Below are positions 1 through 64,000 of a DNA stretch of 64,000 nucleotides, one piece after another; the stretch's first letter is position 1; every line of letters starts with the position of its first letter. Below the pieces are notes generated by a model. It saw only the letters and a program-made list of their open reading frames with translations, did not search any database and was not told the origin of the DNA. The position numbers and the translations under genes were made by a program. The stretch spans positions 7,564,001 through 7,628,000 of the forward strand of contig JAHQIY010000003.1 in the NCBI GenBank assembly GCA_019054805.1, given 5' to 3'. This DNA comes from Brachionus manjavacas. Lineage: Eukaryota; Rotifera; Eurotatoria; Ploima; Brachionidae.

Positions 1-948
1 AAAAGATGATTAGAATGCTTCTGCATGATAAAATATAAAGAACGCAGAATAAGTAGTTTCGTTACCGCGCAAAAAATACATGTTTTATCTTTTCCAGATC
101 TATGACACAATCAAAATGATACCAGAATTTTAAATTTTAAAATTCTATTGATGCCTTAAAAAAGAATTGAACTACTTTTGGACAAGAGAAGAAATAAAAA
201 TAATCCCTATGTTTTTCCCTATAAAATTTCTTTTTAAATTCTACTAAGAAAATATATAATTTTTTTGACTTTTTGAAAAAAATTTCATTTATTTAATTGC
301 TTTATGTTAGAGATGTCAAAAATAGTTAATAATAAAACTTAATAAAATAATTTATTTACAAAATTGCAATGAATTTAAAAAGAGAAAAAGTTTTAAATTT
401 GGCTAATAAGTCATTAAGGTTTAAATTATCAAGATTTAATTTTTAATTTAATTTTTTGGATTTTTGCCTTAAAGCTGTTATAAAATTTGTCACAAACTTT
501 TTAAAATTTTATAAGTTTATTTAAATTCATTATTCATGCAAATTGGATTTAATAATAAAAATATTTACATTAAATAACAAAAATAAGCCTAAATTTTTTC
601 GAAAAAGAAGCCAATTAGATTAAAATTCTTCTTATTATTCAAAATAAAAGTGATACATCTAAGGTAAACTAATAATTGGATTCTATTAAAATTAATATAT
701 GGTAAAAAAAATTATTAAATGAATAAAGTGAAGGAAGATAAAACCTTTTTTTATTCAAATTTAAACACTTTTCAAATTTTTCTAAAATTTTTTTCTTCGA
801 AAATTATAATTGATTTTGTTAAAGTTAATAAAAAAGATATTTTTTATTGTTTATGAAAAGATTTTCATTAATTTTTTTTCATAGATTTTATTTTATTTAA
901 TTATTTTTTTTCAAGAAGAGTTTTAATAAAAGTTAATTTTTCATTAAG
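1..948. other. AT-rich intronic sequence upstream of the first visible Cav3 exon
   Basis: No coding segment is recognisable on either strand. The first channel exon to the right opens in domain I S5, so this stretch is most likely an intron of the same gene. The S4 arginine-rich segment of domain I that should precede it was looked for here and not found. Confidence 0.6.
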
Positions 949-3900
949 GTATGAGAATTTTGGTTATGCTTCTTTTGGACACTTTGCCAATGTTAGGAAA
1001 TGTGTTACTTTTATGTTTTTTTGTTTTCTTTATTTTTGGTATCATTGGAGTTCAGTTGTGGAAAGGCATTCTGCGTAATCGATGCTTTTTCGACTATAAC
1101 CACACTTCAATGAGTAATTTTCTAGACGAATCGTTCAAAAATACCTACTATAAACCGGAGCATGTAGATAGCTTCATATGTAGCCAAGGAAATGGAGGTA
1201 TAACTACATGTGCTGATATTCCACCGTTTATTAACAACTCTCGTATATGCAATTCAACAATAGACATTCTTCACTCACCGGCAAGCAACTCAAGCAATGC
1301 TTGTATTAACTGGAATCATTATTATTCCAAATGCCGTCCTAGCGATAAAAATCCTTTCCAAGGAGCTATTTCTTTTGACAATATCGGATACGCTTGGGTT
1401 GCTATTTTTCAGGTATTTTGAAAAAAACAATAAAGAAAAAAATAAATCCTTAGTTTTGGTAAAGATTATTAGTTTGGAAAGTTGGGTGACAATTATGTAC
1501 TATATTCAAGATGCTCATTCGTTTTGGAACTGGGTCTATTTTGTTTTTTTGATTGTTGTAAGTTTTAAAATTTAAAAAAAAAAACTAAATAAAAATTTAT
1601 TTAAAAAAACAATTATTAAAAGATAGGTTCATTTTTTATGATTAATTTGTGTCTAGTCGTGATCGCTACACAATTTTCCGAGACTAAAAAACGTGAAACA
1701 GAGCGAATGATTGCAGAACGACGCCGTTTTTCCCGTTCAAGCAGCACTTTGCTAAGTGATTCTGGAGGCGAGCCGGGCAGTTGTTGGGAAGAGCTTCTAA
1801 AATACTCTGGACATTTGTTCCGCAAGACCAAAAGACGCATCTTACGCAAATATAATCAGTACAAAAATAGCCGCAGAAAAGTACTAAATCTTAGGATAAT
1901 TAATTGAAAATTAAAAATTGATCTTTCTTTAGAGCATAAGTGAAAAAACGCTAAAATTAAATAAAAAATCAACATTTAAGGACGATTCGTCCAGAATTCA
2001 TTTAAACAATTTAGACGTTAACCAAGTTAATCTGAACTGTAGGTGTAAATGTCATCTAAATACCAACACAAATAATCCGTCAGAGGTCGATTCTGTGAAA
2101 AATTCAAACAACGAAATTTTTCTGTCCTACCACTCTGGTCTTGAATCCAATTCAAATCAGGTCTTAAATCAATCTTTTAATATTGATTCCAATAGTGATA
2201 TGATTCCAGACAAGCAAGTAGCATCAGCTGGCGAAAAATGCCCAGTATGCAGACATTCAAAAAAATTTGATATTATTCATAAAAAAATGTTAAATCTAAA
2301 TGATTCGGCTATTTTATCTTTTTCAATAAATTCAAATAATTCAAAAGCTTTAAATCGCAGTGCACACAATGAAGTTAAATATTTCAAGGAAAATTGTTCC
2401 AATCTTCCACTAGACAACCAAGAGTATTTTTATTGCTATTCTACAATTCTAACTCCACAAATACTGACCAATTCTTATTTGAGCGACAGTGGATGCTTAA
2501 GGGAAAATATGGAGCCTGATGCAAACAGACAAATCGATGGAACCGAGCGAAGAACAAGAAACAAGCTTCGAAAAGCCAAACAAACTAAAAATCTAAATTG
2601 TTGCCTATCATGCTTTTGTTGCTGTTCGAACCTATTAGCGAAAACAAAGTTGTGTATTTTTATGAATATACTTAATACAAAAGTAAAAAATTTTGTCGAT
2701 GGAAATTTTTTTCAAAGAGCTATTTTATTCTCAATATTGATAAATACGTTTTGCATGGGAATTGAACATCATCAACAGGTAATACTTGATTTTAAAACAT
2801 TGAATTTTCTTACATTACTAAAATGTCTGAATATTCTTTTTCATTTGACATTTTTTTGAGTAAAAAATATTTAAAAATTTAATCCCTATGACTTAATTAA
2901 GTCTTCTAATGTTGATACTTGAATCTATTTTGACACTTTATTTAGTAGTAGTATAATGAATAATGAACTGCGGTATGCTTTAGACCTAGCATACAGAGCG
3001 CGTCAACTGAAGATGGCACCCTAAAGCAGTTTTCCATTGACCGTCCAAATTGTTTTTAATTTTTTTCAAATTTTCGTCTGATTGATTGTTCCATAAATTC
3101 ACAATTCTGTTATTCAAAAAGGAGTGCCTTTGATTGCAACATCTGACAATTTCCCTTCTCAACATGCTTCTTCGACCACCTCTCGGCATAGATAATTGTG
3201 AATGGGACTGCTAATTTAGTTCTTCTAAACCTTTGGATAACTTGAACTTTTATATTAGATCTTCTCTAGTTCTTCGTTGTTCCAGCGGTTGAATATTGAA
3301 TTTTGGCATCTTTCCTCATATGGTCTATTTCATCGATTTTTTTATGAATCATAAATATTAAATTTTATTTTAAGATCTTTCCAGATACAGTACTGCTATG
3401 ATAAACTGTTTTTACGAAAAATTCCGAAATTTTACGTAATTTTACGAAAATTTTAGTAAATATAAAAAGACCCAAAAAAAACTGAAAAAATAACGATTTT
3501 TAGGAATTTTTCTTTATTTTTAAAAAATTAAAATGAAAATTGAAAAAAAAAATTCCGAAATTTTACGTAAATTTTAAGTAAAAAAACAAGAAAAATAAAA
3601 TCGTTAAAAAAACACAACTACGATGCAATTATTAATGATCCGACCAGTCACCTTTTTTCTCAATGACTATTTTAATTACCTAAGAATTAAAAACTTTTAA
3701 AGGAATATAAAATGAATATCTTTTTATTAAATAATTCCTTTTTTAAGCGATCAATGCATCTTTTTAAGAGAAAAATTCCTAAAAATCGCCATTTTTTCCG
3801 TTTTTTTATATTTAATAAAATTTTCGTAAAATTTCGTAACTTTTCGGAAATTTACTTTTCTTTAACTTTAGTAATTTCACGTAAATTTACGAAATATCAC

Positions 3901-6900
3901 GTAAAATTTCGAAAAATTACCTAAAATTTTGTAAAAAAAGTTTATCATAGCATTAAAAATTATTTTAAATTTTTTAATTTAAATGTAAAAAATTATTTTT
4001 GTTCTAATTTAACTCAGATATTAACTTAGATTTTACCTTAGAACACTATAGATGAAGACACTAATCCAACCTTTAGTAGGCTTATTTGTTCGAATAAAAT
4101 CGACTATCTGACTAATAAGTGAAATATCTTTGGTCACGATCTCTTCTTCTGGGTAAAAGTCTTCATTTTCCGATTCATCAGATTCAGATTCGGATGAAGT
4201 AAAAAAATCATGGTAATTATTATTTATAACGAGTTAAACGTCCATTTCCATATGATCATCTTCATCTTCATCAGATTGGTTATATTTTGATTTTTTAGGC
4301 ATTTTTACGAAATATTATTTATACTTAGGTAAGTTTTAAGTAAAATTTAGAAAAAAAATATCAATAGAATATTAATATACAAATTTGTTAAAATCACATG
4401 TATTCATTTTTTTTTATAGAAATTTAATAATATTTGTAAATAAGATTTAGAGAGTTTTTAGAAAATTAAATATACATTCGAATTAAAAAATTTTAATTTT
4501 AATTTAAACTAAAAACTAAACTAATTTAAAATTTAAATAAAAAAATATTTGTCTGATTTAGATAAAAAAAATGATCTAAAATTGAATTTTTAAATTTTTA
4601 TGGATAAATAATGGATAAATTTCTCTGTTTTCCTTGCATTAATCAAAAGGATCTTTTTCTTAGAAGCTTCGAAATTATATTTGTATATATTTTTTTATTT
4701 TTTTATTTGATAGTATCAAAATTTTAGAGCCTGCTTCTTTTCTCATTATTTTATGAGTTAAAATCTTGAGTTATGGGCTAAGATGCAGAAGAGTGGGTAT
4801 TTTAATTTTTAATTAATTTTTTGATTCTATGGAAAATATTCAGTTACTTCTTTAATAGTTAATTTTGCTATACTTCTCAATTACATACAAAAAGATTAAT
4901 TTTTGAACAAAATATAAACACTTTGTTAATTTTTTTCTATAGTAGTAGTAGTAGTAGTAATAGAATAATAGTATGCAACTTGGAGCAATGTCCAAGCAGA
5001 ACTCTTTAATGAGCTATTACAGTCGTTTCATTTTGTTTAATATGTTTCGACATCCAAACATCTAGTTTCGCTTTGAAGCTATTTTAGCTTCTGGCACTTA
5101 CAATATTTTCCGGCAATTTGTTTCAGTTTTTGACAACTCTATTAGTTTAAAAATTTATTCTTGGTTGACAATTTTTTACTTGATCCCTATGAATGTTATT
5201 CTTGATTATTTCAAGCATGTCATTTAAGAAGACGATGAACAATAAAGAGCCAAGTACTGAACCCTGTGGAACACCACTTATTAATATAATAAATATATAA
5301 ATTACTTTCAAACAAATGATCAAAACCCGTTAGCCGATAGTTATGTAGATAGTTATGCTTCACATTTAATTTAAAAAAAGTATTGAAAAATACTTAACAG
5401 TCTTATTCTTACTATTTAAAATAAAGAGTGGCACCTTTATTTCTATTGAATAAAGCGCTAATTTTTTTTTTGATATTTTCATAGGATCAGACTTTGAATT
5501 TATTTCCAAATTTGAATATTGAAATGAAAGAATTTAAAACTTTATTGATAATGTTAAAAAATTTTATGACCAAAAGAATGAATTAATATAATTATTATTA
5601 ATAATGATTAGTAATAAAAGAATTATTAGATTATTCTCGTTTCTATTTTAAGTTCTTAAATAAAATTGTCCAAAATTTTAAATGGTTTTATTACTATAAT
5701 TAATAAAATCAATTATTAGAAGAAGTCAATTCAAGGCCAATTAAAGTTTTTCATTTCTAAGTCCATAGATCCATTACGGGAACAAAAACGAAAAATTTTA
5801 TATGTTGATTTTACGATAGCAAAAAAAAATACAAAGGAAAGAATAATACTTAGATCCTTTTGTACTCCCTATACTAGCTGTTAAAAAAAAAAGTTATAAA
5901 AAAAAAATCAACTCTTATCTTAAATCAAGGTAAACAAACAAAGCAGGGGAGGTGCGGACTTGTTTGAATTTCTAAATTAAATTTCCAAACAAATCCAATT
6001 TATGTTTTAAATATAAAATTAAGCTACTTTAAAATTCTGCAAATTAAATTATCTTTTAAAAATGATTATTAAATGGATTTTTGGTTTTTAAATTTTGTTT
6101 TACAATATTTTTATCTAATTATTATTATTACTTGTTCAAAAAATTTTAAGTTTGTCTTTTTATTCTGTTGGTCCTTTATGATTTAAAAGACAGAGGAAAT
6201 GTGCTTGATTTAAAAAGAAATTTCCCAAAAAACAAAATGAAATGTCATTAAAATGTTAAAATTAAATAAAAACTAAAAAAATATAAATTTGAATTTTTGT
6301 TTCTTTTAGCCTTATACATTAACACTGATTGTCGAATACAGCAACATATTTTTTACCTTCATATTTTTGATTGAAATGATTCTTAAAATAATCTCCTATG
6401 GCCCGTATGGATACATTAGAAATGCATTCAACCTATTTGACGGAATAATAGTTGGAATAAGGTAATTTACTTCTTTTAATTTAGATTGGAAAAATTCTAT
6501 TTCTTCAATTCAGTTGCTATGAGGTCTTCAAACAACTGCTATCAAGCGAATCCGGTGTTCAAATCACGCCGAGTGGAGTTTCTGTTCTGCGAACATTTCG
6601 CTTGCTGCGTATCCTTAAACTGGTTCGATTCATGCCTGCACTAAGGCGTCAACTGTTAGTAATGCTACGAACCATTGATAACGTTGCCACTTTTTTTTCG
6701 CTTTTAGTTCTTTTTATTTTCATATTCAGCATACTTGGTATGAATTTATTCGGCTGCAAGTTTTGCGTCAAAGAGCCAAATGGAGAGCGTGTTTGTGAGC
6801 GCAAGAATTTCGACTCACTTCTTTGGGCAACCATCACTGTCTTTCAAGTGCTGACACAGGAAGACTGGAATGAGGTATTGTACAATGGCATGGAAAAAAC

Positions 6901-9900
6901 AACTTCATGGGCAGCGCTTTACTTCATAGCATTGATGACATTTGGCAATTATGTTCTATTCAATTTACTGGTAGCCATTCTGGTCGAAGGCTTTTCCACA
7001 GAGGTAAGAAAGTTTTGATTTTAATTTTTCTTTTGGTAAAAGTTAAATAGGATGAGCCCAAGAAAGCCATTGAAGACCGCATCATTGAAGACGCCATTCA
7101 CGCCATTGCTGAGGAAAATAGCAGAGAAGGAAATACCCATTCGGTACAGAGTCTGAGTCGTCGAAACAGCAGAAGAAAATCTCGAAAAAACTCAAAGGCC
7201 TCTGCTTTGGAAGAAGAAAATTTGATCAAACATTCGAGCCCAGAGCCCCAGAATGACAATGAAGAGCCGAAAAAATTGGAAAAAAGTTCATTGAAACGTG
7301 AAAGCCTCAATCTAAATTTTAATACCAAAAGACAAAGCCAATTGCCAATAATAACTCAAACATGCCCGACTCCCACTTACACACCGTCCAACTCTTCTCA
7401 AAATTCACCCCTTCCCACGCGATTTAAGTTTGGCCCTGACTTTAAAATTGTGAGAAAATTTTCCTTGGATTCTTCGAATCAAAGAATCAAATTGGAAAAG
7501 CTGAACCAACAAAATTTTCTGACCCATTCGACCAATTCTAATATATTCGATGGCAAAGCATTGAATCTAAAGACTGCTCGCTCTGACATAGCCGATCTTG
7601 GTCGAACAAAAATTGAATCTATTCTCAAAAAAAATAATTTTGCAAAAAAAATCTCCTCACCAAAGAGAATAGACTTTCAATTTGCCCAAAATGTAAGTCG
7701 CTTGAAAGCCAGAAATAAAAGCACTTCCAAGCTGGTCATGTCAGCTCCTAAAATAATACTCGATTTATCAAGCGAAAACGATTCTATAGTCACAAATAAT
7801 AGTAATCAGAATGACAATATTTTGAATACACATGAGATCAAAAGGCTCAGAAGAAAGCGTTTATCAAAGAGTTTTCATGAAAAATTGATTGTTAATTCAT
7901 CTAATCTGGAAATACCAAAAGCAGTGCATAAACGACCAAGAAGCAAAAGTGAAAAAATTAAAACCAAAACTAACAAAATTTCGGACAAAAACGAGCCTCG
8001 TAATAAAGACATTATACCTGGTGATAAAATAGATGTTGGACAAGATAGTTCGATTGTGATTAATATTACAAACCATAAACCAGTTGTGATCAGAAAGTCG
8101 GAGCCTTTTAATATAGACATAAATTTATCCAAAGCCATATCGAAAAATAAATTAGATTCAGATTCAAATCAATATTCTGGAAAAGCTAGATTGGTAAGAT
8201 ATTTCCATTTTTCAATTCAATTATTTTTAAAATTTAGTAAAGTACATCAATTGATAATAATAAAAACAAAAACTAGGATTATACTTTCTGTACATTTTAA
8301 AATTTAGCTTTAAGGTTTTTTTCAGGAAGGACATACTTTCTGTACTTTTTAAATATAATTTTCAGTTTTATGTTAAAATAAATTCTAAAAAGTACAAAAA
8401 TAACATTCTTTTTGACAAGAGAGATACATAAAGTACCAAAAGTATGATGAATCGATTGATGAATTTCATAAAACAGATTTTTGTTATGGATTTTGTCAAA
8501 AAAAAACAATATATTACAAAATTCTTTTAATCAGATCGATTTATATTGTTATTAATCAGACTTGTTTTTAAGTCACAGTTTTAAGTCTAAGTCAGAAAAA
8601 TTTAAGTCAAAGCCAGTGTCTTAAATATTTTTTTCATTTTTCTAGTGAAGTTTAGTCGAGTCAACTAATTTTCTGATTTTAAAACTTAACTTTTTTTGGA
8701 TTAAAATAAACATATTAAATTTTATTTTAAAAAAAATTCAAGTTTTTGGCAATTTTTGAAATACCATGTACCATGTAAATCGACCTGATTAAAATGAATG
8801 ATAAAAAAAAATTGTAATTTTTTTTCACAAAATCCATAAGAAAAATTTGTTTAATGAAATTCATCTTCTCTTTTCAAAAAGAAATTTTTTACTTTATAGA
8901 ATTAATTTTAACATAAAACTAAAAATAATATTTAAAAAGTAATCACTTAATTTTTCTTGATATTGTTCCTATTCTTTTTCTAGTTCCCTCTTTTCAATCA
9001 TTTTACAACTTCTCTATTCGGGGTTGTGAAGTTCATTTCAATTCGATCGTTTGAATCCGGAAAAACTTGAATAGCTTTTTTACTAAAAGAGATAGTTTAC
9101 TTCTATGAAATGCTTAGTGGTCAAGCAAAAATATCGAAGCAAAAATATTAATTTAATAAATTTTTGTCTAAAATATCTTCAGAGAAAATTTTAGTATTAA
9201 AAGGTTATGAATATGTTTCGTTTGCGTTTCTGACGTTTCGCGCATTAATCTTTATTTTTCCTTTCTCTTAAAATTCTATTAATTATTTAAATTTAATTTT
9301 TTAAGCGATTTAAATTAAGTTTTTATCTAATTCAAATAGTTGAATATTTTTCGTATTTTTAATAAGTGAGACTACATTAAAAAAATATGGGTAAAACAAC
9401 TAGAATTTGCTGTTCAGTAAGTTGCCTCAGCAAAAAAATTTTTGTAAAACTTAAAACACTCTATTGCTTTTTTTAGTCCTGTATTTTAATGAGCATTTAT
9501 TTAATTTAAGATGAACATTAATATTTAAGAAAATATGCATTCAAAATTAATTAATTAAAACAAAATAAAAAATTCATAAAAAAATGAAATTAATCAAAAA
9601 TGAACAGTAATTAGAGAAACTCATTGCTTCAATTGAACATTTTTTTTGCTTTGACTGGTTTCTTTTGTGATAGACAAAAGACATTTTTTGCCTCGACTAT
9701 GAATAAAATCTTTAAAATTATTAAATAAATTGAAATTTATTTCAGAGTTGTTTAAAAATCGCAAGTTACAAGCCAAGTCAAAGTGATGACTTGAACTTGT
9801 TGGAAAAAATTTAAAAAGTACAAGTACAAGACTTGTAGTCAGTCAAAGCTTTACTTGTACTTTGAAGACTTTCTCTAAATTTTTTAATGACTTTGGTACA

Positions 9901-12900
9901 AGTCTGATTTATTTCTTGAAAAAGCTTTTTATAGCAATTTTCATCTGCTTCGATTTTTTATGAAAAGCAATTAGAGTAAAATTATTTTGTATTTTAATTG
10001 AAAATTTTTTTTTTAATGAAAAAAAGTATAAATTTGTGAATAATTTTTAAAAAGAGAAAAGAGTCTTTCCAAAAATATCAGTGTATGATTATAAATATTT
10101 GCTAAGAATCTTAAATTAAACATTTATTAATAGTTAGATAATTTAAATTAAAATTTAAGGATTTCGGTATATTGGCTAAAATATCCAAATCAACAGAATT
10201 TTTAAAAGATAGAGAAGAGTATTCATTGTACATTTTCTCACCCGACAACGTCATTCGAAAATTATTTGCAAATTTAACAAAAAAAAAATGCTTCGACTAT
10301 ATAATCCTATTTTTTATCGCACTCAACTGTATTACATTGGCAATGGAAAGACCAAATATTCCCAAAAATAGCTTTGTAATTTTTAATTTAATCCTAGCTT
10401 TCTATTCTAGCTTAAATTTTAGGAACGAAAATTTCTAACAAATTCAAATTATGCTTTCACAATTATATTCACAGTTGAGATGGTTCTCAAAGTCATATCA
10501 AATGGTTTATTTATTGGAAAAAATGCTTATTTAAAAAGTGGCTGGAATAAAATGGATGGCATTTTAGTGGCAATATCTCTTGTAGATGCTTTTGTTACAC
10601 TAACAGCCCGAAGCAGTCCGAAAATATTTGGCATCCTGCGTGTCTTTCGTCTTTTGCGAACGCTTAGGCCATTGAGGGTGATTAGCCGAGCGCCAGGACT
10701 CAAACTTGTTGTGCAGACCTTACTCTCTTCATTGAGACCGATCGGAAACATTGTCCTCATTTGTTGTACATTTTTTATCATTTTTGGAATTTTGGGTGTT
10801 CAACTTTTCAAAGGTAAACTATTTCACTGCCAAGGCTCAGATGTTGGTCATGTTGAAACTAAAAGCGAGTGTCTAGCTAATCCAAACAATGAATGGGTGA
10901 ATTCTCAGTACAATTTTGACAACTTGGGACAAGCATTGATGACACTGTTTGTGCTATCGAGCAAAGATGGATGGGTGCAAATAATGTACACTGGTATTGA
11001 TGCAGTGGGTGTTGATAAACAACCAATTGAGAATTATAATGAATGGATGCTCCTCTATTTCATTTCCTTTTTGCTACTTGTTGGATTTTTTGTTCTTAAC
11101 ATGTTTGTGGGAGTTATTATTGAGAATTTTCACAAATGTCGAGCTCAACAGGAACGTGAGGAAAAAGCGAGACGTGCTGCAAAACGCGCCAAAAAGTTCG
11201 AAATCAAAAGAATAAGTAAAAATTTTTAATTTTGAACAAAAATAAAAAGCCTTTTTTTCTATTTTGTTTAAAGAAATGAAAGAAATTCCATACTACGCCA
11301 ATTATTCTAAAACAAGGCGTTTTTTACATGATATTTGCAATAGTAAATATTTCGATTTGATCATAGCTGGTGTAATCGGTCTCAATGTGGTTTCAATGTC
11401 ACTTGAATTTTACATGATGCCAAAGGTAAATAAATGAAAAAAAATCTAAAATTTTTAAATATTTTTTTCAAGATACTGGAGGACATATTGGATATTTTAA
11501 ACATATTGTTTACTTTTATATTTCTTTTGGAGGCCATATTGAGGCTAATAGCTCTTGGATTTTATCGATATTTCAAAGAAAGGTAAAAATTTTGGTTGTT
11601 TATTCTAAAATAAGGTTAAATTCAAAATGCGGCTATTTGCACAATTTGATTAGGGATATAATTTCAACCTAATCATCTGGGAATAAAAAGTATATCGCCA
11701 AATCTTTGAAAAAAATGCATCATAAAATCTAGCCTTTAAATTTTAATAAACAAATCTAGAAAAAACTCTAATTATTTTCAAAAAAAATATATTTAGTTTA
11801 TTTTAAACTATTTTAAACTATTTTTGAAGGCCATATAAAGTTAAAATCCTTTTGATTTAATTTAAAAAAAGACTTATAAGTGTAAAATCAAAATTAAAGC
11901 ATTTAATTCTTAACAAATTTGTTATAATGTATATATTTATAAATTTGTTTATATTTACAAAAAAAAAAAGCTATCCCTTTGAAATCGTATGATTTTGCCT
12001 CTTAATATCACTGCAGGACTTTGCTCTACTGATCTGTCTAAGTCACAAAAATTTAAGTCATGACTCGAACCCCTAAAAATTTTTGTTTATAATTAACAAA
12101 CACAAAAATCTTAAAATGTTGAAAAATTAAATTCTATTTCTTTAAGAAATGTATCACCTATTTATAAATGTGCGTTATTCAACGAAAAATATTTTTTGTC
12201 TGAAGGCTGAACCTTATGGATAAATGCAGATAACTCTGACCATAATTTTAACTTTATGGTTTATTTAGAAATTTGTTTCATTAAAAAAAAATTTTAAGTA
12301 ATTGACTTGACTTGACTTTTGACTAAAAAACAAGTCTGGCTCAAAGTCAAAAAGATTTCTATAATTACTGACAAAATGCATTGAAAATGACGATAAAAAA
12401 TAAGGATTGTAATTTTTTTAACTTTTTTAAAAGAAATTTTATTCGATAATTCAACTATTGTTTAATTAAATAATAATTTATGTTAAAGAAAATTAAACCC
12501 TAAAATTAGCCAAATTTCGACCAAGCGGAAGATCTTTGTATCGAATTATTGATATATTTGTACATTTGTGAAGATTGGGCGCGCGATCAGATGTTTCACC
12601 TAAATCTCTTTCATATTTAGTAGTGCAACATGGTGCAACATACTTTTTTGCACCTTTTTCTCTAAAATTAACTCTTTTTTTTAAGTAAATAAGATCAATT
12701 TAAATCTTGTTGATGTTTTTTGGCTTATTTTAGAATTTTTTTTTAAATTTTCTTAATTTTGGTTGTAATTTTTGAATATACATTTTATTGCATTTAATTT
12801 TAATTTATAATATTAATCTTCAATTTTCATAATCATGCTAAAAAATTACCTAAAAAAAATTTTTTAAGAATTCTAAATTAAAAAATTAACTGCAGAGATA

Positions 12901-14859
12901 AATTTTAATAAGTGGCAAACCATTTTAAACTTTGCAAAGGTATTGTGCATAATTCAAAAATATATTTTCCATCTAATCTTTAAATGACAGTTGGATTTAA
13001 GATGAAATTAGATTGTTACTGTTAAATTTAATAACTGATTTATAAATCAGAGTAAAAATGTTACATCCTGAGGCTTATTGTGTTGAGTATATATTATTTT
13101 ATTTTAGGCTTATTGCTATTAAGATTTTTATAAGATGGAAAAAATTTGTTATTGGTAAAAAAAAAGTTCATCATTTTCAAAATTTAGAGTAAATTTTATT
13201 TTGAAAAAAATAATTCAATGAGTAACTAAAATTAGATATTTTTGCATTTTTTTTTAGAGATTTAAAAGAATTTAAAAAGATAAAAAATATCTAATTTAAT
13301 TTTAACCATTGTCGATTTAAATTTGGATTTTTTAAATTAAATATTCAGCATTTTCACTTTCTCCCAAAAAATATTAAATTAAAAATTATTAGATGGAACC
13401 AGCTTGATGTATTGATAGTGATTTTGTCAATAATTGGAATTTTATTTGATAAACTAAACACTAAATCAGCAATTCCAATAAATCCAACAATCATTCGAGT
13501 TATGCGTGTTTTGAGAATAGCAAGAGTGTTAAAATTGTTGAAAATGGCTAAAGGAATTAGATCATTGCTAGACACTGTGATACAAGCACTTCCTCAAGTC
13601 GGAAATCTCGGACTTTTGTTTTTTCTATTGTTTTTTATTTTCGCCATTTTGGGCGTCGAACTTTTCGGAAGACTAAGTACTCTAAAAACAAAGCAAAACT
13701 TGTCTAGTTTGCTTACTTTTTTTATTTCAAACAGATTGTGAAGATACTAGAAAAGAATGTGATGGATTAAGCAAACATGCACATTTTCACAATTTTGGAA
13801 TGGCTTTTTTAACTCTTTTTCGAATCGCCACTGGTGACAATTGGAATGGCATTATGAAGGTAATAAATATTTTTTTCCTTTGCAAAATCAACTTATTGAT
13901 TAAAATTTATTGTAAAAAAAATTTCTGTATTTTCATTTTATCTTTTAGGATACCTTAAAAGACAATGTTTTGTGTCGAGACGAGTCGAACACCCATCCAT
14001 CATCATCAATGTGCCTGGCTTCGATATTAGCACCGATTTACTTTGTCATTTTTGTTTTAATGGCTCAATTTGTGTTAGTCAATGTTGTTGTCGCCGTTTT
14101 AATGAAGCATTTAGATGTAAAATTGAAAAAAATATTTAATTCAAAATTTTGATTTTTTGGATATGTCAAGGACTCTAATAAGATGATGGCTGATGACGCT
14201 GAAATGGACGAGGAAATTGAAAAACAACTCGAAGATGAAGCCAGAAATAACATTTATAATGAAAGAGACATTAAAATGGAAGATGACGTAATTTAAATAA
14301 AACAAATTTTTAATTTAAACTTTTGATTTTATTAAAGCTTGATGATTTGAACTATTATCGATTAAATAAACAAAATTCCTTACCACCTAACTTTATTTTC
14401 AATCTAAAAGCAGATAACAAAGGTATTATTCGAATTTAGAAAGCAAAAAAAAACTTTTATTTTTAAATGAAAGGTAAAATGTCTTTACATTCCAGCGAAA
14501 TCAAAATCAATCAAATCAGAAGTTCATTAGAATCATCAAGTATGGTCAATTCAGAATATGAGAATAGTCGACCAATAGATGAAGAAATAGAATCAACCAA
14601 ATTGGTAATACCATCCATTAGGCTCAAAAAATTGAACAGGGCCCAGGCTCATCAAATGAATGATGATTTCAACTCGTCGTCAATTAATTTAAGCTTAACA
14701 AACGAAAGTGATTCTGCTTCGGATTTTATTCGATTAAGAAAGAAAAATAGAGTCAAAAAAGTTTTCGAAGACGAAGTTAAGTCACATTTTTCGCCAAGAT
14801 CAAGCGTAAAAATAAGAGTCATTGATGAAACTGACACTGATAACACTGACATGTATTGA
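949..14859 (+). CDS. T-type voltage-gated calcium channel alpha-1 subunit (Cav3 family), 3' portion, 17 exons
   Basis: Pore-forming subunit of a low-voltage-activated calcium channel in the plasma membrane. Exons read: 949-1412, 1465-1557, 1623-1880, 1933-2778, 6310-6461, 6514-7003, 7051-8193, 10160-10375, 10423-11215, 11274-11425, 11473-11582, 13393-13676, 13735-13859, 13949-14116, 14171-14287, 14338-14422, 14474-14859. All junctions are GT-AG, phases agree throughout, and they give about 1959 residues. Seen: domain I from S5 ([20 protein letters not shown]), then whole domains II-IV. The four pore loops contain SLESW, TQEDW, SKDGW and TGDNW, the EEDD filter typical of Cav3 rather than EEEE. 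The I-II linker keeps the gating-brake region ([15 protein letters not shown] to SCWEELLKY). S4 segments of II ([16 protein letters not shown]), III and IV are arginine/lysine-rich. The first exon starts with GT completing a split serine codon. An AATAAA lies at 14875-14880. The C-terminal tail is short and polar. Domain I S1-S4 lie outside the window. Confidence 0.96.
2943..3310 (-). mobile_element. CR1/L2-like LINE 3' fragment in Cav3 intron 4
   Basis: The minus strand encodes the C-terminal end of a LINE reverse transcriptase polyprotein: a decayed 'R-R..R-E-D-L-I' stretch, then [11 protein letters not shown], the usual FFxNRVVxxWN block, then a KIKNNLD end. After the stop come a 7-bp perfect stem (2973-2979 with 2988-2994), CGCAG (minus-strand reading of 2968-2972) and an (ACT)n tail at 2943-2953. 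Several stops and frameshifts; the 5' part is missing. Confidence 0.75.
3394..3952. mobile_element. Foldback/MITE-like element with long inverted repeats
   Basis: The left end starts TGCTATGATAAAC and the right end finishes GTTTATCATAGCA. The arms are roughly 3394-3525 and 3765-3952 and match as reverse complements over long stretches, including TTTACGAAAATTTTA-type blocks and CGATTTTTAGGAATTTTTCT against AGAAAAATTCCTAAAAATCG. The right arm carries extra repeats of an ACGTAAATTTACG motif. The centre has no recognisable gene. No clear target-site duplication was found. Confidence 0.75.
4037..4302 (-). pseudogene. Relic of an acidic, unidentified protein exon
   Basis: On the minus strand an ATG (4302-4300) opens a lysine start (MPKKSKY) followed by acidic runs ([25 protein letters not shown]) and a more globular end ([18 protein letters not shown]). 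One reading frame is kept for about 88 codons apart from an in-frame stop. The end coincides with a splice-donor-like CTAAG|GTAAAA. It lies just beyond the foldback element at 3394-3952. It could be the N-terminal exon of a DNA-transposon protein or a dead gene copy; the family is not recognised. Confidence 0.35.
4939..5300 (-). mobile_element. CR1/L2-like LINE 3' fragment with internal deletion
   Basis: Read from the right, the minus strand gives the reverse-transcriptase block [19 protein letters not shown] and then jumps directly to the C-terminal block [15 protein letters not shown]...FKAKLD, so most of the domain between is deleted. The 3' end has a perfect 6-bp stem (4979-4984 with 4991-4996) and an (ACT)n tail at 4940-4959. 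Stops interrupt the frame. Confidence 0.75.
5301..6309. other. Remainder of Cav3 intron 4
   Basis: AT-rich intronic sequence. No coding block, inverted repeat or known element was recognised here. Confidence 0.6.
8338..8950. repeat. Large imperfect inverted repeat (foldback element) in Cav3 intron 7
   Basis: The left arm (about 8338-8548) and right arm (about 8766-8946) are reverse complements over some 180-200 bases with scattered mismatches. Examples are TTTTATGTTAAAAT, TTATGGATTTTGT and TTTTAATCAG.TCGATTTA, each present on both arms. The spacer of about 220 bases is rich in AAGTC/GACTT motifs. No open frame is seen inside. It is probably a decayed non-autonomous element. Confidence 0.7.
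8951..10159. other. Rest of Cav3 intron 7 with dispersed AAGTC motifs
   Basis: No coding potential. Around 9765-9910 there is a dense group of GACTTG/CAAGTC motifs (for example ACTTGAACTTG, AAGTACAAGAC) like those at 8553-8640, 12025-12070, 12300-12350 and 26340-26400. Otherwise featureless AT-rich DNA. Confidence 0.45.
11583..13392. other. Cav3 intron 11
   Basis: About 1.8 kb between the domain IV S2 exon and the S3-S5 exon. It holds AAGTC-rich patches at about 12025-12070 and 12300-12350. No gene or element with defined ends was recognised. Confidence 0.6.
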
Positions 14860-15483
14860 CTTGAACTGAAATAGAATAAATTTTCCTATGCAAATTTAGG
14901 TATTAATAATAATCCAATTTATTTACCAATATTGCGGAAAAAATTTAAAAAAAGAAGATATTTTATTTCATAAAGCTCAAATCTAATTCTATTTAAATCT
15001 TTAGAATAGTTTAAGTTTTATTCTCAAAAATTTATCTTTATGAAGATTTTCATTTTGTTTTTCCTAAATTCGACCACATCCCAGTAAAATTTCGCAAAAT
15101 TGGTAAAGAACATTGTTGATCTCATTGGAATGAAAGAAACTTGATTTAATGACTTAATAAAATATTGTTGATTAATTTAAAAAAACTCACTGATTAAATA
15201 TCCTAATTTCGTTTATATATTTTTTTTCTAATTTTTTAATAATTGTTAATGTTTATAAAAATGTTCTTTATAAGTTATTAGATTTTACTCTTTTATGCCA
15301 ATTTATTGTAAATCATAATAAAAATTTTATTATCTATATTATTTTTTAATCGTAAATTTTGATATTTAGATAAATATCCATGTTTTAATCAACTCATAAT
15401 TGTTGAAATTTTTTTTAAGTTAAATCCGATTTTAATTTTTTTCTCTTCCTGTTGGACAAAAATTCATTTAGCTGTTAGATTTT
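14860..15483. other. Intergenic region after Cav3
   Basis: Contains the channel's likely poly(A) signal AATAAA at 14875-14880 and otherwise only AT-rich sequence up to the (TAG)n tract that marks the 3' end of the next LINE. Confidence 0.5.
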
Positions 15484-17440
15484 TAGTAGTAGTAGTAGTA
15501 GTAGTAGTAGTTCTTGCTGCGATACCTAACATGTAGATTGTCTAAGCCCATCACCGCCAAATGGCCGTGTAGAGCTGTAGCAGCCGATTCCATTGAACTT
15601 ATCTAAAGCCATTTTAAAATTAGCGGTTGACTTGGATTTCACCACGTTTTCTGGCAACCTATTCCAATGCGGAACTACTCTGTTTGAGAAAAATACATGT
15701 CTGGCATTTACTGCAGCCGCAGAATCGTTTCTAATTTTAGCTAGGAAACTTTCTCTCTGGACTCTGATGCTATTTCCTCTTAACGCCCCGGCTGGTCCCT
15801 TGTTTTCTGATTTATTCACTAGATTCTTGACCAAGCTTACCTTTTCTATTCCATTCACTAGTTTGTACATTTCAATCAAGTCCCCTTTCACTCTTCTTTC
15901 ATTCAGCTTTGTCAGTCCTAATTTTGTCAACCTCTTTTCATACGGCAAGTTTCTTACAGACAAAGGTAATTTTGTTGCCCTCTCTTGCACCTTTTCCAAC
16001 GCATTCACGTCCATTTTCATACTTGGATTCCAAACCTGCACTGCGTAATCTAGGTGGGGTCTCACCATGGATATATACAATCTTACCCACAGTCTTTCCT
16101 CTCTACTTGTAAACGTTCGCTTTAGCATTCCAAGTACCCTACTCGCTTTTGCACAAACACTTTTCACTTGGCTGGTCCACTTTAAATCTGATGAAACCAT
16201 CACTCCAAGATCCCTTTCACAATCTGTGGTCGCTAGTATAACATTCGTGTTGCTTTTTTGTGTATATTTATGCCTTTTATTTAGTCTGCCGAAATGCATT
16301 ACTTTACATTTGTTAGCACAAAGTCCCATACGCCAAACCTCTATCCATTGACATACTGCATCCAGATCTTTCTGTAACATCTCTCTCTCATAAACATTAT
16401 TAACTATACCGAGTATTTTTGAGTCATCTGCATACAATTCCATTCTATTTGAAACGCAGTCAGGTAGGTCATTTATGTACAAAACAAATAGCAGGGGTCC
16501 AAGAACAGATCCTTAGGGAAATCCACTCAGTACCTCTGACCATCTAGAAACTTCAACTCGCTGAGTTCTCATACTCAAAAAGTCTTCGAGCCAACTTACT
16601 ATTTTCTCACCTAGTCCATAACCACGTAGTTTATGAAGAAGTCGTTGATGCGGTACCGTATCAAAAGCCTTTGAAAAGTCTAATAGTATTTCATCCACAC
16701 TGTTACCTTTGGCCAACTCAGTCGTGATCATATCAAGCGTTTCAAGTAGATTCGTTACACAACCTTTCTTTGGAACAAATCCATGTTGACTTCCAATTAT
16801 TAGATTATTCTCTTGAAGGTAAAACATTATTCGGTCCCTGACAATACCTTCAAGAACTTTACAAGCGACAGACGTCAGTGATACGGGTCGATGATTAGCT
16901 GGCTCTAATTTACTTCCTTTTTTGTAGATCGGAGACACGTTTGCTCTTTTCCAGTCTTTTGGGATTTTTCCTGTCTCTAATGATTTTTCGAAAATTATCT
17001 TCAATGGAACTGACATCGTTTTTGCGCAGTTTTTCAGTATCAGTGATGTACTTAGTCTGTGCCCATCGATTTGTTGCCATTTAATTTCTCTAGTCTCCGT
17101 TCAATCAGATCCTCGTTTAGCTCCTGCATGACATTCTCAATATCGAAAGTAGAGGAAGTACGTAAAGGAAAAAAAGGCAAATTATCATTGGTTTCTTTAT
17201 TAAAGACTGAATGAAACTGATCATTTAATAGCTCAGCTATCAGTTTTTTGCCACTCGTTACTTCACCCTCTTTTGTTCTTAACATTCTTATTTCTTCCTT
17301 TACTCCCATTTTGCTTCTTACATAGGCATAAATTAGTTTCGGATCACTATTTGCTTTTTTATACAATCTGTTCTCATAATCCGATTTTACATTTCTTAAC
17401 TTCTGTATTAACTCTCTACATGCTTTTCCATAAAAATATT
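15484..17440 (-). mobile_element. CR1/L2-like LINE, 5'-truncated, reverse transcriptase region
   Basis: Largest LINE copy in the window, read on the minus strand. From its 5' side: a pre-RT region (IQKLRNVKSDYENRLYKKAN to EKLNGNKSMGTD), then RT blocks DWKRANVSPIYKKGS, NHRPVSLTSVACKVLE, SQHGFVPKKGC and LDFSKAFDTVPH, the GSVLGPLLFVLYINDL block with ELYADDSKIL (the YADD catalytic motif), then the C-terminal RRVKGDLIEMYK and FFSNRVVPHWNRLP blocks. The endonuclease half is absent. The RT is interrupted by a nonsense codon near 16500 (Q to stop in GFPQG), and a stop plus frameshift lies near 17020-17050. The C-terminal 318 codons are open, so this is a fairly young copy. The 3' end carries CGCAG (minus, 15521-15517) and an (ACT)n tail at 15484-15510. 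Confidence 0.92.
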
Positions 17441-17679
17441 TACTTATTTCGATTTAGATTTTTAATTATCGTTTAATAATTAAAATAACAGCTTTTCATT
17501 AAAAAAAACAAACGCTTTTTCAAAACAAAATAATTCACTCTTTGATATTACAAAAAAAATATAAAAAAAATTAAATCAAAGGACAAAGTTTGGTTTGAAA
17601 TTTAATTTTTTTATAAGGATATTAGATTAGTTTAAAAATATTTTATGGACGATTTAAGAATAGAAGTGAATAAAGCTTC

Positions 17680-17920
17680 TAAAAGCGAGTTGAAGCTCCT
17701 TTGTTTATCAAACACTCAATAGTTCTTTTTGGCATTGAGTCTACTAAGTTCTCAAAAATGGATTTCGGAACACTCATTAGAATGCTTGGGATATTTTCGC
17801 TCAGCTCATCCTATGAGCTTGGCTACTGTTTAGCAATCTCTTTATCGAACCAATTCCATAAATGTTCAATACAATTCGGATCTTGACTGTTTGAAGATGT
17901 ATGGTTCCAAGAGCAATCAT
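17680..17920 (-). mobile_element. Tc1-like transposase C-terminal scrap
   Basis: The minus strand reads SQDPNCIEHLWNW, the block holding the catalytic Glu of DD34E transposases, and then SIFENLVDSMPKRTIECLINKGASTRF, the usual C-terminal end (NLVDSMPRR...KAKGG). Two stops lie between them. No terminal repeats or other transposase parts were found nearby. Confidence 0.7.
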
Positions 17921-18770
17921 TTTTTTATTTTAATTTATTAAGTATACTAAATAATAAATTGTAAAAAGTGAAATTATTAAGCTTTTATCTTCATTAAAAA
18001 CATAAATTTGGACATAATACCTATGAAAGCTTTTTTGTGAAATAGTCGACATGGCCTTTTTAATTACTTTTTTTGGTAATTTTATCTCTAATTGACAAAT
18101 TTAACCCTTATCCGTTTAAAATCCTATGAAATTTGTAATCGCCCTAATTGTCAAAACTAAAATTCAAATATATTAAAAAATAAATAATTTAAATCCGGGG
18201 GACTCCAACCTTGGTGACTTTGTTCAATTGTTGACCAACACTGACCTCTATTTAATGACCAAAGAAATTGGTAAACAATTTATGGTGGCATTAAAAAACG
18301 CTGATCACCAAATGAATTGCAATGGTCACGAGATCTCTTGAATCATAAAATACAATAAAAATAAAATACTATTTCAATTTTTAACATAGTAAAAAAAATT
18401 TTAATTATGGGTTAAGTGATTTTGAAAACGAAATTTTAGCGAATCTTGATGAAACTGGAGAAAAATTTGAAGAAGCTACCATTTTCGCTTCTTGCATCTC
18501 TAGAAATACTACTAAGATCGTAGTATTTTATGTGATCTATGGGAGAATTTACATGTTTTCAACTTAAATTTGATTGTAATTTGATTTAAATCTTAACTGG
18601 GTACAAGATTTACAGTACAAAAATAAATAAGAGAAATAAACATTAAAAAAAAAGATTTTATTGAATTTTTTTATTGGATTATAATGTAAAAATTTAAAAA
18701 ATTTCAAAATATTAAAAAATATTTAACTTAATTTTTAATATTTTTATCGATTTAAATTTAATTTAATATT
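17921..18770. other. Intergenic, no clear gene
   Basis: AT-rich. A short open stretch at about 18415-18565 (+) has a coding look (FENEILANLDETGEKFEE) but no recognised family and no splice context, so it is not called as a gene. Confidence 0.4.
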
Positions 18771-19224
18771 GGTGGTGATCTCATCCAGTTACACAAAATT
18801 CGTCATGGTCATGATCGGGTAAAATTCATAAATGGGGATCAAAAGCTCACTTCAGATGGTCTAGACAGCCCAGCAGGGAACACAAGAACTTGTCATAAAG
18901 CGATCGAGCGAGAGCTGGTCCGCAATTGTGGAGTGAGACATAACTTTTTTACATACCGGACAGCCGGAAATTGGAACACTCTGAATGCGGTGACTGGGAG
19001 CGTCACTAATACAAAAATTTTTAAAAAAGGAATTGACAAATAACTGAAATAAAATTTAAAAAAAAAACTTTTAAACAACTTTAGTTTGATGCGATTTAAA
19101 TCAAAAATTTTCTTGCATCAAAAAATTTGATAAATTCGCCGTAGGCTGTTATAGTGGGACGTTTACGTTCGCAACTACTTAGAGACTCAAATCTCCGGCA
19201 GCATTTTTACTACTACTACTACTT
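18771..19224 (+). mobile_element. CR1/L2-like LINE 3' end
   Basis: The plus strand encodes the RT C-terminus: GGDLIQLHKIRHGHDRVKF, then CGVRHNFFTYRTAGNWNTLN, then TKIFKKGIDK and stop, matching the R-GDLIQ ... FF-NR-...WN-L ... FK..LDK pattern of the minus-strand copies. The 3' untranslated part ends with a GAGA/TCTC stem (19182-19195), CGGCAG and (TAC)n at 19207-19222. Opposite orientation to the other (ACT)n-tailed copies. Confidence 0.8.
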
Positions 19225-20428
19225 CTAATAAATTTTTTGATTTTTTTAATAAATGTTCTAAGTTTTCGCATTGCAGTTTTAACTTATAATATTAATAAGT
19301 CAGATCGATTAAATAAAGTGATATACTCAACTCATTAAAAATGACATTCAAAAACTTTTAAATTAATTGTTTGAACAAAAAAAAATTTTAACCAGATTTG
19401 AGATAAATTTTTCTTTCAATTTTTTAATCAAAAAGACTTTTCAAAAAAATAAAAAGCTTCAATCTATTTTCAGCTGATTAATTTAATAACATGAGATTTA
19501 AACCATTCAAACTGATCAATTTAAATAATTATTAATTTTGCTCACATTTATCTTGACCAAAAATCTTGTCGACCAAAATGATAGTATTTCATAAGAGCAT
19601 ACATAAAGCGCTCACAAAATTTAATGTCTTACAATGATAGGATTATGGATAGAATCATATTTGATAGATCGAAGTTTCAAAGTGGTAAATGGTGGAATAG
19701 AATCGGATGTGAGGGAAATAACATCAGGATTTCATCAATCTTTTCTCATTAAAAAATGAGAAAAATAAAAGAAACCTAGATACACTTCAAATCGCGCTAT
19801 TATAACTATTTTATATAAATATTTTTTCAATTTAATTTTTTAGAACTCTAAATGTAATTTCAAATAAAATTTATAATTATTAAAACTTTTAACTTCATTT
19901 GTAACACAGCTTTCAATTTTTAAAAAAAACCTTTTTTTTTTATAAAATTAAATTTAGTTTTGTTGCTTGATAGAAGGGCGCTAAGTCCTCAAATAGGTGG
20001 CCTTGGGTTACTCAGTTAATAATAAATAAAATAATAATAAAAATAATAGGAGCATATTCTTGATCAAATAAAGATTTAGAAAAGTGTTTTTTGATCATAA
20101 AATTCACCATCAAAAAACAAGGCAAAGGTAAAAAATATGACCAGTGGTCACAAAATTAACCGGTCCAAATTTTTTTAATCTAAAAATTGTATTTTTTTCT
20201 TTCAAGCTTTGTACTTTTGAGTCTATTAAAGTTCAAATAGTTTAACATCTAACACAGTCCCTCGAACATATTTTGGCTCTAAAAATTAATTTCAATAGAA
20301 ACTACGGCAATAAATTTTTCTAATAAATAACTTAGAAATCAATCAATTGTTGATAATTTCGAGTAGCTTAAATTTCATGAAAATTGATCGGATAAAAAAA
20401 ATCTTTAAAGTTTTGAAAAATAATAAAA
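19225..20428. other. Upstream region of actin, with one possible LINE tail
   Basis: Mostly featureless AT-rich DNA. At 19972-20050 a G+C-richer patch (GGGCGCTAAGTCC to CTTGGGTTACTCAG) runs into a (TAA)n-like tail, resembling the 3' end of a LINE or SINE. No actin promoter elements could be defined with confidence. Confidence 0.4.
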
Positions 20429-21559
20429 ATGTGTGATGATGAGATTCCTGCTATCGTGGTCGACAATGGCTCTGGTATGTGCAAAGCCGGGTTTGCTGGA
20501 GATGATGCACCGAGAGCTGTTTTTCCATCAATTGTAGGAAGACCCAAACATCATGGTGTAATGGTCGGGATGGGTCAAAAAGATTCCTATGTTGGAGATG
20601 AAGCACAATCAAAAAGAGGCATTCTGACTCTTAAGTATCCAATTGAACATGGTATTGTTACCAATTGGGACGATATGGAAAAAATTTGGCATCACACTTT
20701 TTTCAACGAGCTAAGAGTAGCTCCGGAAGACCATCCGATCTTGCTCACTGAGGCACCCTTTAATCCAAAAGGAAATAGAGAAAAAATGACTCAGATAATG
20801 TTTGAGACTTTCAATACGCCGGCTATGTATGTAGCTATCCAAGCTGTCTTATCTCTTTATGCTTCGGGTCGCACAACTGGTATTGTGTTGGATTCAGGCG
20901 ATGGCGTCTCTCATACAGTGCCAATTTATGAAGGCTATGCCTTACCACATGCCATCATGAGAATCGATTTAGCCGGTCGTGATTTAACCGATTATTTGAT
21001 GAAAATTTTGACCGAGCGTGGCTATTCATTTGTCACCACAGCTGAAAGAGAAATAGTGAGGGATATCAAAGAAAAATTGTGCTATGTGGCTCTGGATTTT
21101 GAAGCCGAAATGCAAATGGCAGACTCTTCAACAAGTTTGGAAAAAAATTATGAACTACCAGATGGTCAAGTGATTACAATTGGCAGCGAAAGATTTAGAT
21201 GCCCCGAGGCTCTGTTTAATCCTCAGTTGCTCGGTTTGGAAATTGTCGGAGTTCAAGAAACAACTTATAATTCTATAATGAAGTGCGACATTGACATCCG
21301 AAAAGATTTATACTCAAATGTGGTCTTATCAGGTGGATCAACTATGTATACTGGTATAGCTGATAGAATGCAGAAAGAAATAACTACATTTGCACCAAAT
21401 TCAATGAAAATAAAGATAGTAGCTCCTCCAGAGAGAAAGTATTCTGTGTGGATTGGTGGTTCTATTTTGGCTTCGTTGTCCACTTTTCAAACTATGTGGG
21501 TTTCCAAACAAGACTACAATGAATCAGGTCCATCTATTATACACAGAAAATGTTTTTAA
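20429..21559 (+). CDS. Actin, intronless, somewhat divergent
   Basis: 376-residue actin, the normal family length, in one exon. Start [26 protein letters not shown] gives the phosphate-1 loop; [12 protein letters not shown] is the phosphate-2 loop; the end [10 protein letters not shown] is canonical. It assembles into filaments in the cytoplasm. Compared with typical animal actins it has many conservative and some unusual changes: D-loop [12 protein letters not shown] instead of [20 protein letters not shown] instead of FQPSFLGMESCGI, and [12 protein letters not shown] instead of FEQEMATAASSS. This suggests a paralogue rather than the main cytoplasmic actin. Intronless state could reflect a retrocopy or normal actin gene structure in this lineage. 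AATAAA lies at 21618-21623. Confidence 0.97.
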
Positions 21560-21705
21560 TTTTTTTTTGTGTTTAACTTTTTATTTTTTCCATGTTTAAT
21601 TTTAAAACAATTGTTAGAATAAATTTGATTTTTTTTTCAAATTTTCTCCTTGGTTACCCAAAAACTTTCCTAGCTTACTTTCTTTGAGCTTCATTTTTTT
21701 TAAAA

Positions 21706-24700
21706 ATGGAAGCTGGAAATAGTCAAAACGATGATATATTCGTGTTTAAAGTTAATAAATTTATAGATGAAGAATTGAGTCTAATCGAGCGACATGCTTC
21801 TACATATGATAGACGAAGTCGCTTTTTAATTTTCAAAGAGGCTCTTAATAAGGTAACTATTTTTTAATTTTTTATGTGAGATAATAAAAACTTTTTTCAT
21901 CTTTCAAATATTGAATTTGAAAGAATAATTTAAATTAAATTATTAAAACAGAAATAACAAAGATAGTGTTTGATTTTTTTACATTATAAAGTTTCTATGA
22001 TCCTCATAAACACTTGTGTAGTTAACTAATTTAACCACTGGTGTTTAAATAATTGAAAAGCTAAAAAATCCTTCTAATCATGCAAATCGGAGAGACAAGA
22101 TCAAATAAACTAATGTGAACAGGCATTGTGAATTTTGGAACAAAAAAAACGAAATAAAACTGAAAAAACTTGATGACTTATTTTATCCAAGAGCCCGAAA
22201 TTGGTACTGTAAATTTTATAAGATGAAATATTCAATACATGACCTAAATGAAGTTTTCCCAAATACTCCACGAATTAATTTTCATAAAATTAATGTGTAT
22301 GCATTTTTACATATTTATTCAGAGGCTTGATTTAGATAGTTCATTGAATGTACCATCTGAGACAATTTACAGAACCAGTTTCGGTTTTTTGAAAAAAATC
22401 AAAAGTTTTTTTTAAAAAAGCCTAAGGAAGAATAGGGTTTTTTATGTTAAGCCGATAAAATAATTACCATATTAAATAGGTTCTTTATCTAAAAAGTTTT
22501 TTTTTCTCATCATCAATCTTCCATAACAAAATTTTTTTCATTAATTTTAAAAATTTTAAAATTTTAAAAATCTTTTTTGGAAAAAAAAATTGGATTGATC
22601 TAAAATTTTTAAAATAACTTTTATTTAATTGATAAAATAAATTTTAACAGAAATACTTTTATCCAATTTATCAGGCCATCGCCAAAACAAAAAAATTTAA
22701 GTTTAAACAGAAGCTTTCTGTGAGAGACTTTATAAAGTATGTATAGAAAATTTAGAGCATTTAAATTTTTTTTATGCAAGGTTTGTTTCTTGAAAGCCGT
22801 CCGCCAAAATAAAAAAATAAAAAGATATTTTTTTTTTTAAAGTTTTTTTAAAAAAAATTTTTTATCGGAAAAGTACAAAAACTAGGATAGAATAAAAAAT
22901 CGAAGTAAATAAACCGCAAAAAAAAAAAGAGTGCAATTTTTTAACAAAAAAAAATGTCTACAAAATTTAAAACATTTATTTTTTAACATTTAAAATATCC
23001 ACCCTTAGCTTTAATACACTCAGCGACACGTTTTGGCATAGATTCAATCATGTTTTTTACTACTTCACTAGGAAATTTCAACCATTCATCAAAAATATCA
23101 CTTTTTAAATGCTCTACTGACGTAATTTTTGTATTGACCATTTTGTGGTCAATATATGACCATAAATTCTCTATTGAATTGAGATCAGGTTATCTTGGGC
23201 ACCAGGAGAGAACTGTTATTTGTTTTTCTTGAGATCAATCTCGAACGGAATGAGCAGTATGTGCACTAGCGCCATCCTGCTGAAAAATCCAGTCTTGACT
23301 CTGATCAAAAAATATCAATTTTTAGGTAATAAGTTATTTTCCAGAGTGTCCATGTACACAAATTGATTAATTCTGCCTGTTTAAATGGAGCATCATCCAG
23401 TACCTTTATAATTAATGCATCCCCAAATACCAACCGAACCTCCACCCTTTTGTAACTTTGGTAAACAAAACTTGGGGTGATACTTTTCGTTGCAAAAAGT
23501 TTTACAAACACTCTAGATTTTCTGTTTAATGCTTCGAAATTAGACCAGTCATTAACAGACCATCTTTGTCGTTCTTTGCACCATTTGAGCCTTTTCAATC
23601 GATCCAATACAGTCAAAAGAGGTTATTGCAGTTTACGACTGTATTTTTTTGTTTAATAGAACTTTTCTTACAGTGTCTTTACTAACAGTAACATTTGGAA
23701 ATTTAGAACTAAAATCAGAGACTAGCTTTCTATAGCTTGTTGTAGGATTGATTCTGGCCTTTCTAAAAATGTACGACTCATCTCGACTGGTAAGCTTTCG
23801 GGGTCTACCAGGCCTTGGTAATTCTTTGACCACTGATGTCTTCTCATAATTGCGCTTTGTTGTAATCACACATTTTACTGCTACTAGATCAGCTATTTCT
23901 TGTTGAGATTTGGTCTTATCCTTTAAAAGGCCAATTATTTGCCACCTTTGAGACTCAGATATTTTTTTTTTTGCCCATATTTGTGGAAAAAACGCCAAAA
24001 TGGTACAACTCAATAAAATGACCGATTTTAAAATCAAAAAATAATAAATTAAGCGTAAAAAGTGCAAGCAAACAGTATGAAAAGACATTCCAAGCATTGT
24101 GTGAAAAAAAATGGCCAGGGATTGTCAAGGTGTGGTAAAATTTTAGGATGAAATAATTGTTCAAAACTTTGTAGACTATTTTTTTTTGTTCAATTTTATC
24201 TGTTTTTTTTTTAAATGGGTTCTGGAGTTTTCAGGAATTTTTTTTTGAACAATCTATATATCAAAATAAAGTCTATAAAATTATTTTTAAGATGGTATAG
24301 TTAACATTATATGTAGATATATAATAAATTTAGATTTTTACTGCTTAAAATTTTTTTTATAAATTTTTTATTAATGTTCTAAACTTTCTAGACATACTGT
24401 AGAAAGCTTTTTCAAAATCTGTGTAAAGGATGTCAACCGGTAAATCTTTTGCTATTTGCTTCAGAAATAAAATCAAAAGTTTCCAATGGCTTGGTCAGTT
24501 ATGACTTTTTTGGTAGGAAACTATGCTATGATTTAAATGAAGTGTTAATGAGTCTTGAAGATAGGGGTACTAGCCTGTTGATTAGCATTGAACCGTTAAT
24601 TTAAACAACTACTTGGGTTGTAAAAGTAAGTTTTACAAATATTTTTAATGAGGCCCAATTGGAGAAAAACTTTAAGTTCCAAGAGATTCACATTGAAGCG

Positions 24701-27700
24701 AGTAAAGCACATCAAATTTTATTTTCTATACACTAAGTTTAATATTTTCAATTTTTGGTAAATTTAATTTATTTTTTTTTAAATTTAGATAATAGAGTAT
24801 ACTCAAATATATCGTAATTTACTTATCGATATCAAAAAAGGATACGAATACTGCATAGATGTATTCGAAAATCAAAATGTCGATGTAAAAGAGAAAATAG
24901 ATGAATTATTAAAATACAAATCCTATCCGGTAACAATTTCTAATTTGAAAAAGAGTAAATTAGAATTTTTGCAAAAGTAACTAATTTAGAAAAAAAATTA
25001 TTGAAATTTTTTATAAAAAAGAAATTTTTAGATTTGACAGAACAAAATTTTACACTCAAGAGCTTGAGCAAAAATTAGAATCCTTAATAGAAAAAAACGA
25101 GAAATTTCGACCCAAAAAAAATACGAACAAATTTGAGTTTCTGATTGTCAAAGAAAAAAAGGAATCGGATCAAGAAGAAAGCAAAAAAATTGTAATATCA
25201 GGTAATTTTTATTTATTTTTTTTAACATTTTAATATAATTTGTGACAAAAAATGTAAAAGGCCTTAGTTTGGAAAAAACAACCGATTTAGTTCATTTGGA
25301 TTTTTTGCTCAAAGAAGTTGAATACAAAATAAAGGAGTTGAGTGTTGCACAGGCAGAAAAGTATTCCAATAAGCAGCAGAAAAAAGATCTTGAAGTATAA
25401 ATCAAATCTTTTTTTCTATTTAGAACAAAATAAATAAAAAAAATATTCTTAGACTCATTTAATAGACAAAATAAAAGTGCGTGATGAGAAAAAAATTGAA
25501 AGCTATGCCATAAAAAATAAACTTCAATTGTATAAACTCGCGATTGGCGTTGCCAAAGATTATTATGATAATAAAACCCAATACTCAAGTTTGCAGGATG
25601 CACTCTCTAGATGCGTTATTGGCAATCTAATGAAACAATCTAACCGTATTTGAAACAAGCTAAATTTTAAACATTTTCATTTTTAGAAAAAAATTTAAGA
25701 AAATGACGATGAACTGGATAATTCGGAAGATTTCGGACTAGAACAAGAAGCAGAAATTATTCTTGATCATATAGAAAAATTTAACGACTTGTTCGAAAAT
25801 GGAAAATACATCGATGCAGCCTATTTTGCAGTGGCTAGTCCAAAAAATATCCTTAGTAATATAGAAACATTGTATCGTTTTAAAAGTAATAGTTGAAAAC
25901 AAAACTGAAAAAAATTCTAAATTATCTCAAAGACATTAGTGAAAAAAATGAAATGGATGCCAGAACTGATCCATTAATGATTTACTGTGAGGCGATGATT
26001 GATTCAGCTAACAGCAATTTTAAGCCTGATGAAGCCATTTCTCTTGAATGCATCAAAATTGCTCTGAAATACAACAAATTAGAAACATTATCTAGGTGGA
26101 TAGCATTTAGAAAGTAAATTTAGAAAGAAAAAAAACTAAAATTAATTAATTTTTTGTTAAGATTAACTTTTTCTATAGAAGCTGGAAAATATATTGAAGA
26201 ATATTCGAAATTTAACTTTAAAAATCCAAAAAACTCTATTGAATTAGCTCTTTTTGTTTATAATGAATGCAACGCCATTTCCAGAGCTGCTCTGTGTCTA
26301 GCAAAATTGGGTAATTTAGAAAAATAAATTAAATTTATTATTTTGACTTGTTGTTAAGTCACAAATTTAAGTCAAAGTCTTGTATTAGCTTAAAAATTCA
26401 AGTCAGTTCTAATAAAATATTAGAAAATAAACAAAGGATAACAAAGGTGAAAAATGTAATCATACAAAATGATGCTTCTGGCGCTTCTGGTGTTAAATAA
26501 TTCTTGTTGATTAAACAATATTAAAAAATAAACATCCTCTGAATTGCAATACAGGTCCTTTATTAATCAAATTCGACTGAAATAATGAAGAGCTTCTCTC
26601 TACTTTCAGTATTTAATCTTGTATTTCCAGCATTCTCAATCAATGGTTCTTAAAATTCAAGATACTATGATCTAGAAATCAAAATGAAAGCTTTACTCTT
26701 TACTTTTTTAGCCATCTTTACTTTTTTACTATTTTGAGCTAGTTTTTTGAAAAAAAATTAAAAATTGAATCTTTGTTTATATCGATTTTGTGAAATTCAG
26801 TACAAAATGATAAAAAGAAACGAAAAAAAAATTAAAAAAATTGAATAAATTTTTTCTATAGCTTTAAACTTTGTTCTTTTAATGCAACAAGTCTAAACCC
26901 TTGTAGAACAACACAAGTTATATTTGATTAGCTTGTAGAAGCATTGCTGCTTATAATAGAGTTTTTTTATTCTCGCTACTTATGTCTTTCAACGCCATTA
27001 TTTATAGTCCCCTTGACTCACGAGTCTTGACACGTTCCCATAGGAAGATAATCGCTGTTCTAATGCCAGGTTCTATTTTTTAGATGAATGGTAACAACCA
27101 TCTATGATTTGGCGATGAAATCAAACCAGGTGGCAAGGGGAAGCACAACACTGAAAGCACTAGCTCTAAAATTTTGCAGAGATTTTGCACATCATTAGCA
27201 GATTTTTACAGCTGATGCAACTTTGAATGTTCCACCATGCTGCATTCACAGAACTAATTTTAAACTTTTAGAAAAAAATTTATTTGATTTTTTTACACTT
27301 GCTCTGTTTCTTTTACTGAACTTCACAAAACCTTTGTATCTTAAAATATTTTTTCATAATAATTTTTTCTGTAATGAGTAAAATTGCATTTTAATTAAAT
27401 TAAATTATGAAATTTTAAATTCAGTCTTTCTGTTAAGTCCAAACTTTTTCAGGTTTCATTATAGCTTTCAAATGTATAATATTTTTACAAATTATGTATG
27501 AAATATCACAAGCATTTGTTTCAGGGAATAAGACAATATCTGCTTTTTATATTGTTCTATTTATTTTTAATCTGAAGGAGCTTTAGCTTTGTACAGATAA
27601 ATATATAAAGAAATACAGTGCTAAAATAAATTAAGAATCTGAAGAGAGACTGCTTGTTGTTTTTTAGCCCAAAACCAACACACGATCATAAAAAACACCA

Positions 27701-28993
27701 CACGACGAGTCGTGTTTTTGAATCGTTTAAAAAGATTCTTGAAATAAATTATTGTATCATTTTTGATTAAAAAATAAAAATTATTACTCAGTAAGATTAA
27801 TTTTTAATTTTTAATATTTTGGATTGAAAAAACACAAAAAATGCTTGATGCTAGGTAAACCAAATTTATAAAAGTGCTTCCTATTTAAAAAAAATGGTCT
27901 CGTAAAATGATATTTTTCTAAATTCAATTTAATTTTTAATCTGAAAATTTTTTTCTTGAAAAATTTCTTAGGCAATTTAGTTTATCTTCTTTTAAGTACC
28001 TTTTTGAACACCGGCTTCGATCTGACACAGAGGTTACTGTGTCGAGTTGATCATCTACACCGCAATTATTACCCATGCGAAACTGGTCCTCTTATTTTTA
28101 TGATGGAAAAGGTTTAAACATTGGCCTCGTATTGTAGACATATTTTGAAGACTTTTTCCACCCTCAACGGGTTTTAAAAAGTTGCTAAAAAAGGTACTTG
28201 AAAAGGAAATGAGCCCCTCTCCATTTTCCACTGGGATAGAAAAAGGACAATTATTATTATATTATTAATTTAGCTAATTAGCTATTGAAATTATTGGCTT
28301 TACACTTTAAATTGAAACTTTATTTATTTCTTTAAAGGAAGATACACAGCAATGTTTGATTTGATACTAAAAGATAAAGAAATGCATAATAATATTCAAG
28401 ACTGGCTAAAAATTTTTAAAAGCTCACCTTCAATTGAATTTGCCAATTTGATTGTTGAAAATTTGGTAAATATTTTATTTAAGTTTTTTATCTATTTTAA
28501 ATGAAATAATAAAGACCAAAGAAAAAAATCCAGTTCCGATTGATCAAATAGTTTCAATTTTGCTAGACAGCGATCAGCCTGAGAGCGGACTTAAATTTCT
28601 GAAAGATCAAATTTTGAAAATTTCCAAAGGTTTTTTTTATTAAAAAAGAATTAAAATCCATTAGATTTAAAAAATAATTGTTTTCTAGATGAAACCAAAA
28701 AAGAAGAAATTAACAAATTAAAAACATCTTACGAAACATTGGTTAAATTTTCATTCTTGGCCCAAGATGAAGAACAATTTACCAAAGAAACAGCAATCAA
28801 ATCCCGTGATCAATTTCAAAATTTGTATTCGATTCGGTCGAGAAAAAAGAGTGTAAGGACAAATCCAACTAAAAATAAAATGAGAGAAACGATTCAAGAG
28901 CCTTTGATTGAAGAATCGATTGAATTGGTCAAAGTTGACAAACAGAATATCAATCAAAATGTTTTACAAGAAGAAGAAGAACCTAATGAATAG
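21706..28993 (+). CDS. CLHC1: Clathrin heavy chain linker domain-containing protein 1 homologue (CLHC1), multi-exon
   Basis: Exons read: 21706-21852, 24789-24976, 25032-25201, 25261-25394, 25453-25645, 25700 to about 25885, about 25893-26113, 26162-26310, 28338-28465, 28515-28629, 28689-28993. The N-terminal part is helical (FKEALNK joined to IIEYTQIYRNLLIDIKKGYE). The middle has the clathrin heavy-chain linker signature FNDLFENGKYIDAAYFAVASPKNILSNIETLYRF, followed by helical-repeat segments (ALKYNKLETLSRWIAF, NAISRAALCLAKLGRYTAMFDLIL). CLHC1 is conserved in animals with little known function. Oddity: between exons 6 and 7 (about 25885-25893) the frame changes with no room for an intron, so either a sequencing indel or a disabling frameshift is present. 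All other phases agree. Intron 1 carries a Tc1 element inside LINE remains; intron 8 is about 2 kb. Confidence 0.85.
22640..24610 (-). mobile_element. LINE reverse transcriptase remains split by a Tc1 insertion
   Basis: In CLHC1 intron 1, minus strand. The right piece (about 24390-24610) reads QKSHN...LILFLKQIAKDLPVDILYTDFEKAFYSM, the QHGFxxxKS to DFxKAF part of a CR1-like RT. The left piece (about 22640-22740) reads KVSHRKLLFKLKFF.FGDGLINWIKVFLL, which directly follows in the family (AFDxVSHxxLLxKLxxxGxxxxLxxWIxxFL). The Tc1-like element lies between the two, in the correct order for an insertion into an older LINE. Stops are present and no 3' tail was recognised. Confidence 0.65.
22925..24200 (-). 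mobile_element. Tc1-like transposon, inactivated, with imperfect terminal inverted repeats
   Basis: The N-terminal helix-turn-helix region reads KKISESQRWQIIGLLKDKT...IADLVAV and RPGRPRKLTSRDE; then LDRLKRLKWCKERQRW; then FQQDGASAHTA with the second catalytic Asp; then SIENLW with the Glu, 34 residues later; the end is SMPKRVAECIKAKGGYFKC. A run of 11 A just after the ATG (23979) is one base out of frame, a frameshift lies near 23625, the segment with the first catalytic Asp after NDWSN is deleted, and two stops lie between Asp and Glu. Terminal repeats are about 22930-22973 and 24160-24196 (shared AACAAAAAAAAAT-GTCTACAAA). It cannot move on its own. Confidence 0.85.
26311..28337. other. CLHC1 intron 8 with repeat remains
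   Basis: An AAGTC-rich patch lies at about 26340-26400. At 27571-27640 is a copy of the CTGAAGGAGCTTTAGCT..GTACAG sequence that occurs inverted at 32277-32310. At about 28005-28270 a G+C-richer stretch ends in an (ATT)n run (28249-28268) and contains a 6-bp ACACAG/CTGTGT stem; it resembles a SINE or LINE tail. The 26900-27260 stretch is also less AT-rich but was not recognised. No exon was found. Confidence 0.45.
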
Positions 28994-29312
28994 TCCGATC
29001 AATATTTTCTGCTGATTTATTATCATTTATTTCTACACAATAAAATTTTGAGAGTGTTTTCTTTAGCATTAAGAAAAATCCTCTTCCAAGCGGTTTGGTA
29101 AAGCTTCTGAATTTTTCGGATCTGTAGAAAAAAAACTTAAAACCATAGACCACAGAAATAATTGTTGTCAAGTACAAAATAACTCGAATTAGTGATAAAA
29201 TCATTACTAGTATCCACAATAAACATGAGTAAGCGATTATATTGAATATTAATTGAAGAATTGATTCTTTATTGGAATCGTAGAATAATCTGGCATAAGC
29301 TCTGCTCAACAT
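28983..29312 (-). CDS. Small putative membrane protein, unrecognised
   Basis: 109-residue single-exon frame with ATG at 29312-29310. The N-terminal 17 residues are polar (MLSRAYARLFYDSNKES), then two or three hydrophobic stretches run from about residue 18 to 62 (ILQLIFNIIAYSCLLWILVM, LIRVILYLTTIISVVYGF), then a basic, serine-rich part (RSEKFRSFTKPLGRG) and a polar tail. It overlaps the last 11 bases of the CLHC1 reading frame tail-to-tail. No family was recognised. In such AT-rich DNA an open frame with this composition could arise by chance, but the hydropathy pattern and sensible start favour a real gene. Confidence 0.5.
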   Translation of the reverse strand: MLSRAYARLFYDSNKESILQLIFNIIAYSCLLWILVMILSLIRVILYLTTIISVVYGFKFFFYRSEKFRSFTKPLGRGFFLMLKKTLSKFYCVEINDNKSAENIDRTIH

Positions 29313-29825
29313 ATCTAACTAAAATTGGAATTTTTTTCAAATATTTATGAATTTTTGTTACCAAGATATATTTTTGATTGATTTTAAAAATGATTTCTTG
29401 GTTTCAAATTTTGTTGAACTTGATATTTGGTTATTAGCATTTAAAAATTTAAAAATTATAATCTTCTTTTCAAAAAAAAATAAATAAAACAATTTAGAGC
29501 TCATTTAAATTTTATAATAAAATTTAAATAATTTATTTTTATCATGCAAACTTTATTGATATTATTTGATATAAGTATTTGTTTTAATTTTCACTCCCGA
29601 GTTTGATAACCGCTTGGAAATAAAATTTAAAAAAAACCAACTTTCCTTAATCTATTTTGGAAACTTTATTTTCAAAAAAGGGTTGCATTTTAAATGAAAG
29701 TACTAATTAAATGCACCATTTTTAAACATCTAAATGAAATTTTTCAAATCAAATCTAACAGACAGATAAATTTATTTATTTAATTTTTATAACAGAATAT
29801 TACATTTTAAACCAATTTAGATAGA

Positions 29826-30722
29826 ATGCAATTCAAGACTCTATCTAGCACTGGAATAAAAATAAGTGCTATTGGTTTAGGCGCCATGCCATTGTCCTTA
29901 AGCCGAAGGCCTCCTGAGGACAAAGCCATTCAAGTTATTCACCGAGCTCTTGACTTGGGAGTCAATTTTATTGACACTGCTGATTCGTATTGTTTGGACG
30001 AAAATGACAAGCACCATAATGAAAAATTGATCACAAAAGCCCTCGAAACTTACAAAGGAGATTTTGGCTCTTCGGTTGGCTCTGTTCAAGAAGTGATTGT
30101 GGCTACTAAAGGTGGTTTATTAAGACCTAATGGAGATTGGACTGTTCATGGAGAACCAAATCACATCAGACGCACAATAAAAGAGAGCTTTGAAGCTTTA
30201 GGCGGATTTTATCCTATACCACTTTGGCAATTACATGCAGTAGATCCAAAATATCCAATAGAGTCTACTTTTGTGCCGATTAAAGAAGCAGTGGATATGG
30301 GCCTAATAAAGCACGTTGGAGTATCTAATTTTAGTGTGGAACAAATTGAGCGAGCCATGAAAATAGTTCCAATCGTATCAGTTCAAAATCAGCATAATCC
30401 ATGGCATCGAAATCCAGAATTTGACGGTGTGTTAGAGTTTTGTGAAAAAAACAATTTGATATTTTTACCTTGGAGTCCGGTTGGTGGAGGATATCGCTAC
30501 AAACAGTTACTTAATATTAAGCCTTTAAATGATCTGGCAAACGCTAAAAACTGCTCTGTTTATTCTTTAATTTTAGCTTGGCTCAGGCAAAAATCTCCAT
30601 GTGTCGTACCGATTCCAGGAGCCAGTCGAATTTCGTCGATCGAGGATTCTGTATCAAGTCTAAACGTTGTTATATCCCAACAAGAAATGAAGGCTATTGA
30701 TGATATTACTAAAAATCTTTGA
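29826..30722 (+). CDS. Aldo/keto reductase, intronless
   Basis: 298-residue NADPH-dependent oxidoreductase with the (beta/alpha)8 AKR fold. Seen: TLSSTGIKISAIGLGAMPLS start, NFIDTADSY with the catalytic Asp and Tyr, VIVATKGG with the catalytic Lys, WQLHAVD with the catalytic His, HVGVSNFSVEQIERA, and the cofactor-binding end CVVPIPGASRISSIEDS. The subtype (short bacterial-like AKR with PIPGAS ending, as in pyridoxal-reductase-like or plant/cyanobacterial enzymes) cannot be settled by eye; the substrate is unknown. The gene is a single exon among intron-rich neighbours and the sequence looks more like bacterial AKRs than the animal AKR1 family, so horizontal transfer is possible. Its codon use is nevertheless AT-rich like the surrounding genes. 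Confidence 0.92.
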   Translation: MQFKTLSSTGIKISAIGLGAMPLSLSRRPPEDKAIQVIHRALDLGVNFIDTADSYCLDENDKHHNEKLITKALETYKGDFGSSVGSVQEVIVATKGGLLRPNGDWTVHGEPNHIRRTIKESFEALGGFYPIPLWQLHAVDPKYPIESTFVPIKEAVDMGLIKHVGVSNFSVEQIERAMKIVPIVSVQNQHNPWHRNPEFDGVLEFCEKNNLIFLPWSPVGGGYRYKQLLNIKPLNDLANAKNCSVYSLILAWLRQKSPCVVPIPGASRISSIEDSVSSLNVVISQQEMKAIDDITKNL

Positions 30723-31270
30723 TTTTTTTCATTAATACTAAAATCAAAATCCTGAAATTCGTTAAATGGCAGTTTATTTGCATTATTTTCAGAATTGTGA
30801 ATATAATTAAATTAAATTGGACTTTAATCAACAGTTTTAACTTATCTTGACATTAAAAATAAAATTAACTTAAAATTTTTTTAGAATAAATTAATTATTT
30901 TCTAAATTTGTTTTATCTCATTTCAAAATAGGATTCAGGATTTGTAAAATGAATATTTTGTTTATCATTAAAATTTTTTTATTATTTCTCAAAAATAGTT
31001 TTCATAATTGGGATTTTATAATAATTTTTTATTTTATTTCAAAGAAATTGACTTATTCAAAAAATGAACAGTAAATCTTTGTCTAATGCTCTTAAAGATA
31101 AGTTCTTTTCAAAAAATTATTTTTTTTAAATTTAATTAAAATTTTTGATTTAAAATAATTTGCAAATAAAAATCGCCATAGCATGGTTTCGATGGGAATA
31201 ACATCGTTTGAAATTTACTTTTATTAAAATTATTTGTTATTAATAAATCATTTTATTTTTTTTTTAAAGT

Positions 31271-31365
31271 TAATAATAATAATAATGATATTTTAGCTAC
31301 AACAGGAGACCTGCGGAGCAAGGCTAGACGTAACCTCGTTATGGTAGCTGTCTGGTTTTACATGC
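31271..31365 (-). repeat. (ATT)n-tailed retroelement 3' end, copy 1
   Basis: On the minus strand the sequence reads CCAGACAGCTACCATAACGA, then a CAGGTCTCCTG hairpin (31313-31303) and GTAGCTAAAATATC followed by (ATT)n. The same arrangement with about 80 percent matching bases is at 56477-56566, so this is a dispersed element tail rather than unique DNA. Confidence 0.6.
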
Positions 31366-31599
31366 AGTAATAATAAGTTAACATCTTTTAGTTTTACAAT
31401 TAAAAGTTTAAGTTCTTCAATTATTTCAGATGCGATAAGAATCAGTAAGATTATTATCGTTTTTATTATTTAAATTTAGATACATTTTAAATAACTAAAA
31501 TTATTCTATGGTTTTATTATTTTCAAAGTATAGCAGCTATTAAGAATTTTTAGTTTCTTTAGTTAATTATTTGGTATAAGTGTATCCTGTGATCCTAAA

Positions 31600-32064
31600 T
31601 TTGATTATGTTAATATAGATAAATATGATTGTTTTCGTTACCATTGTTTGAATCCGTGCGTTTTTTGTAAACTTTTTTACCGTCAACACTTGTCACGGTC
31701 GCTTTTGCTTTGCAATAATCTGGTTAATATTTTTCACAGATAATCACAGAGTCCATATATATCTCTTTGAAAAAGGTATATAATCTCAAACGATGTTTTC
31801 TTTTAACTTCATTTGAAAACTCTTCTGTTTAATTTAGAACCCAGGAAATTTTTTTTACCTTAGCTTGATTATCATAACTGACATACAAAGGTAATTTTTT
31901 TTTCGTTACTTTAAAACTTGGTATTACTAGTGAGCAGTAACTTTGATCGATTGAATCTAATTCTTGGTCAAAAAATAGTTATTTTTATGTCGTTTGATCA
32001 TAATTTCAACTTTGTCCTTAACTGACTTAACTTTTGGAATGTCGAAAAACACTTTATCATTCAT
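31600..32064 (-). pseudogene. Relic of a FLYWCH-zinc-finger-like protein
   Basis: The minus strand opens MNDKVFFDIPKVKSVKDKVE, shifts frame, and continues as LDSIDQSYCSLVIPSFKVTK, KLPLYVSYDNQAKVKKISW and a C-terminal IICEKY.PDYCKAKATVTSVDG...NENNH. The spacing W/I-x-C then Y-C-K-A-x-A-T-V and a late His resembles a FLYWCH zinc finger, a domain often attached to MULE-type transposases or stand-alone in invertebrates. One frameshift and at least two stops break it. No terminal repeats were found. The identification is tentative. Confidence 0.35.
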
Positions 32065-32244
32065 TTAAATTACTTTTTTTTATTTTAATAATGACTTTAT
32101 GACTTTATTTAAAAGATATTTTTTATCAAAATCAAAAATTCTTAAATAGGAATAAGCTAGTTTTCATGTAAATGATATCAAAGAATAATCCTATTTTTCT
32201 ACATCCTGATTCTTTTTTCAAAATGATCACACAAACATTTGATC

Positions 32245-32310
32245 AATTATTATTTTATTTATTTATTATTTATTTGTTTTCTGTACCGAGCTAAAGCTCC
32301 TTCAGAATAA
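32245..32310 (-). repeat. (AAAT)n-tailed retroelement 3' end
   Basis: The minus strand reads TTATTCTGAAGGAGCTTTAG, then CTCGGTACAG and an (AAAT)-rich tail (32280-32248). The core recurs at 27571-27600 on the plus strand. A different G+C-rich hairpin core with the same type of tail is at 51270-51320. Confidence 0.5.
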
Positions 32311-32879
32311 GTTAAAAAATAAAATAAAAAAAAATAAAATAAAAATAAAATTATAGTTAATAAAATGAGATAAAAAAAAAGAATCAAAATAGAGTAAATA
32401 AGCTAAAAAAAATGAAAGTTGAAAATTCGAAGATAAAATATTTAACTTTAATAAATAAATTTCAATTATTTGATCTAAATTTGTCATAATTGGTCTAATT
32501 TTGATTTTATAAAAACGGTGAGCGGAGAGAAATTAAAAAATCAATTAGTAATTAATTTAATTTAATTTAAGAAATGATCACCAAATAATGTATAAACCTA
32601 AAATTTCGTTTATATAATATCTCTTCTTTTATTAAAATCAAAGATTATTTATTAAATTCTCTATAAAAAAATACTAATTAATCAGAACTTTTTCATTAGA
32701 TTTAGCTTATTCAAAAACTTAAAAATGCAACTACCTCAAAACAATAAAGAATTTTATTCTTTTATTGGTGATAAAGAAATTTAATTAAATTTTTAATTGA
32801 TAACCAATTTTTTGATAAAAATTTCTCATGCTCAAGATTAGCAAGTAGTAGAAAAAAGAGAAATTATAGTTTTGAGAGT

Positions 32880-34830
32880 TTCAGTTGCATTGGAGTAAAG
32901 AAGGCATGTTTGACAAGAGTGGATGCAACGGTAGAGTTGGATAAGAGCAAATTCAACATTCCAATGCAAATTGATAGAGGAGCAACAGCTTCTTTTATTA
33001 ATATTTCAAAGCTTCCAGCGAAGCTAGCCGACAGGATTAGTCGATTCATAGATGGCGACACAACAAATCCAGTTTTCAGATTGAAGCGGATCGATTTATC
33101 AATCAAGTCAGCGTTGAATTGCAGAAACCTGATTAGTACGATGGGCAAACTAAAGCTGTCAATTAACACATGGCAAGGTGAACAAGATTTCATTTTCACC
33201 GACATTACGGAAAAGGCAATTCTAGGAATGGATTTTCTGATAAAATTCAAGGCAGTGTTTGACTTCGGTCAGAATACTGTGATGCTGGACGATAATGTGG
33301 CCAAGCACCAGATCCACTACATCAGCGAGAAAGGGATACCACAAGCAACTCAAACAAGGGGCAAAGTGGCACTAAAAGAGGAGTTGGTAATCAAAGCGAG
33401 ATGTGAGCAGTTAGTCAAAGTGACCTTGGCGACGAAAACGTCACAGTGGGAAAAGACACAGAAATCAGTAAATGCGATGAAGCAGATCTACTCCAGCAGA
33501 ACGAAAAAGCACATTCCAAGCTACTTAAGGATGGCAATATTAACTGTGGTGTTATAAAAATTAATCCAAAACTCAGTCTAAAAGATCAAACAAGAATTCG
33601 AAATATGCATGAACAATACAAAAGCGCATTTCAATGGTCTGAATACGACACCGGAAAAACTAATTTAACAGAACACACAATTGACACAGGCGATATGAAA
33701 ACAATAAAGCCATATCGGTTGCCACAAAATGCTCAAGAGGAAGTGCAACGGCAAGTTGACAACATGCTAAACAAGATAAAATAATTTGCAAGCTGTACCA
33801 TGATTCCATTACCGCAGGACATTTGGGCTTTGAGAAGACATTCTAAACGATTTTGAGTAGATTTTATTGGCTGAGAATGAAAGAAGAAATCTACGAAAAC
33901 TGCAATTCATGTGATACTTACCAAAAGCTATAGCCACGGACACTTGGAAACAAATGTCCAATGGTTACTATTAGAGTGGGTAATCCATGGGATTTGGTCG
34001 GTATTGATGTAGCTGGTCCATTGAAAATCACGCCATGGGGCAATACTTACATATTTTTGGCGATTTGTTTTGTTTCTAAATTTTTTATTAAGGAGGCGAC
34101 ACCAAACTTTACATCTGAGTAGACAATTCGGTTTTTGGCAAAGAAACTTTTGGGTATTTTAGTGGTACAATATGTATTACTTTAGGATCATGGTCGGTAT
34201 TTTATAGCGAAGATAGTGGAGAAGTTCTGCCAGAAGCACGGCATCAAGGAAATTGGGACCACTGCCTACCACTCGCAGTGTAACGGTTTAGCTGAACGGA
34301 CCGTTAAAACCATAAAGCAAATGCTGAGTGCTTAAGTGAACGCGGAACACAACAACTGGGATCAAGTACTAGATACTTTGGCATACAACTATTCTGGTTC
34401 CTTTTGAATTACTGAAAGAGCTAAACGAAGTAAGTACTAGTTAAAAGATCTAAAAAAATAATAAGACTGGTGTGGACTTATGACCCAAAATAGTTAGAGC
34501 AAATACTTCATGAATCCCGAAGTTAAATCTTGCGTTGAGTTGAACGATGTCTGTGTCGAAGCAAAAGCCGAGGCAGCAGCAAAAATTGCATATTTGAGAT
34601 ATATAAAAGCTGGTAAAGCACTCCCTCAAATTGAGAGGTTCATGCAGCGAGAAAAATAAAATAAAGGAAAATTGCGAATTTGTTGCTAAAAACGCAGCTG
34701 GGTTGAATTCCCAGAAACGGGTGCACAAAGGCCACGAGGAGACAATTTTCGCTAAAAAATACCTTTTTAAACTTTGTACGTTGAAATACTATTTAATCAA
34801 TTTACTCTTTTATCGATTTATGTAATCAAT
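32880..34830 (+). mobile_element. Broken LTR retrotransposon fossil, Ty3/gypsy-like pol remains
   Basis: Recognisable parts in order: a retropepsin-like protease region (about 32940-33300, with the ILGMDFL segment typical of Ty3/gypsy proteases), the start of a reverse-transcriptase-like region (about 33600-33780), an integrase zinc-binding region, and an integrase core (about 33970-34340, including the segment GTTAYHSQCNGLAERT). The element is incomplete and broken in several places. No gag was recognised. It appears moderately old. A polypurine tract and LTR-like segment follow at 34983-35590. Confidence 0.8.
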
Positions 34831-34982
34831 TATATTTTTTATATATTTATTAAATCTAATTATTTTTTTTCAAAAAACAATTTTTTTCGCTTACCGACAA
34901 AAAGCCTGCACCATGTAACTAAAGAGCACTAAGGAAATTTCACTGTTAAAAATATTGCTAAAAGATGTCATGCTTAGAAATC

Positions 34983-35590
34983 TAAGGGGGGAGAGAAGCG
35001 CTGGATTAGCAAAAGCTAAGCGCTAAGATATAATAATTTAATAAAAATAAAAAGCAAGAAAATAAAATCGATGGAAGCAATTCATGAAAGGGTAGTTACA
35101 AATATCCCGCGTTGGAGTAACATAAGAAACCTTCGCCACACGTGGATCAGAGAGCGTGCAGCCGAGCAAGGAATGTCTCGCGTCCTCTATTTTAACCTGG
35201 TTGTAGCCGGTACACAAGCACCAGATCATGCGTTCATGTGCATAGAAAAAACCATGGACAATGAGCGGGTAGTAAAGTGGACAATGATGTTCGATAACAA
35301 GCCTCTCTTCTTTCGGCTCAAAGGGACCATGTAGCGGAATGGCTTCACCGCCATTATACTCAAAAGCGACAACAGCAGAAACTGCAATCCCTTTTGGAAC
35401 CAGTCAAGAAGATCACGGATGGTAACCAAGGCGAGGACGCCTTGGAGGAATGTAAGCTCTCAAGCATCATTATAAAAGAGAGGCTAACTCTCTTTATTAG
35501 AACAGATTTATTTAATACACTGGTTGAAAAATATTTCTCTCTTTAAGTCTCCTACCCTACCCTGCCCCTCTTAGCTTACAGCTTTATTAC
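34983..35590 (+). repeat. Polypurine tract and candidate 3' LTR of the Ty3/gypsy-like fossil
   Basis: A purine run AAGGGGGGAGAGAAG (34983-34997) is followed by a less AT-rich stretch that starts TGGATTAGC and ends near CTCTTAGCTTACA (about 35582). It contains a TATA-like CATTATAAAAGAG at about 35467. Position after the integrase remains, the TG...CA ends and the promoter-like core suggest an LTR. A matching 5' LTR was not found in the window. An 87-codon open frame at 35071-35334 inside it matches nothing recognised and is probably incidental. Confidence 0.45.
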
Positions 35591-35941
35591 AAATGGCTTT
35601 CATTGTGATAATAATGCTATCGATTTTGCATTGTTTACGAAAATTACAATATTTATTTAGTAAGTTGCGTTCATTTTTTAATTTTTTATTAAAGATATTA
35701 AACATATAATAAAAAGTATAAACTAGGATAAAAACAATAGAATAGATATTAAATTTTTTTTCTCATAAATAATCAATTAAACAATTATTTTCCTAACGCA
35801 GAATATTTTGAATTTTTTCTCGTTGTCAATTCCATCAATTATACAAATTGAGAAAAAAATTATATTCACTTGCTTAATTAGTACAAAATAAACTCTGTGT
35901 TACTTTCTCTCACGACTCTATTAGTGGGAATATTCAAATTT

Positions 35942-36297
35942 AAAAATATCGACTTAGACGACTACAATTTGGAACAAAAAAAAGATTTTCTTCTAATAAT
36001 CTTATTTTAATCCTCCTAATTTAATTAACTTTTAAAATAAATCTAAATTCGATTTTTTTAGTTATAAATTTGTGGAAAATTTAATTTTTCGTGAACTGCC
36101 TTAAAATCAGAAATTATTGGACTGAATTAAAATGAAAAAATACGTTGTTAATCATAATATTACTTTATTACTTTATTATTTGATTACTTTACTCTTTTTG
36201 ATTATTCTAAGCATAAAGAATAAAGTAATTATTTCTTAAAAATTTATCTTTCAAATTTATAAATAATTGTTTAGTTTAAGATAATTTGACTGATTTG
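35942..36297 (+). repeat. Near-identical direct repeat, copy A
   Basis: About 355 bases beginning AAAAATATCGACTTAGACGA and ending AGATAATTTGACTGA recur at 37918-38275 with only a substitution and a one-base length difference seen by eye. No open frame or terminal repeats inside. A second, more diverged shared block (AACTAGGATAAAAA..AATAGAATAGATA to TTTTCCTAACGCAGAA) lies at about 35726-35805 and 38457-38545. Confidence 0.85.
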
Positions 36298-36500
36298 AGA
36301 AATAAATTTATCGTTTACGACAATTAAAATAAAGGATCGCTTACAAAAACATCGTTATCAACTTTTTTGAACTCCACATGGTCAAATTTGTGTGAATACA
36401 AAGTCAAATGTGTATAGGACAACTTTTAAAAATCTGGACAGAAAAACATGATCTTCGTAATACCTAGATTTTTGATAGATTCATTTTCGAAAATCTAGGC

Positions 36501-36534
36501 AACCCTAATCTAACCCTAATCCTAAACCCTAACC
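36501..36534 (+). repeat. Short telomere-like tract (CCCTAA-type)
   Basis: The run holds three ACCCTAA units in 34 bases (AACCCTAATCTAACCCTAAT and CCTAAACCCTAACC). It is the complement of TTAGGG, the common animal telomere repeat, and stands out in a region with almost no C runs. It may be an interstitial telomeric sequence left by break repair or chance. Confidence 0.5.
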
Positions 36535-37053
36535 TCAACTTTTTATTTTTTCTTCGCACCACTAATTAATATTATTTTTTTCTTTATGAATTAATAAAAT
36601 TATTACTAATTTATTTTTTACTAGAAGCGTTTTGGTTATTTTGATATTTCTATGTGAGCCTTTGTCTTTAATACAAGATACTTCTGTTGAACATATTTCT
36701 CAAATATCAAAGTATTAAAACAAGATGTGCAAGAACTTAAATCAAAGATGTCTACTTACTTTGAACCTTAATGATAAAGACCATTGTAAGCCGTCCTCTA
36801 TCAACAAATATTTTGGTTCACTTATCTTTACTTCAGTAAATAATTTCTTTAATTGTCAATAATATATTTTATAACAATCAAAAAAATCAATTAATAGTCA
36901 AAACTCATCATACGTCCCAATGCTTTCGAAATACATCGAATATGACAATAAAATTTACAGACGTCAATATTTTTTGAGTCCAATTTTCGGTGTAGAAAAA
37001 ATAAATATGCGCTTTATTCAGCATTGCAGAACTTACCAAGAGGTAAATATATA

Positions 37054-37200
37054 ATGCATTTAAATCTAAATTCAGAAAAAGGAGAATATCATTGTGGGCA
37101 TTTTACATGTATTGTAAAAAATAAAAATAAGATAGTTAATTTCTACAATGATAGAAAGAAACAAACTTCACACACCTTTTACTCAATTTCCAATAAATAA
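37054..37200 (+). pseudogene. Possible ubiquitin-specific-protease (C19) C-terminal fragment
   Basis: A 48-codon frame contains EYHCGHFTCIVKNKNKIVNFYNDRK, which follows the catalytic-His box of USP enzymes (sGHYtxyvrn...wyxfnD). The rest of the catalytic domain, including the Cys box, was not found. A nearby 44-codon frame at 36920-37054 (MLSKYIEYDNKIYRRQYFLS), which has a donor-like site at its end, is unassigned. It could be a gene relic or part of an unknown mobile element. Confidence 0.3.
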
Positions 37201-37917
37201 GAAACCATCAAAAGATGACCCCAAAAAGCAATAGACTGTTAAGTTAAAAAGTGTCAGGATCGTTATTTACAATGAAGAAAATAATTAAGTTTAAAAAAAT
37301 TTTTTTTTCTAATTTTTTTCTAATTTTCTATTTTACAGTTTTAATTAAAAATATTCTATAAAAAATTTTAACTTTTAAATATTTAAAATATAAACTGGGT
37401 TCTAAAATTTAGTCTAAAAAAATTTCGATCACTTACTCTAAAGTATAAATTGTCGAAAGTACAGCACCAAGAGCCTTCAATAAGTCAATTTTTTGAAATT
37501 TTTTCCCAAAATGACAAAAAGTGAACATTTTAAAATACCAAAGATACCAATAGAATACTTTTAAAAATTGCAATTTAATGAGCTAAATTAGATTAAATGA
37601 AAATTATTTATAAATTCGAAAAGTTTAATCAAATGCTTTCGAAATCGTGGTGTTAATTAGTATAAAGTACAAGAGATTGCATTTATCAATAGAAGCAAAA
37701 TGATCCCTTGACTGAGAGAATAAGATGAAAATAAAAATTTATTTAAATTACAGAAATGCTAATATAGATTATCGAAAAAATCATCAAACAATTTTTTGCT
37801 CTTAAAATAAATTTTCGAATTGCTTCAAAAATTTTTTTTGATTAAACTGTCGAATTAACAAGTTGCAAGCCTTAAAGTAGCAAAAACTATAAAGCTTTGC
37901 AAATTATAGAAAAATTA

Positions 37918-38275
37918 AAAAATATCGACTTAGACGACTTCAATTTGGAACAAAAAAAAGATTTTCTTCTAATAATCTTATTTTAATCCTCCTAATTTAA
38001 TTAACTTTTAAAATAAATCTAAATTCGATTTTTTTAGTTATAAATTTGTGGAAAATTTAATTTTTCGTGAACTGCCTTAAAATCAGAAATTATTGGACTG
38101 AATTAAAATGAAAAAAATACGTTGTTAATCATAATATTACTTTATTACTTTATTATTTGATTACTTTACTCTTTTTGATTATTCTAAGCATAAAGAATAA
38201 AGTAATTATTTCTTAAAAATTTATCTTTCAAATTTATAAATAATTGTTTAGTTTAAGATAATTTGACTGAATTGA
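37918..38275 (+). repeat. Near-identical direct repeat, copy B
   Basis: Second copy of the 35942-36297 repeat, same orientation, about 1.98 kb away. The high identity indicates a recent duplication or a still-active short element. Confidence 0.85.
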
Positions 38276-39324
38276 AAAAAAATTTTTTTGCTTAATTCGA
38301 ATGTTCCAAAATCATCAAGACTTGTGTAAAATAAATTGTTTTATCAAAAATCATTAAATATTATTCATACACGATTAAATCGCCTAAATAAAATAACCTT
38401 TGTATTATGAATATTTTAATTATTAATATTTAAATTTTTTAAATTAAAAAATTTAAACTAGGATAAAAATAATAGAATAGATAATAATATTTTTAATTCC
38501 ATTAATAATCAATTAAATAATTATTTTCCTAACGCAGAAAATTTTTTAATGTCATTTTGGTTGGAACAAAGTTAATGCGGCTTGTCTAATTTTTTTCTAT
38601 TGTCAACTGAGTCAAATATTCAAACTGCTTGGTGCAAAATTAAAAAAATTTTATCCCCTCATTTTGCTCACAAAAATAATTCTATGTTTATTAATATCAT
38701 TTTAATATTATTTTTCTGTACAATTTATTATTTTTTAGGTTGATATTTTTAATTAATTTCTGATGGTTGTTAATTCCATCACTTAATTAAATTAAGGAAA
38801 AAATTTTTAGCCACTTGCAGAAATAAAAAATGGATGAAAATATTCAGTAAATATTCAATTATTGAAAAATGATTTTAATATTTGTCGTTTAAATGAAACG
38901 TATTCTCAAAATTTAATTTAATTTAATCTTCTTCAAAACAAGATTATTTAAAAAAAAAAACACTTATTTAACTGATTCTATTTTCAAAAGTGTTTATACA
39001 AATATAGCCAATCATCAACTGAAAATGTAAAATTATGAAGTTTTTTATTTTGTTTTATTTTACTTTTTATAAATAATTGAACAATAAAATTTTTCAATAA
39101 ATAAAAATTTTGCTTACATTATAAATTTTCTATTATTAACTATTTTTTAATGAACATATGAAAGTGATTTTTCGAAAAGCACCCTAATATTTACACACAC
39201 AAGAAAATAACTATAAACTCTCTAATCATGTTTTATTTAGAGGATTTTTGATGAGTTAAATATCATAAACATTTAACAGGTATCCTGACAATTATACAAA
39301 AAAATACAAAATAGAACATAAATA
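38276..39324. other. Intergenic, no gene recognised
   Basis: AT-rich sequence including the diverged repeat block near 38457-38545. No coding segment was recognised. The right end is the 3' flank of the BCKDK gene. Confidence 0.5.
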
Positions 39325-40821
39325 TTAAATACGAACAACTTGGGGTTCTATATCGAACAAACTTAATCTTAAATAAAAATCACATCCGATGCCTTGCATG
39401 CTCTGAAATGAGAGCGAGCCGCCCAAATACTCGGCGTAGGCTTTGGACGTGGGCAGACCGAAGCCATAGCCGTGCATTACTGCCAAACCAGACGCCTGAC
39501 ACATCATGCCGAAGCCGGACGGGTTCATGCAATCGTTCACCAGATTATCGGCGCCATTTTCGCCGCCACACGGCTCTTTTCGGCTCTCGTTGGCAGTCGA
39601 AAAGTGGTAATCGAAAATCTTCTCCTCCAAACTGTGCGGTATGCCGCCTCCTCTGTCTCTTATGCGAAATATAAAGTCTTTTTCGTTAACAGCTATGGTC
39701 ACGCACACATCTGGCAGGTTGCTAGAGAATCGGTGGTTTTCGGCCGTGGCACGAAACGAGTTCTTCAACAACTCGGGCATTATGTACTCGAGCGGCAGCG
39801 GTGTGTACGGAAAGTGTGAATTTATGTGTCCGTCTATTTTGACTTTGGGCGCCACGCCGTACTTCTCTATGCACAATTTAGTGACCAATTTGGCCGATGT
39901 GTCGATGAGCTTTTTGGGCGAAAATTTCTGGTGTATTATTCCGACCCATTCGTCATCGCGTGCACTCATGCTGCTGCTCGAATCGCCGCTATTCGATGGC
40001 AAATAGGTGCTGTAAAAGTTGTCACTGTTGGTCATCTTGGTCTCGAACATGTCTATGATGTCACTGGAAAGAACTGACTTGTGCAAATTTGACTGCTTGT
40101 TGAGGGCCAAGTGGTGCTCGCAGAGCAGCCGCAAACCTAGCCGAGTGGACAAGATTTTGTTCAAATGAGCCTTGATGAACGACTCGTTGATGATGTAGCG
40201 GCGCGTGTCCTTGAAGCCCTCGCACAACAGCGCCAACAAGTCCTTGTTCATTTCAAGCATGTTGAATACCAAATTGTTGAAGGCTTTTTCTGACTCGAAA
40301 TTTGTGATCTCCGTGTCGTATCGGTCAAATTGGCGAAAGGCCTTGATGCAGCGTTCGTGTATTTCCAGAATGGACGGGTGGCAGGCGACTATGAAGGGCA
40401 GGTTGCGTAGCTCCTTGATCATGTAGGCCAGTCGGACTGGAAGCTCGTTGCGCAGGTAGTTGGCACTTCGCAGCAGATGAGAATTGTTGTCCGATACGCC
40501 CATGTACATCATGGTCATTGGGTTGAGGCGAGTGAGCGGCTTTTCGGTGGCTTTGTCGATCTCGGGATCGGCGTAGAAGTAACTGATGGTGGTGAGGCGT
40601 TCCTTTGACTCCGACAGGTCTGTTCTTTTCTTGGCATAATAGGAGCTGCTCGGCTGCTGCTCCACCATCGATGAATAGTTGACATGTTGGTGCTTTTTTT
40701 TCAAGATTTTTCCAATGTAGTCGTCATTTTGGGTCGCATAGGACGCGAGTCTCAGCGCGGCTGGGCTAACCAACTTGAGGTTTGTGTACAGTTTTGACGA
40801 TGGTATCAAATGCTTGGTCAT
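39325..40821 (-). CDS. BCKDK: Branched-chain alpha-ketoacid dehydrogenase kinase (BCKDK/PDK family), intronless
   Basis: 498-residue mitochondrial protein kinase of the GHKL fold that phosphorylates and switches off the branched-chain ketoacid dehydrogenase E1. Seen: a Ser/Lys/Arg N-terminus suited to mitochondrial import; LRSANYLRNELPVRLAYMIK and LPFIVACHPSILEIHE of the regulatory helical domain; the ATP-binding N box PELLKNSFRAT (Glu350, Asn354), DRGGGIP (389-395), GYGFGLPTSKAYAEYLGGSL (451-470) and QGIGCDFYLRL. The closing VVRI resembles the BCKDK C-terminus (human ends FRI), which favours BCKDK over PDK. A serine-rich insert (about 249-291) and a longer lid region (about 410-445) lengthen it beyond human BCKDK. 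It is a single exon and much richer in G and C than any other gene here, with GC-ending codons common. That contrast suggests a retrocopy or foreign origin. Confidence 0.93.
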   Translation of the reverse strand: MTKHLIPSSKLYTNLKLVSPAALRLASYATQNDDYIGKILKKKHQHVNYSSMVEQQPSSSYYAKKRTDLSESKERLTTISYFYADPEIDKATEKPLTRLNPMTMMYMGVSDNNSHLLRSANYLRNELPVRLAYMIKELRNLPFIVACHPSILEIHERCIKAFRQFDRYDTEITNFESEKAFNNLVFNMLEMNKDLLALLCEGFKDTRRYIINESFIKAHLNKILSTRLGLRLLCEHHLALNKQSNLHKSVLSSDIIDMFETKMTNSDNFYSTYLPSNSGDSSSSMSARDDEWVGIIHQKFSPKKLIDTSAKLVTKLCIEKYGVAPKVKIDGHINSHFPYTPLPLEYIMPELLKNSFRATAENHRFSSNLPDVCVTIAVNEKDFIFRIRDRGGGIPHSLEEKIFDYHFSTANESRKEPCGGENGADNLVNDCMNPSGFGMMCQASGLAVMHGYGFGLPTSKAYAEYLGGSLSFQSMQGIGCDFYLRLSLFDIEPQVVRI

Positions 40822-43115
40822 TCTGAGTCCAATTTATTTGTCTACTCATTAATATAGAGGCAGCTCGACTCAATTTTAAAATTTTGTTTGATTCTAAGAA
40901 CACGATCACTAGTAGAATATATAGACTAGCATTCAAAGTCATATGTTCAACTAGTGATTTGTTTTTTTTTTTATGTTTTTGAAATTAAACTTTGGATTTT
41001 TGTCGAAATTATTTATGCAATTTATGAATATGAGTTGAAATTTAGTTCAATTTTTCGACTCCATGGCTTGAAAATTTAAGACTCGACTTGAGGGCTGCTC
41101 GCCCGTATGTCTTCAATTTTGGCCCATACTATTTAATATGCCTAGCAAAATGCTAATTTATTATCATGCAAAAAAAAGAAAAGAAAAGAAAATCACGCTA
41201 GTATCTAATGCAACTTAATAATTTTTTTTTTTGTTCATTTTTTTATGTGAATACTATTACGCAACTCGCGTTTCAAAATTTAATTTGCTTTCTATAATCT
41301 ACTTAGATAATAATAATAATATAAACAGTCGAGATTTGATAATAGGATCCATGGTAAATTTACATAATTTACGCAAAAATTGTAAAACTTTTTAAGAACA
41401 TTTTTTGTGTTTCAAATTTTGAAACAATTGAAAAAATAGAAAAATATATTTTTATTATTTTTTACATATTTAATGCGGCATTTGTACCAAAATTTTGACA
41501 TTAACTGCAGCATTTTTAGTCGCAACGTATCTGGAAAAAAAAGTGGGTTAAATTCATGCATTAAAATCCAGAATTCTGGTTTAAAGTGCAATGCATTAGG
41601 GGGCAAGGCATTACGGTAAATTGAATTTTATAAATAAATGTGCTTCTTAGATAATTTAGAAGTTTATTTAGAAAAATAAAGGCTGTATGTTATTTTACAA
41701 CTGTTTAATATTGTAAGAAATCCTCCTAAAAATGGGTAATTAGGTTGACCTTATAAACCCAATTGCCTCCCACCCGGTTAACCGATTAATCTATATGAGT
41801 GAGTCAAAATCTTGGGGCAAATTAAGTGATCAAATAAAGTCTGCTTTTGAATTTAAATTTATGATTGAGGCAACATTAAAGAATTTTGAAAAAAAATAAT
41901 TTAAAAAAACAAGTTTTTATTGGTAATGTATATAATTTTAATCGAAATCAATCAATTTCTCTTACAAAATGAAACTTTATAAACTACAGTGCCGGAAATT
42001 GATGTTACAAGTTAATTTCCGGCACTGTAAAAAATTTAAATTCAAAGTTCAGACTAGCTTAATTTATTTTTTGTATTCAAAAAATGAAATTACCTTATTC
42101 CTATTTAACTTTTCATTTTTTTTTCTCTTTCTTGGTTTTTATTTTTACTTTCATCACCCAAGTGTTGTTTTTTTGAAATAAATCTCTCGAGCAAAACTAA
42201 ATGCTAAATTTATTTTCAAAATAAGGTAAAATTTTCATATTAAGTTTTCAAACTCAACAGTTTTGGTCAAAACTTTAATTTTTTAAATAATAAAATATCA
42301 AATAAAAAATATGATCAGTATGAAGATTTTTTTTCCTTTAGAAAAATTCTTCTAAATGTCAGCTTTTATTTTAAATATGCTCGCTCAAAAAAAAATTGAA
42401 TAACTAGTGTAAAAAAAACGTGTATATCGACCAAAGAATAAGGTATGTAAAAATATATAAATACTGAAAAAATTTCAAAACTAATTTAAAAAAATTTTAT
42501 AACTAATAACATTTATTTATTTTTTTAATTCGTTTCTAAGTAAAGTGAATTTATTTTTTTTAATTTTAAAAGACTTGACTTTTTATATAGGACATTTAAT
42601 TACATTAAATTAAGATGAAAAACTATTCTTTTAATAAATTAAATTTTTGTGTAATTTTATTTTTTTAGAATTTTTCTAAGATTTCGATTTGCAACTTGGT
42701 TCATAATTTTTGACATAGATTGGAAATTTTAAATTTGTTAGCATAATTTTGCTTCTCATCCAGACAAATATTTTCCAATCTAGATTTTGAATAAAAAATC
42801 TATTTAAAAATTATTTTTATTAAAAATTCAAAACGATCAAGCAATAAATTTATTAAACAGCTCTTTAATCAGACATCGAAAATAAATCACATATTTTCTA
42901 AGATAAAATTTTATAAATGTAGAACAAAAACTAAAGAACAATATAAAATTTAGAATCGTTTTACGCGTAGATTCTAGGGAAAATTTGCCAATGATTTTAT
43001 ATAAAAATTTTAACAAAATGATCGAAATAAAATAGAAGAGTAAAACAAAATTAGAAACTAACATTAAATTCAAATTTAATCATAAAACATAAGAATATTT
43101 TTCGAGCATCTCAAA
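40822..43115. other. Intergenic between BCKDK and MRG15
   Basis: AT-rich. Apart from the 45-base inverted repeat at 41985-42029 no defined element or gene was recognised. A less AT-rich patch at 41735-41860 has no recognised identity. Confidence 0.5.
41985..42029. mobile_element. Minimal palindromic Tc1/mariner-like end pair (mini-MITE)
   Basis: TACAGTGCCGGAAATT (41985-42000) is followed by 13 bases and then AATTTCCGGCACTGTA (42014-42029), a perfect 16-bp inverted repeat. TA at both outer edges followed by CAGTG looks like the TA target duplication and terminal repeat of a Tc1/mariner-type element, with almost nothing left inside. It could also be a strong RNA or DNA hairpin. Confidence 0.6.
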
Positions 43116-44315
43116 ATGAAAAATTCAGCGACTAAATCCAAAGCAGCTTCTTGTCAACCAAAGTTTGCTGAAGGCGAGAAAATTCTGTGCTATCATGGAA
43201 CTTATATCTACGAGGCCAAAGTAAAAAATCCATCACATTTCTTTTAATAACATCAACTTATTTTAAGTGCATCAAACTTGAAAAAGTTCGATCAAATGAA
43301 TACCAATACTTTGTGCATTACAATGGCTGGAATAAAAAGTACGAAAAATATTTTTATCTCAATTTTTAAATTTTCCTCTTTAGTTGGGACGAATGGGTTC
43401 CTGCCAAACGAATTCTAAAATTCAACAATGAAAACATAAAAAAGCAGAAACAACTACAGAATGAGGCCAAGAAAAAAGTAACTTCGAATGGCAAAAAAAA
43501 TACCAAACACAAAGAGGACTTTTCATCGTGTTCATCAACTTGCTCCACGTCAGACACAGCTAGTTCGTCTTATTTTAGTGAAAAAAGCGTGCCCAAATCT
43601 CGCAAACGAACTTTGAACACTGAAGCTGGCCAAGAACTGGTGGAGAGGAAAAAAATTTGCATATTGGATCTAACTAAAAGAGATGGTCAAAAGACTAATG
43701 AGGAAAATGGTGAAACTTTAGTGAAAAATGTGAACATTATAATTCCAGAAAGCTTGAGAATGTGGCTAATTGATGACTTTGACTTGATAATCCAACAAAA
43801 TAAAATTATTCGCTTGCCGTCAAAGAACAGTGTTGAAAGTATTCTAAGCAATTATGCTGAATCAAAAAAGAATCCAAATTTTTTATACGAATGGGATACT
43901 TTGGATGAAAAACGCATTCAATTAGACAAAAAATATGCTCAAAATCTTGATGAAACTATAAATGGCTTATTAAAATATTTTAACGCAATGCTTGGCTCTC
44001 AGTTGTTGTACAAATTTGAAAGATTACAGTATTCGGAAGTAAATATTTTAATAGTTATTAATAAAAATAAATTATTTGGTTAACACTATTTTTGAATTAT
44101 TAAAATTTAAGTTGCTTAAATTGGAAAAACCAATGTCGCACTTGTATGGACCAATTCATTTTCTCAGACTCGTTGGTAAGTTTTATTAATTTAAATTAAA
44201 ATAAAATTAAAAAAAAAATTAAGAAAAATTGAACCAAATTTTATCCAGTACCTCGCCAGTGGAAGGAGAATCATTGGAAATACTCGTTTATTTTATAAAT
44301 GACATTTTAGTGTAA
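43116..44315 (+). CDS. MORF4L1: MRG15-like chromodomain protein (MORF4L1), five exons
   Basis: Chromatin subunit of NuA4-type acetyltransferase and Rpd3S/Sin3-type deacetylase complexes in the nucleus; the chromodomain binds H3K36 methyl marks. Exons 43116-43220, 43268-43338, 43384-44038, 44112-44175, 44224-44315 with matching phases give 328 residues. Seen: chromo barrel (KFAEGEKILCYHGTYIYEAK, then YFVHYNGWNKNWDEWVPAKRIL), a Lys/Ser-rich linker (KKKVTSNGKKNTKHKED, SSCSSTCSTSDTASSS, a basic KSRKR stretch), and the MRG domain (IPESLRMWLIDDFDLI, LPSKNSVESILSNYAE, NAMLGSQLLYKFERLQYSE, MSHLYGPIHFLRLV). The MRG C-terminus ends slightly earlier than in human MRG15, at FINDILV. The chromodomain splice junctions fall inside the barrel. 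Confidence 0.95.
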
Positions 44316-44826
44316 TTTAAAAATTTTATTTTTTAGCCTTCGAATGAAAATTTTTTAATTTAGATATTTTGAAAGGAATATAAAATTTTTTTTTGATCAA
44401 AACGACTACATAACCGTGCCACCGTTTTATATTAGGGCCACAATTTGATCCTGAATCAAATATTTTTCAAACCAATTTATCGACTCCTACTGCAATATTA
44501 TATTTTTGTATTTTTTTATATAAAAAAAACATTGTTATTATATAAAAATAAATTGTAGAAAAAATGTTTAATGTCAATTTTTTTAATTTCTATTTAGTCA
44601 TAATTAAAAAAATTTAAATACGACATGAATATTAGCCACTTCCGTTTGACATTATGCAATTCTGAAAAAATTTATAATAAAAAATTAAATCTATATTCTT
44701 GATTTTTTTTTCAAAGTTTATTGAAACAAAAAGGTTTTATTTATAGTACACTAAGAAATTTTTAAAATTAATAACATTATTAAGTTTTTTAATAAAAATA
44801 AACTGAGAATAAATTAAATCTTTTTT
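44316..44826. other. Convergent intergenic space between MRG15 and ISCA1
   Basis: About 510 bases of AT-rich DNA holding the 3' ends of both genes. No gene or element recognised. Confidence 0.5.
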
Positions 44827-45222
44827 TTAAACGGTAAAACTCTCACCGCATCCGCAAGTTCCTTTAATATTTGGATTATTGAATACAAATTCACTACTTA
44901 GTGGAGATTTAACATAATCCATTTCGGTGCCAAGAAGTGACAGCTGAGCTTTGGCGTCAATGTAAATTTTGATTCCATTTTGTTCAACAATTTCGTCAAA
45001 CTTTTTTTTTTCATTTGCATATTCAAGAGTGTAGGATAATCCGCTACATCCTCTTTGTTTGACACCTATTCTTAAACCGGCAGCTTCAGGATTTTTACTC
45101 ATCAGTTCTTTGGCTCTATTCAAAGCTGTTTCGGTAAGGGTTATGGGAGCTTTTGTTGCGGCTAGTTTACGGCTCGATTTTACAGCTTTTATGCTGGCAG
45201 ATATGACAGCTCGTCCGCTCAT
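44827..45222 (-). CDS. ISCA1: Iron-sulfur cluster assembly 1 homologue (ISCA1), second cistron
   Basis: 131-residue A-type scaffold/carrier protein of mitochondrial [4Fe-4S] cluster assembly; it works with ISCA2 and IBA57. Seen: basic presequence (MSGRAVISASIKAVKSSRKLAATKAPITLT), the three cluster cysteines (Cys59 in QRGCSGLSYTLEY, Cys123 and Cys125 in GTCGCGESF) and LGTEMDYVKSPLSSEFVFNNPNIKG, nearly identical to animal ISCA1. The start is fixed because it aligns with ISCA1 from the first residues. Its ATG (45222-45220) overlaps the ISCA2 stop TGA (45221-45219) in the tetranucleotide ATGA. It has no introns and no intergenic promoter space, so it must be expressed from the ISCA2 transcript, by reinitiation, by trans-splicing inside the last ISCA2 exon, or from a promoter inside ISCA2. 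Confidence 0.97.
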   Translation of the reverse strand: MSGRAVISASIKAVKSSRKLAATKAPITLTETALNRAKELMSKNPEAAGLRIGVKQRGCSGLSYTLEYANEKKKFDEIVEQNGIKIYIDAKAQLSLLGTEMDYVKSPLSSEFVFNNPNIKGTCGCGESFTV

Positions 45223-45798
45223 ATTTTAATAGTAAATGATGAACCACAAGAGCAACCTTGTTCTGAGTTTGGATTATTTATTATGCGAAATCCTGTTCGA
45301 ATTAATTCTTCGTAATAATCAACAGTTGCGCCTTTGATAAACTCTAGAGTTTCTTTGTCAACTAAAAGTTTAGATCCTTCCTTTTCAACAACCCTTTTTT
45401 ATAATAAAATTATTATTTTTTTCAAATTTTTTATTATTCATTTACAGGTCTTGGTCACTAATTTTTGGTTCAAGAGTAAATATATAGTTAAGACCAGAGC
45501 AACCACCGGCTTCAACAGATATTTTCAAATACTGCTTGTCGGCTTGGTATATTTCTTTAAGACGCTTAAAAAATTAATTAAAAAATTCAAAAGTAAATTT
45601 TAAAAATTAAGTCCAGTTCAAGATTAGCCTTACTTTAATGCAGGGTTCGCTCAAATTTAGCCCCTCGAAATGAGCTGGATTCTGGTTTGTCTGTGTGATT
45701 TGTTTTGCTTCTGATGATGAAAGACTTTTAGCAAGGTTAAAGATGTGTTTGTTGGATGTTAAGCTGTTAGGGGATACAAGGCGTCGAACATAAAACAT
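45219..45798 (-). CDS. ISCA2: Iron-sulfur cluster assembly 2 homologue (ISCA2), first cistron, three exons
   Basis: Partner of ISCA1 in mitochondrial [4Fe-4S] maturation. Exons on the minus strand are 45798-45634, 45564-45446 and 45393-45219, all GT-AG with consistent phases, giving 152 residues. The start is MFYVRRLVSPNSL, a basic mitochondrial-type leader; an earlier in-frame ATG at 45858 would add a hydrophobic stretch and is less likely. Seen: LKISVEAGGCSGLNYIFTLE (first cysteine), VDYYEELIRTGFRIINNPNSEQGCSCGSSFTIKI (paired cysteines and the ISCA2-type SIKL-like end). The stop is the TGA of ATGA shared with the ISCA1 start, so the natural ISCA2 C-terminus, not a truncation, abuts ISCA1. 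The upstream region to LACTB (1.7 kb, divergent) should hold the unit's promoter. Confidence 0.95.
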
Positions 45799-47485
45799 TA
45801 ACAAATTTAATAATAAAAATATTTCTAAAAATTCAAAAATATAATGCAATATTGGCATACAGTAAAAATTTAGAAAGAAAATTACATAATTAAAGAGTCG
45901 AGATAAAACTCAACTTTTTTTAGATTTCAAAGTTTTTATTAATCTACGCCGATTTTTTATTTCTTCAAATGCATTCATTTAATAGAATTTTGTTCGAGAA
46001 ATATTACCAAGAAATTTATTGAATTTTTGTTAAATTTCAAAATTAACTTAAATATTTTTCAATTAATTTTATTACAGAATAAATTGATTTAGATCTATTT
46101 TAGAATTCTAATTTTCATATTAAAACTTGAATATTGATATTCTTTTGAAATAAAAATTTACGATTTATTTGAATACATTTATTTTGAACAATAAATTCAA
46201 GGTCCAATTTATAATTCGTGAAAATATATTGTTCTATTCCAGCTTGGAGTTGGCAAATTGAAGTTTCAAAAAAATTCAGGGTCTACTTGACCATAACATA
46301 TTATCAAAAATTTCAGCATTTTTCATCTCACCTTACTGTACTAATTGGCATGCTTTTTGCTTAAATATTTTTATTTTAAAATTTATTGCTGAATTATTTT
46401 TCTATTCTAAATATTCAATGCATTATTTAACTTTTAATGTCTGCTTAAATTTTATTGATGCTGCATTAAATATTTAGAAATTAATACGAAAAAAACTTTA
46501 TTTTAATAAAAATTTTTGAACATGATCAGTAAATCTTCAGCTTCAATTTGCTCTTGAAGATGCAAACCAGCTAAAAAATGTATATTTTTAAGCTTGTTTT
46601 ATTTTTTATTCCAATTTTTTCCTACAATTAAAAGTATAAAAATTTATTAATATTTAAGCAACTAAATCACAATCTAAAATCAAAATTCCTTTCCATCGAT
46701 AAATTTAATTTTACTTAATAAATTCGAGGCAATCTTAATTGTCTATAAATTCATGTTCTTCTTTCATTCTAAAGCAGCCGCAAAAAATTATTAAACTTTT
46801 ATAATTAGAAAAAATTTTATGCAAAACTGAAAATCATTTAAAATGTGTGAGTTAAATAAATATTTACTTCATACAAAAATCATAAATTAGATATTGTGAA
46901 GTTTTAAGGAAAATAGTACAATCAAAAAAATCAAACCTATTCTTTAAAGTTTCCATTGTAGTATTTCCAGAATCCATTATTTCTGGTTATCAATTTGTTG
47001 AACGTTTTGAACATTAAAAACATTTCCAATGATTTTAAAATTATAAAGAATAAACTAACTACATTTTACAAATAAATAAGTCGACCGCGAGTTCAATTTC
47101 TAATATCATTATTCTAATTTTTAAAATTGAACGACAACTTTTAAATTCCTTACTTAGTTAACATCTGTCTTTAAAATTTTCTTTAAAAATAAAACTTTTT
47201 TTGAAGGAAAAAATTACAATTAATAATAAATTTTGATATTTATTTAGTGTTTCAAATTCTGCTAGAGAAAAATTCTTTTTTTTTTAAATAATTGAGTTTT
47301 TCATTTAACAAATAAAATTAAAAAATAAGCATTCGTTGAACTGAATTGCTCTTAGAAAATATTTAAAATTCTAACTTTTCGTATCTATTTACGACAATTA
47401 TTCAGTATTTTGGCTATTTTTTTGTCTGCATCAACAAATTTAATTAAATATTTTAAATAATTCTAAATTTCTTTTAAAAGTTAGA
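45799..47485. other. Divergent intergenic region between ISCA2 and LACTB
   Basis: AT-rich, no element recognised. It probably contains the promoters of the ISCA2-ISCA1 unit (leftward) and of LACTB (rightward), but no defined core motifs could be read in such biased sequence. Confidence 0.45.
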
Positions 47486-48913
47486 ATGCGATTAGAATAT
47501 AGCAAAAAGTCATTCAGAGTGCTATTAGCATCTAGCTGTGTAGCAACTCTTCTAGGTGTTGGATACACCAAAGCAAAGGCCGAAAATCATTTATATTCTT
47601 ACTCTCTTTATAATGAAATTCAAAATGATCATTTTAAAAAAGCTAATCGTCTCATTGATCGATACAAAGTGTGTACTTTATTATTCTAATTAAATAGGAC
47701 TTAATTTTTTTATTAGGAACTTTACGGAATACCTTCAATTATTGTTTCTGTTAGCAAAAATGGAAAAGTAATATATGAACGAGCAGTTGGATTTTCGGAT
47801 GTGGAAAATAATGTAAAAGCAAATGTTGATACCGTAATGCGGATTGCAAGTATCAGCAAACCATTAGCCTGTTTGGTAGCTGCTAAATTACATGAAAATG
47901 GGAAGCTAGATTTTGACAAATCTATAAATGAGTATCTGACTGATTTGCCAAGGTTTAAAGTAAATGATAATGAGGCGGAGATAACTTGTAGGCAATTGAT
48001 GTGTCATACATCCGGCATTCGTCATTATAAAGAAGAGAACAAAATAAATTCCGATAAAAAAGATACTAATTTTCAAGAATTTTATTTGAACAAAAATTTT
48101 TCAACTTCTCGGGAAGCTCTGAGTTTGTTCATAAACGACAATTTGTTATTCGAGCCAGGTACATATATTCAAATTTTAAGAAAAAAATTCAATTTTTTTT
48201 TCACAAGGAGCTAAATATTTATACACAACTTTTGGTTACACTTTATTAAGTGCTGTACTTGAAAAAGTTTCCGGAGCAAATTTTTCAGATTTAGTAGAAG
48301 AATTGCTCAAAAAATTGGAATTAAATGAGACATACTTGGATAAAAACGAACCGATTATTCCAAACAGATCAAAGTTTATTTTTTTCAAGTAAATTTCTAG
48401 CATGAAATTTAATTTTTATAAAGATATTACATGAGGAATGAAAAAGGAAAATTGGTCAATGTTCCATTTGTAGATAATTCCTATAAATGGGCTGGTGGCG
48501 GATTATTGTCTAATGTAAATGATTTGATTAAATTTGGAAATTTTTTGCTGAAAATTTATCAAACAAATGATGATGGACAAAAGTTTATAAAAAAATCAAC
48601 ATTAAAATCAGAGTTATGGAAACCTCATTCTTTTCCTCAAAATAAAGATAAAAATTTGTTAAGTAAAACGAACGAAGTTTGTTCCTATGGTTTAGGCTGG
48701 TGTTTGATGAGTGAGATGGATTCAATAAAATATGTCTATCATACAGGAGGAGCAGTTGGAGCCAGCTCATGTCTTCTTATTATACCAGAAAATGAGAGTT
48801 CCAAATCAAAACCAAACGGAACAGTAGTAGCAGTTCTGTGTAACTCTCAAAATGTCAATGAAATAGCTAAATTTTCCCAAAATATTGCTAGAATTTTTTC
48901 TGATAAAATTTAA
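47486..48913 (+). CDS. LACTB: Serine beta-lactamase-like protein LACTB, four exons
   Basis: Mitochondrial serine protease-like protein of the penicillin-binding/beta-lactamase fold, known in vertebrates as a filament-forming intermembrane-space protein that affects lipid metabolism. Exons 47486-47668, 47717-48158, 48208-48388, 48424-48913 give 431 residues. Seen: a basic/hydrophobic leader (KKSFRVLLASSCVATLLGVGY), the active-site SxxK in MRIASISKPLACLVAAKL, the second-motif region YLYTTFGYTLLSAVLEKVSG, VPFVDNSYKWAGGGLLSNVNDLIKFGN, and the third motif YHTGGAVGASSCLL. It aligns with animal LACTB along its whole length but lacks most of the long charged insert of the human protein. The third exon boundary (KFIFFKYYMRN) keeps frame but adds a few residues against human NRARFYVYN, so an alternative donor is possible. 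Confidence 0.94.
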
Positions 48914-50019
48914 CTTATTAAAATTTTTAAACATTTAAATTAATAAAATTGTTATTAAAAATTTTTCAATTAAATATTTTTTTGAAAAGTCCATAGAATG
49001 ACTTTAACGAAAATTATCCAATATATTAACTTATTAAATTTTTAATTTTCCAATCTAATGTCATAATTGAAAAACTAATTTTTTATTTTTTTTTCTCCTC
49101 CCTGAAAGAATCTTTTTTATTAAAAGATTAATTTTTTTTTTTAAAATTGTCAATAAATGTTTCTTGTTATATAAAAGCTAAATTTGAAGTCTATTTACAG
49201 TAAACCAAAGGGAAGAAGACAAAGATAAGTAATTTAAAAATATTTTTATTTAATTTTAAAAAAATAATAATATTTTTGTATTTTCTTATTTATGCTAAAA
49301 TTTAAGAAATTAAAAAGGAATTAAAATTAAAAAAAATATTTTAAATAAAAAATATTTCATTTTAAGAAAAATAATATATATCTGATGAATATAAATAATA
49401 AAGATATTTTAGTTTGTTTGTATTTGGTTGTGATTTTTAGAATATTAAATAAAAATTAGATGTCTTTATACGCAATATTCAGACGACTCATGTATTTACA
49501 TTTTAGTATCGCTATTAAAAATTGATCTAATTAACATCCTTTTCATGCAAAAACTTAATGGTGCTAGGACAGACTTTTTGTATAATCCAATTTAAGGTGA
49601 ATAAAGAAATTAAAAAAAGCATTCTTTTCGGAATTCATTTAATTTTAAATAAGCGTTTCAAAGTCTTTATTAATTATATAAATTTTTTTCTGATTTAATT
49701 ACATTTAATTTTTTTCCCATAACAATCTAATTTAAATGAAAAGTTCTAATTTATTTAATTGAAATTCAGAAACCGCCAAATCAAATATAAAAAATAATCG
49801 AATCCATAAAAAATTGTTAAGTATTTCATTAATATTTAATTAAAAATTGAGAAAGTAAAGTTGACAAAATAATCTTCAAAATTGTGACTAGTAGAAATTT
49901 TTTTCTTTACAACACAGTAAAAAATTAATTTTATATTACATGATTTGGTGATTTTAACTAATAAAAACTAATGAAAATTTTTCAAATAGAATCAAATTTT
50001 TAAAAAAATTAATTCAAAA
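48914..50019. other. Intergenic, no gene recognised
   Basis: AT-rich DNA between LACTB and the short p62 copy. The last about 30 bases before 50020 resemble the leader before the full p62 gene only weakly. Confidence 0.5.
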
Positions 50020-50592
50020 ATGAACATTCAAATAAAGTGTTATCTGTTTGAGAATTGTCCAACTTTATCATCGCTAACTGTGAGTCAACCAAGTGAGATC
50101 AGACGGTTTGCAATAACAGCTAAATGTACTGCTATACTTTACAAAATAATCTATGAAAAAATTCGTGTTGCCTATGGTTCATTAATTAAACCAAATGACG
50201 AAATTAAGACATATTGGATTGATGAAGAGAACGACCTGGTATGTTTTTCCACTGACGAGGAAGCAAATTTTGGCATGGAAATGCAAACAGCAATTGGTTC
50301 AAGCAAAAATATGAGCTCCAGTCCATTTTTCAAAATTTATGTTGGGATCAAGAGAGCTAATGAGCCATCAGGGTCAAGTGAAGAGCCCCAGATTCATTCT
50401 GGAGTTGTATGTGATGGTTGCAATGGCAGTATTATTGGTACCAGAAACAGATGCACAATTTGCCTGGACTTTGATTTGTGTTCAGACTGCAAAAATAAAG
50501 ATATTCACAAAGAACATGAGTTTATAGTGTTCAATAAACCTGTGCGACAAATATGTCCTCATGTGAGCCAAAAAAAAAGGCGTCGAATATGA
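50020..50592 (+). CDS. Short p62-like paralogue with PB1 and ZZ domains only
   Basis: 190 residues in one exon. PB1 domain (about 3-109) with the basic EIRRF patch and the acidic DEENDLVCFSTDEE (OPCA) patch, so it could still polymerise or bind PB1 partners. ZZ zinc finger (about 129-168) with all Cys pairs and the closing His residues (VCDGCNGSIIG, CTICLDFDLCSDC, IHKEHEF). It stops soon after the ZZ domain with a basic KKRRRI tail that could act as a nuclear signal, and lacks the LC3-interacting motif and UBA domain of the full gene at 57747. It is a direct-orientation duplicate 7.7 kb from it. A central tract (50160-50326) is base-for-base identical with the full copy while the first 140 bases differ at many sites. 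It may be a functional competitor of p62 or a decaying duplicate; the open frame favours function. Confidence 0.82.
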   Translation: MNIQIKCYLFENCPTLSSLTVSQPSEIRRFAITAKCTAILYKIIYEKIRVAYGSLIKPNDEIKTYWIDEENDLVCFSTDEEANFGMEMQTAIGSSKNMSSSPFFKIYVGIKRANEPSGSSEEPQIHSGVVCDGCNGSIIGTRNRCTICLDFDLCSDCKNKDIHKEHEFIVFNKPVRQICPHVSQKKRRRI

Positions 50593-51986
50593 AAAATTTA
50601 CAAATTTGACTGCAAAATTAGATTTCTAAATTTTTAATTATTATTATTCAATTTGATGATCAAAAATATTTTGTTGTAAAGAATTGTTGATATTAATTAG
50701 TTTTTTTATAATTAAATTAGTTTATTTTGATTAAATAATTTTTTATATTAAGTCTTTGAATTTCAAAAAATATATTCAATTGTATTATAGCCTAAAATAA
50801 CATGCTTTTGTCTTAGTTGTAATTCAATCTTTTTTCTTTTATATTATATATTCTGTTGATTTATTTCTATAAACTTTAAATGAAACAAAAAATAATTCTT
50901 AATAAAAAGAAAACCGACTGCTTTGCTGGTTTTGCCAAATCCAGTAAAAGAGAACTTTTTAATAGAAATATTTATATTTTAGAGCTTTTAAGTGCTGCTT
51001 TTGAAATTTGAAATATTTCGATCAGCCAATTTAAAAAGTGAAGAAAACAAAAGATCGAAGGTTCTTATCTTCCTGAAGGTATTCGACAAATAACTTTAAA
51101 AATGGGAAAACTTTAACTTTTAAAGCTTGCAGTTGAAAAGGATAATCAACACCAAAGACTCTTCCGCAAGGGCGTAGACCAAACTTCCTGATAATTACTG
51201 AGTAAGAAATCATTTCATCTAAATTCATCGAAAAAAAAACGATGGAAATTTTTTTCATACATCATTTTTAATTTAATTATTATTTATTTATTTTTTAATT
51301 AAACGCCTTGGAGGCGATGCAAAGTTAAAAAAAAATAAGACAAAAAATTAGATAGTTTCGAAATAAATATATAAATAATTCAGCAAAATTATTATTCATT
51401 TTTTCTTCTTTTATTTTTTTTTTTCATTTTTCAATTGTAAATAAAAAATAAATAAAGCAACACAAAATGCGATATTAAAAAAATATTCTTTAATTTTCAA
51501 TTGATTTTAAAGATAAAAATGAGCAAAAATTTAACAAAAAAAATTTTTTTTCTTTTTTTTTTAAGTGATTTAAATCAGTAGAATCATAATTCAAAATTAA
51601 TTTAGCCTTTGATTTTGATTGATAAGATTAACATCAATTCACATTTTTCTCAATAGAAATACTTTAATTTTTGATTCAATAAATTGCATATTAATTTGAA
51701 AATTACTTAATAGCCCTATAACTAGACAAAAATAAGCTTGAGTAAATTTGAAATCATAGAATATTGTCAGCAATCCAATTATATAAATATCGTCTTTTGT
51801 TAAAGGGTTGATACAGTAAATAAAAAATTGAGTATGAATTTAAAGTCAATATCGGCTTCATGAACTAATGGATTATCAGCTTGATCATTAAGTCATTCTT
51901 CTAAACTAGCTGATTTTATAATTTAGTGTTTCGGTAATTTACGAATTTTTAGGAAATGTCTAAATAAAATAAAAATTCAAGAATTT
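50593..51986. other. Intergenic, with one retroelement tail
   Basis: No gene. At 51270-51320 (minus strand) a CGCC/GGCG hairpin (51304-51307 with 51313-51316) is followed by an (AAAT)-rich tail, like the LINE or SINE 3' ends elsewhere in the window. Confidence 0.45.
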
Positions 51987-52739
51987 AAAATTTTAAACCA
52001 AAAAAAATAAATTAATGGCTTTTAAAAAATAAAACTAATTAGCCATCTTTCTTTTTATCTCTGGAAAGACATTATGCAACTGTTTACAAATAATGTTTGA
52101 TGACAATTAACTCGGTTTGTTTCGTTTAATTTTTGTTTAAAAAACTGAATTTTCTTATGATCAATTCTAATTGAAAGTAAAGTCACAAATTACAAAGAGT
52201 AAATTTCACAATCGCTATAGTTAGCTCATGAACGCTTTCTTGGCTTTAATCCAAATAATTCAATCTTAATTAATGAGATTTTTCATTCATAAAAAATGAG
52301 ATGATTCATAGATTTTTTTTTGAAAAAATAATTTTGGAGATTAACTCCAGGACGGTTCCGAGTAAAATTTTAAACCAAAAAAAATAAATTAATGGCTTTT
52401 AAAAAATAAAACTAATTAGCCATCTTTCTTTTTATCTCTGGAAAGACATTATGCAACTGTTTACAAATAATGTTTGATGACAATTAACTCGGTTTGTTTC
52501 GTTTAATTTTTGTTTAAAAACTGAATTTTCTTATGATCAATTCTAATTGAAAGTAAAGTCACAAATTACAAAGAGTAAATTTCACAATCGCTATAGTTAG
52601 CTCATGAACGCTTTCTTGGCTTTAATCCAAATAATTCAATCTTAATTAATGAGATTTTTCATTCATAAAAAATGAGATGATTCATAGATTTTTTTTTGAA
52701 AAAATAATTTTGGAGATTAACTCCAGGACGGTTCCGAGT
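51987..52739 (+). repeat. Tandem duplication, two units of about 376 bases
   Basis: Copy 1 is 51987-52363 and copy 2 is 52364-52739. They agree over their whole length except a one-base difference in an A-run. Each unit begins AAAATTTTAAACCAAAAAAA and ends CCAGGACGGTTCCGAGT. No open frame. The close identity implies a recent event. Confidence 0.92.
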
Positions 52740-53004
52740 GGTGTAGACCCTCTTTTCAGCCCTCTTTTTAGGAAAAAAAAGTTTAATTGAGAAACATTTT
52801 AAAGCGAGTCTAAATGAGTCTTATATTTTGTTTGATTTGTGGTTTTGTTCGAGTATTCGTAGATTTCTTTGGCAATTTGGTCGAGGTTTTTTTTCGATTT
52901 TAAACATTTTAAAGAAAGGTGAAACAGAGCTTTATATATGCAAGTAACGAGGCGTTAATTTTTTTTTAAATTTATTATAAAGATTATTATTCCTCTAGTA
53001 AGTC

Positions 53005-53500
53005 GAGTTGACTCTCATTTACAGTCTTTACTAAATATTTGTTCATATTTCGGGTCAAAATGGAGACTCAAGTTTAACCCCCATAAATCCGACATAGTTG
53101 AATTCGACCCTCAACACTTCAAAAAAGAGTTTTTCATCAGTTATCAAAAGTTGAATAAGGTAGATAATCTAGACTACCTTGGAGTTACACTCAATTCTTA
53201 TCTCGAATTTGATATAACAGCTACTGATAAATTCAAAAAAGTCCAAAAAAATTATATGGAACAAAAAAATTAATTCTATTTCTTACCTAGGTATGGAACA
53301 GAATTCTATAAGTTCAGATCTAAAATCCTTTATCTACAAGACATATTGTCTGTCTACGTTTACCTATGGGCTAGATAGCTCAACAATAAAAGTGAAAACT
53401 TTAAAATTCTTAAACACTTCCCAGAGCAACCTTATACGAACCATGTACGGTTTGTACATGCTGTCACATGTCAAATATTCTTAAGATCTTGAAAACTAAA
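53005..53500 (+). mobile_element. LINE reverse transcriptase C-terminal fragment
   Basis: Reads VSRVDSHLQSLLNICSYFGSKW, then LKFNPHKSDIVEF, then LDYLGVTLNSYLEFD in one frame; after a frameshift, GMEQNSISSDLKSFIYKTYC...FTYGLDSSTI and NTSQSNLIRTMYGL. This is the region after the YADD block in CR1/Jockey/RTE-type LINEs. Decayed traces may continue to about 53600. No defined 3' tail. Confidence 0.7.
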
Positions 53501-54059
53501 AAAGAATCTAATGACAATTTATTCGAATCCATTAAATTATGCCTAAACAATATAAAAACTAAGAATCTCCTAAGAAATTTTATCCGATCTTTCTAGTTAA
53601 AGTCTTGATTTATTTTCTTTTGGTCCAAAGTTCTTAATTTAACAGTTTGGTCGTTTTCTTTTATTTTTATTCTTAAATTTTTCATATTTCTATTTTTATT
53701 TCTTATTTTTGTAAACTTTAATTTTTACTTCTCCACAATTTAGATACAAAATTATCAAAAAATTGTCTTTTACAAAGAGAAAAAATAATTATTTCATTAA
53801 TTCATTGGGTATAAAATAAATTTGTAAAGTAAAGATTGAACTGTTTTTATTTCTTTTTCTTTGATTCCTTTTTCCTCTTCCAGTCTTGATTGAAGCATTG
53901 ATGACAGGGACAATTTTTGGATTCTTTCCAATGGCATGGGTTGAATCAAAAAATCAATTAATAAAAATAAGATTGATTTCTTCTTCTCATTTGTGTAGTC
54001 TATTGACGAACTTGGTCAAGAATTTTTCTAATTTAGTCCAGTAATCGATTTTTATACGC

Positions 54060-54680
54060 AATCACGTTTGTTTAATTAGCTCGTCACCTCGTCACTCGCA
54101 AAAAATAGTGCGTTAGCTCTGTCGTCGATTTTTTCTATATTTAGTGTCTTATGTATAGTTTCGATGCTTGTTTTTATCGGGAAAATTTTAATGATTCGAA
54201 AAATTTTGTTTTGAAAAATTTGAAGGTCATGAGGATTTTTTGTGTTCCAATTTGAAGAATGACAAAGCAATAGTCGAATAACGATCTGATGAGAAATTTA
54301 TATAGCATTTTAATTATGTTGAGTGATGACTTCCATTTGAACTCTTTAATTTTTCGTAGAATGTTGATTTTGGGTGTCGCTTTCTTGATTAGTTCACGAA
54401 AATGATCGGCATATTTTAGTTTAGAGTCGAGTTTAATGCCGAGGAAAGCTGGATTTGGTTCGACAGGGATTAGTTCGTTTTCAATTTTCAGTTCGATTGA
54501 GTATTTGTAGACGTAATTTTTCCTTGGGCCAGCGCTTGTGAACATCGTGTAGCACGCTTTAGTCTTATTAATTGTAAGTCCCCATTTTTTGCAAAGCTCA
54601 ACAATTTTAGTAACGTCGCTTTGTCTTAATTGTACGCTTTGATCTGTGTGTGAACCAGATGAATAGATCTTCCGCAAATA
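54060..54680 (-). mobile_element. LINE reverse transcriptase C-terminal fragment, Jockey/I-like
   Basis: The minus strand reads VELCKKWGLTINKTKACYTMFTSAGPRK, NPAFLGIKLDSKLKYADHF, INILRKIKEFKWKSS and YKFLIRSLFDYCF, and after a frameshift near 54250, SSNWNTKNPHDLQIFQNKIFRIIK. This is the post-catalytic part of a LINE RT (WGLxxNxxKTxxxxF block). The frame is largely intact but both ends are missing. It is a different family from the (ACT)n-tailed copies. Confidence 0.75.
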
Positions 54681-54860
54681 GGGCTATGATTCATAGATGA
54701 AACACCCATGAAGTATCGATTTAAGCTTGACTTGAAACTTAGTAACAAATAAATCAAGAACTCAGAAAGAAGCTTAACGGTAAAGTGGTAACATCCAAAT
54801 GGCCGACACAACCTCAGTCTTGATTCTTGAAACTGAAAACCTACAGAGAGATTCCAAACA

Positions 54861-55215
54861 CTCCGAAACACAGATGCAGAGTTAGAACCTGAAATGTCAG
54901 AACCATGTCCGAAACATCAAGAAGCGCTTAATCCGCACTGTTCATGAATAAAAACAGTTTAGAGGTGTTAGGTTTATGTGGAAGTCGCTGGACAGGGTCA
55001 GGCCAAATAAGCAACAGGACATGGACCTTCCTGTATTCTGGATCTGAAATCACAAGTCAACACGGCATAAGGATAATGTTTTAAAAGCAAGCAAAGGATG
55101 TCATTATTTAATGGGTGCCAATTAATCAAAGACTGATTTACACACGGCCAAAAGGAAAGCAAAACTAATTTGTATTTTTTCTGATCGAGTATGATCTGAT
55201 TTAAATCACTAAGTT
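54861..55215 (+). mobile_element. LINE endonuclease N-terminal fragment, RTE-like
   Basis: Reads TWNVRTMSETSRSALIRTVHE and then SLEVLGLCGSRWTGSGQISNRTWTFLYSG, the start of an apurinic-type endonuclease (TWNVRTM...xVLGLxExRWTGxG). Stops follow, with decayed sequence to IIxWVPINQRLIYTR. It lies next to the minus-strand RT fragment but in opposite orientation, so it is a separate insertion or an inverted piece. Confidence 0.7.
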
Positions 55216-56410
55216 CTATCATCCTAAAGTTTCGAAGTTTTTAAAATTTAAATGTCATTAAAGGATCAAATTAACTATGGCTTGAATTTTTTTTTGTATC
55301 TAAAATTATTTTTTTATCACTAAAATAAATTTACTTATCAAAAATAATAAATGTATTTTAAACAATTTTTGTATAACATAATAATTATTTTTTTAATTTT
55401 GATTCAATTTTACTCTTAAATTAATAAAAGTTATACGTAACTTAAATGCTTATTTAAATCTTTTTTTATATAGATTTAAATAAAATATTTAAATAAGATT
55501 GATTTAAAATTAACATTTCTCTAAAATCTCTTAAACGTTACTTTTTTAATTGAATCATTTTGTTAACAAAAAAATTAAAAATTTATAAATTAATCTTTTG
55601 AAAAAAATTAAAAACTATTTTAAAATAAATGGAAAACATCGTTGAAAATGTTTCTAATAAATCGCCCTAAAAATCAATAAAAAATCTGAAAAAAGTCAAG
55701 TCAAGTTTAGACTTCGAAAATTAGTGACTTAAAGAACAACTCTGCTTGTATATAAGATATTTCACTTATATAATTTCTACTTATTGAGATTAAAAATATT
55801 TCATAAACTGAATAATACAATTAAAAAAAAATTAAACTGAAATACTCTTGTTACTAGCTTGATTTTGCGGTCTCAAATAATTGAGCCAGAATACAAAATT
55901 TAAATTAAATATTATTTTATAAGAAAAAATTATTCAGAAATATATATTTAATAAAAGTAAATATTTAAAAAAAAAGAAAAATTTTTCTAATTTTTACAAT
56001 TTCATTTCATTTCTTGTAATGATCTTGAATAAAGTATCAAGAATTGAGTTTAAATATAAAATTTTTTATTTTCTTTAAATATTAAGGTTGTTTTAATCTT
56101 ATATCAGAGTATCCTGAATTCAAGTTTAATTCAAATATAATTAATTTTTAATTTTGTTTAAAAAATAATGAGAGTGGCAATATAAGACAAAAATCAAACA
56201 CATATGTGTAAGAACTAACAGTTTTTGATAAAAAAATAAATTTATAAATAAAATTTTTTACTAAAATAAATAAAACACACGGTATTCTCTTGTTCGATGT
56301 TGCAGCCTAATAAACCGAAACACAACTTTGGTGCATGCAAGAAATACCACCTGGCCCATTTTAAAACATTTATAATTTACATTGTATGGTATAAAGAAGT
56401 GTTTTAAGTC
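55216..56410. other. Intergenic, no gene recognised
   Basis: AT-rich sequence with a small AAGTC patch near 55695-55735. A less AT-rich segment at 56285-56365 leads into the foldback repeat and may belong to it, but no counterpart was found. Confidence 0.45.
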
Positions 56411-56626
56411 TTGATTCCACATTAAAATCAAGTTTTTTAAGTTAAGTGCGATATTAAAGCTTTAAAAATAAAAAACAATAATAATAATATTAATAATAAG
56501 CTACAGCAGGAGACCTGTGGATTGAGACTAGATGTAGTTTCGCTATGGTAGCTATCTTTCTGCGACAAAAAAAAAATATTAAGCTTTAATGTAGCATTAA
56601 AAAACTTGATTTTAATGTGGAATCAA
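56411..56626. repeat. Foldback inverted repeat split by a retroelement tail
   Basis: Left arm 56411-56463 (TTGATTCCACATTAAAATCA AGTTTTTTAA ... AAAGCTT) pairs with right arm 56580-56626 (AAGCTTTAAT ... ACTTGATTTTAATGTGGAAT CAA). The two differ by one small indel and a few bases. The spacer is occupied by the (ATT)n-tailed element at 56477-56566. Confidence 0.75.
56477..56566 (-). repeat. (ATT)n-tailed retroelement 3' end, copy 2
   Basis: The minus strand reads GATAGCTACCATAGCGAAAC, TACATCTAGTCTCAATCC, an ACAGGTCTCCTG hairpin, CTGTAGCTTATTATT and an (ATT)n tail. It matches the copy at 31271-31365 in the same order. It sits in the spacer of the foldback at 56411-56626. Confidence 0.6.
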
Positions 56627-57746
56627 TAAATTAAAATTGTGGAAAAATTCTTAAGCAATATTTTTATAGTGTGATCGGGAAATAAATTCATGTTAATCAT
56701 TTACTTTAGAACACAAATGGTCGATTTTGAACTCTAAAATTTGATTTAAAATTATTTTGATTTTAAAGTTCATTTTTTTTTTATAAATATTGCTGTTTTT
56801 TAAATAGATTTCTCATAAAGTATAGTCAATATATGAATATCAAATAAACAGGTCTACAAATTTTTAACTAAGTAAAAATTTCAGGTTGGCATGGGTAAGT
56901 CATTCTTAACAGACCTAAAATTTGGCACATGAATTGGATGAAGGGACGCATGCAAAAACTATACCTCAACCATCTATATTTGGCTAAGTTATTAAAACAT
57001 TAAGATCTTCTTCAATTAATTCCTTAAAAAAATCTGTCATCAAATGGAGCATTTTATATTTTTATAATTAAAAAGTAAATTGAATAGATTCAGTTTGACC
57101 TTCATTAATAATTTTTTTCAAGCTAAATATCTACAAATTTGTTTAGTTGGTATATATAAAATTAAAATCCTATTTTTAAAATTGTTTTATAATTTTTAAA
57201 TTTTTGTGTGAATATGAAAAATAAATATTAGTCATAAAAGAATTATGCATTTTTAGAATTAACAGTATTGCAACAAAAAAAGATGAGAAAATTTTTTCGT
57301 AATGTTATCTTGAAAAATAAATTTAGAAACACAAAATTTATTACGATAAAGGAATAAAAGAGAGAATCTTTTTCTGGAAAATGTTCGAAAAAATTTCTTA
57401 ATTTCTTTTTAATAATTGATTTTTTTAACTGAATCACATTACTAATCAAAATTGAAAATTTTATTTCAAAAAACATATTTATATAAAAGAAGACTATGAA
57501 TGTTCCGGTGACCTTAAAGTTTACCAGAATTTTCTCGAGCTTTCGTTCCGCGATCCCTTTTCCTTGCATTTTATTAGCATAATAGAATGATAAAATCATT
57601 CGTATATTATATAGGAATTTAAATTTCGCAAAAGAAAATTGAGAAATCCATTTCAAATTCGCTTAATCAACTTTAAAATTTTAGTATAAATAATAAAGAA
57701 ATTTTTCTAAAATAAAAATAAAAATTTACAAGAAAAATTATCAACA

Positions 57747-59063
57747 ATGAACATTCAAATTAAGTCTTATTTATATGCGAATAGTTCAACTATTTCATCG
57801 CTGACTCTGAGTCAACCAAGTGAGATCAGACGGTTTGCAATAACCGCTGAAAGAACTACCAATCTATACAAGAAAATATGCGAAAGAATTCGTGTTGCCT
57901 ATGGTTCATTAATTAAACCAAATGACGAAATTAAGACATATTGGATTGATGAAGAGAACGACCTGGTATGTTTTTCCACTGACGAGGAAGCAAATTTTGG
58001 CATGGAAATGCAAACAGCAATTGGTTCAAGCAAAAATATGAGCTCCAGTCCATTATTCAAAATTTATGTTTGTATCAAGAGAGCTAATGAGCCATCAGTG
58101 TCAAGTGAAGAGCCCCAAATTCATCCTGGAGTTGTATGTGATGGTTGCAATGGCAGTATTATTGGTACTAGATACACCTGCACTACATGTCCCGACTTTG
58201 ACTTGTGTTCAGACTGCAAAAATAAAGATATTCACAAAGAACATGAGTTTATAGTGTTCCAAAAACCTGCGCGACAAAGATGTCCATATGGAAGACAAAG
58301 AAGATTTTTTGGAAATTTTAACAAAAACTGCCACAACCAACGACCAAGCTCGTCTAATACAAACACTACACAAAATCCATTCTCGAACATTTTTCCATTA
58401 ATTTCAAACGCTGTACCCATGGTAAACGATCCTGAGGCTTTGACAAATTTCGGTGAACATTTAAAGAAATTTTTGGACCCTTTCGGAATAGATGTCAGCT
58501 ACTATATTGATTCCAATCAAAATAAACAAAACAATGAGCAGAAAAAAACAAGAGAAGAAGAGAAAAAAAGCGAAGAAAAAGCGCCAACTGAGGAACCACA
58601 AACTTTGAGTTTTCAGAATATTTCTCAAAATGAAAATGAGACACTTATTGACTTATCTAAAGATGATCAAAAAGTTAAATTAGAAACATGTCTATCTAAT
58701 GACAGTATACCAACTCTATCATATGAAAAACTTTCAGCACAAACAGAAGCTTCAAACACTCTTGAATCAGCAGCCAATTCTCTTAAGGATGCTATAGACA
58801 ATCAAAATTTTGCTGGATATCCAAAGTTGTCGTCGATTGAAAAAGAAAAAGAAGAGGAAAAGAAAAAATCAGAAACAATTCAAGATGCCGAAGATAATGG
58901 ATTTAACGTTGTAGATATTGAGAAAGAGCTGAAATATATCAAATGTGTTGAGCAATTGACAAACATGGGCTACACAGATGAGGCTGGTTGGTTGTCTAGA
59001 TTGGTGATTGCCAAAGATGGCAATATCAACAATGTCTTAGATGCTCTTCAACCATCAAAATAA
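57747..59063 (+). CDS. SQSTM1: Sequestosome-1/p62 (SQSTM1, ref(2)P type) autophagy receptor
   Basis: 438 residues in one exon; a selective-autophagy adaptor that polymerises, binds ubiquitinated cargo and links it to LC3/Atg8 membranes. Seen in order: PB1 domain (about 3-109; EIRRF basic patch and YWIDEENDLVCFSTDEE acidic patch), ZZ zinc finger (129-168; HPGVVCDGCNGSIIGTR as in animal p62), a FGEHLKKFLDPFGIDVSYYI segment matching the helix after ZZ in human p62 (NVGESVAAALSPLGIEVDI), a long charged disordered region, a candidate LC3-interacting motif FNVV at 386-389 after acidic residues (AEDNG), and the UBA domain (397-438; CVEQLTNMGYTDEAGWLSRLVIAKDGNINNVLDAL). Stop and an AATAAA overlap at 59059-59064. 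A truncated paralogue lies upstream at 50020. Confidence 0.96.
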   Translation: MNIQIKSYLYANSSTISSLTLSQPSEIRRFAITAERTTNLYKKICERIRVAYGSLIKPNDEIKTYWIDEENDLVCFSTDEEANFGMEMQTAIGSSKNMSSSPLFKIYVCIKRANEPSVSSEEPQIHPGVVCDGCNGSIIGTRYTCTTCPDFDLCSDCKNKDIHKEHEFIVFQKPARQRCPYGRQRRFFGNFNKNCHNQRPSSSNTNTTQNPFSNIFPLISNAVPMVNDPEALTNFGEHLKKFLDPFGIDVSYYIDSNQNKQNNEQKKTREEEKKSEEKAPTEEPQTLSFQNISQNENETLIDLSKDDQKVKLETCLSNDSIPTLSYEKLSAQTEASNTLESAANSLKDAIDNQNFAGYPKLSSIEKEKEEEKKKSETIQDAEDNGFNVVDIEKELKYIKCVEQLTNMGYTDEAGWLSRLVIAKDGNINNVLDALQPSK

Positions 59064-61198
59064 ATTAGAAAGCTTAATCAACTGATTTTATAGTTTTTTT
59101 CTTTAGACTGCTTTTAGTTAACTTAAATAAATAGTTAAAAAAATTAAATAATTTATTTAAAAATCAAAGTTTAAAACAGAAATTAAAAAAAAAAATTGAA
59201 ACCAATTTTTTATCCTTAAATTCACCTGATTCAGTTGACGCCAATTCTGTTGTGACTAATGGACAACTTTTTGCTTTATTCTTTTTGATTGATTTTTTTT
59301 TAAGTTTATGTTCGATTCATTAACTCGAATTTTCATCTTACAAAATTATTCAACTATTCACTTATTTATCTTTTTTAAATTATTCAGCTTTTAAAACTTT
59401 TGAATAATTCAATTATTTAATTATTCAAAATTGTTAACTTATTTAATATATTGGATTTTTCTAGTGTTCTCCTTTTAAAATTTCCGATTCATATTATTAA
59501 ATTTTAAAGTGCTTTAATTTCATTTCACGTATTAATAAAATATAAAAAATTAATAAAAATTTAATATTATTAGTGATGAAATTGAATATGCATATTCGAA
59601 CCGATTTTTGAATAAGAAGCCTTACGAACGGAAATCAGCTTCGAATATAATATTTGAATATAAAAAAATTTTAAAAATATGTTTAAATCATTTAAACATA
59701 TTTTTAAAATTTTTTTAAAATGCATTAATAGTATTACTGCATTTTAATATAAAAAATTTAATCTCTAACATTCAAATTAAAATTTGAAAAAAGAAAAATT
59801 TTGAATATAAAATCGAAAATAATAAATATTTGATTTGTTAATTGGAAAACAAAAAAATTTAAAGAAAACTTTGTACAAAAAAAATTACAAAAAGTAAATT
59901 TAATTTGGATACCAATATCTCAGATTTTGAGCAGTCAGCAAAACTCTTCTAAAATTTGATTGCCCTTTATAATACACAATTTTCGAAATATAATTTTCCT
60001 TATGGAAATGACAGTGTATAAGTGCAAAAAAACTCAAATTTATTTATTTATTCCATTTAATTTAAGCAAATGATCCTTGGTTGATCATTTAAAATAGTAT
60101 AAAAATTTGAGTAGTAGTCAATGCCAAACGAAAATGCAATAAAAAAAAGACAGTTTTACTTTAAATATTTTCAAAAAATTTATAGGCTCAATATTAAAAA
60201 CAAGTTCTTTACTATAGTGCCTGTTTAACTCTTCATCTGGGCTTTTTAGACTGATAATCAGTCTTTATAAACAAATGATAAACTGTACACCTATAAAACA
60301 TAACAAATTATAAAATAGCCATAAAAATTTATGAATTTTAAATATTTAAATAAATTTTTCAAATATTTAATTCAAATTTTAACATTTTTAATTTTTTAGT
60401 TGATTTCAGTTTAATTTCAAATTGCTTTTCAAATTTAAATTTAGTTTTAGTTTAAATTTAAAAACAGACAGTTTTCGAATTTAATTTCAAAAGTAAAAAT
60501 AAATCAAATTTAAATTCAAATTTAACTGGTATTCAAAATTTCATTCGACTAAATTGCACATTTAATTGTCTGTTCAAATTTTTTATTTATTCAGATTTCA
60601 ATTTGTATCAAAAAAAATTGATTTCATCACTAAATATTATTAAAGAAATACCGCTAATTACTTTTGCTGAGCCTAATTCCCTTTCATTAGGTCTGGCGAC
60701 GTTTTATGCAAAGTCAAAATATAATTAATTTTTGAAATCTTATTTGAATTCATTGTAATAACAAGAAACTAAATACCATATTAAGTCATCATTATATTAA
60801 AAAATTTAAAAGTTGAAAGGCTGAAAAGATGAAAAGTTGAATAAGTTAAAAAAGTTTAAAGGTTGATTTTAAGAAATATAAGTTGTATAATAAAATTAAA
60901 GTAAAAATTATCCTTTAATAAAAATTGTCCTTTAATAAAGATCCGCAAAATCATTAATTAAACATAATTTTACTTTAAAAATCTAAAAAACAACTGATTG
61001 ATTTCCAAAGTATGAATAATGTTTAAGTTGATTTTAAACAATTTTTGAGCAAGATAAGAATTTTTGGTGGTACAATAAAAAATAACTGCTTGATAACGGA
61101 AATCTAGATAATCTAGATAATTAAGAATATTATGGTATGAATGCTGATGAAAAATCTGAGTTTTTTGCTAATTTTGGCCTCAATACATTCCTTGTTTA
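59064..61198. other. Intergenic, no gene recognised
   Basis: AT-rich. A palindrome AGACTGAT A ATCAGTCT lies at about 60249-60265; no other structure was identified. Confidence 0.5.
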
Positions 61199-62090
61199 TA
61201 ATGTAGTAATAGTAGTGTAGTAAATAAGTTTATAATGTAGTAAATACTGCGACCCTAACGGGTTAAGCTTCTTTAAAGCTATGGCAATAAATTAGACTGT
61301 TTCCTCAGCCATTTGTCCAAGTTAATTTTGAAGTTATTAATTGATCCAGAACTGATGATGTACTGAGGAAGACTATTCCAAACATTAACTATTCGGTTTG
61401 TCAAGAAATGATATCGTTGCATACAATTTTTCGCATCTTCTCTAACAATAAACTTGTTATGTCCTCTTAAGTTGTAAGAGTGATTTCGAGAAAAATTAAT
61501 ACCATTTTCAAAATTGATAGTTTCATATCTGTTAATAATTTTAAACAGTTGGATTAAGTCGCCTCTGATCCGCCTTATTTTAAGATTTGTAAAGTTTAAC
61601 ATTTCCAGTCTTTTCGAGTAGTCATATTTTCGAAGTGAAGGGATTATTCTTGTCGCTCTTCTTTGGAGCTTCTCGATTTCAGAAATGTCTTTTTCAAAGA
61701 ACGGACACCATAAGCAAATGGCAAACTCTAAATGAGGTCTAACCAGTGCTGTATAAAACATTCTGAATGTATCAATGTTCAACTTCCTGAAACTCTTAGC
61801 GATCATACCCAAAATACGGTTTCCACGACTAGTACAATATTTTACTTGGTTAGTCCACTTCAAGTAACTTTGAATATAAACACCCAGATCTCTTTCAAGA
61901 TTTGTTTTAGATAAATTCTTCGTTCCATATCTACTAAATATTGTGTAATAAAACAAATGATTTTTTGAGCCAATATGCATAACACCGCATTTTTTAAATA
62001 TTTAAATCCAACGACCAAGTAAGTGACCAGCTTGAAATAAAGTCAATATCTTTTTGAAGTACAAGATTGCCTTGTAAACTCTAAATTACA
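61199..62090 (-). mobile_element. CR1/L2-like LINE 3' part
   Basis: A 233-codon open frame (61980-61279) holds the RT C-terminal region: NLERDLGVYIQSYLKWTNQV, FYTALVRPHLEFAICLWCPF, KLQRRATRIIPSLRKYDYSKRL, RRIRGDLIQLFKII and HFLTNRIVNVWNSLPQYI. Upstream, after a frameshift near 61985, LQKDIDFISSWS can be read to about 62085, where it ends. The 3' end has an ACCC/GGGT stem (61252-61263), CGCAG (61251-61247) and an imperfect (ACT)n tail (61199-61245). 5'-truncated; related to but clearly diverged from the 15484 copy. Confidence 0.88.
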
Positions 62091-64000
62091 GAAAAAAGTT
62101 AAATCCAATTTCAGAAAAGTACAAGATCAGGAAGGAAAAAAGAATCCCTGGTATGTAAGACAAAAATTCAATTTTTTTAAATTTAGTTAAAAATTAGAAA
62201 AACTAGCATCAAACTTGATATTTATAATAAAATCACATTTTAATATCATTTTAGTATTTTTATTAAAAGAAAGGTATTTCTATATTTATCTTTTAAAATT
62301 AGTGAAAAATTCGTAAATTTATTAAATGAATTAAAAAAGTTCGCAAACTCATGGAGCAAACTAATCTAACTTTAGTATATTTAACTTTATACTAAAAAAA
62401 GAAGAATATTCCATTAATAAAAAAGGAAGTCTGTTTTATTAAGCTTTTGATTAGATTTATTCAAAAAATTTATTTTAATATTAACTTTTTGCTTTTGTTC
62501 AAAAATTTACAATGTTAAAATTCATGTATTCAAAATAATAATTAACCCAAAAGAATCGCAGTATTTAACATTTCACATCTAAAAAAAGCACACTAAATGT
62601 ATTAAAAATATAATTTTGGTTAAGTTTTACGATAAGAACTTCGAACTTGATTAATCTGTTAAAAGATGTCAAAATTAAATGCTAAAAAATTTAAATCAAA
62701 GAGATTTTTTTTTGACTGTAAAAAATATTCTTAAATTGGTATATTTGTTCATGAAAATTTTTGATTTTTAAGTGATTATTAAGTAGTAAAAAAAAGATAA
62801 GAAAAATTGTAGAAATTGATGTTGCTCTTTGCTTACATTTTACATAATTCATTTTATAAAAAAATAATTTTTAAATGGATCCTGATAAATTTATTTTTAG
62901 AATTAAGTTATTCAACTTAGTCCCATTAAGCAATTTTTTTCAAAAACATTTAAATTGTTTAAATGAATAAATAAAATGTGCTCAAAGAAAAATGACCCTA
63001 ATGAAATATACTAACTAAATGCAAATAGAAAACGAAATAAGGTTTCTTCCAAAAATAAATTCTAAATTTAAGTATGCTTATTTTGATACTAGGATTTAGT
63101 TTAATAATAAAATAAATTTTTTTTATTTATTTTTGTTCGCATAACATGATTTTAAATTTAGTACTAATAGTGTAATTATTACAAAATTCTCTCATGTTTA
63201 GAATAATATTTATTTTACAAATATTTTGGGTCAGATTGAATTGAGCTCTATGAATGGCAATCAATGGGAAAGTGACTATTTAGTAACCAGTTTTTGTGTC
63301 AAACTGAACAATGCATTGGTCAGAAATTTATGAGAATTTTTTGATAGATAGAAATGAATGACTTGAATTATTTAAATATTTAATTAGTCTGAATATATTA
63401 CTGATGAATAAACACTTTCATTTGACTAAGATGTCAGGTTTTAATTTTTATTTTAAATTCGGTCACTAATTTTCAATAGATGAAACCCGATATTATTTAA
63501 ACACAGAGTAACTAATTTATTTTATTTTATTTTTGAACAAAAATTTGTTTATTATTTTCAAAAAAATTTTCAGCTAATCTCATGAAATAGCAAAATTTTA
63601 ATGGTATTAATCTTTCTTCTGGAAATTTCAAAAGTTTTATATTTCCTTCCTGATGTTCTTTCATCGAACAGAAGATTTTTTAGAAAGATACGATTATATA
63701 CACTTTTCTATCATGCAATACCATTGGCGCCATTAATGCCAAAGTATTCTCTATTTTATCAGCAATTATATTTACATACTTAATCCAATGCTTTTATTTA
63801 GTATTTAAATAGAAGTTAAAATTTTTAATTTCAGGTTTTCAAAAGTTCAATAAAAATCTAATTTTAACTTAATTTTGTCCCATGGTTTAAAGTCTAGTCT
63901 AAAATGAAAATGTTAGGCTAAAGTCGTATTTGATTAATGACACTAGAAATACAGAACATTTTTAATTGATAATTTAAAAAAAATAAATATAATTTTAAAA
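62091..64000. other. AT-rich right end, no gene recognised
   Basis: Nothing with coding character, terminal repeats or a tail was recognised on either strand. Confidence 0.5.

Follow-up and report, generated by a model that had tools for sequence, protein, structure and literature searches.

The window, by which we mean the whole 64,000-nucleotide stretch of Brachionus manjavacas DNA analyzed here, carries on its minus strand a gene for ISCA2 directly followed by a gene for ISCA1. ISCA2 consists of three exons with a 459-nt coding sequence, encoding 152 amino acids and ending in SSFTIKI; with respect to this reading frame, ISCA1 is shifted by -1. The features of the locus, in the order of transcription, are the following.

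45634..45798, minus strand: ISCA2 exon 1, with the start ATG at 45798-45796 in the context TTA ATG T
45759..45791, minus strand: out-of-frame ATG, 7 nt past the ISCA2 start, opening a 10-codon ORF plus stop
45565..45633, minus strand: ISCA2 intron 1, 69 nt, GT-AG
45446..45564, minus strand: ISCA2 exon 2
45394..45445, minus strand: ISCA2 intron 2, 52 nt, GT-AG; the unspliced donor reads CTG TAA
45219..45393, minus strand: ISCA2 exon 3, with the C-terminus GCSCGSSFTIKI and the TGA stop at 45221-45219
45219..45222, minus strand: ATGA overlap of the ISCA2 stop with the ISCA1 start
44827..45222, minus strand: ISCA1, one exon, 131 amino acids, N-terminus MSGRAVIS, start context AAT ATG A
44717..44741, minus strand: a pair of AATAAA hexamers resembling poly(A) signals, 85 and 104 nt past the ISCA1 stop

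A preliminary description of this DNA had the ISCA2 exon ending in SSFTIKI and its stop sharing ATGA with the ISCA1 start, and this is indeed what is seen at 45222-45219. The CTCAG site it had placed about 45 bases upstream of the ISCA1 ATG is present as well, but at a distance of 40 bases, counted by eye. A TAA stands in the ISCA1 frame two codons 5' of the ISCA1 ATG. We therefore rejected a stop read-through fusion of the two proteins, which is impossible here because ISCA1 is out of frame and preceded by this TAA; because of the TAA, a -1 frameshift fusion would be confined to the last ISCA2 codons. The poly(A)-like hexamers are not decisive, since AATAAA or ATTAAA also occurs inside the ISCA2 gene (45639, 45435, 45282, and 45230), near the ISCA1 end (44868), and further downstream (44793, 44587, and 44572).

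Both proteins matched TIGR00049, the A-type Fe-S carrier family, with 101.9 bits for ISCA2 and 125.3 bits for ISCA1 (cut-off, 58.8), and both harbor the cysteine motifs (GGCSG/RGCSG and CxCG), across which they align with solved bacterial IscA- and SufA-type proteins. By eye, the two leaders look basic, and that of ISCA2 (MFYVRRLVSP...) looks mitochondrial. The identities assigned earlier are supported, as is the proposed functional partnership of the two products.

Elsewhere in the window, two plus-strand genes (49990-50592 and 57711-59063) closely resemble each other in their N-terminal halves, which look PB1/ZZ-like by eye, and are probably a recent duplication. Reverse-transcriptase-like (LINE) pieces were recognized by eye from ORF translations at 15526-17453, 54174-54683, and 61279-62001, all on the minus strand. 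An intronless 502-codon open frame at 39325-40833 (minus strand) resembles, by eye, a mitochondrial PDK/BCKDK-type kinase, and the GC content of the window, taken in 2-kb bins, peaks at 40001-42000 (0.359).

Among the best 120 of 2026 rows, the closest named relative of ISCA1 was that of the monogonont rotifer Brachionus calyciflorus (90%), and two further relatives were closer still (93 and 92%); judging from these identities, the host would be a monogonont close to Brachionus. A PF01521 search of the species' own assembly (114 Mb, 61 contigs, of which the window's contig makes up 9.76 Mb) gave three matches, namely the window ISCA1 and two on bacterial contigs. This search worked exon by exon; it missed ISCA2, which is split by introns, and would likewise overlook another such copy. 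One bacterial contig (C21, 1.22 Mb, locus L003) carries neighboring IscU and IscA genes and is Rickettsia-like by eye, and the other (C42, 0.33 Mb, locus L002) carries neighboring SufA and SufB genes; both may represent symbionts of the rotifer or contamination. A bacterial transfer of the pair was rejected, given that the nearest named ISCA1 relative is from a rotifer and that the IscA and SufA copies of the bacteria reside on different contigs. The locus resembles bacterial isc/suf operons, such as the two clusters on these contigs, in the adjacency of Fe-S assembly genes, but it is nuclear, bears introns, and encodes animal ISCA2 and ISCA1. Two scans of viral contigs and one of genome contigs, judged from their tables, revealed no apparent rotifer DNA of relatives and returned A-type carriers that were bacterial or from the viral collection (10 loci; 461 relatives, 80 of them kept; 59 loci). 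As a separate observation, many contigs of the viral collection (L076-L155 and L004-L013) encode A-type Fe-S carriers, 461 being relatives of the ISCA2 profile and 10 of ISCA1.

The linkage of the two genes was also seen in other rotifers. In B. calyciflorus, part of ISCA2 (database row P0084) and ISCA1 (P0101) both lie on a contig of 9198 nt, and up to 11 other rotifer-like contigs carry both genes as judged by identical contig size. Sizes that recur in the ISCA2 and the ISCA1 search are 9198 (B. calyciflorus in both), 8512, 4059, and 1563, along with several around 1 kb. When the ISCA1 side was taken as the best 120 of 2026 rows, 14 of the 51 ISCA2 rows on contigs shorter than 60 kb matched the contig size of an ISCA1 row exactly, whereas 120 controls with the sizes shifted by 1 to 60 in either direction gave 2.7 matches on average and never more than 8. 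For ISCA2 rows with the rotifer-type MF[HYN] start, the count was 11 of 19 (null mean, 1.8; maximum, 7). The ISCA2 row P0045 (26404) and the ISCA1 row P0202 (2466) were left out; neither matches, and with P0045 the count is 14 of 52. Some single size matches may be due to chance. Protein distances agreed between ISCA2 and ISCA1 over 12 pairs (Mantel r = 0.62, p = 5e-5) and over the 8 pairs near 1 kb (r = 0.83, p = 2e-4), as would be the case if the two members of every pair stem from the same organism; P0020/P0207 (1204, the same size as P0017) and P0097/P0180 had been dropped from this test as probable chance matches.

A joined ISCA2-ISCA1 query retrieved at least seven proteins pairing both domains among the best 120 of 1053 rows: those of the bdelloids Adineta vaga, A. 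ricciae, Rotaria socialis, R. sp. Silwood1, R. sordida, and R. magnacalcarata (P0220 to P0224 and P0202, the R. magnacalcarata protein being partial, with its ISCA2 half cut) and the monogonont-like P0219. Four of these were checked with Pfam, and each contains two PF01521 stretches. The bdelloid junctions are species specific (EQGCSCASAFVSGSIRAV, EQASTLVSGSIRAV, EQGCSCGSIRAI, EQGCSCGRRL, EQGRRL, and EQGSIRAI), and the usual ISCA2 tail after CSC is missing from all six, CSC itself being missing as well in P0221, P0224, and P0202. Because the tail is missing, we read the bdelloid proteins as probable gene models merging two neighboring genes rather than as real fusions. In P0219 (285 amino acids, contig of 1062), ISCA2 and ISCA1 follow each other in a single frame (...FSIKI-W-FNT-MSSKLIS...), and the W may be encoded by TGG, in a true fusion, or by TGA read under code 4, which would leave a 9-nt spacer. 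Two further candidates, P0225 and P0306, were rejected as ISCA2-ISCA1 pairs because each repeats one IscA-type domain, P0306 (203 amino acids) being a tandem IscA-type duplication.

The ISCA2-ISCA1 linkage is conserved, being found in both monogonont-like and bdelloid rotifers. Chance adjacency or an assembly error in the window, for which we found no support, is exceedingly unlikely in view of the same pair in B. calyciflorus, in other rotifer-like contigs, and in bdelloids. According to sections of PMC12460157, rotifer genomes appear to have scrambled the ancestral linkage groups completely, and that the pair nevertheless stays together in monogononts and bdelloids suggests constraint.

The junction itself is more variable. 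In three ISCA1 relatives (P0140, P0131, and P0153), the N terminus is extended by residues that match, over 9 to 11 codons, an ISCA2 tail and its stop read in a shifted frame, and from these frame-shifted N termini we derived stop-to-ATG spacers of 1, 28, and 37 nt, respectively. Two of 84 control extensions fit over 4 or 5 codons and the remaining 82 not at all, and shuffled versions of the three extensions (40 each) reached 5 at most. Among extended rotifer-type ISCA1 proteins, three of four fit a shifted ISCA2 tail. The extension of P0110 (MLHFQLNYKKKT), similar to such a tail by hand, was rejected since it fits none of 11 observed tails. A stricter version of the test recovered P0140 but missed P0153; P0131, a rotifer case too, came up there from within the set of 46 controls. 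Close adjacency at the junction is thus borne out in three relatives, in which the genes abut as well, but with spacers of 1, 28, and 37 nt, the ATGA overlap is not conserved. ISCA2 intron 1 also varies, its position being read through in three 95-amino-acid relatives (P0009, P0014, and P0019). These three, found on contigs of 2.5 to 8.5 kb, end in ...DQDL, where a reading of the unspliced intron-2 donor stops, as genomic DNA would give.

Eight of the pairs lie on contigs of 990 to 1204 nt that exceed the two coding sequences by 123 to 328 nt and in which ISCA2 is uninterrupted. The mean untranslated regions of Brachionus plicatilis are 52 and 94 nt, as given in parts of PMC1925144. These contigs could be intronless genomic pieces, but they look like dicistronic mRNAs. 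Together with the linkage in other rotifers, they support the dicistronic unit proposed in the preliminary description, and the window species too may make a single mature ISCA2-ISCA1 mRNA. A single promoter 5' of ISCA2 and a single poly(A) site 3' of ISCA1 would yield an mRNA of about 1 kb with both frames.

Two explanations would do without such a shared mature message. If ISCA1 had its own promoter inside ISCA2, the tight packing would merely be inherited; the several AATAAA/ATTAAA hexamers within ISCA2 would fit this, as would the fly dicistronic loci, for 45 of 159 of which PMC4528330 gives evidence of monocistronic transcripts from each of the two genes. Against it stand the contigs of about 1 kb with both complete frames in several relatives and the retention of the linkage in genomes as scrambled as those described in PMC12460157, and we consider it improbable. 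We grant equally little weight to the idea, raised earlier as an alternative, that an operon-like pre-mRNA is cleaved, with a spliced leader being joined to ISCA1 at a site within the last ISCA2 exon. An AG does lie 40 nt before the ISCA1 ATG, and in bdelloids, over half of all mRNAs carry an added 23-nt leader (cited in PMC1925144). However, the same source, in the passages concerned, reports no leader among B. plicatilis ESTs, its authors leaving a small trans-spliced subset possible, and we did not find the bdelloid leader with up to three mismatches in the 114-Mb assembly in a search that skipped very common words and that recovered a window 23-mer carrying two changes as a control. A different leader would escape that search.

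In the spliced message, counted from the ISCA2 start, ATGs are found at 0 (T at -3, T at +4), at +7 (out of frame, T at -3), and at +455 (ISCA1, A at -3); apart from the one at +7, no frame contains an ATG between the two starts. We compared these contexts, in the window species only, with those of Ras and histone genes of the same genome; 50 loci were given, 37 were usable, and 25 contexts were distinct, with starts chosen by rule and some of them doubtful (one, TTTTAG ATG at L156, abuts a likely splice acceptor). A purine stands at -3 in 20 of these 25 contexts, and none combines T at -3 with T at +4. By eye, all seven other starts in the window have A at -3. Several observations nevertheless count against leaky scanning past the ISCA2 start: 2 of the 25 control contexts are weak too, having neither a purine at -3 nor a G at +4, an in-frame ATG lies at -60 upstream of the ISCA2 start, and an out-of-frame ATG is present at +7.

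ISCA2 is also poor in methionine. Eighteen rotifer-type sequences contain no internal methionine in 2852 residues, compared to 34 in 4528 residues from 30 other animals. The difference holds for the leader (0/952 versus 11/1323; Fisher p = 0.0036) and for the core (0/1900 versus 23/3205; Fisher p = 3e-5), both tests ignoring shared ancestry. The rotifer-type set comprises 17 database rows, picked by eye and including P0017 and P0219, plus the window protein; the shortened P0009, P0014, P0019, and P0084, which also have a single methionine, were omitted from it. The controls were hand-picked named animal rows (31, or 30 in the residue count, from which P0040 was left out), with plants, partial sequences, and several nematode and further rows left aside. 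In ISCA1, 93 rows (P0099 to P0191) contain 286 internal methionines in 12095 residues. Counting against a special feature of ISCA2, the ISCA1 leaders are methionine poor too (5/2112 residues), and 14 of the 31 named other animals have a single-methionine ISCA2. Furthermore, the one all-frame ATG within the window ISCA2 does not differ significantly from codon shuffles (mean, 2.75; P = 0.11; P = 0.26 if the start and junction ATGs are included). An MF[H/Y]V N terminus is found in 17 of the 21 ISCA2 rows beginning with MF[HYN], and, judging from the protein sequence, such a start would allow the out-of-frame AUG at +7 in most rotifer-type ISCA2 genes.

The preliminary description had favored coupling by termination-reinitiation at the ATGA, with ribosomes of the dicistronic mRNA terminating at the ISCA2 stop and reinitiating at the overlapping or nearby ISCA1 AUG. 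The overlap in the window would suit this, and so would the short spacers, stop and start lying 1 to 37 nt apart in three relatives. However, reinitiation after a frame as long as 152 codons is usually inefficient in eukaryotes unless a special element is present. TGGGA is the core of the viral motif that pairs with 18S rRNA in termination-reinitiation, and neither TGGGA nor GGGA occurs in the 108 nt upstream of ISCA1 (45330-45215 scanned), which counts against this mechanism. Moreover, the overlap is not conserved, and reinitiation leaves the weak ISCA2 start unexplained. The scarcity of AUGs in ISCA2 could partly serve reinitiation as well, following an argument made in a section of PMC11892635. 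Given the variable spacers, the missing motif, the weak ISCA2 start, and the lack of internal methionine in ISCA2, reinitiation is less supported than the preliminary description had it; we regard it as rather unlikely to be the main route and favor leaky scanning for ISCA1. The two mechanisms are not mutually exclusive.

We thus consider it fairly probable that the pair forms one dicistronic nuclear unit kept through rotifer evolution, from which ISCA1 is made mainly by leaky scanning. ISCA2 would be made by ribosomes starting at the first, poorly placed AUG, and ISCA1 mainly by ribosomes leaking past it, which would meet one other, also poor, AUG en route and then the ISCA1 AUG, where the A at -3 would favor initiation. 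Tentatively, and with distinctly less confidence, one may picture a phylum-wide animal operon without spliced leader, predating the split between monogononts and bdelloids and tuned by the weak ISCA2 AUG. In this extended picture, the +7 AUG encoded by MF[H/Y]V could open a tiny frame after which leaking ribosomes reinitiate at ISCA1, and lineages of the P0219 type may have a true fusion.

Leaky scanning from a two-gene message is not without precedent. In the Drosophila dicistronic transcripts of Wall et al. 2005, translation of the second cistron is reportedly tied, as the title has it, to the absence of in-frame AUGs from the first. The rotifer unit shares with them a first cistron without internal in-frame AUG, but the fly genes are different ones, and the rotifer pair encodes pathway partners and is found in two rotifer subclasses. 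Green-algal bicistronic nuclear loci read by leaky scanning, as described in sections of PMC11892635, consist of two adjacent frames with a short spacer, a weak first start context, a better second one, and few AUGs before the second frame, and the rotifer unit resembles them. It differs in belonging to an animal lineage, in that the two frames overlap in the window where the algal loci have a spacer, and in being known from sequence alone. A conserved, functionally linked example in animals is the Mocs2/CG42503 pair of flies, one of 159 dicistronic pairs in Drosophila, the products of which, the molybdopterin synthase subunits, act together (parts of PMC4528330); the rotifer pair is from a different pathway and gene family. 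Spliced-leader operons of nematodes and chaetognaths (the latter in parts of PMC12460157) also contain same-strand genes with small gaps, but they are resolved to monocistronic mRNAs by the leader, for which the B. plicatilis ESTs gave no evidence (PMC1925144).

The statement that such an arrangement is rare for nuclear animal genes was too strong, as, according to PMC4528330, a polycistronic transcript is part of 2.5% of the protein-coding gene models in flies. Among the literature entries viewed, none described a dicistronic mRNA from a rotifer. That animals have dicistronic genes is already known; what the present locus would add is the pair itself as a conserved dicistronic unit, with a specific proposed mechanism. 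Sharing one mRNA would presumably balance two partners of mitochondrial [4Fe-4S] assembly. Since bdelloids have a leader and B. plicatilis ESTs show none, finding the same pair in both groups also makes it possible to study how a message for two genes persists when trans-splicing is gained or lost. Finally, the pair offers a natural and compact test of leaky scanning as the setter of the ratio between partner proteins.
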